Shown here: positions 1 to 58,439 of the stretch, one piece after another
Layout: each line of letters begins with the position of its first letter
How positions within the stretch are numbered: position 1 is the stretch's first letter
NCBI GenBank assembly: GCA_028687375.1
Contig: JAQUAG010000010.1
Span: 1 to 58,439, forward strand
Direction: 5' to 3'
Source of the DNA: Arcobacteraceae bacterium
GTDB lineage: Bacteria > Campylobacterota > Campylobacteria > Campylobacterales > Arcobacteraceae
Length of the DNA: 58,439 nucleotides
Translations under genes and position numbers: made by a program
The notes under the pieces: model-generated
The model's database searches: none
Told to the model about the DNA's origin: nothing
Seen by the model: only the letters and a program-made list of their open reading frames with translations

Positions 1-841
1 CTGGTAAAAGGTCTGGATCTGGAAAATATCTATAATCAGCTGCATCCTCTTTCCCTCTCATACTTCTAGTTTCTCCAGTTGCTACATCAAAAAGTCTTGT
101 CTCTTGAACAACCTCTTTTTCATACACACCATCTTCCCAAGCTTCAATTTGTCGATTTACTTCATATTTGATAGCTCGCTCAATAAATCTAAAAGAGTTC
201 ATATTTTTGATTTCACATCTTGTGTAAAGTTTTGTATCACCTTTTGGACGAATAGAAACATTGACATCACATCTAAAACTTCCCTCTTGCATATTTGCAT
301 CACTGATATCGATATATCGCACGATTGAGTGAAGTTTTTTTAGATACAAAACTGCCTCTTCAGCACTTCTCATATCTGGTTCACTTACAATTTCTAAAAG
401 TGGCGTTCCAGCACGATTTAAATCAACTTTTGAGTAATCTTTTTCGTGTGTATTTTTCCCAGCATCATTTTCCAAGTGAGCTCTCGTAACCCCAATAGTT
501 TTACTACTTCCATCTGGAAAATCTATTACTATTTCACCCATACCAACGATTGGTACTTCAAATTGAGAAATTTGATATCCTGTAGGTAAATCTGGGTAAA
601 AATAGTTTTTTCTATTAAAAATTGATTTTTGATTTATTTCAGCGTTGATTGCTGTTCCTAGAGCGATTGCTTTATGAACTGCTTCTTTATTTAAAACAGG
701 AAGTGCTCCTGGAAGACCCAAACAAATTGGACAAACATTTGTATTTGGTGTAGCTCCAAAACTTGTAGCACATCCACACCATAATTTCGTTTTTGTATTT
801 AATTGAGCGTGAACTTCAAGCCCTATAATTGTTTCAAACAT
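1..841 (-). CDS. gatB: GatB, Asp/Glu-tRNA amidotransferase subunit B (partial, C-terminus outside window)
   Basis: This is the catalytic-complex subunit that binds misacylated Glu-tRNA(Gln)/Asp-tRNA(Asn) for transamidation in the cytoplasm. The minus-strand reading frame opens at 841 with [19 protein letters not shown] and contains the zinc-site segment [19 protein letters not shown]. It continues through the family blocks [10 protein letters not shown] and [20 protein letters not shown] and runs off the left edge still open. About 280 of the usual 470-480 residues are present. The start is supported by an AAGG ribosome-binding site about 9 bases upstream and by a TATAAT box at 874-879. Confidence 0.97.
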
Positions 842-873
842 ATTTTTATACCTTGTTTTCATAATTTGTAGGG

Positions 874-879
874 ATTATA
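874..879 (-). promoter_or_regulatory. -10 box of the gatB promoter
   Basis: Read on the minus strand this is a perfect TATAAT preceded by GC, which fits the extended -10 style of Campylobacterota housekeeping promoters, where a -35 box is often not visible. It would give a leader of about 26 bases before the gatB start. Confidence 0.6.
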
Positions 880-937
880 GCTAAAGGTTACTAAGATTTT
901 TATTACCAGATTTGTATATTAAAATGAACTTTAAAAC

Positions 938-968
938 TAACAGTTAATTAACAGACGATTGATATTAT
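938..968 (+). promoter_or_regulatory. Response-regulator-type direct repeat plus -10 box in front of the cytochrome operon
   Basis: TAACAG is repeated at 938-943 and 949-954 with a 5-base spacer (TTAAT), so the half-sites are 11 bp apart, one DNA turn, as for OmpR/PhoB-type regulators. Eight bases further lies TATTAT (963-968), a likely -10 box, so the repeat occupies the -35 position expected for a class II activator. The same arrangement with the same 8-base gap is found at 5737-5767 upstream of the cognate-looking kinase gene. Binding by the regulator encoded at 5056-5739 is inferred. Confidence 0.6.
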
Positions 969-1012
969 GCCCACCTTGCAAATTGCAAAATTTTATGTTT
1001 GGAGGTTAGGAT

Positions 1013-2407
1013 ATGTTTGATTATCCGATTTTTGAGATGCCTTTTATTGGGCAACGGATGCTCATGGCAATCAATGCGATTATCCACGTCTATGTATCAC
1101 ATGGTGGTGCTGTAGGTGGTTCTGTTGTATTGGCTGCTTTGGCTTGGTGGGCAAATAAGAAAAATGACATGGATGCATACAACTTGATATTTAAAGTTGT
1201 TATGGTGTTTTTTATTATTTCAACTTCTGTAGGTGCGTTGACTGGAATTGGTATGTGGATTCATGCAAACATTTTAAGTCCAAATGCTATTGGTGGACTT
1301 ATTAGAGTTTTCTTTTGGAAATGGTTTATTGAATGGATTGTATTCAACTTTGAGGTTATTTTACTTCTCTTACTTTTTATGACTTGGAAGAAAAATCAAA
1401 CCACAAAAGAGGGACGAAATAAAACAGTTAGAATTGGTGTTTATTATGCTATATCATCATGGCTTACAATGGTTATTATCACCGCAATTTTAGCATTTAT
1501 GTTAACTCCAAATTTTGATGGGCAACCTTGGGTTGATCCTACTGTATATCCTGGAAATGTCAATTACAATAATGCTTTATTCAATCCAACTTGGTGGCCT
1601 TCATTAGCATTTAGAACATTTACTTCAATCGCATTTGCTGCTTCTTTAGCAATTATGTGGACTTGGATTATTGCTACGTTTTCAAAAGATGAAAAAGATA
1701 AATTAGCAAAAGAGAGAATTATCAAATTTTTAGCTGGAATTATGATGATTACTGTACCTATATCTGCTTTATTTGGATATTGGTATCTAACTGAAATTCC
1801 ACAAGCTGCACTTTCAATGATACCAACTGCTGTTATGACAAGAGCATTTGAAGATAGATTTGACCTTATGTATCTTATGGCGATTGGTGTTGGTGGAGCT
1901 ATTGTTCTTACTACAATCATTGCATATTTTTCACCAAAAAGAATGCCATACCTTGCGGCTAGTTTGATGGTTGCTGGATTTTTAATTTTTTGGGGATATG
2001 AAGAGAGGGTTAGAGAATTTATTAGAAAACCATTTTTGATTTATAACTATATGTATTCTAATGGTATTAGAACAACTGATGTTCCATATTTGAACAAAAT
2101 TGGTATTTTAGAAAAAGCTGTTTTCTTAGATGAAAATAAAAAAGTACTCAAAGAGGACAAATCAAATCTTATAGATGTTGGAAAATCTGTTTTTCAAATC
2201 GAATGTAGAATTTGTCATACAGAAAATGGTATCAATGGACTTAAAGGTCTAACTGCTGGTTGGTCACATGATGCAATTAGAAATAGACTTAACAATCTTC
2301 CAGGTGGTGGAACTCCTTATATGCCTCCATTTGTTGGAACAGATGCAGAGAAAGATGCACTTAGTGCATATATTCACTCATTAAATGAAAAAGGAGTTAT
2401 AAAATGA
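1013..2407 (+). CDS. CydA-like membrane protein with C-terminal cytochrome c domain
   Basis: A 464-residue polytopic membrane protein whose N-terminal part follows the cytochrome bd subunit I (CydA) pattern. Helix 1 carries His25 and His30. A helix of type GALTGIGMW follows, then the acidic helix FIEWIVFNFEVILLLLLF, which resembles the CydA haem-site helix with its two glutamates. In the later helix NPTWWPSLAFRTFTSIAF the position expected for the CydA b558 histidine appears to be arginine, so the b-haem site may differ. The C-terminus is a single c-type haem domain with CRICH at 398-402 and a methionine-rich loop (PYMPPF). It is the first gene of a tightly coupled unit and overlaps the next gene by ATGA; GGAGG precedes the start. 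It is likely an inner-membrane oxidoreductase with the haem c domain outside, taking or giving electrons through haem c rather than quinol. The substrate is unknown. Confidence 0.75.
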   Translation: MFDYPIFEMPFIGQRMLMAINAIIHVYVSHGGAVGGSVVLAALAWWANKKNDMDAYNLIFKVVMVFFIISTSVGALTGIGMWIHANILSPNAIGGLIRVFFWKWFIEWIVFNFEVILLLLLFMTWKKNQTTKEGRNKTVRIGVYYAISSWLTMVIITAILAFMLTPNFDGQPWVDPTVYPGNVNYNNALFNPTWWPSLAFRTFTSIAFAASLAIMWTWIIATFSKDEKDKLAKERIIKFLAGIMMITVPISALFGYWYLTEIPQAALSMIPTAVMTRAFEDRFDLMYLMAIGVGGAIVLTTIIAYFSPKRMPYLAASLMVAGFLIFWGYEERVREFIRKPFLIYNYMYSNGIRTTDVPYLNKIGILEKAVFLDENKKVLKEDKSNLIDVGKSVFQIECRICHTENGINGLKGLTAGWSHDAIRNRLNNLPGGGTPYMPPFVGTDAEKDALSAYIHSLNEKGVIK

Positions 2408-3729
2408 TTTGGAAACTACCATTTGATATACCGTTAGTTACCCCTACACTAGGTCTTCCACTTGAATTCTTTAGTGTCCTTGGGATTATTGTTTTTGTTG
2501 TGCATATCAGTTTTATCTATATGCTTATTGGTGCTTCAACTGCTTCAGTTGTTTACAATATTATGGGTGTATTTAAAAAAGATTCAAATTATGATAAGTT
2601 TGCTTATCGTATGACAAATTACACAACTGTATCTGAAAATATGGGAGCTTTATGGGGTGTTGCACCACTTTTAGTTATCTCTGTACTTTTTACAGGATTT
2701 TTTTATACAGCAATTTTAAAAGTTAGTCCACATATTTTACATATTATTTATGGAAATATTATTGCGTTCTTACTTTCATATGCTTACAAATTTAGCTGGC
2801 ATGCACTTGAAAACCATAAAGGTTTTCATATAGCTATCGGAATATCTGCTGTTTTAGCATTTTTCACATTGCCATTTGTTTTTATGTCAATGTCAAATCT
2901 TTATATGCAACCAGAACTTTTTGCAACTGTAAATAGCATTTGGGATATTATGTTTACTCCAGTTACTGGATTTAGACTTTTAAATTTCTTCCTTACTGCA
3001 TTTATGGCAACTGGTGTTGTGATGATATTTATTGGGGCTAGATGGGTAAAAGCTGGAGATGTTGAGATTGGAAAAATTGCTATTAGCCAAGGGAAAAAAT
3101 GGTTTTTATGGGCAACACCTTTAAATATTGTTGTTTTACCATTATTACCATTTGTTTTTACTACTAGAATTAGTGAAGCATTAATGCATACACCATTTAT
3201 CTTTTTACCATTTGTTGCTTCACTTTTACTTATTATTGCATTTTTATATGTATTAAATAAATTCAACGAAGAGGTAGTTACTCCACAAACAGCTCTTAGA
3301 GCAATCGCACTTGTATTGTTATCAGTTTTCTTAATGGCAACAACAAGAGAAGGGGTGAGAGTTGTATCATTTGCTGAACCACTTGCACTTCAAGCAGAAG
3401 CTACTACAGAATTTATGACAGCATCACTTGCCGAATACAAAAAATACAAAGAGGAGATGGCAAATAAACCTGCTGTAGACTTAAATGATCCGCTTCAATT
3501 AGCTGAGGCTAAAGGTTGTTTATCTTGCCATAGTGTTGATATGAAACTTGTAGGACCTGCATATAAAGAGATTGCAAACAAAGAAGCTGATAAAGCAGTA
3601 TTGATTCATACTATGCAAAATGGTAGTGTCAATAAATACGATGTTATCCCTATGCCTGCACAAGATGTATCAAATGAAGAGGCTGAGATTCTTGCGAACT
3701 GGATACTTAGTTTAAAAGAGGTTAAATGA
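2404..3729 (+). CDS. Second CydA-like membrane protein with C-terminal cytochrome c domain
   Basis: A 441-residue membrane protein with about eight or nine hydrophobic helices and a C-terminal class I cytochrome c domain: CLSCH at 372-376, then VGPAYKEIA and a likely axial Met417 in the VIPMPAQ loop. The first helix contains the motif VVHISFIYML, and a His-rich segment (SWHALENHKGFH) follows helix 4. It appears to be a diverged partner of the preceding protein. The pair may form a heterodimer in the way CydA pairs with CydB or CydA', which is an inference. The start overlaps the previous stop (ATGA) and its stop overlaps the next start, so translation is coupled. It is not a standard CydB. 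Homology to CydA is weaker here than for the first protein. Confidence 0.65.
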   Translation: MIWKLPFDIPLVTPTLGLPLEFFSVLGIIVFVVHISFIYMLIGASTASVVYNIMGVFKKDSNYDKFAYRMTNYTTVSENMGALWGVAPLLVISVLFTGFFYTAILKVSPHILHIIYGNIIAFLLSYAYKFSWHALENHKGFHIAIGISAVLAFFTLPFVFMSMSNLYMQPELFATVNSIWDIMFTPVTGFRLLNFFLTAFMATGVVMIFIGARWVKAGDVEIGKIAISQGKKWFLWATPLNIVVLPLLPFVFTTRISEALMHTPFIFLPFVASLLLIIAFLYVLNKFNEEVVTPQTALRAIALVLLSVFLMATTREGVRVVSFAEPLALQAEATTEFMTASLAEYKKYKEEMANKPAVDLNDPLQLAEAKGCLSCHSVDMKLVGPAYKEIANKEADKAVLIHTMQNGSVNKYDVIPMPAQDVSNEEAEILANWILSLKEVK

Positions 3730-4208
3730 TAAAACTACTTAAAATTTTCTTTTTAGGTCTAGTTTTTCAAGGTGTGGCACTTGCCGCACCTTTATCAATT
3801 AATGGACTTCAAGGAACCCAAGAAAATAAAATAAATATTGTCGCTTTTGTGACAAGTTGGTGTCCACCGTGTAAAGAAACAACTCATTTTTTGATGACAT
3901 TAGCAAAGCAAAACAAAGAGGTTGCTATTAGTTTGCTTTTTGTAGATGAAACCGTGCAAATGTCCTCAGATAATACAAATCTCACTATCAATACAATCTC
4001 ACTTCAAGAAGCTAAAAAGTATGGAGTTGAGCGAAGTGTCCCATATATTTTGATATTTGATAAAAGTGGAAAAGCCATCAAAATATATCACACTTTTAAT
4101 CCAACACTGATAACCAAATTGGTTAATAATCTTAAAAATGGTCTCTATGAAAATGGAACTTTACCACAAGAACAAAGGATAGACTTATGGCAAAAAGAGA
4201 GATTTTAG
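3726..4208 (+). CDS. Periplasmic thioredoxin-like protein (TlpA/ResA type)
   Basis: A 160-residue protein with an N-terminal signal peptide (about residues 1-20, ending ALA) and a thioredoxin fold. The active site is WCPPC with Cys46 and Cys49, and the cis-proline loop is SVPYILIF. TlpA/ResA/CcmG-type proteins keep the haem-binding cysteines of apocytochromes c reduced. A dedicated copy fits the two upstream proteins, which both need haem c attachment. It overlaps the upstream gene by four bases and the downstream gene by 22 bases. An alternative role is disulfide or metal handling together with the CcoG-like protein that follows. Confidence 0.85.
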   Translation: MIKLLKIFFLGLVFQGVALAAPLSINGLQGTQENKINIVAFVTSWCPPCKETTHFLMTLAKQNKEVAISLLFVDETVQMSSDNTNLTINTISLQEAKKYGVERSVPYILIFDKSGKAIKIYHTFNPTLITKLVNNLKNGLYENGTLPQEQRIDLWQKERF

Positions 4209-5059
4209 CACCATCGATGCTTGCTACACTTTTTGTGTATACGATTATACCTTGGGTAAATTTTGATGGGATACATTTTCTGATGTTTCATTTTGAACAA
4301 CACCGTTTTGAATTTTTATTTATGGCATTTGAAACTTCAACACATCAACTTATTTATATTGTTTTAACCCTTTTTATTGGGCTTATTTTGACACTCAATT
4401 TTACACTTTCAAGATTTTTTTGTGGGTATTATTGCCCCTCTGCACTTGCAACTATTATCCATCTAAAATTTAAAAATCCTTTTGTGTTATTTGCTGTTAT
4501 TTTTTCATTGGCTTTTTTGTTAGCTTTTTCTACAGTTGCTTATTTTTCACCTGCTTATGAGTTATTGATTCATTTTAAAGAATTTGGAATGGCGGCTATT
4601 TTTGTAGGAATTATTGCTACTCTTTTTACGAGTATTTTTTTACTTTTTAGAGGATGGTATTGTTCAATATTGTGTCCATATTATTTTATAAGTGCTATTT
4701 TGCCACAAGAGGAGAAACAAACGTTTGAATTTAAAGATAAAGAGAGTTGTATTGAGTGCAATAAATGTGTCAAAATTTGCCCTGTTGATGATCTTGATAT
4801 TAAAAATGGATTCGATGAAAGATGTGTTCAATGTGGACTTTGTGAAATAGCCTGTGAAGATGTTATGATGAAACATTCCAATAAACACTCATTAATTAGT
4901 AAAAGAGAGAAAGATAAATCACCTCTAAATAATTTTTCTAAAAATGGCTTAGTTATTGGTATTATCGTTTTTGTAATAATGATTGGAATCGTTTATTTTT
5001 TATTAGATAATTCATTATTGGATTATTGTTATTTTGAAAATAAGGTTTTATATCGATGA
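4187..5059 (+). CDS. Short CcoG/FixG/NapH-like membrane polyferredoxin
   Basis: A 290-residue membrane protein with about five hydrophobic helices. The membrane motifs are CGYYCP (Cys79, Cys83) and CSILCP (Cys159, Cys163). Two [4Fe-4S] ferredoxin motifs follow (Cys188/191/194/198 and Cys213/216/219/223), then a final helix near 250-275. The loop pattern resembles CcoG/RdxA, the copper(II) reductase for cbb3 oxidase, but CcoG is about 450-480 residues with a C-terminal Ig-like domain that is absent here. NapH is an alternative relative. In this operon it could move electrons between cytoplasmic iron-sulfur carriers and the membrane cytochromes, or assist metal insertion. The start lies inside the upstream gene and the stop overlaps the regulator start (ATGA). 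Confidence 0.75.
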   Translation: MAKREILAPSMLATLFVYTIIPWVNFDGIHFLMFHFEQHRFEFLFMAFETSTHQLIYIVLTLFIGLILTLNFTLSRFFCGYYCPSALATIIHLKFKNPFVLFAVIFSLAFLLAFSTVAYFSPAYELLIHFKEFGMAAIFVGIIATLFTSIFLLFRGWYCSILCPYYFISAILPQEEKQTFEFKDKESCIECNKCVKICPVDDLDIKNGFDERCVQCGLCEIACEDVMMKHSNKHSLISKREKDKSPLNNFSKNGLVIGIIVFVIMIGIVYFLLDNSLLDYCYFENKVLYR

Positions 5060-5739
5060 TAAAAATACTTTTTCTAGAAGATGATATTTTATACGCAGAA
5101 TCAATTTGTGAATATTTAGATGATTTTGGTCATGAAGTTGAAATTGTCACAAATGGGATACAATTTTTAGAAAAAACTTATCATTATGTTTATGATTTGT
5201 ATATTTTAGATTTAAATGTTCCAGTGATGGATGGTTTTGAAGTGATGAAAAATTTAAAATCATATAATAACACTATACCAACGATGGTTTTAACTTCTGT
5301 TCCAAATAGTTCTTTACAATCTTTTCAAGGAGGTTGCGATAGTTTTATCAATAAAAATAGTGATATTGAGGAGATTGTCTTACGATTAGAGTCATTAATA
5401 CGCAGACAATACAACATCCATATAAACACTCTTGCTCTAGGAAAAGGATATGCCTATAATATTATTAAAAAAGAGTTGTTATTTCAAAATAATCAAATTG
5501 AAGTACCACCAATTACTAAACGACTATTTGAATGTTTACTACAATTTAGAACAAACTATGTATCTTCAGAGTATATAGAAAAATATGTTTACCCTCCATC
5601 CTCTCGATCAAAAAACAATGTCATTAGATACCATATTTATGAGATTAGAAAAATTTTAGGTGATAAATTTATACAATCTAAAAAGAATCTAGGCTATAAA
5701 TTAGATTTAAAAGAAATACTAAATTATGTAGAAAACTAA
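5056..5739 (+). CDS. OmpR-family response regulator
   Basis: The protein has 227 residues. The receiver domain (1-120) has the acidic pair Asp9/Asp10, the phosphoacceptor Asp52 in YILDLNVPVMDG, and Thr/Lys switch residues in MVLTSVP and INKN. The C-terminal winged-helix DNA-binding domain (about 130-225) ends with the recognition region NNVIRYHIYEIRKILGDKF and the wing GYKLD. It is translationally coupled to the CcoG-like gene and followed by a histidine kinase gene. The 11-bp-phased repeats at 938-954 and 5737-5753 are its probable binding sites, so it would control the cytochrome operon and the kinase gene. Confidence 0.92.
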   Translation: MIKILFLEDDILYAESICEYLDDFGHEVEIVTNGIQFLEKTYHYVYDLYILDLNVPVMDGFEVMKNLKSYNNTIPTMVLTSVPNSSLQSFQGGCDSFINKNSDIEEIVLRLESLIRRQYNIHINTLALGKGYAYNIIKKELLFQNNQIEVPPITKRLFECLLQFRTNYVSSEYIEKYVYPPSSRSKNNVIRYHIYEIRKILGDKFIQSKKNLGYKLDLKEILNYVEN

Positions 5740-5767
5740 CACTAAATTAACACAGATATTTTATACT
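5737..5767 (+). promoter_or_regulatory. Second copy of the direct-repeat response-regulator promoter
   Basis: TAACAC occurs at 5737-5742 and 5748-5753, spaced by TAAAT, so the half-sites are again 11 bp apart. The first half-site contains the TAA stop codon of the response regulator gene. A TATACT box begins at 5762, leaving the same 8-base gap as the site at 938-968. It likely drives the kinase gene at 5929. Confidence 0.55.
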
Positions 5768-5788
5768 TTCTTACTCCTAAAATAAAAT

Positions 5789-5856
5789 AAACACAAAGTT
5801 ACGAAAATATTATAAACTTTTTACCACTTGAATACCAACTAAAGTGGTTTTTGTGT
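5789..5856 (+). terminator. Possible hairpin terminator or attenuator in the kinase leader
   Basis: ACCACTT (5823-5829) can pair with AAGTGGT (5842-5848) across a 12-base loop and is followed by TTTTTG. An outer pairing of ACACAAA with TTTGTGT could extend it. It lies between the proposed promoter at 5737-5767 and the kinase start, so it may attenuate rather than end transcription. A TTACGA-N5-TTATAA repeat with 11-bp phasing also lies within it at 5799-5815. Confidence 0.35.
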
Positions 5857-5928
5857 CTATTTTACATCATGAACATCGGTATTTTATTATTAAGTAATAT
5901 GAATGTAACTTTTATGTAAACTTTCGTC

Positions 5929-7776
5929 ATGTTTTTAAAAAATTTTATACAACCAATAGATGATACTGTAGATAAAAATGCAATTTTGCAACAAGTTGTT
6001 GATAAGATGTATCAAAATAAACTACATCATATAATTATTATTGAAAATAATAAACCAATTGGAATTATCACAGAGAGAGATATTGTTCACTGTTTTGCAA
6101 ATCATGTGGACTTCAGCTTGCTAGCAATCGAATATGCTATGAAAGATATTATAAAACTCCATAGTACAAGAATGATTGAATATGCACTTAGTATGATGAT
6201 AAATAATAACATTCGTAAGATTGTTGTTGTGGACTCAAAAAATAATTATTTAGGGTGTATAGAACAAGAAGACTTAATCTATCGACTTGAAGAAGCACTT
6301 TATGATACTCACGAAAAAATATATCAATTAATCAATCAAAACAATAAAGCGGAAATAATCAATGAAAATTGTACATTAGAAGAGACTTTAGAGATGATGT
6401 CATCAAAGAGTTTAACCTCTTTACTTATCTCTGTAGATAATGAACCAATTGGAATTATTTCAGAAAGTGACGTTATACAGTTGGCTCAAAAAAATATTGC
6501 CCAAAATTCACTTGTAAAAGATTTTATGCATTCTCCTATTATTCAAATCAATGCACAAGAAAGTATTGATACAATGATACATGCGATGAAGCAAAATCAT
6601 ATTAGAAGAATAGTTGTTTATAGCTCCCAAGACAACTCTTATCATACTTTATCTTCAAAAGATTTAGCAAATAATGTAAAAGGGAATTACACAAAATTCT
6701 TAGAAGCAAAACTTTACGATACAAGAGATACTTTCAATGCCCTTTCTGAGTATGTAATAGAATTGATAGATATGAATGATGAACAGATAATATATTGGAC
6801 TAACAGTATTACAAAAGCAAATTTTGAAGTCAACATAGATGATGAGATTACAAAAATAATACCTCAAAATATTTGGAGTAATCTTTTTAAAATACTCATA
6901 AATGAGAGAATAATTTATGAAACTGTACAAATTGATGAAAGATATTATCAAATAAAAGGTCATTATGGGACGATGAGTGGTGAGAATATTATTAAATTAT
7001 TTTTAACTGATATAACAGATACTACACTACTTGTGAAGAAGCTTGAAAAAGAAAATAATTTAAAAGAAAAACTTCTTTTTGATCAAGCAAAAATGGTGCA
7101 AATGGGTGAGATGATAGCTAATATTGCTCATCAATGGAGACAACCACTTTCTGTTATCACAACTTCAGCTTCTGGAATACTCTTTAAGCAAGAGGTTGGA
7201 ATATTAGAAGCTGAAGATATCACAAAATGGATGAACCAAGCTTTAGATAGTGCAAATTATCTCTCTGAAACAATAGATATTTTTAGAAATTTTTTGAAAG
7301 AGAAAAAAGAATACAAAGAGATTATTTTACAAGAACGGATAGAAAATACTTTTAAAATTCTAGAAGCATCTTTAAAAAATAATCAAATTGATTTAATAGA
7401 TGATATTGACTATTTCAATCCTATCACACTAACAACCGTAGCTGGAGAACTTGAGCAAGTGATAATAAATATAGTAAATAATTCAAAAGATGTTCTCTTA
7501 GAACAACAACGAACTGATGGCTGGATTAAAGTTCATCTTACTACTCTTGATAACAGTGCATTACTTACTATTGAAGATAATGGTGGAGGGATAAGCGATG
7601 ATGTAATGCCCCATATCTTTGATGAATACTTTACCACAAAAAATAGTGACAACGGTACAGGGCTTGGATTGTATATGAGTTATAGAATCATTACTGAAAG
7701 TTTACAAGGGCAAATATACGCAAAAAATTCAGAAAATGGCGCTAAGTTTTTTATTGAACTTCCACTTAACGCATAA
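5929..7776 (+). CDS. Cytoplasmic histidine kinase with four CBS motifs
   Basis: A 615-residue kinase without clear membrane helices. Residues about 1-245 contain four CBS motifs, that is two Bateman modules: repeated blocks of type ENNKPIGIITERDIV, LGCIEQEDL and EPIGIISESDVI. A PAS-like spacer (about 250-365) follows. The dimerisation/phosphoacceptor box is AHQWRQPL with His401. The ATPase domain has NIVNNSKD (N box), IEDNGGGI (G1) and GTGLGLYM (G2). Bateman modules usually bind adenine nucleotides, so the kinase may read cell energy state, which would suit control of a terminal respiratory complex. It follows the OmpR-type regulator on the same strand, and they are probably a pair. The ATG at 5929 has a weak ribosome-binding site. 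Confidence 0.9.
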   Translation: MFLKNFIQPIDDTVDKNAILQQVVDKMYQNKLHHIIIIENNKPIGIITERDIVHCFANHVDFSLLAIEYAMKDIIKLHSTRMIEYALSMMINNNIRKIVVVDSKNNYLGCIEQEDLIYRLEEALYDTHEKIYQLINQNNKAEIINENCTLEETLEMMSSKSLTSLLISVDNEPIGIISESDVIQLAQKNIAQNSLVKDFMHSPIIQINAQESIDTMIHAMKQNHIRRIVVYSSQDNSYHTLSSKDLANNVKGNYTKFLEAKLYDTRDTFNALSEYVIELIDMNDEQIIYWTNSITKANFEVNIDDEITKIIPQNIWSNLFKILINERIIYETVQIDERYYQIKGHYGTMSGENIIKLFLTDITDTTLLVKKLEKENNLKEKLLFDQAKMVQMGEMIANIAHQWRQPLSVITTSASGILFKQEVGILEAEDITKWMNQALDSANYLSETIDIFRNFLKEKKEYKEIILQERIENTFKILEASLKNNQIDLIDDIDYFNPITLTTVAGELEQVIINIVNNSKDVLLEQQRTDGWIKVHLTTLDNSALLTIEDNGGGISDDVMPHIFDEYFTTKNSDNGTGLGLYMSYRIITESLQGQIYAKNSENGAKFFIELPLNA

Positions 7777-7848
7777 CCCTTTAAATAAGGCTTTTAGTTA
7801 ACCTTAAGTCCCCCATTGTGCTAAAATCGTGCTACTTATGTGCCAACT

Positions 7849-7881
7849 GTAAAGATATGTAAAAGAATTACATATCTTTAC
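7849..7881. terminator. Perfect 14-bp inverted repeat between convergent genes
   Basis: GTAAAGATATGTAA (7849-7862) and its exact complement (7868-7881) flank a 5-base loop. The palindrome lies between the ends of the CBS kinase gene (+) and the Sel1/Nfu gene (-). It is AT-rich and has no long T-run on either side, so it is a plausible bidirectional transcription end or mRNA 3' stabiliser rather than a classic intrinsic terminator. Confidence 0.6.
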
Positions 7882-7886
7882 ACATC

Positions 7887-8639
7887 TTAAATTATATATA
7901 TCCGTATATTCTCATCAATCACTTGGCTAAGTGTACTTTTGATAAGTTCATAAGTGCTTGTAGCACCCAAACTGCACCCAGCGCAGTTTCCAAGGTATGC
8001 GAGTCTTAGTTCAATATTTGGCTCATTTTTATACTCTAAAACCGTCAAATTTCCACCATCTTTGATAAGAATTGGTTTGATATATCTATCAAGGGCATCA
8101 TCAACTAAAACCATTTGCTCATCAAATGATTTTGTTCTAAATTTTACATTTGGTTCGCAAGTGTCATTGACAGGTTTATCAACCCCACCCATTTGAGTAA
8201 GAGCTACAGGGTGACCATCAAGTGCAGCATTGAGCATACAATCAAACCCCTCTTTTACAGTTTCAAGATTTGTTCTATCTTTTAAAAGTAAAAGTGCAAG
8301 TCTAAAGTTTGCATTTTGATGATTTTTTGCAGTTGCTTTTCTAAAATGAAACAGTGCTTTTTCAATATCTTCTGGCAAACCAATAGCACTTTGATACATC
8401 AATGCCAAATTATAATGAGCAGAATCATTGTCAAGTTCTGCACCTTTAAAGAAGTACTCTTGAGCTTTTGAGATATCTTTAGAAACACCCTCACCTTTTA
8501 GATACATCAAACCTAAGTTTGTCATAGCTTGATCATCATTTTTTAAAGCCAACTCTTCCCAAATTTCTAATGCTGTCGCATAGTCTTTTCCTCTATATGC
8601 TTTTAAAGCTGCAAAATTAGTTTTATTATTTGTACTCAT
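7887..8639 (-). CDS. Sel1/TPR-repeat protein fused to a C-terminal NifU-like (Nfu) domain
   Basis: A 250-residue protein starting MSTNNKTNFAALK at 8639. This start lies one base after the stop of the upstream NifX-like gene and is preceded by GAG-type ribosome binding. A longer frame from 8678 would overlap that gene and is less likely. Residues about 5-145 contain Sel1-like repeats (for example AMTNLGLMYLKGEGVSKD and SAHYNLALMYQSAIGLPED). The last 75 residues are an Nfu domain with the [4Fe-4S] carrier motif CAGC at 219-222. Nfu domains hand Fe-S clusters to target proteins. The Sel1 part may select the client, for example a nitrogenase assembly factor. It forms an operon with the NifX-like gene behind a sigma-54 promoter and structured leader. 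Confidence 0.88.
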   Translation of the reverse strand: MSTNNKTNFAALKAYRGKDYATALEIWEELALKNDDQAMTNLGLMYLKGEGVSKDISKAQEYFFKGAELDNDSAHYNLALMYQSAIGLPEDIEKALFHFRKATAKNHQNANFRLALLLLKDRTNLETVKEGFDCMLNAALDGHPVALTQMGGVDKPVNDTCEPNVKFRTKSFDEQMVLVDDALDRYIKPILIKDGGNLTVLEYKNEPNIELRLAYLGNCAGCSLGATSTYELIKSTLSQVIDENIRIYII

Positions 8640-8640
8640 A

Positions 8641-9024
8641 TTATTTCTCACATCCACATTTACAAGATGTTGTTCCACTATCTAGTAAATCTTTGTAATT
8701 TGTTTTATCCAATTTAATGAAATCGTCATTTGAAAGTTTAAAAAATATCTCATCAATTGTATTAGATTTGTCTGTTGCCTTATACACTTCAATATTATTT
8801 TCCATACAACTACTATAAACACCTTCACCCATATGGTAAAAAATTGTGCTTGTTACACCATATTGTGTAAGGAAACTAGCTATTGCTAAGCCATTTCCTT
8901 TTTCTTCATTTTCTATAACTGTAAAATTCCCTTCTGCTTCATCAAGAAGTGCAAAAAATGGAACATTTCCATAAAGATCAGAAATTGTTGTTGAAGTTTG
9001 TGTTGAAATAGGTATTGCTAACAT
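8641..9024 (-). CDS. NifX/NifB-C-terminal-type FeMo-cofactor-binding domain protein
   Basis: A 127-residue protein of the dinitrogenase iron-molybdenum cofactor biosynthesis family (the NifX/NafY/VnfX/NifB C-terminal fold). Family features are LYGNVPFFALLD near the start, VIENEEKGNGLAIASFL, and the central block YGVTSTIFYHMGEGVYSSCMEN. The tail CKCGCEK is Cys-rich and could bind metal. Such proteins hold NifB-co or FeMo-co during transfer to NifEN or NifDK. It is the first gene of a two-gene operon divergent from nifE. The mRNA leader (9025-9224) carries a switch-like structure, and the ribosome-binding site AAAAAGG lies 7 bases before the ATG. Confidence 0.87.
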   Translation of the reverse strand: MLAIPISTQTSTTISDLYGNVPFFALLDEAEGNFTVIENEEKGNGLAIASFLTQYGVTSTIFYHMGEGVYSSCMENNIEVYKATDKSNTIDEIFFKLSNDDFIKLDKTNYKDLLDSGTTSCKCGCEK

Positions 9025-9224
9025 TTTAAATCCTTTTTAAATGTCCCATAAAAGGTGCCTAAAAAAATCAATATTTTTTTAGGGAACCTTAAAAAGGGAC
9101 CTCTTGTTCTTTGTCTTCTTTTTACGATATAGCAAAGCTACATCTAAAGAAGCAAACCCTAAAGTGAGAAACAAGTTTCTCTTTCTTCGCTAAAATGTCC
9201 CATTTAAAAAAGGACTTCTTATTA
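9025..9224 (-). promoter_or_regulatory. Structured mRNA leader, copy A of a three-member family (candidate riboswitch)
   Basis: In minus-strand sense the elements come in this order. Stem P1 is GAGAAA, loop CTTG, TTTCTC (9181-9166). A conserved TTTAGGGTTTG follows, then P2 CTTCTTT (9152-9146) with AAAGAAG (9121-9115). P2 encloses P3 TGTAGC/GCTATA (9142-9137/9133-9128). Next is a conserved ACAAAGAACA, then GTCCC (9100-9096) pairing with GGGAC (9047-9043). An alternative helix pairs CCTTTTTAA (9097-9089) with TTAAAAAGG (9040-9032), which holds the Shine-Dalgarno bases. The two helices exclude each other. A copy-specific 11-bp hairpin (9058-9083) sits inside the GTCCC/GGGAC loop. Copies B (28291-28419) and C (58300-58439) show compensatory changes in P1, P2 and P3. 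The ligand is unknown. Confidence 0.72.
9197..9215 (-). repeat. Extra GTCC/GGGAC hairpin module at the 5' end of leader A
   Basis: Minus-strand GTCC and GGGAC flank TTTTTTAAAT and are followed by ATTTTA. This repeats the 3' switching module of the leader family just upstream of P1. It lies at the predicted transcript start and is probably a remnant of a tandem copy. Confidence 0.5.
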
Positions 9225-9232
9225 CATTTACT

Positions 9233-9250
9233 ATTCAATAACTATTCCGT
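9233..9250 (-). promoter_or_regulatory. Sigma-54 promoter of the NifX-like/Nfu operon
   Basis: On the minus strand ACGGAATAGTTATTGAATA has the -24 GG (9248-9247) and a -12 GA (9236-9235) separated by 10 bases. GA instead of GC is also seen in front of nifB. The start of transcription would be near 9223, at the beginning of leader A. It is divergent from the nifE promoter at 9270-9285. Confidence 0.6.
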
Positions 9251-9269
9251 ACTGTCAAAATTTTGATTT

Positions 9270-9285
9270 TGGAACAATTATTGCA
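9270..9285 (+). promoter_or_regulatory. Sigma-54 promoter of nifE
   Basis: TGGAACAATTATTGCA carries -24 GG (9271-9272) and -12 GC (9283-9284) with the canonical 10-base spacing. It lies 25-40 bases upstream of the nifE start, so the leader is only about 15 bases. No TGT-N10-ACA NifA site was found in the shared intergenic region. Confidence 0.82.
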
Positions 9286-9309
9286 TCTTTGTAACTATAT
9301 TAATATTGG

Positions 9310-10671
9310 ATGACAAAAATGGCAATGGTAAACAAAAAACAAATCAAAGATCTATTAAATGAATCAGCTTGTGCTTCAAATGATAAAAAAAAGTCAAGTT
9401 GCGACAAACCAAAACCAGGTGCAAGTAGTGGTGGATGTGCATTTGAAGGAGCTCAAATTGCCCTCTTTCCTTTTGCAGATGTTGTACATCTTGTCCATTC
9501 TCCAGCTACTTGTTTGGGAGCTTCTTGGGAAACAAGAGCGACTCCTAGTAGCTATCAAGGGGAAAACAATACCTATATGGGATATTGCACTGATGTTACA
9601 ACGAATGATGTTATTTTTGGTGGAAATAAAAAACTTGAAGAATCTATCGAATATATCATTGCAAATAAAAATCCAAAAGGGATATTTGTCTATGAAACTT
9701 GTGTGACTGCTATGATTGGTGACGATATGGATGATATTGCACGAAGAATGCAAAAGAAACATAATATTCCAGTTGTTATCGTTCATTCTCCAGGATTTGT
9801 AGGAAGTAAAAATCTTGGAAGCAGGCTTGGTGGTGAAGCTATTTTATCTCAGCTTATAGGGACAAAAGAACCAGAATCAGTCCATCCATTTGGGATAAAT
9901 CTCATTGGTGAATACAATGTAACAGGGGATATGTGGCAATACACACCTATTTTAGAAAGAATTGGAATCAAAGTAGTTTCAACACTTGCAGGTGATGGAA
10001 GATTAGAAAATATTCAAATGGCTCATAGAGCAAAACTCAATGTGATAGTTTGTGCAAAATCACTTATTACACTTGTAAGAAAGATGGAAGAACAATACAA
10101 TATCCCTCATGTATCTGTTTCATTTTATGGGAAGAGAGACACAACAAAAGCGATTATGACTATAGTTGAGGCTTTTAAAGATAAAAAACTTATAGATAAA
10201 GCAAAAGAGATAATAAAAGAGGAGGAGGAGAAACTTGAAATTGCTCTTCTTCCATACAAAAAAATACTCGCAGGGAAAAAAGCTATTTTAAATACAGGTG
10301 GTAATAAATCGTGGTCAATAGCTTCAGCATTACAAGATATTGGAATTGAAGTGGTTGCTACAAGTGTACGAAAAGCTACACTAGAAGATATTGAAATAGC
10401 AAAAACATACGTCAATATACTTATGAAAGAACCAGCTACCGAACAAGCAAAACTTATTGATGAACACAATGTTGATATTTTACTTGCAGGTGGAAGGAGT
10501 CTTTATACAGCTATCAAAAAAAGAATTGCCTTCGTCGATGTCAATCAAGAGAAACAAGTAAGTTATGGAGCTTATAATGGACTAATAAGTATGGCACAAG
10601 ATGTATGTAACTCTGTTTTAAATCCTGTTTTTAAAGTAGTAGGTACAACTGCACCGTGGGAAGTAGAATAG
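9310..10671 (+). CDS. nifE: NifE, FeMo-cofactor scaffold subunit
   Basis: NifE and NifN form the scaffold on which NifB-co matures to FeMo-co. This 453-residue protein has the NifE blocks GGCAFEGAQIALFPFADVVHLVH, CTDVTTNDVIFGG, YETCVTAMIGDD, SPGFVGSKNLGSRLGGEA, INLIGEYNVTGDMWQ, NTGGNKSWSIASALQDIG and DILLAGGRSLYTA. The usual CAGSSWDNRG segment reads CLGASWETRA. Length is close to the family norm of 450-480. ATG codons at 9310, 9319 and 9325 are all in frame; GGA upstream fits 9319 best. nifN does not follow, because the next gene is convergent and only one base away. NifN must therefore be encoded elsewhere, or another protein fills that role. Confidence 0.92.
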   Translation: MTKMAMVNKKQIKDLLNESACASNDKKKSSCDKPKPGASSGGCAFEGAQIALFPFADVVHLVHSPATCLGASWETRATPSSYQGENNTYMGYCTDVTTNDVIFGGNKKLEESIEYIIANKNPKGIFVYETCVTAMIGDDMDDIARRMQKKHNIPVVIVHSPGFVGSKNLGSRLGGEAILSQLIGTKEPESVHPFGINLIGEYNVTGDMWQYTPILERIGIKVVSTLAGDGRLENIQMAHRAKLNVIVCAKSLITLVRKMEEQYNIPHVSVSFYGKRDTTKAIMTIVEAFKDKKLIDKAKEIIKEEEEKLEIALLPYKKILAGKKAILNTGGNKSWSIASALQDIGIEVVATSVRKATLEDIEIAKTYVNILMKEPATEQAKLIDEHNVDILLAGGRSLYTAIKKRIAFVDVNQEKQVSYGAYNGLISMAQDVCNSVLNPVFKVVGTTAPWEVE

Positions 10672-10672
10672 C

Positions 10673-12307
10673 TTAAATTCCCACTTCTACCCTATTTCGC
10701 CCATTTTCTTTTGCTTTATACAAAGCTTTGTCTGTTTTTGTAATAATCTCCTCAACGGTATCGCCAAATTGAATACTACTTAGACCTATACTGATAGTTT
10801 TATGTCCAACTATATCAAATGAAAATTCCTCGATTTGCTTTCTAATTTTTTGCGCTAATTGCTCTGCGTGCTCAAGATTTGTATAGGGACAAAGGATTAT
10901 AAATTCCTCTCCACCCCATCTAAAAAGAGTATCTGTTTTTCGTAAACAATTTTGTAAAAGAGAGGAAACTTTAAATAAAACATCATCTCCAACTTGATGT
11001 CCAAAAGTATCATTAACAATTTTAAAATGGTCAATATCAAGCATTAAAATAGATAAATCTTTAGGATATCTTGAGAGTTGATTGAGTTCATAAGTAAATA
11101 TTTCATCAAATTTTCTACGATTATAAAGTCCTGTTAATTTATCTGTCACAGATATCTCTTCAATGTATTTTTTATCTGTAATATCAAACCTTACAGACTG
11201 ATATCCCATTACAGTGCCAAATTCATCATAAATAGGTTCAATCGTACTATTTACCCAATAAAAATCACCATTTTTCTTTTTATTTTTAATCTCACCTTTC
11301 CAAACATGTCCAGATTTTATAGTACTCCACATATCTCTATAGATACTTGATGGCATATCTGGATGTCGTATTATCGAGTGAGAGTGACCTATAAGTTCAT
11401 CTTTTGAATAGCCACATATCTCACAAAATGCATCACTTGCATAAACTATCACACCACCTAGAGTTGTGATGGAGACAAGAACATATTTATCAACTGTACT
11501 TACATAAGTATCAAGTCTATGTTTATGTTTTACCATCTTCATCATACTTAAAATATGCGTATTAAATCTCTCTTTATCTATTGGCTTTGATAAAAAATCA
11601 TCAATTCCACTTTTTAAAAATTCCCCTTTGATTTTATTATGTAAAAAAGTGGTTTCATCAATCTCTTCAGTCCCCCCAAATATTAAGAATTCTCTTTTTA
11701 AAAAAGTTGTTTTAATATCTGTACATAATTCTATACCATCTTTATCTTTGAGCTGATAATCTATGTAGATAATTTTTATACTAGGTTCATTTAAAAGTAT
11801 ATTCATCGCTTCATTTGCAGAATCAACAAAAATAGGTGTAAAAAGTAAAGAGTGAAATACTTGTTTGAGATTGTTTATTGATTCAGTTGAATTACTATCT
11901 ATACAAATCAGTACTTTTTTATTGGAAAAATATTCTAATCCTTGTAACAAATCAGAGAGATAACCTTTTCCTGCTATATTATTTCGTATTACATAGTCAA
12001 TTATTGGATATTGTAAAAGCTCTTTGTGTACTTTTAAAGTTAGCGTCTCTACAGTTGGAATCACAGGTATATTTTTAGAAATAAGTAAATCGATAACTTT
12101 ATTATCAAGAACATCTTTTGCTTCAAAATCAACAATAGCTGCAAAAAAAGTTGTATTTTCAATTACCTTTTTTACATTATCAGCATTAGTTGCTAAAATA
12201 AATTGAAATCTACCATCTTTTATTCGATCTTGTAAAAATTCGACAAGTTGGATATCTTTATCAGCAACAAGAATCTTTTTTGCAACTTTCCCCATTTTTC
12301 TCTCCAA
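10673..12307 (-). CDS. Two-receiver, PAS and GGDEF diguanylate cyclase
   Basis: The protein has 544 residues. A degenerate receiver-like domain (about 8-125) is followed by a second receiver (about 130-255, with IIYIDYQLKDKDGIELC supplying the phosphoacceptor region). A PAS domain follows (about 270-375, SIIRHPDMPSSIYRDMWSTI, an aerotaxis-like PAS of the kind common in these genomes), then a GGDEF domain (about 385-544). The active site GGEEF is intact and the inhibitory site RKTD lies five residues upstream, so an active, feedback-inhibited c-di-GMP synthase is expected. It is soluble. An in-frame ATG at residue 5 is an alternative start. Confidence 0.9.
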   Translation of the reverse strand: MERKMGKVAKKILVADKDIQLVEFLQDRIKDGRFQFILATNADNVKKVIENTTFFAAIVDFEAKDVLDNKVIDLLISKNIPVIPTVETLTLKVHKELLQYPIIDYVIRNNIAGKGYLSDLLQGLEYFSNKKVLICIDSNSTESINNLKQVFHSLLFTPIFVDSANEAMNILLNEPSIKIIYIDYQLKDKDGIELCTDIKTTFLKREFLIFGGTEEIDETTFLHNKIKGEFLKSGIDDFLSKPIDKERFNTHILSMMKMVKHKHRLDTYVSTVDKYVLVSITTLGGVIVYASDAFCEICGYSKDELIGHSHSIIRHPDMPSSIYRDMWSTIKSGHVWKGEIKNKKKNGDFYWVNSTIEPIYDEFGTVMGYQSVRFDITDKKYIEEISVTDKLTGLYNRRKFDEIFTYELNQLSRYPKDLSILMLDIDHFKIVNDTFGHQVGDDVLFKVSSLLQNCLRKTDTLFRWGGEEFIILCPYTNLEHAEQLAQKIRKQIEEFSFDIVGHKTISIGLSSIQFGDTVEEIITKTDKALYKAKENGRNRVEVGI

Positions 12308-12315
12308 ATATTTGA

Positions 12316-12332
12316 TTACAAAAATATTACAA
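12316..12332 (+). promoter_or_regulatory. TTACAA-N5-TTACAA direct repeat
   Basis: Two TTACAA half-sites are 11 bp apart. The surrounding 19 bases (12315-12333) are identical to 18324-18342, upstream of nifB and the small secreted-protein gene. It may be an activator site for the ferredoxin promoter about 60 bases downstream. Confidence 0.4.
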
Positions 12333-12360
12333 CAATAATATTAAAGAAAGCAAATATTAA

Positions 12361-12408
12361 ATTATTGATTTTTGAAAATTTTCAATAATCAATGGAACAT
12401 TTTTTGCA
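12361..12408 (+). promoter_or_regulatory. Sigma-54 promoter of the ferredoxin gene with upstream palindrome
   Basis: TGGAACATTTTTTGCA (12393-12408) has GG (12394-12395) and GC (12406-12407) with 10-base spacing. Immediately upstream is the perfect palindrome TTGAAAATTTTCAA (12372-12385), with ATTATTGA (12361-12368) and TCAATAAT (12382-12389) as outer complementary arms. The palindrome could be an operator. Confidence 0.8.
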
Positions 12409-12438
12409 ATATAAATAAAAAAATCAAGGAGTTATAAA

Positions 12439-12813
12439 ATGTCAGTTTTAATCACAGATAGTTGTATCAATTGCGATGCATGTATAGAGGAATGTCCAGC
12501 AACAGCAATAGTAAGTGCAGATGAAGCACCAATCGATAGTGAGTACACTTATGTAAAACCTGAAAATTGTATCGAATGTGTTGATGCAAGTGTTCCAAAA
12601 TGTGTTGATGTTTGCCCAACTGAGGGTTGTATCGTTTGGGATATGCCATATACTGCAGAATTTGATAGCTACTATGTAGAAGGTATGGAAGAAGGAAAAT
12701 ATGGAATAAGAGAACATAAGAAAAAAGGACTTTTAACTCCAGTAAATCAACCAAGACCATTTAGAGAAGATATAAGTATAGAAGATAGAGAAAAACATAT
12801 AGCTGTAAGCTAA
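12439..12813 (+). CDS. Alvin-type 2[4Fe-4S] ferredoxin, nif-associated
   Basis: A 124-residue soluble electron carrier. The first cluster motif is CINCDACIEECP. The second is C-x2-C-x7-C-x3-C (CIEC...CVDVCP), whose enlarged loop between the second and third cysteines is typical of Allochromatium-type ferredoxins. A long C-terminal extension (residues 68-124) is rich in charged residues. Related ferredoxins in nif clusters serve NifB/NifEN maturation or nitrogenase reductase. It is monocistronic behind a sigma-54 promoter, with a GGAG ribosome-binding site and a palindromic terminator after the stop. Confidence 0.92.
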   Translation: MSVLITDSCINCDACIEECPATAIVSADEAPIDSEYTYVKPENCIECVDASVPKCVDVCPTEGCIVWDMPYTAEFDSYYVEGMEEGKYGIREHKKKGLLTPVNQPRPFREDISIEDREKHIAVS

Positions 12814-12840
12814 ACAAACTTTTCACTTCCTACTTTAGAG

Positions 12841-12866
12841 GAATAAATCTTAAGATTTATTCTCTC
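12841..12866. terminator. Palindromic terminator between convergent genes
   Basis: GAATAAATCTT (12841-12851) is followed directly by its exact complement AAGATTTATTC (12852-12862) and then pyrimidine-rich sequence. It separates the ferredoxin gene (+) from the kinase gene (-). Confidence 0.65.
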
Positions 12867-12899
12867 TTCTCAATCTCTTTTTACTTTTCTTTTTATAAT

Positions 12900-14492
12900 C
12901 TATTTTTCTAACGGTATCTCTATAAAAAACTTTGCACCACTTGGTACATTTTCAACGTATAACTTTCCATTTAAACTCTCAGTAATGATATGACGACTCA
13001 TATAAAGCCCAAGCCCTGTTCCATGGCTTTTATCTTTTGTAGTAAAATTCTGCTCAAAAATTTTATCCATAAGATGAGAAGGGATACCACCACCATTATC
13101 TTCAATTGTAATGATTACTTTGTCTATTAATTTTCTTAATCCAACAGTCACATAAGGATCTTCAATTTTGTTTTCCAATAATATATCTTTAGCATTATTG
13201 ATAATATTAATAATAACCTCTGACAACTCCCCAGATGCCATTCTAATCACAATAGGATCATTTTCCTCAATCTCTCTTTTCAACTTAATGGCATTATCAG
13301 ATAAGGTAATATCAATAATATCCAACGATTGTTTTACGGTATTTTGTAAAATCACATCTTTAATCTCTTTATTTTCCATTAAATAATTTCTAAAAGTAGT
13401 GATAATATCTGAAAGCCTTTGTGTACTCTCATTTATTTTATTACATTTATCAATCAAGTCATCATCGCTTAAAATTCCAAACTCTTTTTGAATAATTATT
13501 CCTGAAGCACATGTTGATATTAAACTTAATGGTTGTCTCCATTGATGAGCTATATTACCTATCATCTCACCCATTGAAGCCATTTTTGATTGTTCAAAAA
13601 GAACTAACTCTTTTTGCATATTTTTTTCTACTTCTTCAGCAACTCTCTTTTCTAAATTTTCCGTAAATTTTCTTTCATTATCTATTAAAGTTTCTGCTTC
13701 ATGTATATGATTATTTACCTTAGTTGCAATTTCTCCTAATTCATCATTGTAAACCACTTCAATATCTTTAAGTGTTGTTGTTTTTTGAGATAAATAATTA
13801 AAAAAACTATCTATTCCATTTGCTAAATTTTTCAAAGAATTTAAAATTGTATGGTGTAAAATATATCCAAAAACCAAAAATACCAACAAAGATATGACAG
13901 AAATAATAAAAAACGTCCCCATCATATTTGTCATATTTGCATCTATATCTTCAAGTCTTGTATTAAATCTTTCATTTGACTTAAAAATAAAAAAATCTAA
14001 CTCCTCAAACATCTTTTCAGATATTGCATTAATTCCTATTAAATCATCAACTCCATCCTCAAACTTTAAAGAAAATTGGTTAGGTAAAATTTTTGCCATA
14101 TCATAGTAACTTTTATATCTAATATTTAACTTTTCAAGTATCTCTAATAACTCTAAATTGTTAGTTGAATTCATTATTTTAGAAATATCTTCAAAATTCT
14201 TAGCAATCTTTTTATTCAAATCTTCTATCGTTTGAGGATTGATTGTTTCATGTTTTTCAAGGAGAGATTGAGTAAGTATAGTTTTATGTAAAGTGGCAAT
14301 ATTATCTTTTAAATTATAAGAGATATTTTTGATTTTAAGCTCTTTTTCTTGCATCACCATAAAACTATGTTTTAAATAATCAGTAAATACATATGTCATA
14401 AAAGACATAATGATTATTATAACCATAGCTAACAATGATAAAAAAGTAATTTTTGATTTTATTGTATTATTTTTTAAAAAAATAACACTCAT
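12900..14492 (-). CDS. Membrane-bound sensor histidine kinase
   Basis: The protein has 530 residues with membrane helices at about 13-35 and 193-215. The helical periplasmic sensor region (36-190) resembles a four-helix-bundle ligand domain. A HAMP-like/coiled region to about 300 is followed by the phosphoacceptor box AHQWRQPL with His316 and an ATPase domain (NIINNAKD, IEDNGGGI, GTGLGLYM). No response regulator is adjacent. It lies 51 bases downstream of a chemoreceptor gene on the same strand, so the two are probably co-transcribed. The signal sensed is unknown. Confidence 0.9.
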   Translation of the reverse strand: MSVIFLKNNTIKSKITFLSLLAMVIIIIMSFMTYVFTDYLKHSFMVMQEKELKIKNISYNLKDNIATLHKTILTQSLLEKHETINPQTIEDLNKKIAKNFEDISKIMNSTNNLELLEILEKLNIRYKSYYDMAKILPNQFSLKFEDGVDDLIGINAISEKMFEELDFFIFKSNERFNTRLEDIDANMTNMMGTFFIISVISLLVFLVFGYILHHTILNSLKNLANGIDSFFNYLSQKTTTLKDIEVVYNDELGEIATKVNNHIHEAETLIDNERKFTENLEKRVAEEVEKNMQKELVLFEQSKMASMGEMIGNIAHQWRQPLSLISTCASGIIIQKEFGILSDDDLIDKCNKINESTQRLSDIITTFRNYLMENKEIKDVILQNTVKQSLDIIDITLSDNAIKLKREIEENDPIVIRMASGELSEVIINIINNAKDILLENKIEDPYVTVGLRKLIDKVIITIEDNGGGIPSHLMDKIFEQNFTTKDKSHGTGLGLYMSRHIITESLNGKLYVENVPSGAKFFIEIPLEK

Positions 14493-14543
14493 TTATTTCC
14501 CCAATATTGGAACTTACTATTTTTTACCATTATGTTTTATTAC

Positions 14544-16463
14544 CTATATTTTTTTAGCTTGAACTGTCATTTTACCAGAGAATTGTTTATTTTCTGTATC
14601 ACTTACAATAAGTTTTGCTATTTTGTCTGTTACAAGTGCTATATTTTGAGTTTCACTAGCTATTGATGCATTTTGTTGCGTTTGTCTATCAAGGGTATTT
14701 ATTGCATCATTAATTTGATTAATCCCACTTAATTGTTCTTTACTTGCTAATTCTACATCGTGAATAAGATTAATAGTTTGCTCAATATTAGCATTAAGTT
14801 CACTATACCCAACAATCATCTTATCAGCTATATTCTTTCCATTATTTGCTTTTTGTGTTGCATTACTTACCAAAGCTTTAATTTCATTTGCAGCATCTGC
14901 ACTTCTATTTGCTAGGTTTCTTACCTCTTGAGCAACAACAGCAAACCCTTTTCCAGCTTCACCTGCCGTTGCTGCTTCTACTGCTGCATTTAAAGAAAGG
15001 ATATTAGTTTGAAAAGATATTTGATCAATGATAGCTATTGCTTCATTGATAGCATTTACTTCATAATTTATCTCATCCATAGCTTTCGTTGTCTCATTTG
15101 CTAAATTTTGCCCATCATGTGCTGAATTTGTTACACTAGAAGCTAAACCAGCCATTTTGATAACATTTTGAGTATTATTTGAAATATTACTTGTAATGAC
15201 TTCCAATGCTGCTGCTGTTTCTTCTAAAGCTGCTGCTGCTTGATTTGAATTTTTATTTAAGATATTTACATTTTTAAGTAAAATAGTTGAACTCTCATCA
15301 AGAGTAAGACCATTTGATTTATTTTCTACCAACATAGATGTAATTGCATTTTTTAGCTTATTAATATCTTTAATAAGTTTGTCTAGCACATCATTTGGCT
15401 CAACTTTTTCTATTTTAAGCTCTTCTGTATAATTATAGTTACAGTATTGTTCAAGAGTATGATTCATAGAAGTAAACGTATGTTTTAGATTTTTTAAGGC
15501 ATCGTTGATTGTATTTTTTAGTTCAATCAAACTATGATTGTTCGTAGATGCATTTATAGTTTCCGAGAAATAACCATTAGATACTCTGCTCATTACATTT
15601 TTTGTATTATCTAAAAATATTCTATCCTCTTCTACACCTTTTTTAATTTTTTCCATATTTGCATTGACAACTTTAGCCATATGACCAATTTCATCTTGTG
15701 ACGACTCATCTAATGATTTTGCAGTTGATACTTCTCGATTAAGATATGCAAAGAAGTTTAATAGCCCAGTTTGAAAAGATAAAATACCATTTGTAATATT
15801 TTTCATAATAATAAGTCCCAATACCAACGAAATAACTATTGCTAATAAACTAAATATAATACTTTTCATAATTGATGATTTTACTTCATTATCTGTGTAA
15901 TGAATATTTGTTGAAATATCTAAAATTTTATTATTAAAAGTTGTCATAGATTGTTTAAGAAATTTATCAAGAGTATCATTAAAATCTTTTTCTATTGGTT
16001 TAATATCTTCATTTAAAACATCTAATCCAACAGTATAATCATCATTAAGCTCATCTTGTAATGATTCTAAAATCAAAAAATAACCTATTGATTTTTTTGT
16101 TAAAGTTGCAACATCTGCTTCTATTTTTTTATCACCTTTTGTTTGTTCACCTATTTGTACTAACAACTCTTTGATATGTTTTTTAGCTTCACTATAATCT
16201 TTATTTCCTGTAATTGATTTTTTCTCAATAATAAGGTCAAGTACAAGTGATTTAGCAACAGTTACTTCAAATTTTAAATCTGTGGTTAGATTATTAAGTT
16301 TGATAACTTTATTCTGTAAAATATCAGTATTTTTTGATATTTCATCTACATTATTCGAAATTGTTGCATTTGACATATACCCACTAAGTGCTAAAATAAT
16401 ATTAAATGCAACTCCAACTCCAATAAGTAAAATTAATTTCAATCTAATTGTTAATTTATCCAT
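14544..16463 (-). CDS. Methyl-accepting chemotaxis protein
   Basis: The protein has 639 residues with a transmembrane helix at about 8-28. The periplasmic helical-bundle sensor (30-200) is followed by a second helix at about 202-222. A HAMP-like section follows, then the cytoplasmic signalling hairpin, with the conserved tip [38 protein letters not shown] present as the core of the signalling domain. It ends without a CheR-tether pentapeptide. It precedes a histidine kinase gene in the same direction. Confidence 0.93.
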   Translation of the reverse strand: MDKLTIRLKLILLIGVGVAFNIILALSGYMSNATISNNVDEISKNTDILQNKVIKLNNLTTDLKFEVTVAKSLVLDLIIEKKSITGNKDYSEAKKHIKELLVQIGEQTKGDKKIEADVATLTKKSIGYFLILESLQDELNDDYTVGLDVLNEDIKPIEKDFNDTLDKFLKQSMTTFNNKILDISTNIHYTDNEVKSSIMKSIIFSLLAIVISLVLGLIIMKNITNGILSFQTGLLNFFAYLNREVSTAKSLDESSQDEIGHMAKVVNANMEKIKKGVEEDRIFLDNTKNVMSRVSNGYFSETINASTNNHSLIELKNTINDALKNLKHTFTSMNHTLEQYCNYNYTEELKIEKVEPNDVLDKLIKDINKLKNAITSMLVENKSNGLTLDESSTILLKNVNILNKNSNQAAAALEETAAALEVITSNISNNTQNVIKMAGLASSVTNSAHDGQNLANETTKAMDEINYEVNAINEAIAIIDQISFQTNILSLNAAVEAATAGEAGKGFAVVAQEVRNLANRSADAANEIKALVSNATQKANNGKNIADKMIVGYSELNANIEQTINLIHDVELASKEQLSGINQINDAINTLDRQTQQNASIASETQNIALVTDKIAKLIVSDTENKQFSGKMTVQAKKI

Positions 16464-16541
16464 ATTCTTCCCCTTTAAACTTATAAAACAAATTAAAAAA
16501 CTTTTTCAAAAAGCTCTTTAGTTTATCTTAGAATATAAAAG

Positions 16542-16561
16542 AAAAGGGCTTTCACCCTTTT
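16542..16561 (-). terminator. Intrinsic terminator of the porin operon
   Basis: AAAAGGG (16542-16548) and CCCTTTT (16555-16561) form a 7-bp stem with a 6-base loop. On the minus strand, just after the porin stop, it is followed by CTTTT. Confidence 0.75.
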
Positions 16562-16573
16562 ACAATTTATTTT

Positions 16574-17977
16574 TTAGAACAATACATTAAATGTTAAATA
16601 TGTATTTTTTGATTCTTTCACTTGTGTTGCTGCAAATGGATTAGTTATATCCATTGGAGCACCTAACCAACTACCACTTCCTGTATAATCATAATTAATA
16701 TCAACATATCCAAGTCTAATATTCGCATATTTATTTATTTTTTTAGCTACATAAACTTCTTTTGCATCACCTCTTGCAGCTAGTTTATTGATAGGATCAT
16801 TTGGAGAGAATGTAAATGAAAACCAATTTTGACTCCCTTGATTGTACTCTGCACCAACTGACCAATCAGCCATAGAGTATTGAGTTCCTACCCAAATAGC
16901 ATGCCCAGTTGCTTCTGATGTTGTACTTGATGAAGATAAAAGACCTTCAGTAGTTCCATACCCCATTGCACTTAAATCCACAGTATTACCATTTGGTTTT
17001 GCTGTACTATGTGCATAATGTGCAAAGAAATCAAATCCTGCTACATTTTGAACCTCAAACATTGCACCATACAATCCTAAATCACCAATATTTTTATCTA
17101 ATGAAGCACCAGTTGTAGGATTTGCTAAACTAGGATTTGCCATTAAATCTTTAGCATTTACTGCATAGATTTGAATTAAATGATCAGCATTTAATAAACT
17201 ACAAGTTTTATCTAAAAATATCCCTGATACTTTTGTATCTTTCATAGTAGTGCTGTTATATGTACTTCCATTATTTGGCGTACCATAAGCAAATCTAAGT
17301 GATGTTGTCCCTGGTAATGCTTTGTCTAAATTAGCTGTAAAAACAATTCCATCAGCAGCACCGTCAAATGCTAAAGCATCATAAGTTCCTTTTCTTGTAG
17401 TTCCCTCTTTGATTTGGTAACTTGGTCCGTCACTACTTGGTTGTCTTCCAATAGTTAAAAACATTGGATAATCACTTCCATTATTTAAAGCCCAGTCAAG
17501 ATAAGCTCTCTCAACATAAAGTGCAGAACTATTATCTGGAGTTCTCCCTTGTTTTGCATCCATATTAGCCATAGTCATTTGGTCATAATTTGAATCTCCC
17601 CAGTTTTTATAAGAAGAGAGCCTTCCTGTAAATTTTAGGTTATCAGCAATATCTGATTTCATATTAAGATTTAATTTTGTTCTAAAAATTGGATCTTCAT
17701 TTGCTGGAGATGTACCATTTGCATAAGTTGTACTCATATTATTCATCTCAACTCTCATCCCAAGTCCCAAAGAGATTCTATCAACGATTGTTCTTGTTTC
17801 AACAGTTTCAAGTCTCTCATCCATCTCATTTACCATTTTGCTATTTGCTTTACCTGTTTTTAAAGCTTTTATCTCATTTTCTAATGCCGTAATTCTATCT
17901 TCCGTTGAAACAGCAGAGAGATTAATAGCAAATAATGTGCTTACTAATGCTGTACTTAAAATTATTTTTTTATTCAT
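16574..17977 (-). CDS. Outer-membrane porin of the DUF3373 type
   Basis: A 467-residue protein with a clear signal peptide (about 1-22, ending NLSA). A short coiled-coil (24-60, DRITALENEIKALK) resembles the periplasmic anchor of Campylobacterota porins, and a long beta-barrel follows. The barrel contains alternating aromatic strands (for example ERAYLDWALNN, MFLTIGRQPSSDGPSYQ) and a terminal aromatic residue (LTFNVLF). It probably lets small solutes through the outer membrane. It lies in one operon with the small secreted protein upstream (18016-18279), and an intrinsic terminator follows it. Confidence 0.8.
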   Translation of the reverse strand: MNKKIILSTALVSTLFAINLSAVSTEDRITALENEIKALKTGKANSKMVNEMDERLETVETRTIVDRISLGLGMRVEMNNMSTTYANGTSPANEDPIFRTKLNLNMKSDIADNLKFTGRLSSYKNWGDSNYDQMTMANMDAKQGRTPDNSSALYVERAYLDWALNNGSDYPMFLTIGRQPSSDGPSYQIKEGTTRKGTYDALAFDGAADGIVFTANLDKALPGTTSLRFAYGTPNNGSTYNSTTMKDTKVSGIFLDKTCSLLNADHLIQIYAVNAKDLMANPSLANPTTGASLDKNIGDLGLYGAMFEVQNVAGFDFFAHYAHSTAKPNGNTVDLSAMGYGTTEGLLSSSSTTSEATGHAIWVGTQYSMADWSVGAEYNQGSQNWFSFTFSPNDPINKLAARGDAKEVYVAKKINKYANIRLGYVDINYDYTGSGSWLGAPMDITNPFAATQVKESKNTYLTFNVLF

Positions 17978-18015
17978 ATTTATTCCTTTTGATATTTTTA
18001 TTGTTATTGTTATAT

Positions 18016-18279
18016 TTACATACCAGCAGCAGCAGGTGCATCAGAATCAGCAGCATGTGCTACAAGATAAGCTTCAAGTGCTTTCTTTTCATCTGCACTT
18101 AATTTATCAATACCCAATTTTGCCATCTTACTTTCATTGTCAAACACTCTATTCCATTGAGAACCAGCTTTTTCAGATGCACTTATTTTATATTTATTTG
18201 CCAATGCTTTACCATCTGCACCAAAAAGAGAGATAACACCAAAACATAAAACTAATAGTCCTACATATATCTTTTTCAT
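18016..18279 (-). CDS. Small secreted protein resembling cytochrome c but lacking a haem motif
   Basis: An 87-residue protein with a signal peptide (about 1-20, ending FGA). The mature part (ADGKALANKYKIS... to LSADEKKALEAYLVAHAADS) has the helix pattern of small class I cytochromes c, including the typical C-terminal helix, but has no CxxCH motif. It is the first gene of the porin operon. Function is unknown. A second haem-less protein of similar style is at 20037-20354. Relation to cytochrome c is inferred from pattern only. Confidence 0.6.
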   Translation of the reverse strand: MKKIYVGLLVLCFGVISLFGADGKALANKYKISASEKAGSQWNRVFDNESKMAKLGIDKLSADEKKALEAYLVAHAADSDAPAAAGM

Positions 18280-18304
18280 CTTTATCCTTAATTATGATTT
18301 TTAG

Positions 18305-18344
18305 AAGTTGTAAAAAGTACTTTATTACAAAAATATTACAACTT
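18305..18344 (-). promoter_or_regulatory. Inverted repeat and TTACAA direct repeat upstream of the secreted-protein/porin operon
   Basis: AAGTTGTAA (18305-18313) is the exact complement of TTACAACTT (18336-18344). Within it, TTACAA occurs at 18325-18330 and 18336-18341 with 11-bp phasing. The 19-base block 18324-18342 is identical to 12315-12333. It lies 26-65 bases upstream of the 18279 start and about 190 bases upstream of the nifB -24 box, so it could serve either direction. A further TTAC-N7-TTAC repeat lies in the same region near 18403-18418. Confidence 0.45.
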
Positions 18345-18528
18345 TTGGAAATAATACCATACTATAGATTTCATTTTACTAATTAAAGTGAAATATTTTG
18401 GTTACTTTTATATTACTTTGTAATCAAAATCATAAATTTAACTAATTAATTTACTAAAACTTAATCAATATTTATTTATATCAAATAGATATTTCATATT
18501 AGTAAAAATATTTTTTGATGGAACACTT

Positions 18529-18543
18529 TTTGAATAAGTCTAT
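18529..18543 (+). promoter_or_regulatory. Sigma-54-like promoter of nifB
   Basis: TGGAACACTTTTTGA has GG at 18530-18531 and GA in place of GC at 18542-18543, with the correct 10-base gap. It lies 26 bases upstream of the nifB start. Confidence 0.65.
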
Positions 18544-18569
18544 GTATATTAAAATACAAAGGATTTAAA

Positions 18570-20033
18570 ATGAGTTGTGGTACAGGTTGCGGAACATCAA
18601 ACGATACTGGCTTTGATCCAAATGATTCAAGAGCATTAGAGATACAAGAAAAAATAAATAATCATCCATGTTATAGCGAAGGGGCACACCAACACTATGC
18701 AAGGATACATGTTGCAGTTGCACCTGCTTGTAACATTCAGTGTAACTATTGTAATAGAAAGTATGACTGTTCAAATGAAAGTCGTCCAGGGGTTACAAGT
18801 GGAAGATTGACACCAGAAGAAGCGGTAAAAAAAGTGCTTTATGTTGGTGGAGAGATTCAACAACTTTCAGTTGTAGGGATTGCAGGACCAGGTGATGCTT
18901 TGGCAAATCCTAAAAAAACCTTTGAAACATTTAGATTACTTCAAGAGAAAGCACCAGACTTAAAACTATGTTTATCAACAAATGGACTTAGAATCGCTGA
19001 TTATATAGATGAGATTGTGAAATACAATATCGACCATGTAACAGTGACAATTAACACAGTTGATGAAAGTGGAGAGATTGGAAGTCTAATTTACCCTTGG
19101 GTACATTGGAATTTCAAAAAAATAAGAGGAAAAGAGGGAGCTAAATTTTTACTTGAAAAACAACTTGAAGGGATTGCTCTTTTAGTTGAAAGAGGTATTT
19201 TAGTCAAAGCAAACTCTGTTCTTATCCCAAATGTAAATGACAAAGATTTACCAAATGTTGCAAAAAAATTAAAAGAGATGGGTGTATTTTTACACAACAT
19301 TATGCCACTACTTTCTGCACCAGAATTTGGTACAAAATTTGGACTAGATGGAGTTCCAAGTGCAACTGACCAAGAGGTTATGGAAGCACAAGAAGCTTGT
19401 GGAATGGATATGAAACTTATGAAACATTGCCGACAATGTAGAGCTGATGCTGTTGGGCTTATTGGTGAAGATAGAGGTGATGAGTTTACAAAAGATAGTT
19501 TTATGGTACTTAGTTTTGAAGAATTAGAAAAAAGATACAATATAAAAGCACGTGCAGTTAAACATGAGATAATTGAAAACTGGAGGACTGCACTTGATGA
19601 AGCAAATAACAGAATTAAATTAGAAAAAGCTACAAAAGAGGAGCTTAGTTCAACTGGTATTACAAAACTTGTAGCTGTTACGACTGGTGGAGAAGGGATG
19701 ATAAATATGCACTTTGGAAGCGCTAGTGAATTCCTAATCTACGAAGTGGGTGATAAAGCTATCAAATTTGTAATGCATAGAAAAATTGCAAGTTCATACT
19801 GCTCAGGTCCTGAAAATTGTAATGGAAACAATCCAATAGATGAGATAAAAAATACTCTCAAAGATTGTGATATTTTATTGACTGAAAAGATTGGAGATTG
19901 TCCAATGGATGAGCTTAAAAGTATTGGACTTATTTGCGATGAAAGTTATGCTTTACAGCCAATTGAAAAATCAGTTTACGAAGCTTACAAAAAATATTTT
20001 CTAGAAGAACAAAGTGAAATAGAGATTGGTTAA
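18570..20033 (+). CDS. nifB: NifB, radical SAM FeMo-cofactor (NifB-co) synthase
   Basis: NifB builds the [8Fe-9S-C] precursor of FeMo-co. The 487-residue protein has the N-terminal Cys-rich MSCGTGCG and the radical SAM motif CNIQCNYC near 54-61. The NifB signatures are NRKYDCSNESRPGV, GIAGPGDALANP, LCLSTNGL and MKHCRQCRADAVG. The C-terminal NifX-like domain runs from about 370 to 480 (AVTTGGEGMINMHFG). This is the two-domain form of the family at full length. A sigma-54-like promoter precedes it, and the gene is monocistronic against a convergent neighbour three bases away. Confidence 0.98.
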   Translation: MSCGTGCGTSNDTGFDPNDSRALEIQEKINNHPCYSEGAHQHYARIHVAVAPACNIQCNYCNRKYDCSNESRPGVTSGRLTPEEAVKKVLYVGGEIQQLSVVGIAGPGDALANPKKTFETFRLLQEKAPDLKLCLSTNGLRIADYIDEIVKYNIDHVTVTINTVDESGEIGSLIYPWVHWNFKKIRGKEGAKFLLEKQLEGIALLVERGILVKANSVLIPNVNDKDLPNVAKKLKEMGVFLHNIMPLLSAPEFGTKFGLDGVPSATDQEVMEAQEACGMDMKLMKHCRQCRADAVGLIGEDRGDEFTKDSFMVLSFEELEKRYNIKARAVKHEIIENWRTALDEANNRIKLEKATKEELSSTGITKLVAVTTGGEGMINMHFGSASEFLIYEVGDKAIKFVMHRKIASSYCSGPENCNGNNPIDEIKNTLKDCDILLTEKIGDCPMDELKSIGLICDESYALQPIEKSVYEAYKKYFLEEQSEIEIG

Positions 20034-20036
20034 TCT

Positions 20037-20354
20037 CTATTCACCGCAATTTGGTGATATATCACTATCTTTTGCATATCTTATACAAAATGCTTCAAGG
20101 TGATTTAAAAATCCTTTATCTCCCATATTTTTCTCTATTTTAAATTCATCAAATAGTAATTTTCCATCATTTTCAAATCGTTCTTTCCACTCATTAACTG
20201 TATGCATTTTTGTAAAAACAGCACCATTTACATTCACTATAGGAGCAATGAAAAATTTGAAATAAACCTGCCCTTTATCAGGATCGCCAAGTGGAGTAAT
20301 TTCGCTAGCTATTAAATTAAAACAAAGACAACTAACAAGTAAAAGTTTTTTCAT
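20037..20354 (-). CDS. Small secreted protein, cytochrome c-like pattern without haem site
   Basis: A 105-residue protein with a signal peptide (about 1-17, ending LIAS). The mature part has a cytochrome-like opening (GDPDKGQVYFKFFI) and a helix-rich body, but no CxxCH. Two cysteines near the C-terminus (FCIRYAKDSDISPNCGE) could form a disulfide. It overlaps the 3' end of the upstream transsulfuration enzyme gene by four bases, so translation is coupled. Function is unknown. Confidence 0.6.
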   Translation of the reverse strand: MKKLLLVSCLCFNLIASEITPLGDPDKGQVYFKFFIAPIVNVNGAVFTKMHTVNEWKERFENDGKLLFDEFKIEKNMGDKGFLNHLEAFCIRYAKDSDISPNCGE

Positions 20355-21577
20355 ATTTTTTCCAATGCCAATGTTATGTCATTTACCAAATCTTCAACAT
20401 CTTCAATCCCAACAGACAATCGAAGTGTCCCCTCTCTTAATCCAAAGCTTTCTTTTTGCTCTTGTGTATATTCACAATAAATTGTATGGTATGGAGCAAT
20501 AATCAAACTTTTATTATCTTGAATATTCGTACTTCTTCTAATTAATTGTAGATGATTCATAAATGTATAAGCATCATCTTTTGTCTCTAAATCAAATGTC
20601 AAGACAGACCCCGCAAATAAAAAATATTCCTGCGCAAATTTTTTGTATTTATTTCCATCTAATGTTGGATAATTTACACTTTTTACTTTTTGATGATTTG
20701 ATAAAAATGAAGCTAAATACTTTATATTTTCACTTGTTCTATCAGCTCTCAAAGCCAATGTTTCAAGTCCTAAAGAGAGCATATATGCACTTTGAGCACT
20801 CAAACAAGCTCCAATATTTCTAAATGTTTGTTTTTTTAATTTTGATATAAAGGCATTTTTCCCAAAAGAATTAGAGAATTTTTCAAGATTTGCATACTTT
20901 TCCCAATCAAAATTTCCATTATCAATAATCAATCCACCAATAGCTGTTCCACCACCAGAGATATATTTTGTAGCAGATAAAATATCTATATCAATCCCAT
21001 ATTTTTTTGAATCAAAAAGATAAAATGGTGTCATTGTAGAATCACTAATAAGGAGTAAATTATGCTCCTTTGCTATCTTACTTAGAAGTTTAATATCAGG
21101 GATAATCAGCTCAGGATTGCTTATAGTTTCAAAAAAAATAACCTTAGTTTTCTCATCAATTGCATTTAATATACTTTCTTCATCACAAATATCTACATAT
21201 TTGACACCTACTCCAAAGTCAATAAGTGTATTTTGGAAAAAAGACAAAGTATGTCCAAATAATTTATTTGTAGTGATAATATTATCGCCAGTTTTAAGAA
21301 GTGCAAATAAAGTATTTGTAATAGCAGCCATTCCACTTGATGTTGCAACTACACCAATTGCTCCTGTTATAGATTTGACTTTCGATTCTAACTCTTCAAT
21401 TGTTGGGTTTGAAGCACGACTATATGTATGTCCACTTTCTTTCCCTGTAAAAACATCTTCTAATGCTTCTGCACTTTCAAATTCAAATGCAGCATTTTGG
21501 TAAATTGGTGCTCTTAATGCTCCATAAACATCCTTTTTTGGATATTTTGAATGTAAAGCTTTTGTTGTATATTTCAT
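20351..21577 (-). CDS. PLP-dependent Cys/Met metabolism enzyme (O-acetylhomoserine sulfhydrylase / cystathionine gamma-synthase family)
   Basis: A 408-residue cytoplasmic enzyme with family blocks YSRASNPTIEELESKV, ATSSGMAAITNTL and FFETISNPEL. The PLP-lysine motif is SATKYISGGG, and RLSVGIEDVEDLVNDI is at the C-terminus. It would form or cleave sulfur amino acids such as homocysteine or methionine from acetylated homoserine and sulfide. Subfamily assignment (sulfhydrylase, gamma-synthase or methionine gamma-lyase) is not secure. It lies divergent from a sulfide-dehydrogenase-like flavoprotein gene, which points to sulfur metabolism. The following gene is translationally coupled. Confidence 0.88.
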   Translation of the reverse strand: MKYTTKALHSKYPKKDVYGALRAPIYQNAAFEFESAEALEDVFTGKESGHTYSRASNPTIEELESKVKSITGAIGVVATSSGMAAITNTLFALLKTGDNIITTNKLFGHTLSFFQNTLIDFGVGVKYVDICDEESILNAIDEKTKVIFFETISNPELIIPDIKLLSKIAKEHNLLLISDSTMTPFYLFDSKKYGIDIDILSATKYISGGGTAIGGLIIDNGNFDWEKYANLEKFSNSFGKNAFISKLKKQTFRNIGACLSAQSAYMLSLGLETLALRADRTSENIKYLASFLSNHQKVKSVNYPTLDGNKYKKFAQEYFLFAGSVLTFDLETKDDAYTFMNHLQLIRRSTNIQDNKSLIIAPYHTIYCEYTQEQKESFGLREGTLRLSVGIEDVEDLVNDITLALEKI

Positions 21578-21692
21578 AAAATTTCCTCTTTTTTTTATGT
21601 ATTCTACAATACTCTAGTAAATTTGTCAAGATACTTGACATTAAAAAAAATTATTGCTACCATTTCGAAAAAATAAACATAAAGGGAACAAA

Positions 21693-23012
21693 ATGGAAAG
21701 AAGAGATTTACTAAAACTAGGACTATTAAGTAGTGTTATGACCATCAGTAATGTTTATGGTTCAACTGAATCATCCAATCAAAATATTGATATAAATAAA
21801 ATTGTAAATAAACAAAGAGTTATTATTATAGGTGGTGGATTTGCAGGACTTAGTGTTGCAAAAAATATTAAAATCAATTATAACAATGTGGAGGTATTTG
21901 TATTTGAATCAAAAAATATTTTTGCTTCGTGCCCTTATAGTAATCTTTGGTTTGGAGGAGTTGAAGGGGTTAAATATGAGGATTTATTGTTTTCACCGTT
22001 AGAACCAGCAAAAAGATATGACTATAGATTAATCAACGATAAAGTTATTTCAATTAATAGAAATAAAAAAACAATCACAACACTCAATAGTGAATTTGAA
22101 TATTCACTTTTAGTTATTGCAACAGGGATAGAATACAACTATGCAACTTTTGGTTTAGATGAAAATAAAGCAAAAGAGTGTCAGAACTTATTTCCAGCAA
22201 GTTATAACGGTGGAAATGAACAGCTCACTTTAAAGAAAAAGATTGAAAATTTTAAAAAGGGAACTTTTCTAATAACTGTTCCAAAAGGAACATATAGATG
22301 TCCTCCTGCACCATACGAAAGAGCTTGTTTGATTGCAAATTATTTTAAAGCAAAAAAATTAAATGCAAAAGTTGTAGTTATAGACCCAAGGGAAAAACCA
22401 ACAACAAAAGCAAAAGGTTTTCTAAAAGCTTTTAATGAACTTTATAAAGATTATATAGAATATCTACCAATGAGCAATATCACAAATATTGATACAGAAA
22501 ATAAAATAGTTTATTATGATACGTTTGATAGTACAACAAAACAATTTATTCAAAAAAAGATTAACTTTGATGATGCAAATATTATCCCATCAAATATTGC
22601 TACAAAACTTTTAAAACAAAGTGGATTAGAGATAACAAAAGATGGTTGGGCAAAAGTAAAAAGTCCTAGTTTTGAAAGTTTAAATGATGAAAATATTTTT
22701 ATTGTGGGGGATGCTTTAGGTGAATATCCATTTCCAAAAAGTGCACAAATGGCAAATTCATGTGGGATTATTTTAGGGGAACAAATAGCTAAAAAACTTG
22801 AGAAGAAAGATCCACAATATGGTACATCTTTACCAGGTAACGTGTGTTATTCAATGGTAAGTACAACAACAGCAATATCTGTTACCCATCAAGCTTATCT
22901 TGAAAATAAAGTAGTAAAAGTGAAAGCAGAACTTTTTGAAGAAGCTGATAATGCAACTGCAATAGCAACTAAAAATTGGTATGCTGGAATTACTAATAAT
23001 ATTTTTGAATAA
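21693..23012 (+). CDS. FccB/SoxF-like flavoprotein (sulfide dehydrogenase flavin subunit)
   Basis: A 439-residue protein starting MERRDLLKLG at 21693 behind AAAGGGA. The twin-arginine motif marks a Tat signal for export with bound FAD. An upstream in-frame ATG at 21654 would hide that signal. Rossmann motif IIIGGGFAGLS near residue 46 binds FAD. The redox-cysteine block YRCPPAPYERAC and the late NVCYSM segment match flavocytochrome c sulfide dehydrogenase, where two cysteines act in sulfide oxidation. No cytochrome subunit gene is adjacent. A 59-residue membrane protein follows after 11 bases. Confidence 0.87.
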   Translation: MERRDLLKLGLLSSVMTISNVYGSTESSNQNIDINKIVNKQRVIIIGGGFAGLSVAKNIKINYNNVEVFVFESKNIFASCPYSNLWFGGVEGVKYEDLLFSPLEPAKRYDYRLINDKVISINRNKKTITTLNSEFEYSLLVIATGIEYNYATFGLDENKAKECQNLFPASYNGGNEQLTLKKKIENFKKGTFLITVPKGTYRCPPAPYERACLIANYFKAKKLNAKVVVIDPREKPTTKAKGFLKAFNELYKDYIEYLPMSNITNIDTENKIVYYDTFDSTTKQFIQKKINFDDANIIPSNIATKLLKQSGLEITKDGWAKVKSPSFESLNDENIFIVGDALGEYPFPKSAQMANSCGIILGEQIAKKLEKKDPQYGTSLPGNVCYSMVSTTTAISVTHQAYLENKVVKVKAELFEEADNATAIATKNWYAGITNNIFE

Positions 23013-23023
23013 AAGGTAATGTA

Positions 23024-23203
23024 ATGACTTGTGGTATAAAAAAACCAAACACCCTACTTAGAATCTTTGTAGGGGTATTCATTATAGCAATTGGATTTTA
23101 TTTTGAATCATATTTTGGAGCTTTAGGAACTATTCCTATTATCTTTGCAATAATAGGATTTTGTCCAATTTGTTATTTACAAGCAATCAAAAATAAAAAT
23201 TAA
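23024..23203 (+). CDS. Small two-helix membrane protein (DUF2892/YgaP-type)
   Basis: This 59-residue protein starts MTCGIKKPNTLLRIFVG. It has two hydrophobic helices separated by a short GALG turn and the family-like ending GFCPICYLQAIK with a CPxC pair. Such domains are found alone or fused to rhodanese (YgaP) and are linked to sulfur handling. It lies 11 bases after the FccB-like gene and is preceded by AAAAGG. The last four bases overlap the convergent Rrf2 gene. Confidence 0.75.
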   Translation: MTCGIKKPNTLLRIFVGVFIIAIGFYFESYFGALGTIPIIFAIIGFCPICYLQAIKNKN

Positions 23204-23613
23204 ATAACGTAATTTAAATGTTCTTGCATTGTATGTTCCATATTTTGCAAGTTTTTTAATTTTATATCAAATACCTCTTTAATTTTTAAAGTGGTACTTT
23301 CCCAAAAAAAAGCTAGCATAGAACTATTTGTTTTACAATCAAGTTTACACATCTCCCCTTCAAGTACTTCAATAATATCTAAAACCGTCGATTCTCTCCC
23401 TTTGTCTGTTAAAATATAACCACCTTTAGCACCTCTTATACTAGATAATAATCCACTTTTACGAAGTTCTAATAAAATTTGTTCCAAATAGTTTTGTGGT
23501 ATATTTGCATTTGTAGCAATATTAGCAATTTGTAGTGGAGAACCTGTGTCATTTTGATAAAGATAATACATAGCTGCTAAACCATACATCCCTTTTGTAG
23601 AAATACCTGCCAT
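23200..23613 (-). CDS. Rrf2-family transcriptional regulator
   Basis: A 137-residue winged-helix protein. The N-terminus ISTKGMYGLAAMYYLYQND and the helix-turn-helix block ANIPQNYLEQILLELRKSGLLSSIRGAKGGYIL match Rrf2. The effector loop has only two cysteines (CKLDC), fewer than IscR needs for a standard cluster, so it may be CymR-like or bind a cluster with other ligands. Given its neighbours, regulation of the adjacent sulfur genes is a reasonable guess. It ends inside the convergent small membrane protein gene. Confidence 0.9.
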   Translation of the reverse strand: MAGISTKGMYGLAAMYYLYQNDTGSPLQIANIATNANIPQNYLEQILLELRKSGLLSSIRGAKGGYILTDKGRESTVLDIIEVLEGEMCKLDCKTNSSMLAFFWESTTLKIKEVFDIKLKNLQNMEHTMQEHLNYVI

Positions 23614-23741
23614 TAATTAACTCCAATTGATATTTTTTATATTTATAATATAGTTTATCAAAGATTTTTATAGATAAAATTGAAGTAAAATAGAAGTTTT
23701 AAAAGATTTACTCGATTTTAAGATTTTTAAAAGAGATAAAA

Positions 23742-23784
23742 AATCAATCCTTGATAAGATGATTTTCTTATTCAAGAATTGATT
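23742..23784 (-). terminator. Intrinsic terminator of the CZB chemoreceptor gene
   Basis: AATCAAT plus CTTGA pair with TCAAG plus ATTGATT across a loop at 23755-23770. On the minus strand, downstream of the receptor stop, the stem is followed by TTTTTTA. Confidence 0.7.
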
Positions 23785-23805
23785 TTATACAATCATTGTT
23801 AGCTT

Positions 23806-26106
23806 TTAAGCTTCCATTTTACAATTTGTTTTTTTAAGCTCATTCAATATATCAAAAATAGTCGATATATCATTTTCTATTTGATTTGAGTATTTACCAA
23901 GTGTAGTATTTGACTCATTTTGTGCATTTCTATCTAAATAATCTTGTATACTATGATGGTATCTATCATGTATTTTTTTCAGATTTTCCCAACTTGATGA
24001 TTTGGTATATTTTACACCATCTCGTTCTTGTTGTGCTATCCATTTTCCTATTTTACATTCAGTTGGTTTTTCTACGCTCCAAGTTGTTTTTGAGTCTAAT
24101 TTTGCAAAATGCTCATTTTTAAATATTACATGGTCAAAGAAAAGTTCATTTACTTTATAAACAAGTCCTATATCACAAATTTGATTTTTTGTATTTTGGT
24201 CAAATTTTGCATTTGACGATACTTCTGTAAGTTGTTCTGAAAGGGTTTTTACACCTTGTGCTAAATCTGATATTGCAGCTGCATTTGAAGCATTTTGTTG
24301 TGTTTGTTGATCAAGTTGGGCAATTGAATCATTGATTTGCACAATTCCAATCTCTTGTTCTTTTGAAGAATTTGTAACATTATCAACAATTTGTTTTGTT
24401 TGGTTAATAATAGCATTGAGTGATTGATACCCTGCAATCATATCGTGAGCTATGTTTTTCCCTTCATTTGCTTTTGTTGTAGCATTTTGAACTAATGTTT
24501 TAATATCTTTTGCAGCTTCAGCACTTCTTGAAGCTAGGTTTCTAACCTCTTGTGCAACAACTGCAAATCCTTTTCCAGCTTCTCCTGCAGTTGCTGCTTC
24601 AACCGCTGCATTTAAACTTAATATATTTGTTTGAAATGCTATTTGATCTATTATGCTTATCGCTTCATTGATAGCATTTACCTCTTTATCTATTTGAGTC
24701 ATAGAATCAACTGTTTTCGTTGCTAAATTTTCACCATAATTTGCAGATGATGTAAGGTTATTAGCTATGTGAGACATTTTAGTAATATTCTCACTATTAT
24801 TTTTGATACTACTTGTTATCTCTTCTAAAGCAGCAGCCGTTTCTTCTAAAGCGGCAGCTTGTTTATTTGAAGAAACAGATAATTCAGTTGAGGCATTTGA
24901 TAAATGTACGATATCTTCACTCAGTTCATCACCACTTTTTTGTATCATTGCAAAAACTTCAGAAACATTATTTCCTATTGCTTTTGTCTGAATTACAACT
25001 GTTCCTATCTCACCACTTACATTATCAATTACAAGTTTATGTGCAAAGTTTGCTTTTCCAAATTCCATTAATGCTTGGTTAATAGTTTTGAGTTGCCCTT
25101 GAATTGTACTTATCATATTATTAAGAACATTTTTTAAATCATTAATATTCTGACTATTTGCATTTTGTTTTACAGAATAGATAAAAAACCCACTACCAAC
25201 TCTTGATACAACCTCTTTTATTTCATCAATAACTTTTTGGTCTTCTATTAAACCTTTTTCAATAGAATCCATATAATGATTGAACAACATAGAAGCTTCA
25301 CCAATCTCATCTTCTGAATGTATTGTTAACCTTGTTGTTATATCACTTGAATGTAAAAGTTTTTTAAATCCATCAGTCAAAGACTCCATAGGAGATATTA
25401 CAGTTCTAACTATTGCAAAATATAACGTTAACAATACAATTGCTAATAAACAAGCTGTAATAAGGATAAAACTCCATAATAAAGATGTCACATTATCATT
25501 TGCTTTTTGTTTCATATTTGATATCTCATTTTCAATATCATCAACATAAACTCCTGTTCCAATTATCCAATCCCATTCTTTGAAATACGCTACATACGAT
25601 ATTTTATTTTGAGGTTTTTCAAAATTTGGTTTTGCCCATTGATAATCAACATAACCTTCGTTATTTGCTTTGATAACTTTAACCATCTCCATAAAAAGTT
25701 TTTTCCCATTTGGATCTTTAGAATCAGATAAATCTTTACCATCAAGTGCAGGTTTAATAGGATGCATTACCATTTTAGGTTCACTATTATTTATCCAAAA
25801 ATAATTATCTTTTGTTTTACCAAATCTCATCTGTGCAACCGATTTCATAGCTTCTTTTTGCATCTCTTCTTCACTTGCTTCTGGAGTTTTTTTATAAAAG
25901 TATTCTATTGTTTTTATAACAACTTCTACATTTGATTTTAACTCATCTTTTCTAGCTCCATAAGCCTTTTCTTCAAATAATTCAATATCTTTTTCTGATG
26001 CTTTTTTAATATCATAAATACTAAGTGATACTAATATAGCAGACATAATAAATACAATAATCGCAACAGCAATCGATAGCTTCCATTTAATTGATATGTT
26101 GTTCAT
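23806..26106 (-). CDS. Methyl-accepting chemotaxis protein with sCache sensor and CZB zinc-binding domain
   Basis: The protein has 766 residues with a transmembrane helix at about 10-30. The periplasmic single Cache domain (about 35-195) includes KTKDNYFWINN, MHPIKPALDGKDL and WIIGTGVYVDDIE, and is followed by a second helix at about 205-228 and HAMP. The signalling domain has the usual tip ([19 protein letters not shown]). The C-terminal CZB domain (about 645-760) carries His-Cys-His-His ligands in DHVIFKNEHF, CKIGKWI and HDRYHHSI, and in relatives binds zinc and senses oxidant. It is a monocistronic unit ended by a hairpin terminator. Confidence 0.93.
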   Translation of the reverse strand: MNNISIKWKLSIAVAIIVFIMSAILVSLSIYDIKKASEKDIELFEEKAYGARKDELKSNVEVVIKTIEYFYKKTPEASEEEMQKEAMKSVAQMRFGKTKDNYFWINNSEPKMVMHPIKPALDGKDLSDSKDPNGKKLFMEMVKVIKANNEGYVDYQWAKPNFEKPQNKISYVAYFKEWDWIIGTGVYVDDIENEISNMKQKANDNVTSLLWSFILITACLLAIVLLTLYFAIVRTVISPMESLTDGFKKLLHSSDITTRLTIHSEDEIGEASMLFNHYMDSIEKGLIEDQKVIDEIKEVVSRVGSGFFIYSVKQNANSQNINDLKNVLNNMISTIQGQLKTINQALMEFGKANFAHKLVIDNVSGEIGTVVIQTKAIGNNVSEVFAMIQKSGDELSEDIVHLSNASTELSVSSNKQAAALEETAAALEEITSSIKNNSENITKMSHIANNLTSSANYGENLATKTVDSMTQIDKEVNAINEAISIIDQIAFQTNILSLNAAVEAATAGEAGKGFAVVAQEVRNLASRSAEAAKDIKTLVQNATTKANEGKNIAHDMIAGYQSLNAIINQTKQIVDNVTNSSKEQEIGIVQINDSIAQLDQQTQQNASNAAAISDLAQGVKTLSEQLTEVSSNAKFDQNTKNQICDIGLVYKVNELFFDHVIFKNEHFAKLDSKTTWSVEKPTECKIGKWIAQQERDGVKYTKSSSWENLKKIHDRYHHSIQDYLDRNAQNESNTTLGKYSNQIENDISTIFDILNELKKTNCKMEA

Positions 26107-26224
26107 AACAACCCCTTACAAATTTTGTTTCATACTAACATTTTAACATAGCATAATGATAGCATTTTGTATTAGAAAATTATTACTATTTTTAAACCAT
26201 TTATTTATTTTAAAAATAAACTAA

Positions 26225-26240
26225 TGGAATAGTTTTTGCA
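26225..26240 (+). promoter_or_regulatory. Sigma-54 promoter of nifV
   Basis: TGGAATAGTTTTTGCA has GG at 26226-26227 and GC at 26238-26239 with 10-base spacing, 26 bases upstream of the nifV start. Confidence 0.82.
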
Positions 26241-26266
26241 TCTTTATTTCAATAAGAGGTATTAGT

Positions 26267-27373
26267 ATGGCAAAAATAAATGACACTACATTACGAGATG
26301 GCGAACAAGCACCTTATGTATCTTTTACATTGGATGAAAAACTCCAAATAGCAACTTTACTTTATGAGTCTGGTGCAGATGAACTTGAAGTTGGGATTCC
26401 AGCTATGGGAAAAAAAGAGCAGGAGGAGTTGAAAGAGATTTTAAGTCTTAATCTTCCCCTACAAATCATGAGTTGGAATCGTGCAACTATGAGTGACCTT
26501 GAAGCGTCACTTAATTGTGGGGTTAAAGCTGTTGATTTATCTATTCCTGTATCAAAACTTTTAATTGATTTAAAACTCAAAGGTGGAGTTGATGAGCTTT
26601 ATAGAAACCTTGAAAATACAATCAAACTGGCAAAAAGAGAGGGTCTTTTTGTCTGTGTTGGTGCTGAAGATGCAAGCAGAAGTGATAATCTTTTTTTAGC
26701 CCAGATTATGCAGTTTGCTAAAGATTTGGGAGCAGATAGATTTCGATATTGTGATACTATTGGTATCTTAACACCAAATCAAACTTACCAAAATATTTCA
26801 AACCTTACAAACTTAAATCTTCTTCCTATTGAGATGCACACACACAATGACTTTGGAATGGGAACTGCCACATCAATTGCTGGAATTGAAGCTGGTGCAT
26901 ATAGTGTTAATACTACAGTTATTGGTCTTGGCGAGAGAGCTGGAAATGCTAGTTTTGAGCAAGTTTTGATGAGTTTAACCCATCAATTTAATGAAAAAAG
27001 AACTATCAATTCAGATAAATTAAAAGAGCTTGTTCAAGTAGTGAGTGTTGCTTCAAATAAACCAATTGATAAAAATTCCCCAATTGTGGGAGAATATATC
27101 TTCTCCCACGAATCTGGGATTCATATGAATGGGATGCTCAAAAATGATAGTGCTTATGAAGCATTTAGTCCACTTGAAGTAGGACTTCATAGATATTTTC
27201 CAATTGGAAAGCATAGTGGAAGTTCAACTATTTTATATCACCTCAACGCCTTAGGAATTACCCCAGATAATGCAAAAATAGATGAGATTCTTCCAAAAAT
27301 AAGAGCAATAGTAACATCAAGAAAAAAAGTGATGGAACCTTTAGAATTAAGGGAGCTTTATCTATGTTCGTAG
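26267..27373 (+). CDS. nifV: NifV, homocitrate synthase
   Basis: NifV condenses acetyl-CoA with 2-oxoglutarate to give homocitrate, the organic ligand of FeMo-co. The 368-residue TIM-barrel protein starts INDTTLRDGEQAP and has the catalytic/metal motifs ADELEVGIPAMG, YCDTIGIL, MHTHNDFGMGTATSIAG and GLGERAGNASFEQVLM, plus HESGIHMNGMLKN in the C-terminal part. A sigma-54 promoter and AGAGG ribosome-binding site precede it. The acetyltransferase-like gene overlaps its 3' end by 10 bases. Confidence 0.97.
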   Translation: MAKINDTTLRDGEQAPYVSFTLDEKLQIATLLYESGADELEVGIPAMGKKEQEELKEILSLNLPLQIMSWNRATMSDLEASLNCGVKAVDLSIPVSKLLIDLKLKGGVDELYRNLENTIKLAKREGLFVCVGAEDASRSDNLFLAQIMQFAKDLGADRFRYCDTIGILTPNQTYQNISNLTNLNLLPIEMHTHNDFGMGTATSIAGIEAGAYSVNTTVIGLGERAGNASFEQVLMSLTHQFNEKRTINSDKLKELVQVVSVASNKPIDKNSPIVGEYIFSHESGIHMNGMLKNDSAYEAFSPLEVGLHRYFPIGKHSGSSTILYHLNALGITPDNAKIDEILPKIRAIVTSRKKVMEPLELRELYLCS

Positions 27374-28170
27374 GTTGGATAAGAAAAAATAGTTTAGAAA
27401 AAGATTTAGAAGATTTATCAGCAAAAGTTTTACTAGATAAATTGAGTATTTTAAAAGCTATGGAAGATGATGAATCTCTTTGTTATGGGATATATGATGG
27501 GACAAAATTATCAGGAATTTTAACTGCTATCAACCTTGAAAAAACCCTTTTGATAAATAATTTTGTCTATCTTTCAAATGTAAATAAAACGATAAGAGAA
27601 AGAATTATCTCTTTGTTTTTCAAAAATATCACGACAAATAAAACTATTTTATTTTTGGCAAAAACAGATGAGATTGATATTTTTAAATCATTTGATTTTT
27701 TAGAATTTGGAAAATTTTTAAAAGCCACATACAAAGGTGGAGCTGTATTTAACTTCACAAATGCAATGTCAAAATATATTTCAAATGAAAATTATCTCCC
27801 TATAATTAAACAAGTTGATTTTCTAGCATTCAACGAAGATAGAGTTGATTTTATAACCAAAAATGCAAAACAATCATCACTTTTACTCTCAACAAAGTTT
27901 GGGTATCAACACTCTTATGCTTTAGATAAAGCTATCATCAAAATTTCCCCTTGGATTATGGATATTGAAGCATTTGACGATGCTGAAAAACTTCTTCGAG
28001 GGGTGATTTACCACAGAGGTTTAAAAATTTTAATCACTTTTATCCCAGCAGATGTTCCAGATATAGTTGAGTTATACGAAAGCTACAATTTCAAATTTGA
28101 GAGTGGATATAAACTACTATACAAAAATGAAAAACCAAATATAAATATAGAGATGATTTATGGGTTTTGA
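27364..28170 (+). CDS. GNAT/YitH-like acetyltransferase-type protein coupled to nifV
   Basis: A 268-residue soluble protein. The first half (about 1-135) has a GNAT-like strand pattern (CYGIYDGTKLSGILTAINL). The second half (about 140-265) resembles a YitH-type GNAT domain with the spacing VDFLAFNEDRVDFI near its start. Its ten-base overlap with nifV implies translational coupling and a nitrogen-fixation role, perhaps acyl-CoA related, but no function is established. Assignment to the GNAT fold is from pattern only. Confidence 0.5.
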   Translation: MFVGWIRKNSLEKDLEDLSAKVLLDKLSILKAMEDDESLCYGIYDGTKLSGILTAINLEKTLLINNFVYLSNVNKTIRERIISLFFKNITTNKTILFLAKTDEIDIFKSFDFLEFGKFLKATYKGGAVFNFTNAMSKYISNENYLPIIKQVDFLAFNEDRVDFITKNAKQSSLLLSTKFGYQHSYALDKAIIKISPWIMDIEAFDDAEKLLRGVIYHRGLKILITFIPADVPDIVELYESYNFKFESGYKLLYKNEKPNINIEMIYGF

Positions 28171-28172
28171 GT

Positions 28173-28284
28173 TTAGATACAACAAGATTTTTTATTCACT
28201 AAGGCTTCACGATGGGTACCCCACAATTAAAAATTGTGACCCTTTCGTTGCAGAATCGTTCATAAAAAACCTTGTTGTATCTAA
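28173..28284 (+). repeat. Long inverted repeat with nested hairpin between the nifV unit and leader B
   Basis: TTAGATACAACAAG (28173-28186) is the exact complement of 28271-28284. After one mismatch the pairing continues with TTTTTTAT and ATAAAAAA, so the arms are about 23 bp. Inside is a second hairpin: GGGT and ACCC enclose CACAATT, AAA, AATTGTG. As RNA it would be one long rod with a branched tip. It could insulate or terminate the upstream transcript, or be a MITE-like insertion. A short frame reading through it (28160-28348) is not a credible gene. Confidence 0.75.
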
Positions 28285-28290
28285 GAATAC

Positions 28291-28419
28291 GGTGAAAGGA
28301 AACTCGTTTCCTTCTTTAGGATTTGCTACTTTAGGCTTGACTTGTTAAGCCGTAAAAAGTAGATAAAGAACAATAGGTCCCTTTTAAAATGGGACATTTT
28401 AAAAGGAGAATATAAAAAG
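28291..28419 (+). promoter_or_regulatory. Structured mRNA leader, copy B of the three-member family (candidate riboswitch)
   Basis: P1 is AAGGAAA (28296-28302), loop CTCG, TTTCCTT (28307-28313). A conserved TTTAGGATTTG follows. P2 is CTACTTT (28326-28332) with AAAGTAG (28356-28362), enclosing P3 GGCTT (28334-28338)/AAGCC (28347-28351) with loop GACTTGTT. Then come ATAAAGAACAATAG and the switch module. GTCCC (28377-28381) can pair with GGGAC (28391-28395). Alternatively CCTTTTAAAA (28380-28389) pairs with TTTTAAAAGG (28397-28406), which contains the Shine-Dalgarno bases. The second helix is 10 bp and perfect. Compared with copy C, P1, P2 and P3 all differ by paired changes. The gene start is 28420. 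Confidence 0.75.
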
Positions 28420-28620
28420 ATGGAAATAGATGAAAAAGAACTAAAAAAAGAGTACGCAGGATACAAAAGAAAAGTTACAGAGATAGCTGGTGAGATTCAC
28501 GATATTGTTGAAGATAGTATCTGGACTGATTATGTGAAATTAGCAGGCTTAAGCGTTAAAATAGAAGAAGCTATGATACCTGTAAATGAAATGAAACAAA
28601 AATACGATTTCCTAAAATAA
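28420..28620 (+). CDS. CCE_0567-type nif-associated small metalloprotein
   Basis: A 66-residue, highly charged, mostly helical protein (MEIDEKELKKEYAGYKRKVT...). It matches the small Rop-like helical hairpin family found in nif clusters beside NifX and often annotated CCE_0567 family metalloprotein. Its role in nitrogen fixation is not established. It is the first gene after leader B and is followed after 19 bases by the BFD-like gene. Confidence 0.78.
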   Translation: MEIDEKELKKEYAGYKRKVTEIAGEIHDIVEDSIWTDYVKLAGLSVKIEEAMIPVNEMKQKYDFLK

Positions 28621-28639
28621 AACTAAACTAGGAGCTACT

Positions 28640-28882
28640 ATGGAAGACTTAGGTACTAAAATAATTTGTCTTTGCGGTGAAAAAACTGTTAATGAAGCAA
28701 TAGAGATATTTAAGCAAACAGATCTTCCATATAAAAAAGCAAAAAAACTTGTAACTGGATGCAATCGAGTATGTTGCCGAAGACCGCTTACAGCTTTATT
28801 TAATATGCTTGAATTTGGGCAAGTGGATTATGATGAGATAGATTTGATGATAGACCAAATGAACGAAAGGATGAGTAGCTAA
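28640..28882 (+). CDS. BFD-like small cysteine protein, nif-linked
   Basis: An 80-residue soluble protein with an N-terminal CLC pair and a second cysteine group (CNRVCCRR) about 30 residues later. The layout is close to bacterioferritin-associated ferredoxin and the BFD domain of NifU/NirB, which bind a [2Fe-2S] cluster. The distal pair here is spaced differently from the usual CxxC, so cluster binding is likely but unproven. It is preceded by AGGAG. Its stop overlaps the start of the LRR gene (TAATG). Confidence 0.65.
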   Translation: MEDLGTKIICLCGEKTVNEAIEIFKQTDLPYKKAKKLVTGCNRVCCRRPLTALFNMLEFGQVDYDEIDLMIDQMNERMSS

Positions 28883-29874
28883 TGGAAAAGTTAGAAGAAT
28901 TTTCAAGATGGATAAAATCAAACGGGCTAAATTCATTTATCCCTTGTGAGGTGGAAAAACTCAAAAATTTATCGGTACTAGATCTTAGTAAAAGGAAAAT
29001 TAGAGAACTCCCCTCTTCTATAGAAGCTTTAGAAAATTTACAAGTTTTAAAGCTTTCAAGTAATAGATTAAAAACTTTGCCAGATTCAATAGGAAATCTG
29101 AAAAGTCTTAAAAATATTCAATGTGAAAACAATCTTTTAGAAGAGTTACCATCAACTATTGGCGATTTGAGTTCACTTTTGATACTCAATCTCAATGGAA
29201 ATAGACTCAAAAAATTGCCAGATGAACTTTCAAATCTCAAAAAACTTACACGACTTACAGTCGCAGCTAATTTTTTACAGGAGCTTCCACAAAGTTTAGA
29301 GAAGCTTACAAAACTTTTATATCTTTCTCTTGATACAAATAATTTAGAGGAGTTACCTGAGATTTTTGCACCTATGCATTCACTCTATTATCTTGATTTA
29401 TCATACAATAAACTCAAACACCTCCCAGAATCTTTAGGAATGATAAGTGAACTTGAAACTTTACTCTTAGAAGGAAATGATATACAAGATTTACCATCGC
29501 TTGAAGCCCATGATATGCTAATGAGACTCAATCTAAATGATAATAATCTAACAGAACTTGATTTTGATATAAGTTTAATGGAGGATTTACAAATTCTTAC
29601 CCTTGATAATAATAACTTAGAATATCTTCCAAATACAATTTGTAAACTTAAAAAGCTCAATCATCTAAGTGCTTCAGCAAACAATCTTCAAGAATTACCT
29701 CCTTGTTTTGGAGAGTTAGAAAATCTTATAGAGCTTGATATTGAAGAGAATGAGATAAGTGAATTACCACTTAGTTTTTCAAATCTAAAAAATCTAAAAA
29801 AACTTTATCTCAATGATAATAATGATTTAGAAAGACCAGATTTACCATCACTTGAATTTTGTGATGTGGAATAA
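28882..29874 (+). CDS. Leucine-rich repeat protein in the nif accessory operon
   Basis: A 330-residue soluble protein with a short N-terminal cap (about 1-25). About twelve repeats of 22-23 residues follow the pattern LxxLxLxxNxLxxLPxxIxxL. No transmembrane segment or catalytic domain is seen. LRR solenoids bind protein partners. Its coupling to the two small nif-linked genes suggests a scaffolding or assembly role, but its partner is unknown. It is the last gene of this three-gene unit, followed by a hairpin terminator. Confidence 0.9.
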   Translation: MEKLEEFSRWIKSNGLNSFIPCEVEKLKNLSVLDLSKRKIRELPSSIEALENLQVLKLSSNRLKTLPDSIGNLKSLKNIQCENNLLEELPSTIGDLSSLLILNLNGNRLKKLPDELSNLKKLTRLTVAANFLQELPQSLEKLTKLLYLSLDTNNLEELPEIFAPMHSLYYLDLSYNKLKHLPESLGMISELETLLLEGNDIQDLPSLEAHDMLMRLNLNDNNLTELDFDISLMEDLQILTLDNNNLEYLPNTICKLKKLNHLSASANNLQELPPCFGELENLIELDIEENEISELPLSFSNLKNLKKLYLNDNNDLERPDLPSLEFCDVE

Positions 29875-29875
29875 A

Positions 29876-29900
29876 AGAGTTAAAGAATCTCTTTAACTCT
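29876..29900. terminator. Hairpin between the LRR gene and ywbE
   Basis: AGAGTTAAAGA (29876-29886), loop ATC, TCTTTAACTCT (29890-29900). This is a perfect 11-bp stem directly after the LRR stop that overlaps the last codons of the convergent ywbE gene. Confidence 0.6.
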
Positions 29901-30071
29901 ACCAACAGCTCCATTTGTAAGTCTTACTTTTATCCCATGAGGATGGTTTGCTGAATTTGTAAGGATATTTTGTACTACTCCTTGTGTTAATTTTCCACTT
30001 CTTTGATCCTCTTTTAAGACGATATTTACTTTTATCCCTGCTTTGATATTGCTACGATTTTTCCCATCCAC
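29880..30071 (-). CDS. ywbE: YwbE-family small protein
   Basis: A 63-residue protein with the family pattern GKNRSNIKAGIKVNIVLKED, QRSGKLTQGVV, ILTNSANHPHGIKVRL and GAVGRVKEIL, typical of the whole YwbE/DUF2196 family. The fold is a small beta-barrel of unknown function. The frame opens with GTG at 30071, because the nearby ATG at 30067 is in another frame. It is not NifT, although it sits near nif genes. Confidence 0.9.
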   Translation of the reverse strand: MDGKNRSNIKAGIKVNIVLKEDQRSGKLTQGVVQNILTNSANHPHGIKVRLTNGAVGRVKEIL

Positions 30072-30179
30072 TGTAAAGTTCCTAATATTTTATTTTTAGT
30101 ATAGCAAAATTTGCAACTTTGTTATTGATTTGTAAATCATTTATTGTATTATTCCAAACTTTTAAAATATGGAGAATAT

Positions 30180-31058
30180 ATGCCAATAGACCTTGAGAAA
30201 TTTTATGAAAAAAACAATCCAACACTTACCCAAGAGGATTTTTTAAAAAGCTTAGAAAAAGGGGATGCTGACTTTGTGGATGACCTTTACAAAAAATATA
30301 TATACAGAACACAAGAACACTTTTTAAGTCCTCTACAAGCAGAACTCATCAAACTTCAAGAGCATCTTGAAAAACACAACGAAAAGATGATAGTCTTAGT
30401 TGAAGGGAGAGATGCAAGTGGAAAAGGGGGAGCAATACGAAGAATCACTCGATATATGAATGAGAAACATTATCGTGTAGTTGCCCTTGGAAAACCTTCA
30501 GATGTTCAAAGAACACAATGGTATTTTCAAAGATATGTAGAGCAATTTCCTTGCGGTGGAGAGATAGTATTGTTTGATAGAAGTTGGTACAATAGAGCTA
30601 TGGTAGAGCCTATTTTTGGATTTTGTACACAAGAGCAATATGATGTATTTATGGAATCTGTTCCAAAGTTTGAAGCTGACCTTATCGCTCATGGATTTCA
30701 TTTTATTAAACTCTATTTTTCTGTGAGTAAAGAGGAGCAAGCAAATAGATTTCTTGAGAGAGAAGAAAATCCTTTAAAACAATGGAAACTAAGTGAAATA
30801 GACCTCCAAATGCAACAAAAATGGGATGAATTTACTGTAAAAAAATTTAATATGCTCAAAAGAACAAATACAAAAAAATCCCCTTGGACAATTATAAGAA
30901 GTGATAGTAAGTTTTTAGCAAGGGTAAATGCAATAAAAACGATTTTAAATAAGGTTGATTATGAGGGGCGAAATCTTGATATTGACTTTACAGTTGACCC
31001 TAATATTGTTATCTCTGCTGAAAAAGAGTTGGAGCTTATGGAAAATAGTTCAAAATAG
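30180..31058 (+). CDS. ppk2: Polyphosphate kinase 2 (PPK2)
   Basis: A 292-residue cytoplasmic enzyme that transfers phosphate between polyphosphate and nucleotides. Walker A is EGRDASGKGGAIRR, the lid/Walker B region is VLFDRSWYNRAMVEPIFGF, and the C-terminal block WTIIRSDSKFLARVNAI is conserved. The start at 30180 (MPIDLEKFYEK) has GGAG 6-8 bases upstream. An in-frame ATG at 30144 lacks such a site. A single domain without fusion suggests nucleoside diphosphate phosphorylation, but class and direction cannot be fixed. Confidence 0.93.
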   Translation: MPIDLEKFYEKNNPTLTQEDFLKSLEKGDADFVDDLYKKYIYRTQEHFLSPLQAELIKLQEHLEKHNEKMIVLVEGRDASGKGGAIRRITRYMNEKHYRVVALGKPSDVQRTQWYFQRYVEQFPCGGEIVLFDRSWYNRAMVEPIFGFCTQEQYDVFMESVPKFEADLIAHGFHFIKLYFSVSKEEQANRFLEREENPLKQWKLSEIDLQMQQKWDEFTVKKFNMLKRTNTKKSPWTIIRSDSKFLARVNAIKTILNKVDYEGRNLDIDFTVDPNIVISAEKELELMENSSK

Positions 31059-31062
31059 TATT

Positions 31063-31096
31063 TTTTGAGTTTATTTTTTATAAAACAAACTCAAAA
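31063..31096 (-). terminator. Hairpin at the end of the RND operon
   Basis: TTTTGAGTTT (31063-31072) pairs with AAACTCAAAA (31087-31096). On the minus strand it ends in a T-rich tract and overlaps the last codons of the RND gene. Confidence 0.5.
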
Positions 31097-33320
31097 GTGC
31101 TGGTACAAAAATCAAATCAAACACAAGTGCAATATTTAAAGAGATGATGGTCACTATTGCAAAATTTATATTTGGTGTAAAACTACTAACAAAAAATGCA
31201 CTAAATGTGATAGATAAGATAAAAGTGGTAAGTATCATCGCATTTCCACTATGACTTATGATATAGTCGATAGTCTCTTCAAAGGTTTTTGTTTTTATAC
31301 CATCAAAATATTTACTAAAAAAATGTATCGTATCATCAACTGCAATTCCCAAGATAACAGCAGCACTAATAGCAACTCCAATATCAATTGTAATATCCAA
31401 ATACCCCATCACACCAGCTACCAAAATAATAGGAGCGATATTTGGTATGATAAAAAGCAAAAGCATTTTAAAATTTCTATATATCAAAAACATAAAAATA
31501 GCCACGATAGCAAGTGTCGCCGTTATAGAACTAATCAACGTATCTGTAACATCTCTTTGCATATACGCAAATATTGCCGTTTGCCCTTGTATATCAGCAC
31601 TATATTTGGTCTCATTTTTCCAATAATCTTTTATCCAATCTATCATCGCCAAATCTTTTGAAGTATCTTGAATATTGCTATTTATAGTAACCCTTAGATA
31701 CCTCTCATTTGTATCAATTTTATCATTGAGTTCCATCCCTTGTGGCAAACTCATAGAGTACAAAAGTAAATATTGAGCTACGAGATTTTTATCTTGCGGT
31801 AACTCATTTGTAGATGAGGGATTTATCTTCTTTTGCATCCTTGCTATAATATCTTTAAGTGATGTTGTAAAAGTGACATTTGGAAATGTTAATTTTAGTT
31901 GGGTTTCAAATTTTATAATCTCATTTAAAAATACAGGCTCTTTTATCCCCTCTTTCATTTTAGAATCCAAAACAATCTCATATATCATACTTCCAGTTAG
32001 ATTTTTTTGTATAAAATCACTCCCACTTCGCACAATCGTATCCTCTTTAAAATAGTTAATACTATTGCTATCTATTTTGATATGTTGTAGCCCAAAAGCT
32101 AAAAAGATAAATAGTAAACTAAAAGCTAAAACAATCCTTTTATCGTGTTTTACTATAAAAGTACCATAGCCTTTCACATTTGTTAGATTCAAAAACTTAA
32201 TAGGTCTTACCTTATAACTATCATCAAGTAAAAGCAATATTGCAGGTGCAAGTGTAACACTTAATACAAAAGCGATAATAGCCCCACTTGTAATTGCAAT
32301 TCCCAATGTTTTCACTGGTTCTATATCACTTAATCCCAAAGTCAAAAATCCAATAGCTGTAGTAAATGAGGTTAAAGCTATAGGGATAAGATTTGTACTT
32401 AATGCTTTGTAAACTGACTGTTTATTTGTAAAGTTTTTATTTTTATAATAAACCCAAGCTAAAAAAAGATGCATCGAATCGGCAATTGCAATTGCTACTA
32501 TAAAAGCTGGAATATTTACTGTGAAGTTATTTAATTTATGCCCTAAAAGGATTTGGATACTCAAAGTGATAAGAAAAGTAAAGACAATCACAACAGAGGG
32601 AATCACCACCCCAATCCAATTTCTAAAAAATACAAAAAGCAATAAAACAACACTCAACACTGCAAGGGGAAGTAAAAAAATCGCATCTTTTTGTGCCACA
32701 TTTACCAATGAAGCTGTAATAGCAGGAGCACCAGAGATATAAAATCTATAGCCACTTTTTTGTTCATATTGTTTTGTTATATCTTGAAGTTGTTGCATCA
32801 ATTTGATATTGAGATTTTCATTTGCACCGCCCAGTGTTGATAATCGAACAGCTATCATAGTTGTTTTTCCATCATCTGAAATAAGCTGATCTACTATCAA
32901 ATTATCTTTTAATGCAAGTTCTTTTTTATCGTTTAAATTTTGCGTATCTGATATAAAATCTTCTATAACAATATCATCATCAACACTTTGTATATATTGA
33001 TAATTGGACAAACTTTCAACTTTTTGAACCCCCTCTAATGTTTTAAATTGAGAAGTTAACTCTAAAATTGTTTTGATAGCTTTAGGGGTAAATATCCCAT
33101 TTTCATCACTAAAAGCGATTGCAAAAGTATCATCTCCACTAAAAGTACGACGGAAGTTATCGTAGTTTTTTATTATGCTAGAATCTTTATTAAACCAAAT
33201 ACGATAACTCCCCTCAAAAGCTAAATCTTTAAGTGATATACTTAAAAGTGCTACTAACATTGTTGTAAAGATGATGATTTTGTATCTTTGATTTTCCAAA
33301 AAGTTTATATATTTTTCCAT
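31071..33320 (-). CDS. RND-superfamily exporter (MMPL/COG1033 type)
   Basis: A 749-residue inner-membrane protein with about twelve helices in two halves. Each half has one helix, a periplasmic loop of about 170 residues and then five helices. The helix-4 motif IAIADSMHLFLAW and its second-half counterpart LGIAVDDTIHFF carry the proton-relay acids. Transporters of this group move lipids or other hydrophobic molecules and are often paired with LolA-like and outer-membrane proteins, as here. It is the third gene of an operon opposite a TetR regulator gene. Confidence 0.9.
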   Translation of the reverse strand: MEKYINFLENQRYKIIIFTTMLVALLSISLKDLAFEGSYRIWFNKDSSIIKNYDNFRRTFSGDDTFAIAFSDENGIFTPKAIKTILELTSQFKTLEGVQKVESLSNYQYIQSVDDDIVIEDFISDTQNLNDKKELALKDNLIVDQLISDDGKTTMIAVRLSTLGGANENLNIKLMQQLQDITKQYEQKSGYRFYISGAPAITASLVNVAQKDAIFLLPLAVLSVVLLLFVFFRNWIGVVIPSVVIVFTFLITLSIQILLGHKLNNFTVNIPAFIVAIAIADSMHLFLAWVYYKNKNFTNKQSVYKALSTNLIPIALTSFTTAIGFLTLGLSDIEPVKTLGIAITSGAIIAFVLSVTLAPAILLLLDDSYKVRPIKFLNLTNVKGYGTFIVKHDKRIVLAFSLLFIFLAFGLQHIKIDSNSINYFKEDTIVRSGSDFIQKNLTGSMIYEIVLDSKMKEGIKEPVFLNEIIKFETQLKLTFPNVTFTTSLKDIIARMQKKINPSSTNELPQDKNLVAQYLLLYSMSLPQGMELNDKIDTNERYLRVTINSNIQDTSKDLAMIDWIKDYWKNETKYSADIQGQTAIFAYMQRDVTDTLISSITATLAIVAIFMFLIYRNFKMLLLFIIPNIAPIILVAGVMGYLDITIDIGVAISAAVILGIAVDDTIHFFSKYFDGIKTKTFEETIDYIISHSGNAMILTTFILSITFSAFFVSSFTPNINFAIVTIISLNIALVFDLIFVPALLSLFYKK

Positions 33321-33331
33321 ACGCTTCCCTT

Positions 33332-34504
33332 TTAAAATGTATAAGTAAGTGCTACAATTGTTCTAGTATGAACGCCAATATTTGTTAAAAGTGTGTTATC
33401 TTTTGGGAATGTTCTTAAAATCTCCCCCTTAAAAATCAAACCATCTTTTACCCTACTTGTGAATTCAGTTTTAAATATTTTTTCACTATTGGTTTTATCA
33501 AAAAGAACTCCACTTTTTATTTGGCTATCTTGTATATCATTAAAATTTATTTTACAAGCAAGAAAGATATCATCGTTGTAAAGTTCGCTTATATCGACAT
33601 TTTTTATTTTAGATTCATCTTTATAGAGATATTTGTAATATTCCCCATAGAGTGTCAAATCAACACCACCAATATCATAAAAACCATGCTCAGCTCCAAT
33701 TGAAAATTGAGTGTAATCACTCATATTTTTATCCTCTTTGATAGTAGTCATTGCACCTTCAAATTTAAAAATAGTGTCGTTGTACACGATATTTGAAAGG
33801 GCTAAAATCTTATTTACTTTGTAAAGATATTGGGAAACAGTAGTTTGATTTATAGGGATAAAATATCTTTTGTTATCATAACCACTTAGAAAAATAATTT
33901 TATTATTACTTTGGATTAAATCATCGGTTACAAAATTGTATTTTAGGTATGTTGTTGGATTGTATTTTGATGAATCACTTTGTAAATCTTTATCGTAATT
34001 ATAGATTGAAACAGAGTAAGGGCTAGTTGTAGCTGAATATTTTATATCGCTTGGATAAAATTTAAAACCAACTTCAAAACTATTATTTTGTTTATATTGC
34101 GTTAGATTTACAGTGTATGAACCTAGTTTGCTATTTTTATCAAAAGGGTCAAAAAGATAATTTTTTTGATTAAAAATATCTGCAATATTATACCTCTCCA
34201 ACTCACCCCAATATTTGATAACTTTACCAACTTCAAACTTTCTATTTTCATACTCTTTTGTAAGATAAAGTTCATCTACATTGAACTCTTTTTTTTCACT
34301 ATATTGATTGCTGTAAAAAAAGTCCAGTTTGCTATTGAAGGTAAACATATCATTTTTATAGTTTAAAGTTGTATCCCCAAAATACAAAAGCTCATTATCA
34401 AAATTGGTATAATTTATATAGGAAGCTGTTAAGTTTGATTTATGTTCTAATGAAGAAGCAAAACAACTCAAACCCAAAATTGCAAAAGCTACAAATATTC
34501 TCAT
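33332..34504 (-). CDS. Outer-membrane beta-barrel protein of the RND operon (DUF1302-like)
   Basis: A 390-residue protein with a signal peptide (about 1-17, ending CFAS) and alternating polar/aromatic strands throughout, ending TIVALTYTF with a terminal aromatic residue. It probably provides the outer-membrane part of the lipid or hydrophobic-solute path with the RND protein and the LolA-like protein. It overlaps the upstream gene by four bases. Family name is by context and pattern. Confidence 0.72.
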   Translation of the reverse strand: MRIFVAFAILGLSCFASSLEHKSNLTASYINYTNFDNELLYFGDTTLNYKNDMFTFNSKLDFFYSNQYSEKKEFNVDELYLTKEYENRKFEVGKVIKYWGELERYNIADIFNQKNYLFDPFDKNSKLGSYTVNLTQYKQNNSFEVGFKFYPSDIKYSATTSPYSVSIYNYDKDLQSDSSKYNPTTYLKYNFVTDDLIQSNNKIIFLSGYDNKRYFIPINQTTVSQYLYKVNKILALSNIVYNDTIFKFEGAMTTIKEDKNMSDYTQFSIGAEHGFYDIGGVDLTLYGEYYKYLYKDESKIKNVDISELYNDDIFLACKINFNDIQDSQIKSGVLFDKTNSEKIFKTEFTSRVKDGLIFKGEILRTFPKDNTLLTNIGVHTRTIVALTYTF

Positions 34505-35250
34505 TGTAAAACTCTTTGTGTAAAGTCATTAACATCTAAAGAGAGTTTTATTTTATCCTCATCCCAAGATAAAATACTACTTTTTCCATTTTGAACATTG
34601 AACATATTTATTTTTTTAATTCTGTAGATATTTTGAATTTTTTGATATTCTAAAAATGAAATCTCTTTTAAAAGTCTATTTTGTTTATCGTAATATTCTC
34701 CAAAAGTAGCTAGATAAGTTGTGCTATCTATCCAGATAAATTGTTTGCTATATCCGCTATTTTCATCTTTTGGGATTCGTGTGATTTTAAAATATTTTTT
34801 TCCATCTTTTGTTGTATTTTCAACTTTTTCATCGTAAGTGTAGTTTTTATAGTTTTGCGAAGCAATATCCTCATAGCTAAATTCACTTGCCATAAATGAG
34901 CCAGATTTATTTCGTGAACTAATCCGTTTGATTCTTTTGAGTGCTGGAAGATAAAGCCATTGTTGGTCATCGCTACCGATTATCTCATAACTTAAAAGTT
35001 TTGTATCTTTTATATCTGCTGGATACAAAAATTTTATAAGTGATTTATCTCCATTGATATTTTCTAATTTTTTGATTTCAAGTTTTCTGATATTTTCTTC
35101 CCCATCACTATTTTTTAAGATCATTGTAGTTTGCGAAATACTACTTTTATATCCACTCATTATCTCATACGATTTTTTTGCAATCTCAACTGAACTTTGT
35201 GCATACAAACCAACACTTACAACCAAACTTACTACCAATTTTTTTAACAT
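34501..35250 (-). CDS. LolA-like outer-membrane lipoprotein-sorting protein
   Basis: A 249-residue periplasmic protein that starts MLKKLVVSLVVSVGLYAQ at 35250 behind GGAGG. An upstream ATG at 35289 would run through the operator and is rejected. After the signal peptide comes the LolA/LppX-type half-barrel, with the blocks FLYPADIKDTKLLSYE, WLYLPALKRIKRIS and FMASEFSYEDIA. This family partners COG1033 RND exporters. It is the first gene of the operon. Confidence 0.88.
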   Translation of the reverse strand: MLKKLVVSLVVSVGLYAQSSVEIAKKSYEIMSGYKSSISQTTMILKNSDGEENIRKLEIKKLENINGDKSLIKFLYPADIKDTKLLSYEIIGSDDQQWLYLPALKRIKRISSRNKSGSFMASEFSYEDIASQNYKNYTYDEKVENTTKDGKKYFKITRIPKDENSGYSKQFIWIDSTTYLATFGEYYDKQNRLLKEISFLEYQKIQNIYRIKKINMFNVQNGKSSILSWDEDKIKLSLDVNDFTQRVLQ

Positions 35251-35266
35251 CTTTTCCTCCAACTGC

Positions 35267-35315
35267 TTTAATGTTGACAATGTTAACATATAATGTAATC
35301 AATGTCAACATTAAA
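35267..35315. promoter_or_regulatory. Likely TetR operator between the RND operon and its regulator
   Basis: TTTAATGTTGACA (35267-35279) is exactly complementary to TGTCAACATTAAA (35303-35315). A smaller palindrome TGTTAACA (35281-35288) lies inside. The repeats occupy the 95-base divergent intergenic region, so one repressor could control both directions. Confidence 0.75.
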
Positions 35316-35345
35316 TGATAAAATATTTTATGTTATAATCCACAC

Positions 35346-36008
35346 ATGATAAAAAACGACTACCACCACGGAAATCTAAAAGATACTTTTTTAGAAATTG
35401 CACTTGATTTTATAAAAACTGATGATGTAGAAAATCTCACACTCAAAGTATTAAGTGACAAAACTGGTACTTCAAGAAGTGCTATTTATAGACATTTTAC
35501 AAGTAGAGATGCACTTATAGAAACGATGATTGAAGCTGGATTTGATGATTTTGATAGATTCGTTTCCCCAATATTGAGAGATAAAACCAAATCTTTAATC
35601 GATAGATTTTATCTTGCTGGAAAAGGATTGATTAATTTTGCTATAGAAAATCCAAATCTTTATAGACTCCTTTTTGGAAAAAAATATGCCCATATACGAG
35701 AGCAACTTGTAAGTATAGAAGATGATAATTGCAGTGGTTTTGGGGCTTTAAAAAGTGCTATTGAAGAGGGGCAAAAATCTGGGATATTAAAACAAGATGA
35801 CAGCTATAAACAAGCTATTGTGATTTGGTCTTCGTTACATGGTTTAGCTTCACTTATGATAGATGGTTTTCGAGATGTTGAAAAAATATATGACGAAGTA
35901 TATGATACAATGTTCCAAAGTTTACTTGCAGGTAGTATGGCAAATAAAGTAAAACTCATCTCAACGATCCCTTTTGTAAATAAACTTTTGCAACCAAAGA
36001 ACCCTTAA
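35346..36008 (+). CDS. TetR-family repressor of the RND operon
   Basis: The protein has 220 residues. The N-terminal helix-turn-helix (about 25-55, LTLKVLSDKTGTSRSAIYRHFTSRDALIETM) is typical. The ligand domain (60-205) resembles the TetR_C/WHG type (ENPNLYRLLFG). It is divergent from the LolA/barrel/RND operon across a palindrome-rich gap. The ligand is probably the exported hydrophobic compound. Confidence 0.93.
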   Translation: MIKNDYHHGNLKDTFLEIALDFIKTDDVENLTLKVLSDKTGTSRSAIYRHFTSRDALIETMIEAGFDDFDRFVSPILRDKTKSLIDRFYLAGKGLINFAIENPNLYRLLFGKKYAHIREQLVSIEDDNCSGFGALKSAIEEGQKSGILKQDDSYKQAIVIWSSLHGLASLMIDGFRDVEKIYDEVYDTMFQSLLAGSMANKVKLISTIPFVNKLLQPKNP

Positions 36009-36040
36009 TTATTAAAGTATACTAAGGAATAATTATATAG

Positions 36041-37684
36041 TCACACATTTTCTTTATTAAGCCAAAATTTTCCTTTTCCATTTTCTTTAGCTTTATACAT
36101 TGCATTATCTGCTTTGGCAATCAATTCATTGATTAAACTTTCTTTATCACCAAGTGTAATTCCAATAGAAACTTTTACAAATTTCAATTCACCTTTAATC
36201 AAAAGTGGTTGATTCAATGCTTCAAGACATTTATTAGCAACCAAACAAGCAGCATTTGTTGCCAAGGTTAGATCTCTATCAAGATCTCCAAGAACTATAA
36301 TAAACTCATCTCCACCTACTCTTGCCAAAGTATCTACTTCACGAATAGCAAGTTGAAAACGTTTTGCAACTTCGATGAGTGCTTCATCTCCAGCTTCATG
36401 ACCAAGAGTATCATTGATTGGTTTGAATTCATCTAAATCCATAAAAAGTAGTGCAATTCTTGTATTATTTCTTGAACACCTTGCTAAATCTTTTTCTAAT
36501 CTATCAAAAAGCATTAAACGATTTGGAAGTTTAGTAAGGTTATCGTGATGTGCCATCTCCTGCAACTCTTTTTTACTTGCTAGAAGTGTAGACATCAAGC
36601 GATTAAAGGCTACGGTTATATGTCCAACTTCATCCATTCTTTTTATCGGTAATGGTTCTAGAGGTAACTCACCAAGTGACATTTTATCTGCTAAAGAAGC
36701 TGCTGTGATGAGTGGTTTAAGTAATGATAACAAAACAAAAAATAGTATAACAGAAACAAGGAGTACAGCTGTTAGGTGTGCGTAAATAAGGATTTTTGAT
36801 ATTTTTCCTTCCATCACAAGAGCTTCCGCTGTAGGGATTCTAGAAACTACAAACCAACCAGTGCTTGATATACTAGCCGAAGCTGCAAATTCTTCTATAC
36901 CTTGTGCATTTGTGGCAACACCAAAACCCCGAAATCCTGCCAAATTTTTATCATGTAATGGATTCACTCCTGGTTTTGCTGTATGTTTAAGGGTAAGTTC
37001 TTTTTTAGTAGCCAACACAAAAATTTGCTCTTTTGGGTCAATGAGTAAGAAATCTCCTTTATCTCCAATATGTCCATTATGTACAACATCCAAAAAACCT
37101 TCTTCATAGAGTGCAGTAAAGCCTACTAAAATAGCGTAAATGTGTCCAGAATTATCTTTGATAGGCGTTGCCATAGGGATAACAAGCTTGTTTGATACCT
37201 TTTCAAAGATAGGAGTACCAATAACAAATTCACCGTTTAAAGATTTTGTAAAAAAATCATACTGCATATAGTTTGGATGGTTGAATAAGAGCTCTTTTCT
37301 ATCCCCCATAATCACATTCCCATTACAATCCAATACAGCTAGTCCACTTGAAAAAATGGGATTGAATTCGTGGATATTATTGAGCATCACTTCAAGTATT
37401 TTGGGTTGTTCTATTATTAAAGGGGATAGTTTGAGTGAGAGTCTGGTAAGTAATTTTTTACGATTATTAATTTCGTTATTAATACTATTAGCTGCTTCTT
37501 GCGCAAGGGCTTTTTGATGTATAGAAATAACATCCACAAGTCCATTATGTATTAAATCACTTGAAAAATAATACCGTACAGAACCACCAATTACTAATAA
37601 AGTAATCCCAAGTAATATTAAACGAGTAATAATACTATTTGATATTTTCTGAAAGCTTTTGTTTGTAAGAAAATACTTATACAC
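36041..37684 (-). CDS. Membrane diguanylate cyclase with Cache sensor
   Basis: The protein has 547 residues with a transmembrane helix at about 20-42. The double-Cache periplasmic domain (about 45-300) contains SGLAVLDCNGNVIMG and GTPIFEKVSNKLVIPMATPI. A second helix at about 303-325 is followed by HAMP and a GGDEF domain (about 385-545). The active site GGDEF is intact, with the I-site REVD five residues upstream. It should make c-di-GMP in response to a periplasmic small molecule. It is monocistronic. Confidence 0.92.
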   Translation of the reverse strand: MYKYFLTNKSFQKISNSIITRLILLGITLLVIGGSVRYYFSSDLIHNGLVDVISIHQKALAQEAANSINNEINNRKKLLTRLSLKLSPLIIEQPKILEVMLNNIHEFNPIFSSGLAVLDCNGNVIMGDRKELLFNHPNYMQYDFFTKSLNGEFVIGTPIFEKVSNKLVIPMATPIKDNSGHIYAILVGFTALYEEGFLDVVHNGHIGDKGDFLLIDPKEQIFVLATKKELTLKHTAKPGVNPLHDKNLAGFRGFGVATNAQGIEEFAASASISSTGWFVVSRIPTAEALVMEGKISKILIYAHLTAVLLVSVILFFVLLSLLKPLITAASLADKMSLGELPLEPLPIKRMDEVGHITVAFNRLMSTLLASKKELQEMAHHDNLTKLPNRLMLFDRLEKDLARCSRNNTRIALLFMDLDEFKPINDTLGHEAGDEALIEVAKRFQLAIREVDTLARVGGDEFIIVLGDLDRDLTLATNAACLVANKCLEALNQPLLIKGELKFVKVSIGITLGDKESLINELIAKADNAMYKAKENGKGKFWLNKENV

Positions 37685-37993
37685 CTAATTTCCACCATAT
37701 ATTTTAAATTTTTTATTCTATCTGAAAATATTTAAATTATATGATGTACTTTTTTCTTTCTATCGTGTATAAGTAAATTCGATGATAAATCAACATTATA
37801 CTTTTTAATATCAGTTCTACTCTTCCATAATCTTTTATTTAAAAGGTTATCTCTAAATAATTTTAGAACTTCAGATTTAATAAAAAAGTCAAAATATTAT
37901 AACTTACTCTTAGTCTAGTTTCTTCCCATATCAAAAAACTCCCCCTAACGGAACAGTTATTGTATATTCTAAAACAAAAAAAAGGATCTTACA
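37685..37993 (+). promoter_or_regulatory. Intergenic region with sigma-54-like promoter for the chemotaxis operon
   Basis: No gene is seen in these 309 bases. Near the right end ACGGAACAGTTATTGTA (37948-37964) has GG at 37950-37951 and, after 10 bases, GT at 37962-37963. It is close to the ACGGAATAGTTATTGA promoter at 9233-9250. The remainder is AT-rich with no clear TGT-N10-ACA site. AAAAAAAGGAT precedes the first gene. Confidence 0.5.
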
Positions 37994-38557
37994 ATGGCAA
38001 CTATAATAGAATTTATGAAAACAAATGATTTAGCATGGCAACCATCTTTTAGTGGAGAACTTAGTGGTTCTCTTTATGGATACAGAGGTGCTATGATTGT
38101 TGAAGAGGGGAAACAAATTTCTCCTGATAGAAAACTTCCTCCAAAAATACAAGCAAAACAAGTAGTTATGATAAACGAAGGTGAAAAAATCAAATTTTTT
38201 GCTGCTGAATTAGAAAGTATCGAACATTTCGAGCCAATGTTTGCAAAATATAAAGCTTTTTTTAGTGCTGATGGATTAAATCTTTTATATGTTACAGATT
38301 TAAATAAAAGTGGAACTTTCACTTATGAAGGTGTTACATTTACAGCATTTGTACTTGATGAGAGTTCTGTTTGGAATGAACTTTTAGATTTAGGTAGTCT
38401 TGATAAAGGTGACTTAAAGAAAATGAGTAGCGAAGAGAAAATTGAAGCTATCTATGATGAACTACAAACAACTGATTGTAAAGAAGAATCAAAAAGCTTT
38501 GATGAGATGTTAGCTCTTAAAGGGACAAGTTCAAAACAACTTATGGGTGCTGTTTAA
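37994..38557 (+). CDS. Uncharacterised cytoplasmic protein, first gene of the sigma-54 chemotaxis operon
   Basis: A 187-residue soluble protein that I do not recognise. It opens with MATIIEFMKTNDLAWQPSFS, followed by a beta-rich part (about 20-125: VVMINEGEKIKFFAAELES, LLYVTDLNKSGTFTYEG) and an acidic helical tail (130-187). It has no signal peptide, membrane helix or metal motif. It is followed after 29 bases by the Cache/CheW protein and is likely co-transcribed with it, so it probably takes part in the same signalling pathway. Confidence 0.8.
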   Translation: MATIIEFMKTNDLAWQPSFSGELSGSLYGYRGAMIVEEGKQISPDRKLPPKIQAKQVVMINEGEKIKFFAAELESIEHFEPMFAKYKAFFSADGLNLLYVTDLNKSGTFTYEGVTFTAFVLDESSVWNELLDLGSLDKGDLKKMSSEEKIEAIYDELQTTDCKEESKSFDEMLALKGTSSKQLMGAV

Positions 38558-38586
38558 TTTTATATTTTGAAAAATAAAGGGTTCAA

Positions 38587-41205
38587 TTGAATAATTTAAT
38601 AAAAGAGGATACTGAACATTTAAAATATATATTGAAATATATGGATAATGTTACTGATTTTAAAGAGGAACTTCACGAGATTAGTAAAACTTGGGATCAA
38701 CTAATATTACTTAGTCAATTAGGCTCTACTGGTATGGATATGAGTGAAACAAAGTTAAATTTCAATAATTTAACAACCGAGCTTATCTCCCATCTTTCAC
38801 TTGAAATACTCAAAAAAGTTATAAATGAGATGAAATCAAAATCAACTGTAACAATTGATATTTTGATACGAAATCTTTTTGAAAGAACTGCTGATATTGG
38901 TTTTTTGGCGACAGATGATGATATTAGAACATTTTTAATCAATAGAGTAGATATTACAAAACGAATACAAAATCACAAAGATGATATAGACGATACAAAT
39001 TTTAGAATTGCTAAAAACGAATACAAAATTGGTGTTAGCACTCTTAAAAAAAGATTTGCCCAATATGTAGCAAAGTACAGTGTTTATGACAATGTTATCT
39101 TATTTGATATCGATGGAAATATTGTTGTCTCTTTAGATGAATCTCACAAAATTGAAAAATCACATGACGAGATTTTAAACTTAGCAAAAACTACCCAAAA
39201 TGACTACTGCGAAACATATAAATACCACGATTTTCTACCAAATTCTCCCCAATCACTTGTCTATACATATAAAGTAAAAAGTTCAAATGATGGGGAAGAG
39301 ATTATTGGATTTTTATCTTTATGTTTCAAATTTGAAGATGAGATGGAAAGTATTTTTGGAAATCTTATATGCAAAGAGAATAAAGAGGTGATTCTTCTCC
39401 TTGATAACTCACATAAAGTTATCGCATCAAGTGATATTTATCATGTTCCTGTTGGTGCAAAAGTTGATATTGAACTTGATAAAACATTTAAAATTACCCA
39501 GTTTGCTGGACGAGATTATATAGTTAAAACATCAAAAACAAATGGTTATGAAGGCTTTTTTGGATTAGATTGGTTTGGGCATATTATGATTCCACTTGAT
39601 AGTGCTTTTAACACCTATAAGAATGGGATAAAAATAGATGAAAAAATACTATTTTCTATCATGCAAAATGCTCAACTATTTAAAAAAGAGTTGCTTGAAG
39701 TTTCAAATAAAGCTGGACATATCCAAAATCAACTAGATCGTGCTGTTTGGAATGGAAATATTTTAACAACAAATAGCAAAACTGGAAATGGTGACTTTAC
39801 AAGATCAATCTTACGAGAAGTAAGATATACAGGGGAAAGAACAAAAGAATTGTTTAATTATTCAATTGAAAAATTAAATGAAACCATCATCACTTCACTC
39901 TTAGACAATGCTAAATTTCTAGCTTCATTATCAATTGATATTATGGATAGAAATCTGTATGAAAGAGCAAACGACTGTAGATGGTGGGCAATAACATCAA
40001 CATTTAAAAATCTTCTTGCAAAAGAGTCATTAAATCCAAATGACAAGATGCAAATGACAACTATTTTAGAGTATATCAATGGACTTTACACTGTTTATAC
40101 AAACCTATTTCTTTACAATAAAGAGGGTGATATTTTGGCAGTTTCAAATAAGAATGAGAGTAAATTAGTCAATATTCAACTTGGAGAAAATTGGATAAAT
40201 AAGACTTTAAATCTCAAAGATTCATCAAAATACTGTGTTTCAAATTTTGATAAAAGTTTTTTATATACAAATCAACATACATATATCTACAACGCCCCTA
40301 TTTTCAAATCAGGAAATGCCCAAGCTATTGGAGGTATTGGAATAGTTTTCGATGCAAAAATGCAATTTCAAAATATGCTAAGAGATGCTTTACCAAAAGT
40401 TGATGGAGAGATTAGCGAAGGAATTTTTTCATTGTTTGTTGAGAAAACAACAAGAAAGATAATTAGTTGTAGTGACAATTCCCACTTAGTAGGTGATTTT
40501 CTTGAGCTTGAAAAAGATTTTTTTACTTTAGATAATGGAGTGGAGCTATCTAAAATTACAGAATATCAAGGGAAATATTATATTGTAGGGGCAAAATGTT
40601 CTAGTGGATATAGAGAATATAAAAGCCATGAAGATGACTATAAAAACGATGTTTTAGCATTTGTGTTTGTTGAGTGTGGTGATATTACAGATAATATCCC
40701 TATTAAAAGAGAGTTCAAACAACAATACTATGATTATCCAATATCAAATAATGATGAGCTAGAAGAGATTGCAACATTTTATATAGGTGACAAATGGTTA
40801 GGGGTTAAACAATCTGAAATCATTGAAGCGATATCTGCAACTAGTTTAGAAACTCCAATAAGTACAGATTCTAAACATCATTTTAAAGGGACTGTTTTTT
40901 ATAAAGACTATGTCACAAGTGTTTTAGATATAAATAGTTTTATTAAAAATACTTCCCAAAATGAAAAATCTGAGATTATATTAGTAGAGTATGCTGGTTC
41001 TGTTGGACATCATACCGTTGGAATTTTAGTTGATAAGTTAGGGGAAATTATTAAAGTTCCAAAATCATATATCAAACCATTTGAGAAACATCTCATAGGT
41101 GGTGGAATGCTTGGTGAGAGTATCGTACAACCTCCAGAAGGGACAAAAACACAATCTCTTTTAACACTTCTAAATATCGCGAAGATTGCCGATTTAGGTG
41201 AGTGA
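38587..41205 (+). CDS. Large cytoplasmic protein with two Cache-like modules and a CheW domain
   Basis: An 872-residue soluble protein opening with TTG behind AAAGGG. Two related sensory modules (about 1-370 and 375-720) each contain the signature NLFERTADIGFLAT (near 96) or NLYERANDCRWWAI (near 453) followed by a Cache-type beta fold (NVILFDIDGNIVVSLDES; NLFLYNKEGDILAVSNKN). The C-terminal CheW domain (about 730-872) ends with IGGGMLGESIVQPPEG. It may sense a cytoplasmic ligand and feed it into the CheA-receptor array. It precedes an MCP in the same operon. Confidence 0.88.
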   Translation: MNNLIKEDTEHLKYILKYMDNVTDFKEELHEISKTWDQLILLSQLGSTGMDMSETKLNFNNLTTELISHLSLEILKKVINEMKSKSTVTIDILIRNLFERTADIGFLATDDDIRTFLINRVDITKRIQNHKDDIDDTNFRIAKNEYKIGVSTLKKRFAQYVAKYSVYDNVILFDIDGNIVVSLDESHKIEKSHDEILNLAKTTQNDYCETYKYHDFLPNSPQSLVYTYKVKSSNDGEEIIGFLSLCFKFEDEMESIFGNLICKENKEVILLLDNSHKVIASSDIYHVPVGAKVDIELDKTFKITQFAGRDYIVKTSKTNGYEGFFGLDWFGHIMIPLDSAFNTYKNGIKIDEKILFSIMQNAQLFKKELLEVSNKAGHIQNQLDRAVWNGNILTTNSKTGNGDFTRSILREVRYTGERTKELFNYSIEKLNETIITSLLDNAKFLASLSIDIMDRNLYERANDCRWWAITSTFKNLLAKESLNPNDKMQMTTILEYINGLYTVYTNLFLYNKEGDILAVSNKNESKLVNIQLGENWINKTLNLKDSSKYCVSNFDKSFLYTNQHTYIYNAPIFKSGNAQAIGGIGIVFDAKMQFQNMLRDALPKVDGEISEGIFSLFVEKTTRKIISCSDNSHLVGDFLELEKDFFTLDNGVELSKITEYQGKYYIVGAKCSSGYREYKSHEDDYKNDVLAFVFVECGDITDNIPIKREFKQQYYDYPISNNDELEEIATFYIGDKWLGVKQSEIIEAISATSLETPISTDSKHHFKGTVFYKDYVTSVLDINSFIKNTSQNEKSEIILVEYAGSVGHHTVGILVDKLGEIIKVPKSYIKPFEKHLIGGGMLGESIVQPPEGTKTQSLLTLLNIAKIADLGE

Positions 41206-41269
41206 TTTTTAATCTTTCTCACCATTTATCAAATGATAACCTAAACTCTAAAATAAACTAAGGAAAAGT

Positions 41270-43156
41270 ATGAATTTTATTTCAAATGCCAGTATCAAAA
41301 TAAAACTGATTTATATAGTAGCTATTGCTATGGTTAATGTTTTTGCAATAATAGCAACTAACAAATTTGTAACAGATAGTATCAAAATTGGAAGTCCAAC
41401 ATATACAAAAATTGTAAATTCAAAAGATTTACTTGCTGATATTTTACCACCTCCTGCATATATTATTGAAGCAAGATTGATAACTCTTGAACTTTTACAA
41501 ACAGATGATTCTACAAAAACAAAGATGTTGATTGATAAACTTGCACAATTGCAAAAAGATATCAATGATAGAAAAACATATTGGGATGAGAATCTCAACA
41601 ATGATGAATTAATGAATCTTCTCAAACCATCATATGAAAGTGGAGTTGAATATTTTAAAGTTATAAATGAAAAATATATTCCACTTATCAATCAAAGAGA
41701 TATTGCTAGTGCAACGATTCTAGCAAATGGAGAATTAGAAAAAATTTATGCAACACATAGAACATATATAGATAAGTTAGTAACTGCTTCAATTGATGAA
41801 TCTACCAATATTGAAAAAAGTGCTAATGATAATTTAGATTTTGGAAATAACATTCTTATTATTGGAACTCTTATATCACTCTTTTTGATTATTATTGTTT
41901 CAGTACTTGTAGGGAAAAATATTATCAATTCGATAGATTTTGTAAAAAATGGACTAAGTGAATTTTTTACATTTTTAAATCGCAAAACAAATCAAACCCC
42001 TAAAATAAATCTAGCATCTAAAGATGAATTTGGTCAAATGGCTACACTTATCAATGAAAATATAGCATCAATTGGGAAAAGTATTAAAGAAGATGATGAA
42101 TTTGTACTTGAAATAAGTAGATTTGCAAACGAGATGATAAGTGGAAATATGTTAGTAAAAATTGAAAAAGATTCTTCCACACCTAATTTAATTGAACTTA
42201 AAAAAATATTGACAAATCTACAATATTCACTAGAACACACAGTAGCAAGAAATCTCAATATGCTGATAAGTGTTTTAAATAGTTTTAAAAATGAGGATTT
42301 TACAGATAGATTTCCAGCAGCTTACGCAAAAGTTGCTGTAAGTATCAATGAACTTGGTGATGTAGTTTCTAAATTATTAACAGAGTCTTTACAAAATGGG
42401 TTGATGATGAATAACTCTGCAAATATGCTTTTATCAAATGTGGATATATTAAGTAGAGCATCAAATACAGCGGCCGCTAGTCTTGAAGAGACAGCAGCAG
42501 CACTAGAACAAATTACAAGCAATATTTCCCAAAATACAAATACTGTAGTTCAAATGTCTAACTTTGCAAATGCATTAACTTCATCAGCATTAACTGGTCA
42601 AAATCTAGCTTCTCAAACAAGTGTTGCGATGGATGAGATTAATATTCAAGTAAATGCTATCAATGAAGCAATTAGTGTTATTGACCAAATTGCATTTCAA
42701 ACAAATATTTTATCCCTAAATGCAGCAGTAGAAGCAGCAACTGCGGGGGAAGCTGGGAAAGGATTTGCAGTTGTTGCTCAAGAGGTTAGAAACTTAGCAT
42801 CAAGAAGTTCTGAAGCTGCTCAAGAGATAAAATATTTAGTTGAAAATGCTAAAAATAAAGCAAATCAAGGGAAAGCCATCGCAGATGAGATGACGATTGG
42901 TTATGATGCTTTAAATCAAAATATATCAAAAACGCTAGATCTAATCAAAGATGTAGAGATGGCAAGTAAAGAGCAATTAAGTGGCATTGTTCAAATTAAC
43001 AATGCCGTATCACTACTTGACCAACAAACACAAGAAAATGCAAGTGTTGCAAATCAAACACGAGAGATTGCACTACAAACACAAAGCGTTGCACAAGAGA
43101 TAGTTAATAAAGCAAATACACAAAAATTTACTGGTAAAGAGCAAATAGCTATTTAA
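41270..43156 (+). CDS. Methyl-accepting chemotaxis protein
   Basis: The protein has 628 residues with membrane helices at about 10-30 and 193-215. The periplasmic helical-bundle sensor (32-190) has the motif [12 protein letters not shown] at 59-70. A HAMP-like region follows, then the signalling domain with [19 protein letters not shown]. There is no tether pentapeptide at the C-terminus. It is the third gene of the operon starting at 37994, and the Cache/CheW protein encoded just upstream is its likely array partner. Confidence 0.93.
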
Positions 43157-43182
43157 CCCAGAATAGAGAAAAAGGATACAAT

Positions 43183-43680
43183 TTGGAAATAATTATTGAT
43201 GATAAAAAAGTACTTTTACAAAAAAAAGATAGAGTAGTAGGTGGTGAAGCACCAGCAATTTTAGTAAAAATGTTAGATGGTGAATCAAAAGTTATTGGTA
43301 TGATGGCTGATAAAGTTCAAGTTATGATAACACTTCCATACAAAGATAGTTTAAGTGATGAACTAAAAACCATCATTGAAAAATATCAAGAGAAAGCACT
43401 TATCTATATTATAAGTTCACAACCTTTGGATAATACACCAAATAATGAAAATAGTTCTGTAGATTTTTATGAATTTTCTTTGAAATTTGGTGTAAATGTA
43501 GATAAAGAGTTGTGTGCTAAATCTATTTTTATTATCAATAAAGATGGGGAATTTGTGTATAAAGAGATAGTTCCAAACCTAGTAAGTCAATTTGATTTAA
43601 CCTCTTTTGATGATGCTTTAGATGCAGCTATCAAGTTTAGAAAAAAAGGTCATGTTCACGAAAATTGGATGGGTGTATAA
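43183..43680 (+). CDS. Tpx-like thioredoxin-fold protein lacking the peroxidatic cysteine
   Basis: A 165-residue soluble protein with TTG start behind AAGGATACAA. It follows the thiol peroxidase (Tpx) pattern from RVVGGEAPAILVKMLD to the C-terminal LCAKSIFIINKDGEFVYKEIVPN and SFDDALDAAIKF. In Tpx the segment after the third strand is a TPxC active site; here it reads LPYKDSLSDELKTII with no cysteine. The only cysteine is in LCAKS. It is therefore probably not a peroxidase and may act as a redox-blind adaptor or ligand sensor in the chemotaxis operon. It ends eleven bases before a convergent gene. Confidence 0.72.
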   Translation: MEIIIDDKKVLLQKKDRVVGGEAPAILVKMLDGESKVIGMMADKVQVMITLPYKDSLSDELKTIIEKYQEKALIYIISSQPLDNTPNNENSSVDFYEFSLKFGVNVDKELCAKSIFIINKDGEFVYKEIVPNLVSQFDLTSFDDALDAAIKFRKKGHVHENWMGV

Positions 43681-43690
43681 ACCTCATCCG

Positions 43691-45664
43691 TTAAGAAGAA
43701 CTTCCATTATCTGAAACGATACGAGCAATTCCAAATAATCCAATAACCTCTCCACTTTCATCATAAATAGGATATTTTCTATTATCTACCCAAGCTTTAT
43801 TTCCATCTTTATCAAGTGTTGGTTGTAGTTTTTGAGCAACACTTACACCATTATCAAACACTTCTCTTTCAAGTTTAAAATATTCATCAGCCATCTCATA
43901 AGGAAATACATCATAATCTGTTTTACCTACTAATTCTTCTCTTGTTTCCACTGATGTAAGTGAAACCAAACTTTTACTAGCAGCTATAAAGATATGATTC
44001 AAGTCTTTAAAATAGATATAATCATTTGTATTTTCAAGCATGGCTTGGAAAGCTATTAGTAATGTAGCATCAGAGATCTTTTTAGCTAATAGTGACGCAT
44101 GTTCTAAATTGATGACTATTTTTTTCTCTTCTCTTTCAAATATATTTACTCTGCAAATATCAATTTTGTTATCGCTATTAATTAATCTCAATGTCGTTTT
44201 ATATGGTTCTTCCTCTGATATTTCAATTGGTAAATTATCAAGTAGATACAAATCATCTTTATGAACCCAAGATAAAAAATCTTTTTCATTTGATAATTTA
44301 TCTGTATCTATACAAATATGTTCAGTATCAATCTCTAGGAGATTTTTAAATGTTCTATCGAAAAAAATTATATTTGTTTTTGGGATAACTATTTTTTCTA
44401 TGTGAGTGTTCATCGTAAAATTAACTATAGTTAGTCTATTTCTCCCATTTGTTTTTGATTGGTAAAGTGCTGTATCTATAAGTTGGAGAAGATTCTTTAC
44501 GGTGTTTGCATTCAAAATAGTTGAGTGATACAAACCACAACTAACCGTTTTAAAAAACTCATTATCATCAACTTGAAAAAGATGCTTTGAGATGAGTTCT
44601 CTTATCTTTTGTGCAACTTTGATACTATCTTCAAAATTAATTCTGTTAAGAAGTACTACAAACTCTTCACCACCAGCACGAAAGGCTTGATCATTCTCCC
44701 TTATTGATGAATTTATAATATTTGATATCTCTACTAAAACTTTATCTCCAATATCGTGTCCATACGTATCATTTACAGATTTAAACCAATCAATATCAAA
44801 CATCATAACGGCATAAGGTGCACCGTGTTGCTTATTATGCTCTATCGCTTTTTCAATATATTTTTCCAACTCAAGACGATTTCTCAATCCAGTTAAAGGA
44901 TCATGCGATGCTAAATGTTCTAATTTATGATTAGCATTTTCTAAATTCAATGTTCGTAACTCTACTGTGTTTTCAAGATTTTCCAATGTTTTATCATTTA
45001 ATATCCCCAAAGAGATAATCTCCCTTGACATAGGTTGAAAAATAAATATAACTTCAAGAAGCAATGTAAGAAGTGTTAAAATCCATACTATTGTTTCTAA
45101 TAATTGTATATATTGAAGGTCTTGTTCCCCCTCTATTTGATATTGAGTAACAGCTTTATTCAAATCTACAAGTAATGGTTCTGCTTTTTTATCTATAAAT
45201 TCTTTTATTTTATATCTATTGATATTTTTATCATCACAAATGAGTAAAAGTGCTGTATTTGCATATTCATAAACTCTTGAAGCTAGGTGTGTGTCTCCAA
45301 AATACATATCCTTCATAATAGGTGATAAAGTGACATTCTTTTTATTGAGTAGATTTCCAGTTGAAAGTATTTGATTTATATGGAGCATCTCTTTTGCATC
45401 TCTCGTTAATGTCTCTTTTATTATATTTAACTCATATGATGAGATCTCATTTTTTGTTGTAAAACGATAAACATCTAAAGCAATATGTTGAGAAAGCATC
45501 CTTTGCTTTCCTGAAATATTGACTAAATAAGCTGTACTATTTGTACTTTTAACTGCACTTAGAAGTGTATAAAAAGCAACCGTACATAATAATGCAATAA
45601 TCGTCAAAGCAAGTGTATAACGACGGGTAATCCATGATTTTGATATATCAGTATTAGTATTCAA
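43691..45664 (-). CDS. Membrane diguanylate cyclase with PilJ-type sensor and C-terminal PAS
   Basis: The protein has 657 residues with a transmembrane helix at about 16-36. The periplasmic PilJ-like domain contains NISGKQRMLSQHIAL (near 49). A second helix at about 185-208 and a coiled linker are followed by GGDEF (about 255-415) with active site GGEEF and I-site REND. A variable region follows, then a C-terminal PAS (about 535-655, NDYIYFKDLNHIFIAAS). A PAS after rather than before the cyclase is less common. It lies 26 bases downstream of the PhnD-like sensor kinase on the same strand and is likely co-transcribed. Confidence 0.9.
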   Translation of the reverse strand: MNTNTDISKSWITRRYTLALTIIALLCTVAFYTLLSAVKSTNSTAYLVNISGKQRMLSQHIALDVYRFTTKNEISSYELNIIKETLTRDAKEMLHINQILSTGNLLNKKNVTLSPIMKDMYFGDTHLASRVYEYANTALLLICDDKNINRYKIKEFIDKKAEPLLVDLNKAVTQYQIEGEQDLQYIQLLETIVWILTLLTLLLEVIFIFQPMSREIISLGILNDKTLENLENTVELRTLNLENANHKLEHLASHDPLTGLRNRLELEKYIEKAIEHNKQHGAPYAVMMFDIDWFKSVNDTYGHDIGDKVLVEISNIINSSIRENDQAFRAGGEEFVVLLNRINFEDSIKVAQKIRELISKHLFQVDDNEFFKTVSCGLYHSTILNANTVKNLLQLIDTALYQSKTNGRNRLTIVNFTMNTHIEKIVIPKTNIIFFDRTFKNLLEIDTEHICIDTDKLSNEKDFLSWVHKDDLYLLDNLPIEISEEEPYKTTLRLINSDNKIDICRVNIFEREEKKIVINLEHASLLAKKISDATLLIAFQAMLENTNDYIYFKDLNHIFIAASKSLVSLTSVETREELVGKTDYDVFPYEMADEYFKLEREVFDNGVSVAQKLQPTLDKDGNKAWVDNRKYPIYDESGEVIGLFGIARIVSDNGSSS

Positions 45665-45690
45665 TATTATTTCCTTATAAATTAACTGTC

Positions 45691-48132
45691 TTAAAGATTA
45701 TCAAAAGTTATTTTGAAAGAGGCACCTTGACATTGTTTTTCATTATATTCATATTCTTTATTTGAAGCTTGAATTTTGCCATTATGATGTTCTGTAATAA
45801 TCTGATATGTCATAGATAACCCTATTCCTGTCCCAATATCTTTATGTTTTGTAGTAAAGTACGATTCAAATATTTTAGGTAATACATCCACAGGGATTCC
45901 ACCAGCATTATCGAGAAATTCTATCGATTTTTCATTTGCCAAGACATTGATAAAAATATATCTTTCCTCTTCACTACTTAAATGTTCAAGTAAGGCATCT
46001 TTTGCATTATTGATGATATTGATAAATGCTTGAACTATCTCATTCTCATATCCAACAAAAGTAAAATCATCTGTATTTGTTACAACAAGAGTAATATCAT
46101 TTTTTTTCATAGTTGCCCCAACAATCAAAAGAGTTTTCTCTACAACTCGTTGGATATAAACTTCCTTTATAGATAAATCACCTCTCATAAAATCTCTAAA
46201 ATCTTCTATAGTATGAGATAGATAATTAATTTGTACCATAATTGTTTCCATATCATTAGAGGTGTTGTACTCTTTCATTTGTCCCAATTCTTCTCTAAAT
46301 TGTATACCACTTGCTATTGTACTAATTACAGATAATGGTTGTCTCCATTGATGGGTAATATTACCTATCATCTCACCCATAATAGCCAATTTACTTTGTG
46401 CTTCAAAAAGCTTATTTACAGAAATATTTTTTACATCTGCTAATATATGTTTTCTATCAGGCATTAAAGAGAGAGAAATACTTACAGTAATCCTTTTACC
46501 GTTAATAAAATATACCTTTTCAAAATCAGACACATATCCTTTTTGTTGTACTTCTAAATATATTCTTTTTATCTCTTCTCTATCCTCTTCTTGACTTAAT
46601 TCTAAAACTGAAGTTTTTAATAATTCCTCTTTTGACAATCCAGTAATTTTAGAATAAGCTTTATTTACTTTCAAGAAATTTGAATCAAAATCAATCAATG
46701 CTATCCCATCTTGACTTGTTTCAAAAATAGTTTCAAACTCCTCTTTTTGTAATTCTAATAATTTTGTTTGTTGTTTTATTTCAGTAATATCTCTAGATAC
46801 TGCATAAAGATAATCCTGCTGATTTAAGTTTATTGCATTTACAATCACATCCACCTCAATCAATGTTCCATCTTTCTTTTTGTGTTGTGCTTCAAGTCTA
46901 ACAATTTTATTATTTGCAACGATATCATTGATAGTATCTACAATTTTTTCAGGAGATATTTTTCTTTCCAAGTCAAATATAGATAATTTTGACATCTCTT
47001 CTCTTGTATATCCCAACATATTGTGAAAAGAATCACTAAAAAATAAAAACTTACCATCTTTATCATGTACATGTATTCCATCTGAAGCCATTGTTAAAAT
47101 AGTAGAAAGTTTTTTTGCATCATCTCTTGATTTTCTAGAGGTTTGAATATAATAATAAACAAAATACCAGCTAAATAATAATATCACTGACATAAATAAT
47201 GATATTTCAATAAAGTATTCTTTTACAAATGAAGAGAAACTAAACTCTACTTTATCAAATGGATAAATATAATATTTTTGCATCATTTCTCTAGTTGTTG
47301 CATAAGACGACGGAATTGAAAAAGAATCATACTCACTACAATTACTATCTTGTATAGAATAAAGTGCTAAAGTTACAATTTTAATCTCCTCTTTTGAGGT
47401 ATTATTTGTAGCTATTACCGCCCATTCCGGATAAAGTTTAGAAGAGAGCATATAATGGAAATCATTTTCTTTTTGAGGATTAATAACTTTAATATCTGAT
47501 TGTTTTAATTTTCCTTTTGCTATTAACTCTTCAAGATAGCCAGTTCTAAAAACACCAACATCTGCATTTCCACGATTTAAAGCATCAAATACTTTGTTCA
47601 TTGGTTGCCCAGTTACAACTACTCTACAATCTTTTTCCATATCTATACCATTTTCTTTTAAGATATCATAAGCTATAAGATATGAAGCAAATCCATCTTT
47701 ATGGGAAACTGCTATTTTTTTATTTTTTATATCTTTTAAAGAATTTATATCATTTCGATTTGATTTTACAACTATTACAGAACCATAATGAGTTAATAAA
47801 TGACCATCAGTATCTTTTCTCACAATTGAAGCTATATTGTGTGTGAAATATTTAGTTTCCATAGTTACAACATCTAATGGATGGGAAATAATGATATCGA
47901 GTTCATTTTTCTCAACTGCTTTTTCCATACTATCTTGGGTATATGAATGAATTTTGTATCGATAAGTTTGATTATAATTATTTAAATAATCTTCTAATGG
48001 TTGCCAAGCTTTTTGATTATCATCAAGATCTCTAAAAGATACAATCCCAATATTAATAGTTTGTTTTGATTGAATTTCATTAGCATATATCACATGTATA
48101 AAAATACCCAATAATAAGAGGAAATACTTCAT
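45691..48132 (-). CDS. Sensor histidine kinase with PhnD-like periplasmic binding domain and two PAS domains
   Basis: The protein has 813 residues. The signal peptide (about 1-17) is followed by a type II periplasmic binding domain (about 25-290: INIGIVSFRDLDDNQKAWQPL, DIIISHPLDVVTM, KKIAVSHKDGFASYL, ADVGVFRTGYLEEL) like PhnD or the tetrathionate sensor TtrS. A transmembrane helix (about 308-330) and two PAS domains (about 345-460 and 470-580) follow. The phosphoacceptor box THQWRQPL with His594 and an ATPase domain with GTGIGLSM complete the kinase. The ligand may be an oxyanion or phosphonate-like compound. A c-di-GMP cyclase follows in the same direction. Confidence 0.9.
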   Translation of the reverse strand: MKYFLLLLGIFIHVIYANEIQSKQTINIGIVSFRDLDDNQKAWQPLEDYLNNYNQTYRYKIHSYTQDSMEKAVEKNELDIIISHPLDVVTMETKYFTHNIASIVRKDTDGHLLTHYGSVIVVKSNRNDINSLKDIKNKKIAVSHKDGFASYLIAYDILKENGIDMEKDCRVVVTGQPMNKVFDALNRGNADVGVFRTGYLEELIAKGKLKQSDIKVINPQKENDFHYMLSSKLYPEWAVIATNNTSKEEIKIVTLALYSIQDSNCSEYDSFSIPSSYATTREMMQKYYIYPFDKVEFSFSSFVKEYFIEISLFMSVILLFSWYFVYYYIQTSRKSRDDAKKLSTILTMASDGIHVHDKDGKFLFFSDSFHNMLGYTREEMSKLSIFDLERKISPEKIVDTINDIVANNKIVRLEAQHKKKDGTLIEVDVIVNAINLNQQDYLYAVSRDITEIKQQTKLLELQKEEFETIFETSQDGIALIDFDSNFLKVNKAYSKITGLSKEELLKTSVLELSQEEDREEIKRIYLEVQQKGYVSDFEKVYFINGKRITVSISLSLMPDRKHILADVKNISVNKLFEAQSKLAIMGEMIGNITHQWRQPLSVISTIASGIQFREELGQMKEYNTSNDMETIMVQINYLSHTIEDFRDFMRGDLSIKEVYIQRVVEKTLLIVGATMKKNDITLVVTNTDDFTFVGYENEIVQAFINIINNAKDALLEHLSSEEERYIFINVLANEKSIEFLDNAGGIPVDVLPKIFESYFTTKHKDIGTGIGLSMTYQIITEHHNGKIQASNKEYEYNEKQCQGASFKITFDNL

Positions 48133-48244
48133 CTTAAAATCCTTTATATAATATTAAAAGTATCCAATCCTACTCTTTATTTTGTAAAAAAGTAATAAAC
48201 TCTACATAAAAGTATTTGAAATACATACAAATAATATGATAGGT

Positions 48245-49672
48245 TTAGTTACCAAGTTTTGTACTATTTTCCAAAATCTTGCTAATCATATTTTTAAAAA
48301 TAAAATAGTGTAAAGGGATAAGGCTATACCAATAAATTCTTCCCCAAATCCCTTTTGGATAAAAATAGGCTGATTGAATCAATTTATCCCCTTCGATTTT
48401 AAACTCAAGCCAAGCACTTCCAGGGATTTTCATCTGAGCAAATAAAAGAAGTCTATTCCCCTCTTGTATATCTTCCACTCTCCAAAAATCAAGACACTCC
48501 CCAAGTCTCAAATCACAACTATCCCGTCGCCCACGATTTAAGCCAACTCCACCAAGTGCTTTATCGATAATTCCTCGTACCTCCCATAAAAAATCGTAAT
48601 CAAACCAACCATTATCTCCACCAATTGATTTAATCGCTCCAAACACTTTTTTCTTATCATAAGAGCTGATATCGGCTTCTTTTCTATCGACAAAAATAGC
48701 ATCGTTTATCTCTTTTTGATGATTTTTATCCCAAATTGTCCCATCTGCATCGCTCCATCTACTTATCACTTGATTTTGCTCTATCTCTAAAACAGCTTTT
48801 TTGACAGCTTCTATGTATCCTATTGGATGGATATTTGGAAAAAACTCTTTACCATTTTCATTTTGGATAGTCACTTCCGATTTCAGCCCTTCAATCAAAG
48901 CTTTTGCGACAGTAAAAGGGACAGGTGTGAAGAGATTGAGCCAATAAGAGGAGATATTGATACTCATAAAAGGGACTGGAATAAGAACTCTTTTAAGCCC
49001 CAAAGCGGTTGCTGTTTGAAGCATCATCTCTTTGTATTGCATCTTTTTTGAACCAATATCGACTATAAGATTTTGATTGTATTCCAAGTTCAAAGAGGCT
49101 ACTAAATAAGCAATAACATCATCCACTGCGATTGGTTGGGCATAAGTATCTACCCACTTTGGAGTTATCATAAAAGGAAGTTTTTCAACTAAGTTTCTGA
49201 TTATCTCAAAACTCGCACTTCCACTCCCTATAATCACCCCAGCTCGTACCCAAATCGTCTGAACTGTTTTAGAACTACTGAGTATCTCACCAGTTTCAAG
49301 ACGACTTAAAAGATGGTGACTCGTATTTTCATTTTTGACACCCAGACCTCCAAGATAAATAACCCTTTTCACTTTGCAGAGTTCAGCAATGTCAATAAAA
49401 TTTTGAGCTGATAATTTATCTAAATCTTGATAGTTTTCTTTATTTAAAGAGTGGATAAGATAATAAGCAACATCAACACCTTCAAGAGCTTTTTGCAAAT
49501 CCTCTTTACTAAAAGTATCCCCTTCAATAACCTCATATTTATCTAAAATTGCTTGTGAGACACTTTTTTTATTTCGAACAAAAATTCGTAAATCTAACTC
49601 TGGTAGCCCAATCAAAACTTTTTTTAATCGTCTTCCAATATAGCCATTTGCCCCTGTTAATAATACTTTCAT
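48245..49672 (-). CDS. NAD(P)-binding SDR/epimerase-like protein with DUF2867 domain
   Basis: The protein has 475 residues. The N-terminal atypical SDR Rossmann domain starts with the nucleotide motif TGANGYIGRRL and has YYLIHSL and RVIYLGGLG in the NmrA/YwnB-like style. The C-terminal DUF2867 domain (about 320-475) contains LWEVRGIIDKALGGVGLNRGRRD and AWLEFKIEG. This two-domain protein is widespread, and a specific substrate is not known. It is monocistronic between rpoN and the sensor kinase. Confidence 0.9.
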   Translation of the reverse strand: MKVLLTGANGYIGRRLKKVLIGLPELDLRIFVRNKKSVSQAILDKYEVIEGDTFSKEDLQKALEGVDVAYYLIHSLNKENYQDLDKLSAQNFIDIAELCKVKRVIYLGGLGVKNENTSHHLLSRLETGEILSSSKTVQTIWVRAGVIIGSGSASFEIIRNLVEKLPFMITPKWVDTYAQPIAVDDVIAYLVASLNLEYNQNLIVDIGSKKMQYKEMMLQTATALGLKRVLIPVPFMSINISSYWLNLFTPVPFTVAKALIEGLKSEVTIQNENGKEFFPNIHPIGYIEAVKKAVLEIEQNQVISRWSDADGTIWDKNHQKEINDAIFVDRKEADISSYDKKKVFGAIKSIGGDNGWFDYDFLWEVRGIIDKALGGVGLNRGRRDSCDLRLGECLDFWRVEDIQEGNRLLLFAQMKIPGSAWLEFKIEGDKLIQSAYFYPKGIWGRIYWYSLIPLHYFIFKNMISKILENSTKLGN

Positions 49673-49724
49673 ATAAACTCCTTTGTGAGTTATCTTCTTT
49701 GTATTATAGTATCATAAACAATCA

Positions 49725-50978
49725 TTAACTATTGATTTTATACACTTTTTTTCTCTCTTTAGATGAAGGGATATCAAGAAGTTTTCTATATTTTGTGATA
49801 GTTCGTCGCACCATACTCATATTGTATCTTTTCATCACAAGTTCTATGATATCTTCATCTGTAAGTGGATTTTCTTTATCTTCATTTTCTATCAAATTTT
49901 TCATAAAGTTTTTTATCTCAGAGGAAGAGAGATTTTTGGAAACTGCATTGGTAAAAAATGATTTTAAAGAGTATGTTCCCCTTTCACATTTGATATATTT
50001 ATTTGATACAGCTCGACTAATTGTTGATTCTTCAAATCCAAGCTCATCAGCCACTTGTGCCATTGTAAGGGGTTTAAGCTCACTTCCTACAAAAAAACCT
50101 ATCTGTTTTTCAACGATAATCAAGATAAGTTTATACAAAGTTGCTTTTCGTAAATCTAGTAGATTAACTAAATCCCTTGCCTCTTTGAGTTTCTCTTTAA
50201 GTTCACTATTTTTTGTTTTAAAAGGGTCAGTTACCACGATATCAGGATAGTAACTACTATTTATTTTGATATTGATATCATCTCCAATCTCAACAAAAAA
50301 ATCAGGAATAATATAAGGTTGCTCACTCAAATATGCAATTGCAGGGGGAGAATTAAATCTATGGATTAAATCTTTTGCCTCTTCAAATCTATGATGTTTG
50401 TAATATTTATCTATATTTTTTAGGTTTTGTATCATTTTTGTTGTAAAAAGATTAAGTTCATCATCAACATCAAGTTGCGATAATTGAAATAAAAATGACT
50501 CTTCCAAATCCACTGCCCCAATACCAGCAGGTTCAAGGTAAGCAAATCTTTTTCGAACACTTTCCACAAACTCATTTGTAACATTGCATTTAATTGCTAT
50601 TGTTTCTATATCACCCTCAAAATACCCCTCATTATTGATATAAAACAATATTTCACGAGCTACTTTTTGAGAGTTTGGAGTAGGAAAAAGATGTCCATAG
50701 ATTTGGTTTTCTACAAAATCATAGAGGGATTCTTCATAAAGACTCATATTTTCTATAAAATTTCTTTTATCGAACTCTCCATCAGCACTATACGAACCAC
50801 CAGATGTTGTTCCAAAATCTGATTCAAATGAAGATTTATACTCTAAAAATGGATTTTCATAACTATACTCTTTAAAAATATTTTCCAAATCTTGGATAGG
50901 TGCTTGAAGAAGTGGAAGCCATAATTTTAGTGAAAGTTGAAGATTTTGTTTTTGTTTTACCCCTAGATTTAATGCCAT
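49725..50978 (-). CDS. rpoN: RNA polymerase sigma-54 factor
   Basis: This 417-residue sigma factor recognises -24/-12 promoters. Region I is the glutamine/leucine-rich start (MALNLGVKQKQNLQLSLKLW). The core-binding region follows (NPFLEY..., LEPAGIGAVDLEESFLFQL). The DNA-binding region has MAQVADELGFEESTISRAVSNKYI, and the RpoN box reads VRRTITKYRKLLDIPSS. The start at 50978 has AAGGAG six bases upstream. A frame from 51011 would add eleven unlikely residues. It supplies the sigma factor for the GG-N10-GC promoters of nifE, ferredoxin, nifB and nifV in this window. It may also serve flagellar genes elsewhere. Confidence 0.95.
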   Translation of the reverse strand: MALNLGVKQKQNLQLSLKLWLPLLQAPIQDLENIFKEYSYENPFLEYKSSFESDFGTTSGGSYSADGEFDKRNFIENMSLYEESLYDFVENQIYGHLFPTPNSQKVAREILFYINNEGYFEGDIETIAIKCNVTNEFVESVRKRFAYLEPAGIGAVDLEESFLFQLSQLDVDDELNLFTTKMIQNLKNIDKYYKHHRFEEAKDLIHRFNSPPAIAYLSEQPYIIPDFFVEIGDDINIKINSSYYPDIVVTDPFKTKNSELKEKLKEARDLVNLLDLRKATLYKLILIIVEKQIGFFVGSELKPLTMAQVADELGFEESTISRAVSNKYIKCERGTYSLKSFFTNAVSKNLSSSEIKNFMKNLIENEDKENPLTDEDIIELVMKRYNMSMVRRTITKYRKLLDIPSSKERKKVYKINS

Positions 50979-51036
50979 ATACAACTCCTTGTTATATGAC
51001 ATTTTATCCAATAGGAAATACTATTTATACAAAATA

Positions 51037-51057
51037 ACTGTATCTTTTTTATACAGT
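51037..51057 (-). terminator. Weak hairpin downstream of the GGDEF/EAL gene
   Basis: ACTGTAT (51037-51043) pairs with ATACAGT (51051-51057). On the minus strand it is followed by TATTTTG. The stem is AT-rich. Confidence 0.4.
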
Positions 51058-51076
51058 AAAACTAAAAAGAGATTTT

Positions 51077-53386
51077 TTATATCTCCCGTCTAGGTTGACT
51101 AAAATGATAACCTTGCGAATAATCAACCCCTAATTCTTTGAGTTTTTCTAAAATAGATTCGTTTTCAACAAACTCTGCTATAGTTTTCATCCCAAGATCA
51201 TTTGCGAAGTTCACTATATTTTTTACAACTATTTGTGATGTTTTGTTTGAAGCTAAATCTTTTATAAGAGAACCATCTATTTTAATATAATCAGCATTGA
51301 GTTTTACAAGATATTCAAAGTTACTATAACCTGTACCAAAATCATCAATTGCGATTTTTGCACCATATGTTTTGATATCTTCTATAAACCCTAATACATC
51401 TTTAAAATTTTGTATTGATTCTGATTCTACTATCTCAAATACAACTCTTTTCCCTATTTGATATTGCTCTAATGCTGTAAAAATAAAAGTTTTAATATCA
51501 CTATTTAATATATCTTCTATTGTTAAATTTATAGAAAATTCAACATCTTTATCTTTAAAAAATTCAAAAGATTTTTCAATCATAATTTGAGTTATTTTTG
51601 TATAATGTTTTGTTTTTTTCGATATATCCAAAAAGAAATATGGCGAGATAAGTTTATCTTCATCTATAAGCCTTACAAGAGATTCATATTTTTCCCAAAT
51701 TCCTGTTCTATTGTTTACTATTGGTTGAAAAACAGGCACAAATTTATCATTTTCTATTGCGTATTTTATCTTTTTAGCCCATTTTATATTGTTTTCGTAC
51801 TCTTTATTAAGGGAGATTTCATCACTATATATCACAATATTTGTATTTTGCAATTTTGCAATTTTAAGTGCCATATCTGCTGTACTTAAAATATCATTTT
51901 TATTTTCAAAAGAGAGTCCCACTGAAAAATTAAAATTTAGGCTCTCATCATTGAGGTCAATCTCTATCTTTGGTAAACTTGCATTCAGTTTATGAATAAG
52001 TTCAATAAAGAGAGATTTTGTGATATTTGGATGAAAAATAACATATTCATCACCTTGAAGATGGTAGAGTTGGTAGTTTTTATCATCAATAAGTGTGAGA
52101 AGTTTGCTAGCAATCTCTTTAATAATATAATCTCCAGACTCATGCCCATAAAAATCATTTACTTGAGAAAAGTTATCAATATTAACTATTGCTACTGAAG
52201 GAATTATGCTATTTTTAATATCATTATTGAGTTTATATCTACTCCCAAGTCCTGTAAGGATATCTGTGTTTGCGATACTGTCAAGTTTTATTTGTTGGTT
52301 GATCATCCTTGTTATATCGTGACGAATAGCGATATATTCCACTATATTTTCATTTTCATCTAATATTGGTAAAACTACTATATCTACCCAATAATCAGCA
52401 AGTTTACCTTTATTTTTAATTATCCCTTTCCAAACTTTTTTATTTTGTATTGTTGACCATAACTCTTTAAATATATCTTTTGAAGTATCAGGATGTCTAA
52501 TGATGCTGTGTGGTTTTCCCATCACTTCCTCTTTTGAAAACCCTGTTATATTGATAAAATTGTCATTTACATAGGTGATATTACCTTTAAGATTAGCCTT
52601 TGAAACAATACTTGACTCATCCATAGCTAACTGGTGAGATTTTAAAAAAGCTATATTTTTTGAGAGATTTTTTGTTTTTTTATCAACCTCTTTTATCATA
52701 GAGTTTATACCAGATTGAATCATCCCTAGTTCATCAGAATTTGTATCATGTATATATGCTGTTAAATCGCCATTTTCCACTTTTTTTAAAACATCCAAAG
52801 AGTCATCCACCCTTTGTGTAATAAGCCGTTTTGCAAAAAAGATGATAGCAAATGAACTTAGCAATATAAAAAATAATGTTGTAGCTATACCAAACAACAA
52901 TACTTGATTTTTTTCTTCATGAAACTCTTTTGTACTTACAGTTATAACAGTTCTATAGAGTGGTTGATTCTCCATATTTGTTAGATATGCTATAGATGTT
53001 AACTGATCATTTTGTGATAAATAGAGCTCATTTGAAGTAGTAAAATTCCATTGTTCATCATATTTTGGTAACTCTTCTAGTTTTTTCCCTAGATATTCTA
53101 GATTTGTAGAAACTATAATATACCCATTTCCCCCAACAACAAATCCACTTTCATAAGGTTGCCCTATCATTTTGCTTATATAGTCTTTATCCCCTAAATA
53201 GCTAATAGCAAACTGTTCAGTTGCTATCATTTTATTTATGATACTTATTTTATTTTTGAGATTATTTTCAATATCATTTGCATATCTTGTAAAATAAAAA
53301 TACCCAAAAGCACCAAAGGCGATAAGTTCCACTATACTAACAATGATAGTGATTTTTGTAATAAGTCCTAAATGTAATTTTTTCAT
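51077..53386 (-). CDS. Membrane PAS-GGDEF-EAL protein, probable c-di-GMP phosphodiesterase
   Basis: The protein has 769 residues with membrane helices at about 8-30 and 163-187. The periplasmic Cache-like sensor (35-160) is followed by HAMP, PAS (about 250-365, SIIRHPDTSKDIFKELW), a degenerate GGDEF (LQGDEYVIF replaces GGDEF) and an EAL domain (about 530-769). The EAL motif reads ESL with the catalytic Glu retained, and the metal site DDFGTGYSNFEYL is intact. It therefore probably degrades rather than makes c-di-GMP. It overlaps by four bases with a periplasmic binding-protein gene and likely senses that protein. Confidence 0.9.
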   Translation of the reverse strand: MKKLHLGLITKITIIVSIVELIAFGAFGYFYFTRYANDIENNLKNKISIINKMIATEQFAISYLGDKDYISKMIGQPYESGFVVGGNGYIIVSTNLEYLGKKLEELPKYDEQWNFTTSNELYLSQNDQLTSIAYLTNMENQPLYRTVITVSTKEFHEEKNQVLLFGIATTLFFILLSSFAIIFFAKRLITQRVDDSLDVLKKVENGDLTAYIHDTNSDELGMIQSGINSMIKEVDKKTKNLSKNIAFLKSHQLAMDESSIVSKANLKGNITYVNDNFINITGFSKEEVMGKPHSIIRHPDTSKDIFKELWSTIQNKKVWKGIIKNKGKLADYWVDIVVLPILDENENIVEYIAIRHDITRMINQQIKLDSIANTDILTGLGSRYKLNNDIKNSIIPSVAIVNIDNFSQVNDFYGHESGDYIIKEIASKLLTLIDDKNYQLYHLQGDEYVIFHPNITKSLFIELIHKLNASLPKIEIDLNDESLNFNFSVGLSFENKNDILSTADMALKIAKLQNTNIVIYSDEISLNKEYENNIKWAKKIKYAIENDKFVPVFQPIVNNRTGIWEKYESLVRLIDEDKLISPYFFLDISKKTKHYTKITQIMIEKSFEFFKDKDVEFSINLTIEDILNSDIKTFIFTALEQYQIGKRVVFEIVESESIQNFKDVLGFIEDIKTYGAKIAIDDFGTGYSNFEYLVKLNADYIKIDGSLIKDLASNKTSQIVVKNIVNFANDLGMKTIAEFVENESILEKLKELGVDYSQGYHFSQPRREI

Positions 53387-54657
53387 GGTGTATAGTGTGG
53401 TGTCTCCTCAAATGATTCTAGTTGTGTTGTATCCTCTTTATCATATCTTGAATCTTGAGGTGCGATATGTCCTAGTATTTTTATACTTTTATGTGGTTCT
53501 TTGATATTTTGTCTCCAAGTTGCTACATAGGTACTTTGTTGTAGATGATGACTTTTTGGATCCATATAAGCAGCACTATCTTGCATACGATTAATAGCAC
53601 TTGATTTGTACTGTTCAAGTTCTTTAATAATTGTATGATTATGAGTTGTCTTTGTTTTGATAATCGCATCTATAAGTGCTTTTGTGGCTTGATAAGCTGA
53701 ATATGTTACATGTCCTGGGTAGGCAAGTTTTGTATTTTTATATATTTTTCTATATTTGGCTACAAACTCTTTTGTCCCTTTTGTATCAAGATTCCAAGAC
53801 CAATTCACACCAAAAAGTGGACGGATATTTCCAGGGGCTAGATAAAGATCCTCCCAATCTGCTTCACCAATAACCCAAGATTGCGTGTCAAAAGTTTTTG
53901 GATCAATTGCTGCAAAAAGTTTTACTTGATTGTTTCCACTAATATTTACAGCAACAACATCAGCATCAACACTTTTTATTTCACGAATAAGAGTTGTTGG
54001 GTCTAAAAGTGTTTGTGATACCAAAATCTCTTTTACAATCTTCCCATTGTAACTTTGTAGATACTGTTTTGTAGCAGATGCATTGCTTATACCCCATTCA
54101 TTATCTTCTGTTAAAAGGAGTACTTTTTTTGTTTTTGATTTATTAAGAGCATATTTCATAAGTGTTTTATTGTAATTTGCCCCATTTGCATCAAAAACAA
54201 ATTTTGTTCTATGTGCATCTTCAACTGCTTCAGATGGTGATGAAGAGTTTGTATTGATAAATATCACACCATACTTTTGACAAACAGCAGACATACTTGC
54301 AGCAACCCCAGAATTAACAGCACCAACCATAAATCCAATTTTATTTTTTTCAATAAGTTCTTTTGCCACAACGGCTGCTTTTTTAGTATCTGAGGTTGGG
54401 TTTTGTTGTACAAGTAAAAGATCTCTCCCCAAAGCTCCCCCTTTGCTATTGTACTCATCTATAGCCATTTTAACACCACGATAATCAGCTTCAGAATGAA
54501 CAGCAAATCTTCCTGTTGTAGGTGATACATGAGCGATAATTATTGGAGTCTTTTTAGAAGCAAAAGAGTTACTAGAGAAAAGCACCACCATCGATACTAC
54601 TGTAAATAGCATCAAGAAAAGTTTTTTGCTTGTTTGTATAAATTTATTTGTATCCAC
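53383..54657 (-). CDS. Periplasmic branched-chain amino acid/amide-type binding protein coupled to a c-di-GMP enzyme
   Basis: A 424-residue protein with a signal region (about 12-34) and a type I periplasmic binding fold (Peripla_BP_6): IIIAHVSPTTGRFAVHSEADYRGVKMAIDEYNSKGG, then FMVGAVNSGVAASMSAVCQKYGV and DNEWGISNASATKQYLQ. No ABC permease or ATPase gene is nearby. Instead the gene overlaps by ATGA with the GGDEF/EAL gene, so it probably serves as the ligand receptor for that signalling protein. The ligand may be an amino acid, amide or urea-like compound. Confidence 0.88.
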   Translation of the reverse strand: MDTNKFIQTSKKLFLMLFTVVSMVVLFSSNSFASKKTPIIIAHVSPTTGRFAVHSEADYRGVKMAIDEYNSKGGALGRDLLLVQQNPTSDTKKAAVVAKELIEKNKIGFMVGAVNSGVAASMSAVCQKYGVIFINTNSSSPSEAVEDAHRTKFVFDANGANYNKTLMKYALNKSKTKKVLLLTEDNEWGISNASATKQYLQSYNGKIVKEILVSQTLLDPTTLIREIKSVDADVVAVNISGNNQVKLFAAIDPKTFDTQSWVIGEADWEDLYLAPGNIRPLFGVNWSWNLDTKGTKEFVAKYRKIYKNTKLAYPGHVTYSAYQATKALIDAIIKTKTTHNHTIIKELEQYKSSAINRMQDSAAYMDPKSHHLQQSTYVATWRQNIKEPHKSIKILGHIAPQDSRYDKEDTTQLESFEETPHYTP

Positions 54658-54709
54658 TATTATCCTTTTATAATTTTTAATAAGTTAGAAAAAGATATTA
54701 ATGTCAAAT

Positions 54710-56026
54710 TTAGCAACTTATTGTTCCCTCTTTTGTATTTGCACTCACCTTATTTCTTCCACTCTCTTTTGATTTATAGAGTAAATCATCCGCTTCTTTA
54801 TAGATATCATCCATCTCTTTAGTTTCATTTGGTTCTATACACACAAGCCCCATAGATGCCGTTACAACTTTTCCAGCACTACTAAAATTATGTACCATCT
54901 TCATCTCTTCAATTTTTATTCTAATTTTATTTGCAAACTCAAAAGCTTTGTTTGTATCATCGGCTTTAAATACAATCCCAAACTCTTCTCCACCAAGTCT
55001 AAAAGCCATATCATCTACTCTATTGAGATTCTCTTTTAAACAAATTGCAAACTTTATAAGAACATCATCTCCAGCTTGATGTCCATAGTTGTCATTGTAT
55101 TGTTTGAAGTGGTCTATATCCATTAGTAAAAAACAAACCAAATCATTATTTCTTTTTGCACTTGAAAGGACTTTTGGAAAAGTGTCGTTAAAGTGTCTTC
55201 GATTAAAAATATTGGTAAGTCCATCTGTAATACTTATCTCTTCAATTATTTTTTTATCGGTGATATCTTGTCGTATCGCTGTGTAACCAACTTTTTTATC
55301 ATTTTCAAAGATTGGGGAGATACTTGCTTTTACCCAATAATATCCACCATCTTTTTTAAGATTTTTTATCTCACCACTCCAAGTTTTATCTTGTGTGATA
55401 GTATTCCAAAGCTCTTCATATACCCCTTTTGACATATCTGGATGTTTTACTATTCTATGACTATTTCCAAGTAACTCCTCTTTGCTATAACCACTAATCT
55501 CACTAAAAGCATCTGATACATAAGTGATATTTCCTTTTAAATCAGTTGAAGAGGTGATGATATTTTTATCTATTAGTTTGGTGTATTGTTTGAGTTTTTC
55601 ATTTTGTTCTTGGATAGTTTTTGATATTGTTTCTAGCTCAATTTGTCTCAGACGAAGATTAATATGAGTTTTCACTCTACTTTTTAGAGTGGTTGGTTTG
55701 AAGGGTTTGAGTATAAAATCAACTGCACCTATCTCAAATCCCCTCTCTTCATCTTCAACTGAACTACTTCCTGTTACAAATATTACAGGGATATCTTTCG
55801 TTTTTTCATCATTTTTTAAAATTCTACACAACTCATACCCATCGATATCAGGCATCACTACATCTGAAAGTATCAAATCTATCGCACCAAGAGCAAGTAT
55901 CTCTAAAGCTTGTGTTGCACTTTTTGCCACTTTGATATGGTAGTCCTCTTTGAGTATTCCTGATAAAATTACAAGATTGACTTGCATATCATCTACAAGA
56001 AGCAGGGTTGGTTTAAAATCTATCAA
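54710..56026 (-). CDS. Response regulator with PAS and GGDEF domains (diguanylate cyclase)
   Basis: The protein has 438 residues. The receiver (about 5-125) has the phosphoacceptor in LILSDVVMPDIDGYELC. A coiled linker is followed by PAS (about 150-260, SHRIVKHPDMSKGVYEELWNTI) and GGDEF (about 270-430). The active site GGEEF is intact, with an RVDD I-site five residues upstream. It is soluble, and phosphorylation should control c-di-GMP synthesis. It lies 52 bases downstream of the start of the binding-protein gene, in the same direction, and could be co-transcribed. Confidence 0.92.
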   Translation of the reverse strand: MIDFKPTLLLVDDMQVNLVILSGILKEDYHIKVAKSATQALEILALGAIDLILSDVVMPDIDGYELCRILKNDEKTKDIPVIFVTGSSSVEDEERGFEIGAVDFILKPFKPTTLKSRVKTHINLRLRQIELETISKTIQEQNEKLKQYTKLIDKNIITSSTDLKGNITYVSDAFSEISGYSKEELLGNSHRIVKHPDMSKGVYEELWNTITQDKTWSGEIKNLKKDGGYYWVKASISPIFENDKKVGYTAIRQDITDKKIIEEISITDGLTNIFNRRHFNDTFPKVLSSAKRNNDLVCFLLMDIDHFKQYNDNYGHQAGDDVLIKFAICLKENLNRVDDMAFRLGGEEFGIVFKADDTNKAFEFANKIRIKIEEMKMVHNFSSAGKVVTASMGLVCIEPNETKEMDDIYKEADDLLYKSKESGRNKVSANTKEGTISC

Positions 56027-56106
56027 AAGTTATCCTTTTATTCTCTATTGGTGTTGAAATCATAAAGTGTGAATCGTATCGTAAAATAAAATAAAGTAAT
56101 ATTAAA

Positions 56107-56131
56107 AAGTCAACTTCAAAGAAGTTGACTT
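56107..56131 (-). terminator. Strong intrinsic terminator of the PAS chemoreceptor gene
   Basis: AAGTCAACTTC (56107-56117), loop AAA, GAAGTTGACTT (56121-56131). On the minus strand the stem is followed by TTTTTAAT and begins at the receptor stop codon. Confidence 0.85.
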
Positions 56132-57743
56132 AAAAGCTTGCCCACTCATCGTCATCATTATTTGATGCTACGATTGGTTTGATTGGTGATTTTGTAGGTT
56201 GCATTGAAGCTACTTTTTTTGGTGCACTTGATGTTGGTTGGTTTGGTTTAGATGGTGTAACTGGTTTTGTTAATGGAGTTGGAGTATGAACTTTTTTTGT
56301 CATATTCTTTGCTTTAACATCATTTTTCCCTATAAACTCTTTTTCATTTGCACTTGAGACTACAAGTTTAGCTATAGTATCTGTATCAACAGCTACATCA
56401 TGAGTTTGAGAAGCTATCATTGCATTTCTTTGTGTTTGTTGGTCAAGAGAGTTTACTGCATCATTGATTTGATTTATCCCTTGTAGTTGCTCTTTACTAG
56501 CCATCTCAACATCTTTGATGAGACTTATTGTTTGTTCGATACTACTATTCAAATTTGTATATCCACTTATCATACTATCTGCTATTTTTTTACCGTTATT
56601 TGCTTTAGTGGTTGCATTTGATACAAGTTTTTTTATTTCATTTGCTGCATCTGCACTTCTAGTAGCTAGGTTTCGCACCTCTTGAGCAACAACAGCAAAC
56701 CCTTTACCAGCTTCTCCAGCGGTTGCTGCTTCTACGGCTGCATTTAAAGATAAAATATTTGTTTGGAATGCTATTTGATCAATAATAGTGATAGCTTCAC
56801 TAATAGCGTTAACTTCTTTATTGATTTCATCCATAGCTTGTGTAGTTTCACTTGCTAAGGCTTTCCCTTCATTTGAAGCTTGTGTAACAGTGCTAGCTAA
56901 ATGTGCCATTTTTACTATATTGGTTGTATTACTTGAGATATTAGAAGTTATTTGCTCTAGTGCTGCCGCTGTTTCTTCTAGGGCTGCAGCTGCTTCATTT
57001 GAATTTCTATTTAAGATATCTACATTTTGAAGTAAAATATCTGAGCTATTATCAAGGGTAAGACCGTTTTGTTTATTATCGACTAACATACTATTTACAA
57101 CATCAGCAAGTCCATTTAATCCTCTAGATGTCTCCCCTAAGTCACCTGATATTCTGTGTGTAAAGTCTAGTTTTTGATAAGAATCTAGGGCATTTGATAT
57201 TTTATTCAAATCACCATCAACTTTAGTAGATACAACATGAAATAATTCATTTATCCCATTTTTAAGCTCTTCAATCCCCTCATTTTTGGTAGATTCGATT
57301 ATGGTTTGTTTCATAATCCCTGTTTTTGCCAAATCTATAGCTTTTTTTACAGCATCTATCACTTTTTTAGATTCTGTAATATCTTGTGCAAATTTCACAA
57401 CACGAGTTACTTTTCCATTGTTATCTTTGACTGGAGTATAAGAAGCTTGAATCCAAATCGAACTTCCATTTTTTCTAATTCTTTCAAATTCATCCACTTG
57501 AGATATTCCATTTGCTAAATCGTTCCAAAACTTCGTGTATGCCGATGAGCTTGTATACTCACCTCTACAAAACATTTTATGATGATTACCAACTACATCA
57601 CTTAGGTTATACCCCAATGCATTTAAAAAATTATCATTTGCATGTAAGATTTTACCATTTGGTTCAAATGATATAATTGCAAAGTTTTCCTCCATTGCCT
57701 TTAATCGTCCAGCTTCCTCTTGTGTTTTTCCAAAATTAAACAT
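56130..57743 (-). CDS. Soluble PAS-containing chemoreceptor with CheR-tether tail
   Basis: A 537-residue cytoplasmic receptor without membrane helices. The PAS domain (about 20-130, [22 protein letters not shown]) is of the aerotaxis type. A linker and the signalling domain with [19 protein letters not shown] follow. After about 455 comes a Pro/Thr/Lys-rich flexible linker ([17 protein letters not shown]), and the protein ends DDDEWASF. The last residues fit the W-x-x-F pentapeptide that tethers CheR/CheB methylation enzymes. It probably reports redox or energy state and may help other receptors adapt. Confidence 0.92.
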
Positions 57744-57864
57744 AATTTACTCTCCTCTAATAAATAAAAATACCAAATGATACCTTACTAACATAAACTA
57801 TTCCATAAAATAAAATCAGAATGTGAATATATTTCAGGTGTGACTAAATAACATACATTAATAG

Positions 57865-57881
57865 TTACAAATATGTTATAA
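57865..57881 (-). promoter_or_regulatory. TTACAA-N5-TTATAA direct repeat
   Basis: Half-sites TTACAA (57865-57870) and TTATAA (57876-57881) are 11 bp apart. They resemble the repeats at 12316-12332, 18325-18341 and 5799-5815. The site lies about 120 bases upstream of the PAS chemoreceptor start. Confidence 0.35.
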
Positions 57882-57965
57882 AACTCGGTATTTTACGATA
57901 AAAATAAGAAGTAGGCTTGTATAAATTTGAATAATAGATAAAAAAAGTGAAAAGAATTTTGAAAA

Positions 57966-57989
57966 AAATAGTAGGAAGCCCTACTATTT
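57966..57989 (-). terminator. Intrinsic terminator of the 2Fe-2S ferredoxin gene
   Basis: AAATAGTAGG (57966-57975) and CCTACTATTT (57980-57989) form a 10-bp stem with a 4-base loop. On the minus strand it is followed by TTTTC, directly after the ferredoxin stop. Confidence 0.9.
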
Positions 57990-58002
57990 CACTACTAAAA
58001 TA

Positions 58003-58299
58003 TTAGTATTTAAGTCTTACGATTCCGTTTGGTTTAGCAATTTTCATTTGGCATGAAAGTCTAGAATTTGGTGTACAAGTTCCAGAACAAATCTCTTTTA
58101 AAACTTTTACTTCTTTATCTGTTTTAGGAGATAAAAATTCCATACCTTGCTCAACTTCAACTACACAAGTACCACACTCACCATCTCTACAACCAAATGG
58201 AAGTGCTGAACCACTTGCTTCAACGATATCTTGAATTGTACTACCTTCTTTAACATTAATTGCTAAAAAATCATTAATTATTTCTACTCTTGTTGTCAT
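58003..58299 (-). CDS. [2Fe-2S] plant-type ferredoxin, nif-linked
   Basis: A 98-residue soluble ferredoxin with cluster ligands in GCRDGECGTC (C-x5-C-x2-C) and a distal Cys in RLSCQM. The C-terminus INGIVRLKY-like strand (NGIVRLKY) closes the beta-grasp fold. Similar ferredoxins in diazotrophs donate electrons to nitrogenase reductase or protect nitrogenase under oxygen stress. The gene is monocistronic, with leader C upstream and a terminator downstream. Sharing a leader with the NifX-like and CCE_0567-type genes supports a nitrogen-fixation role. AAGGAG lies 11 bases before the ATG. Confidence 0.88.
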   Translation of the reverse strand: MTTRVEIINDFLAINVKEGSTIQDIVEASGSALPFGCRDGECGTCVVEVEQGMEFLSPKTDKEVKVLKEICSGTCTPNSRLSCQMKIAKPNGIVRLKY

Positions 58300-58439
58300 A
58301 TCTTTTTCTCCTTAAAATTTGTCCCAAATTTGAAGGGACCTATTGTTCTTTGTCTTCTTTTTTCGGTTTAACAAGTCAAACCTAAAGAAGCAAACCCTAA
58401 AGAGAGAAACGAGTTTCTCTTACTTCATACCTAAAATTT
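58300..58439 (-). promoter_or_regulatory. Structured mRNA leader, copy C of the three-member family (runs to window edge)
   Basis: In minus-strand sense P1 is AGAGAAA, loop CTCG, TTTCTCT (58420-58403). A conserved TTTAGGGTTTG follows. P2 is CTTCTTT (58390-58384)/AAAGAAG (58360-58354), with P3 GGTTT (58382-58378)/AAACC (58369-58365) inside. ACAAAGAACAATAG is followed by GTCCC (58339-58335) and GGGAC (58325-58321). The alternative helix pairs CCTTCAAATTT (58336-58326) with AAATTTTAAGG (58320-58310), with one mismatch, and holds the ribosome-binding site. The promoter is outside the window. Confidence 0.72.

Follow-up and report, generated by a model that had tools for sequence, protein, structure and literature searches.

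A dispersed, mobile-like 5'-leader RNA family of Arcobacteraceae carrying its own Shine-Dalgarno sequence and a candidate translational switch

Three genes in a stretch of 58,439 nucleotides from an Arcobacteraceae genome (hereafter the window) are preceded by what looks like the same folded RNA leader. A sequence-only reading had taken these leaders for a three-member family set before nif-associated genes, candidate for a new riboswitch class. Are they that, or part of something wider? The three leaders are present, each lies in sense directly 5' of its gene, and the order of parts described is common to all. The joining sequence CTTTAGGnTTTGCTnCTTTAG has 3 matches, against 0.03 expected in shuffles. 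Helices P1, P2 and P3 pair as claimed, and covary over 10 copies of the own genome (95.8% of cells paired, 34 double changes, 0/500 shuffles). The names given to the three target genes hold as well. The features are listed below; the boundaries of the three elements are those of the covariance model R1, built from ten own-genome copies and comprising P1, P2, P3 and P4A.

8641-9024, minus strand: Nitro_FeMo-Co (NifX-type) gene
9029..9192, minus: copy 1, leader of the NifX-type gene (R1 117.7 bits, E 6.8e-23)
9031..9035, minus: Shine-Dalgarno (SD) AAGGA, the 3' end of copy 1; its partner in the P4B state is CCTTTTT (sequence; P4B counts)
9054..9088, minus: accessory 35-nt hairpin GGTTCCCTAAAAAAATATTGATTTTTTTAGGCACC in the P4 loop of copy 1 (sequence)
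9096..9100, minus: P4A 5' strand GTCCC of copy 1, partner GGGAC at 9043-9047 (sequence; structure of alignment A3)
9165..9182, minus: P1 hairpin of copy 1 (covarying in alignment A3)
9184..9282, minus: decayed tandem copy upstream of copy 1 (R1 29.7 bits, E 0.011), its clearest part being a P4 remnant GTCC..GGGAC at 9197-9215
28286..28409, plus: copy 2, leader of the CCE_0567/Rop-like gene (R1 140.6 bits, E 6.7e-28)
28296..28313, plus: P1 of copy 2 (A3)
28314..28325, plus: joining segment CTTTAGGATTTG of copy 2, conserved as CTTTAGNRTTTG across three families
28326..28362, plus: nested P2/P3 of copy 2 (P2 28326-28332/28356-28362; P3 28334-28340/28345-28351)
28377..28395, plus: P4A of copy 2, the SD-free state (GTCCC 28377-28381 with GGGAC 28391-28395)
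28380..28406, plus: P4B of copy 2, the SD-sequestered state (28380-28390 with 28396-28406)
28403..28407, plus: SD AAGGA of the gene at 28420 (sequence)
28420-28620, plus: Rop-like/CCE_0567-type gene
58003-58299, minus: 2Fe-2S ferredoxin gene
58307..58430, minus: copy 3, leader of the ferredoxin gene (R1 140.9 bits, E 5.7e-28), final copy of a tandem array
58309..58313, minus: SD AAGGA of the ferredoxin gene (sequence)

The element is about 125 nt long. Its 5' domain includes, in this order, hairpin P1, the joining segment CUUUAGNRUUUG, the nested P2/P3 and an A-rich tail. The C-N-N-G loop and AAAGAACAAnAGG, both put forward as traits of the whole family, are limited to a subfamily. Further copies of the ferredoxin array reside on the same contig past an N gap (C46:58573-58696 and 58692-58810). 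The array is an exact tandem one, and the assembly gap interrupts it at about 58.44-58.57 kb of C46, just past the window.

The most informative part of the element had been missed. At the 3' end of the Arcobacteraceae copies either of two hairpins may form around the SD, P4A (GUCCC/GGGAC) or P4B (CCUUnnAAAAU/AUUUUnnAAGG), and the two are mutually exclusive because the CC residues are common to both. P4B ends with the SD AAGGA, which P4A leaves free. P4A is paired in 98% of cells in the ten own-genome copies, and in 100% in 44 copies, one U-A swap included; P4B is paired in 93-94% of cells, and has five covarying pairs. Predicted mean energies over the 44 copies are -7.1 kcal/mol for P4A and -6.9 kcal/mol for P4B, and one mismatch found in many copies weakens P4B to about -5 kcal/mol, near P4A. 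The prediction is thus of an expression platform with two exclusive states, conserved and balanced in energy, one of which sequesters the SD as riboswitches may do. Such an arrangement is that of a translational switch, and switching plausibly occurs in cells. In the P4A state GUCCC/GGGAC would form and the SD would be free; in the P4B state the SD would be paired, and translation should be blocked. The conservation of both hairpins suggests switching, and the 5' domain may bias the choice between them depending on some general signal or factor, the element thereby regulating translation. Campylobacter copies lack P4, and the upstream copies of tandem arrays are not located at the SD.

Counting three members fell well short, as the covariance model finds about 29-33 copies in the genome. 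A loose-pattern scan had already revealed additional copies, several in tandem. In the 2.54 Mb genome R1 identified 31 copies at E <= 1e-3 and 33 at E <= 0.04, and the 29 best-placed ones, with tandem copies merged, correspond to 25 loci. Among Arcobacteraceae, R1 matches were found in 83/104 genomes and 16/20 genera, from 0 to 31 copies per genome, and those listed amount to about 580 by addition. A second model, R2, built from 44 copies, detected a shorter core in Campylobacter-family genomes and Sulfurospirillum; about 320 other Campylobacterota genomes gave no match. The core pattern, run against 85,000 species genomes, was identified in Arcobacter, Halarcobacter, Aliarcobacter, Sulfurospirillum cavolei and Campylobacter jejuni 414. 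Pattern matches in Streptococcaceae, Lachnospiraceae, Thalassovita and Mesohalobacter were discarded, the rest of the fold being absent, or the E value only 0.014. A match on one contig of a Desulfosporosinus MAG differs hardly at all from Arcobacteraceae copies, and probably reflects misbinning or contamination. A MAG titled Helicobacter pylori PMSS1 (CAMCYD01...) is an Arcobacteraceae genome, and its elements match those of G049, the genome nearest to that of the window. In IMG/VR the core resides in about thirty provirus loci, Campylobacter prophages being among the carriers. No match was obtained by blastn in the PLSDB plasmids, and spread by plasmids was rejected on this ground. The view that no known riboswitch consensus is present finds support in Rfam 15, which has no match at the gathering threshold in the whole window and in 20 loci hosting other copies; at relaxed E-value only chance-level matches emerged. 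The elements form a large, real and apparently unnamed RNA family of Arcobacteraceae, Campylobacter prophages and Sulfurospirillum, missing from Rfam 15.

The fold is supported by compensatory changes throughout the family. In 44 copies 98.9% of pair cells are formed, 238 cells carry double changes (0/500 shuffles), and 17/26 pairs changed on both sides. The covariation score is 0.572, compared to 0.164 in shuffled alignments, and far lower values were obtained in slid controls. In core copies from Campylobacter and Sulfurospirillum 96.3% of cells are paired, with 292 double changes, and the unpaired CUUUAGNRUUUG and UAAAAG segments are shared with Arcobacteraceae copies. The 44-copy and the Campylobacter/Sulfurospirillum alignments were fitted to the model, and lean towards structure; the slid controls and a MAFFT alignment of the first ten copies are not biased in the same way. 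Changes are found at orthologous sites, too. At the transaldolase site 13 pairs carry double changes over P1, P2 and P3, the differing sequences are all paired, and P4B has been rewritten as CCUUUUAAUA/UAUUAAAAGG; in the glnB/K (PII) group 12 pairs carry double changes. Either the fold has been maintained at these sites, or new copies have replaced old ones; both options argue against passive debris. Covariation is present and no Rfam family is matched, two points on which the proposal of a selected cis-acting RNA could have failed; the proposal stands.

Accessory modules are inserted in some copies. A hairpin of the GGTTCCCTAAAAAAATATTGATTTTTTTAGGCACC type is found inside the P4 loop of unrelated copies of different genomes (9054-9088 in the window; L192; L280); the last one, a lepA copy from a sister genome, carries in its P4 loop the same module as copy 1. 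A second module, TCTTCATAGCGTAGTCTTGTGGCGAAYGAAGTGAAG, resides at the P2/P3 base or in the P4 loop (L057 1501-1663; the glnK leader of G044; L187), and its sole match in the own genome (G000), as in G044, lies within an element. In copies preceding different genes (L055, L063, L280) the joining segment is interrupted between UUU and GCU by a third insert (TTTCTCnCAGAGAGT...AACAnAAGGCT).

All Arcobacteraceae copies that were examined lie in sense, and have the gene's SD as their final part. Placement was assessed with a pattern devoid of P4 and SD. An SD plus start codon was found in sense 46-96 nt away (mostly 50-57) in 31/33 copies, compared to 1/33 in the antisense control; the remaining 2/33 copies are cut or short, and yet run into an ATG. 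These are conserved, covarying folds lying in sense in 5' leaders, as riboswitches do. About 13/33 copies from Campylobacter and proviruses precede a start codon in sense, versus 0 in antisense; the others are intergenic, some arranged as divergent pairs around GGGGTACCCC. Matches away from genes, which would weaken the notion of a leader, are therefore met in Campylobacter, where some copies have no gene downstream, while Arcobacteraceae copies lie upstream of genes. At four Campylobacter provirus loci two outward-facing cores share a GGGGTACCCC centre, as in REPIN or BIME mosaics. In Sulfurospirillum and some Campylobacter-family genomes the core adjoins the 5' end of 16S (in sense) and the 3' end of 23S (in antisense), as seen at four loci, and such cores flank several rRNA operons per genome.

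The distribution among closely related genomes is uneven. In the own genome an element lies after the stop codon of amt and before the SD of glnK. At this site three genomes of the same genus (G049, G047, G046) have 13-16 nt in place of the element, and two (G044, G048) host diverged copies. Searches with fused flanks revealed clean empty sites in same-genus genomes at thrB, der, nifU, luxS, pdxH and a zinc-ribbon gene; most loci have such sites in relatives of the genus. G049 has the der, nifU, lepA and zinc-ribbon copies in common with the own genome, and also has a panD relative. Decay is evident in the G048 trpB copy, which retains part of P4 only, and in the G044 lepA copy, with eroded P1/P3. 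Tandem copies are found at fdx, nifT and DUF2018, and remnants lie upstream of the 9 kb copy and of others. Presence and absence at orthologous sites is the pattern expected of MITE-type elements, and empty sites, tandem, decayed and partial copies are the behaviour of a mobile repeat. A mobile repeat had been named as the finding that would undo the leader hypothesis; as far as empty sites and tandem arrays go, it is in part what we see.

How the elements could have moved is less evident. Terminal inverted repeats are absent, as by inspection the ends GCGAAGnAAG.. and ..TTTTAAAAGGA are not complementary. By inspection, AAGGA flanks the element both upstream and downstream at thrB, luxS and pdxH, but not elsewhere. 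No Y1 transposase was found in nine genomes, copy-rich ones included, and no reverse transcriptase in five of these and in others. Mobilization of the REP/RAYT type, and retro-mobilization by a retroelement or retron, were accordingly rejected, as several copy-rich genomes lack the enzyme. The elements are not MITEs with inverted ends, and an AAGGA target duplication fits only some sites. They do not resemble integron attC sites, given that their ends lack complementarity and that they precede housekeeping genes. Nor are tandem arrays just cooperative riboswitches, upstream copies having no SD, and some being remnants. Since no mobilizing enzyme, inverted repeat or consistent target duplication was found, the evidence for gain by transposition is the presence or absence of copies. 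Precise loss between the AAGGA-like repeats flanking some copies could explain part of the same pattern.

The account that we favour, by a modest measure, is that of a dispersed family of mobile-like 5'-leader RNAs of about 125 nt, repeatedly gained and lost, each bringing its own SD and a candidate translational switch. Presence and absence data suggest that the elements would have spread as mobile repeats. A bolder version may be entertained tentatively, as a possibility that we rate as somewhat improbable: a mobile riboswitch, i.e. a self-spreading module landing just upstream of start codons and supplying a new SD, would place unrelated genes of one bacterial order and its prophages under one common translational signal, and its gain and loss would rewire the controlled set between species.

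It is unlikely that the family is a purely selfish structured repeat of the MITE or BIME sort, void of function for the host, in which the SD would only make insertions between stop and start codons tolerable, and pairing would serve mobility as single-stranded DNA or RNA. Site presence and absence, tandem and decaying copies fit such an origin, as do the divergent pairs and mosaics of Campylobacter, the prophage copies, and the occurrence of both orientations beside rRNA genes. Against it stand the strict placement in sense at the SD seen in Arcobacteraceae, the double changes found at orthologous sites and the balance of the P4A and P4B hairpins, and neither inverted repeats, nor Y1 transposase, nor reverse transcriptase were found in the genomes searched.

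The nature of the target genes bears on the other proposals. In the own genome the genes related to nif and nitrogen encode the ferredoxin, the Rop-like/CCE_0567 protein, three NifX-type proteins, NifT, NifW, NifU and PII (glnK), and make up about nine of some 25 loci. Enrichment is marked on C46, the contig of the window, with 5 loci against 0.7 expected (P = 5e-4). The other targets include LepA, Der, PdxH, LuxS, ThrB, TrpB, PurD, PanD and DUF2018. In other genomes, where genes were partly named from sequence only, elements precede IspH, ThrC, GuaA, UreC, HypA, HypB, transaldolase, HisH, prs, an RND pump and thioredoxin. The element is not nif-specific, because the same leader precedes lepA, der, luxS, thrB, trpB, purD, panD, transaldolase and ispH. 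A nif-specific class sensing a nitrogenase-related ligand, as initially imagined, is not what emerges, since most copies in other genomes, like the remaining loci of the own genome, precede unrelated genes; a nif-specific regulon was rejected on the same ground. A gene encoding a NifA-like GAF-AAA-HTH regulator (L032 1103-2668, minus) lies directly downstream of nifT, which is preceded by two tandem copies; this locus and the main nif cluster are on separate contigs.

A broader hypothesis, that the family is a genuine class of riboswitches, which bind a ligand signalling a general metabolic state and were duplicated into the leaders of many biosynthetic and nitrogen metabolism genes with nif as one branch, strikes us as doubtful. 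Highly conserved unpaired segments joined to an SD-sequestering platform, tandem copies as in some riboswitches, nif enrichment in the own genome, and targets recurring across genera (glnB/K, nifU, transaldolase, ispH, thrB/thrC) speak for it. Yet no coherent ligand-linked regulon was found in the own or other genomes, where downstream genes are unrelated (lepA, der, luxS, prs, dnaJ-like and phage genes), sites turn over extensively between species of one genus, and Campylobacter copies lack P4, and lie beside rRNA genes or have no downstream gene.

It is quite improbable that the element is a site at which a trans-acting factor (an RNA-binding protein, RNase III, an antiterminator or the ribosome) binds or processes the RNA, so that mRNA stability or initiation would be set constitutively, with no switch driven by a ligand. 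The several hairpins, the placement between operon genes, the cores adjoining the 16S 5' and 23S 3' ends and the copies in phage operons would suit such a site. Against it, the copies linked to 23S run antisense to the rRNA, no partner is known, and the conservation of both P4A and P4B suggests switching.

ERIC (or IRU) sequences of enterobacteria measure 127 bp, and have terminal inverted repeats, TA target duplications and one long stem (PMC2229807). They are similar in size, and likewise dispersed, intergenic and highly structured; ERICs are transcribed, and their orientation affects neighbouring mRNA (PMC2229807). In contrast to them, the element lacks inverted termini, has a multi-helix fold and conserved unpaired segments, is strictly in sense in Arcobacteraceae, and includes the SD. 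The pneumococcal BOX, RUP and SPRITE have been described as parasitic repeats, and mobilization by IS has been proposed for RUP and BOX; they too are small interspersed sequences with RNA structure, variably present at orthologous sites and expected to affect co-transcribed genes, but that account reports none whose 3' end is the following gene's SD, with two mutually exclusive hairpins around it (PMC3049150). REPs and BIMEs are associated with RAYT (Y1) transposases, and their palindromic units, divergent pairs and mosaics recall the Campylobacter copies (PMC2817692). Unlike for these, no Y1 transposase was found in several copy-rich genomes, the own one included, and REPs have no RNA expression platform.

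Translational riboswitches feature a conserved 5' domain and alternative hairpins which free or hide the SD, and may occur as tandem copies. The element shares all these traits, and differs in the lack of a coherent regulon, the high turnover of sites, and the prophage and rRNA-adjacent copies. In the earlier literature only the screen of structured intergenic RNAs by Stav et al. 2019, which includes Arcobacter sp. L, came close, as judged from its main text (PMC6429828). The same bacterial family was screened, and comparison is with that main text, which shows no structure. Overlap with one of its motifs is possible, because most novel Arcobacter-restricted motifs were left unnamed, as far as the main text tells (PMC6429828).

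Dispersed structured repeats are well known in bacteria; in the literature consulted none was found that consistently includes the SD of the downstream gene, with sense-only placement and two covarying SD hairpins family-wide. If the switch works, the family would be a natural example of a regulatory RNA that spreads as a module and changes the control of genes from one sister species to another. If it does not, we face a repeat shaped by evolution to do no harm where an mRNA is most sensitive. In both cases, the site-by-site presence and absence makes the effect of the element directly testable against natural empty sites.

Follow-up and report, generated by a model that had tools for sequence, protein, structure and literature searches.

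The leader of a small gene in an Arcobacteraceae bacterium raises the question whether two hairpins that cannot form together control access of ribosomes to the gene behind them. The window (the whole stretch of DNA analysed, 58,439 nucleotides of contig JAQUAG010000010.1) carries this leader, designated leader B, with the following features:

28291..28408, + strand: leader B, complete element (P1, joiner, P2, P3/P4 and Shine-Dalgarno sequence, SD), matched by covariance model R1
28296..28313, + strand: P1 hairpin AAAGGAA-CTCG-TTTCCTT; two-sided changes at 7/7 pairs among 104 relatives
28314..28319, + strand: joiner CTTTAG, near invariant in alignments
28326..28362, + strand: two-part P2 hairpin, outer stem 28326-28332/28356-28362, inner stem 28334-28340/28345-28351
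28377..28395, + strand: P3, GTCCC (28377-28381) with GGGAC (28391-28395), SD left free
28380..28406, + strand: P4, CCTTTTAAAAT (28380-28390) with ATTTTAAAAGG (28396-28406), SD paired
28404..28408, + strand: Shine-Dalgarno AGGAG, read from the sequence; ATG at 28420
28420..28620, + strand: gene for a 66-aa Rop-like protein (PF05082, Pfam E 1.9e-07) behind leader B, in a nif neighbourhood

The element thus spans about 118 nt, with the P1 hairpin, the CTTTAG joiner and the two-part P2 followed by P3/P4 at its 3′ end. Leader B is the top R1 match of its own genome (135 bits, E 9.6e-32), a score to be read knowing that R1 was built partly from leader B. A sequence-only reading of the locus had stated that GTCCC/GGGAC and a second helix exclude each other, the latter pairing the SD over 10 perfect bp. 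Both statements were confirmed: bases 28380-28381 are used by P3 as well as P4, so the helices are mutually exclusive, and P4 is slightly longer than described, with 11 bp or, counting G28391-C28395, 12 bp. Between the preceding ORF and leader B lies a near-perfect inverted repeat of about 112 nt (28172-28287, arms TTAGATACAACAAG..TTTTTTAT) with a predicted energy of -38 kcal/mol. Its full arm is absent from every other fetched locus, and it is possibly a terminator or a single-copy mobile remnant.

The same choice of helices had been proposed for two further copies in the window, located as follows:

9030..9187, - strand: copy A (BLAST within the window and R1), with a hairpin of about 37 nt inserted between the P3 arms
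8641-9024, - strand: Nitro_FeMo-Co protein gene, downstream of copy A
9185..9277, - strand: partial tandem copy just upstream of copy A (R1 E 3.0e-4)
58308..58425, - strand: copy C (R1 E 1.1e-29; BLAST within the window)
58003-58299, - strand: 2Fe-2S ferredoxin gene (Fer2), downstream of copy C

Both copies are real elements, copy A departing from the common layout by its inserted hairpin. The folding suggested in the sequence-only reading gave the P4 form as the minimum free energy structure of leader B (-12.1 kcal/mol, z -2.96) and the P3 form for copy C (-8.3 kcal/mol). Past the end of the window two further tandem copies adjoin copy C, and the ferredoxin gene is preceded by three tandem copies (window 58308-58439; locus L011 6309-6807), two of which are separated by an N run in the assembly. 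About 27 copies were counted in the genome as a whole, besides partial tandem ones. AT-rich hairpins of about 40 nt (GGTTCCC..AAAAA..TTTTT..) were seen inside the P3 loop of copy A (9030-9187, minus strand), and similar ones inside P2 of other copies (L020 near 3113; L319); they are perhaps a second tiny repeat.

Covariance model R1 was derived from 15 copies with only P1 and P2 specified as paired, and since P3 and P4 were left unpaired, the relatives fetched with it allow an unbiased test of these two helices. In 104 aligned relatives, compared with 500 shuffles, P1 and P2 showed 98.1% paired cells and 587 two-sided changes, beyond all shuffles; in P2, 11 of 14 pairs carry two-sided changes, while three U-A pairs practically never vary. 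P4 reached 90.0% paired cells and 122 two-sided changes, with 9 of 11 pairs compensated, a level attained by none of the 500 shuffles. P3 is near-invariant (93.8% paired cells) with just 6 two-sided changes, a number reached in 12/500 shuffles; its covariation score was equalled in 1/500 shuffles, column pair 121/140 gave a Fisher p of 0.04, and complementarity is maintained at the three P3 pairs lying outside P4. Support for P3 thus comes mainly from conservation of complementary bases and less from covariation, and this conservation could partly have another cause. With regard to the possibility that homologues keep only one of the helices, both were present in 80 of the 104 copies, against a mean of 3.35 and a maximum of 7 in shuffles. 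The conservation first noticed in three copies therefore extends to many diverged ones.

The covariation scan of the 104 relatives revealed no additional helix, and core (P1/P2) and platform (P3/P4) have neither shared bases nor linking covariation. A pseudoknot or a core-platform pairing was accordingly rejected. Binding of CsrA seems unlikely: GGA occurs in the P4 loop and in the SD, yet the GGA at the joiner is not conserved. The mixture of a conserved joiner, invariant U-A pairs and covarying stems resembles an aptamer and would suit a classical riboswitch, in which P1/P2 bind a metabolite or ion and P3/P4 serve as the expression platform. Against this reading, the strand exchange by which aptamers usually couple to their platform is not visible, given that bases and covariation are not shared, although a tertiary link is conceivable.

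The two 3′ helices are computed to be of comparable stability, and their balance moves towards P4 in the cold. The median P4-P3 energy was -1.99 kcal/mol at 10 °C, -0.55 at 37 °C and +0.12 at 50 °C, and P4 was the more stable helix in 123 of 152 copies at 10 °C, in 80 at 37 °C and in 74 at 50 °C. Roughly half of the copies are computed to favour P3 and half P4, so the default state is not uniform. This temperature trend, together with the pairing of a long AU-rich against a short GC-rich helix, would be in keeping with an RNA thermometer, with P4 shutting the SD in the cold and opening on warming and P3 as the alternative. We regard this as improbable, because the computed shift is just about 1.5 kcal/mol over 27 degrees, copies vary in their default state and the targets display no heat or cold theme.

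In nearly all of 185 R1 matches a same-strand start codon follows about 3-12 nt past the end of the element; most of the exceptions are leading units in tandem arrays, opposite-strand matches that arise because P4 is palindromic, or weak matches. As R1 includes the SD region, placement was checked without this bias by the core-only model R2, which was built from alignment A5 and is blind to the SD. With R2 the own genome yielded no further copies outside leaders. In a complete genome of the family (G056), 18 of 21 R2 cores are followed in sense by an ORF that has an SD-like motif, two rows being listed with a start at an upstream TTG that may be off, and two of the three remaining cores are upstream units of a tandem array. 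Of 168 copies, 90 have the stop codon of a long same-strand frame no more than 20 nt from P1, with the mode at P1 itself, whereas the remaining copies begin further from a gene end. As the start of the element often coincides with the preceding stop codon, reading-frame analysis suggests that many of them sit between genes of an operon.

Which genes are placed behind the element bears directly on the riboswitch reading. Pfam scans of 20 own-genome targets linked nine to nitrogen fixation or its control (Rop-like, three Nitro_FeMo-Co, Fer2, NifT, NifW, PII and NifU), which together with the existence of tandem copies speaks for a riboswitch. The other own-genome targets include LepA, LuxS, an EngA-type GTPase, PdxH and a homoserine kinase-like protein. 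Across the family the element precedes a wide variety of genes (nif genes, PII, transaldolase, thrC, mnmG, dnaK and others), and those in other genomes presumably comprise IspH-like, HIT, transaldolase, ThrC, DnaK-like, S2-like (rpsB) and urease-like (ureC) proteins. No single pathway is shared among them, and a set that includes hit, transaldolase, thrC, mnmG, dnaK, rpsB and ureC is too diverse for one metabolite. In addition, gene set and copy number turn over quickly between species, and the core is also found ahead of 16S rRNA and in repeats that are not leaders. Diverse targets, empty sites in relatives and the uncoupled core all argue against a single-ligand riboswitch, which we consider unlikely.

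R1 matches were present in 82 of 104 genomes of the family Arcobacteraceae, with 1 to 30 copies per matching genome and a range of 0 to about 30 across the family. A few further families of Campylobacterales gave core-only matches. A pattern scan of 84,980 named genomes placed the core mostly in Arcobacter-type records, and scattered single matches elsewhere may be due to chance. At the gathering score Rfam gave no matches in the window or in 20 element-carrying loci, the best sub-threshold match being caiA with 19.2 versus 55.5 bits; assignment to a known RNA family was therefore rejected. Similar DNA was not found in plasmids or phages, so carriage on such replicons is unsupported.

Comparison of orthologous junctions indicated that the element is gained, long kept, duplicated and lost. 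When one gene is followed from genus to genus, its leaders closely match (identity 0.92-0.97 for hit and prpF), while those of different genes have a mean identity of 0.66; hence single copies were inherited and kept. Several species of one genus carry the element between serB and tal, where other species of that genus show a tight empty junction and one species a remnant. At the hit junction filled, tandem, truncated and empty states all occur among relatives. In other relatives (L295, L296, L318) a different short repeat, ATTCACTATTCACTATTCATTTATTTTTC, occupies the hit junction, which indicates that this site tolerates insertions.

Multiple copies, with sites that are cleanly filled in some close relatives and empty in others, are what an interspersed repeat presents. 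It is accordingly possible, if not the reading we prefer, that a mobile small repeat of the Correia/NEMIS, ERIC or BOX kind lands between genes and that pairing of the SD is a by-product, tolerated because the repeat brings its own stop codon and SD. Copy numbers from 0 to 30, tandem and truncated copies, and dispersed non-leader copies in two distant Campylobacterales genomes (G158 and G145, where just 1/20 and 1/9 cores are leader-like by core-only R2) fit such a repeat. Compensatory changes that hold P1, P2 and P4 and leaders inherited across genera do not, as decaying repeats would show neither. Inspection of the serB-tal and hit junctions by eye showed no clear target duplication, with suggestive letters only at serB-tal, and no flanking inverted repeats. 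Derivation from REP or IS200/IS605 elements by a Y1 transposase was rejected, since PF01797 is absent from the own genome and from several other high-copy genomes (genomes covered: G000, G044, G058, G033, G145, G158). Spreading and regulation are in any case compatible rather than exclusive.

Outside the family the P1-P2 core was found without P3/P4. In one other genus of the order it directly adjoins mature 16S rRNA on the upstream side and is also found in the spacer towards 23S rRNA (L232, L244, L236, L228, L229), and single cores precede infA, a NifU gene, a cytochrome-like gene and phage-like genes. An rRNA boxA seems an unlikely explanation: the core resembles boxA in sequence (TTTGSTWCTTTA), but the bases concerned form covarying pairs, and the same rRNA leader shows a boxA-like sequence elsewhere. 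The rRNA positions, together with the intercistronic placement of copies, are compatible with a module for RNA processing or stability in which P1/P2 would be a cleavage or protection site separating cistrons. Such a module leaves the covarying SD pairing unexplained, and we judge it an unlikely account of the element. An antisense core just after 23S rRNA was observed in the genus with rRNA-associated cores and in one other genome. At a phage-like gene of another family (L226 near 1501-1606) the P2 3′ strand reads TTAAAAGGAG, which contains an SD, so that P2 itself would pair the SD. A small genome (1.76 Mb) carries tandem cores directly upstream of an infA-like gene (L233 near 1400-1600), and several related genomes have one core copy each.

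The conserved SD pairing and its competition with P3 make translational gating the best explanation. We think it probable, well short of certain, that the element is a self-contained RNA unit, dispersed as leaders or between cistrons, by which translation of the adjoining downstream gene is controlled. Its start frequently coincides with the preceding stop codon, and its structured core of P1 and P2 would be followed by a 3′ end supplying its own SD. Access to this SD would be gated by the choice between P3, which leaves it free, and P4, which pairs it. P3 is completed first during RNA synthesis and should permit initiation; refolding to P4, of comparable stability, would then shut initiation. 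As to the on/off platform originally proposed, the strong structural selection on the SD helix stands (none of 500 shuffles for P4), whereas the switching itself is a step further: we infer that the P3/P4 balance is actually switched in cells. The trigger would be a general one rather than a single metabolite; candidates are temperature, the kinetics of folding, a global RNA-binding protein or ribosomes arriving from the gene before. Taken together, the data point to a spreading translational control element rather than a classical single-metabolite riboswitch. More tentatively, this element may insert between genes, bringing its own stop codon, SD and two-state gate and placing the same valve before dozens of unrelated genes, so as to rewire operons genus by genus.

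If the element works in this way, operons throughout a whole bacterial family can gain or lose a heritable, dispersed valve for translation, and dozens of unrelated genes may share one valve type. This would allow quick formation of regulons without transcription factors. The many natural replicates and empty sites would make the effect of one RNA switch measurable on unrelated genes, and the host group of this uncatalogued RNA family includes nitrogen fixers.

RNA thermometers such as ROSE and fourU pair the SD within an AU-rich helix, as does the element, which differs from them by a second, GC-rich competing helix, a separate conserved core and a weak computed temperature dependence. With translational riboswitches it has in common two exclusive helices, one over the SD, near the start codon; it is distinguished by the lack of visible core-platform coupling, very diverse targets, repeat-like dispersal and a frequent position inside operons. 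The element represents an RNA family absent from Rfam. The unnamed motifs of Arcobacter sp. L and HRC-4, most of them described as genus-confined in Stav et al. 2019 (PMC6429828), are likewise structured, intergenic and from an Arcobacter genome, and the element may be identical with one of them. Small interspersed repeats such as Correia/NEMIS, ERIC, BOX and RUP (PMC3049150, PMC2229807; Correia elements, PMC2649163) are similar in being about 100 nt long, multicopy, structured and located in operons, with modular or tandem copies in the case of BOX. In contrast to these repeats, and with no clear target duplication or flanking inverted repeats seen at its junctions, the element keeps a fixed sense orientation ahead of the SD, brings its own stop codon and SD, and carries a covarying SD switch.
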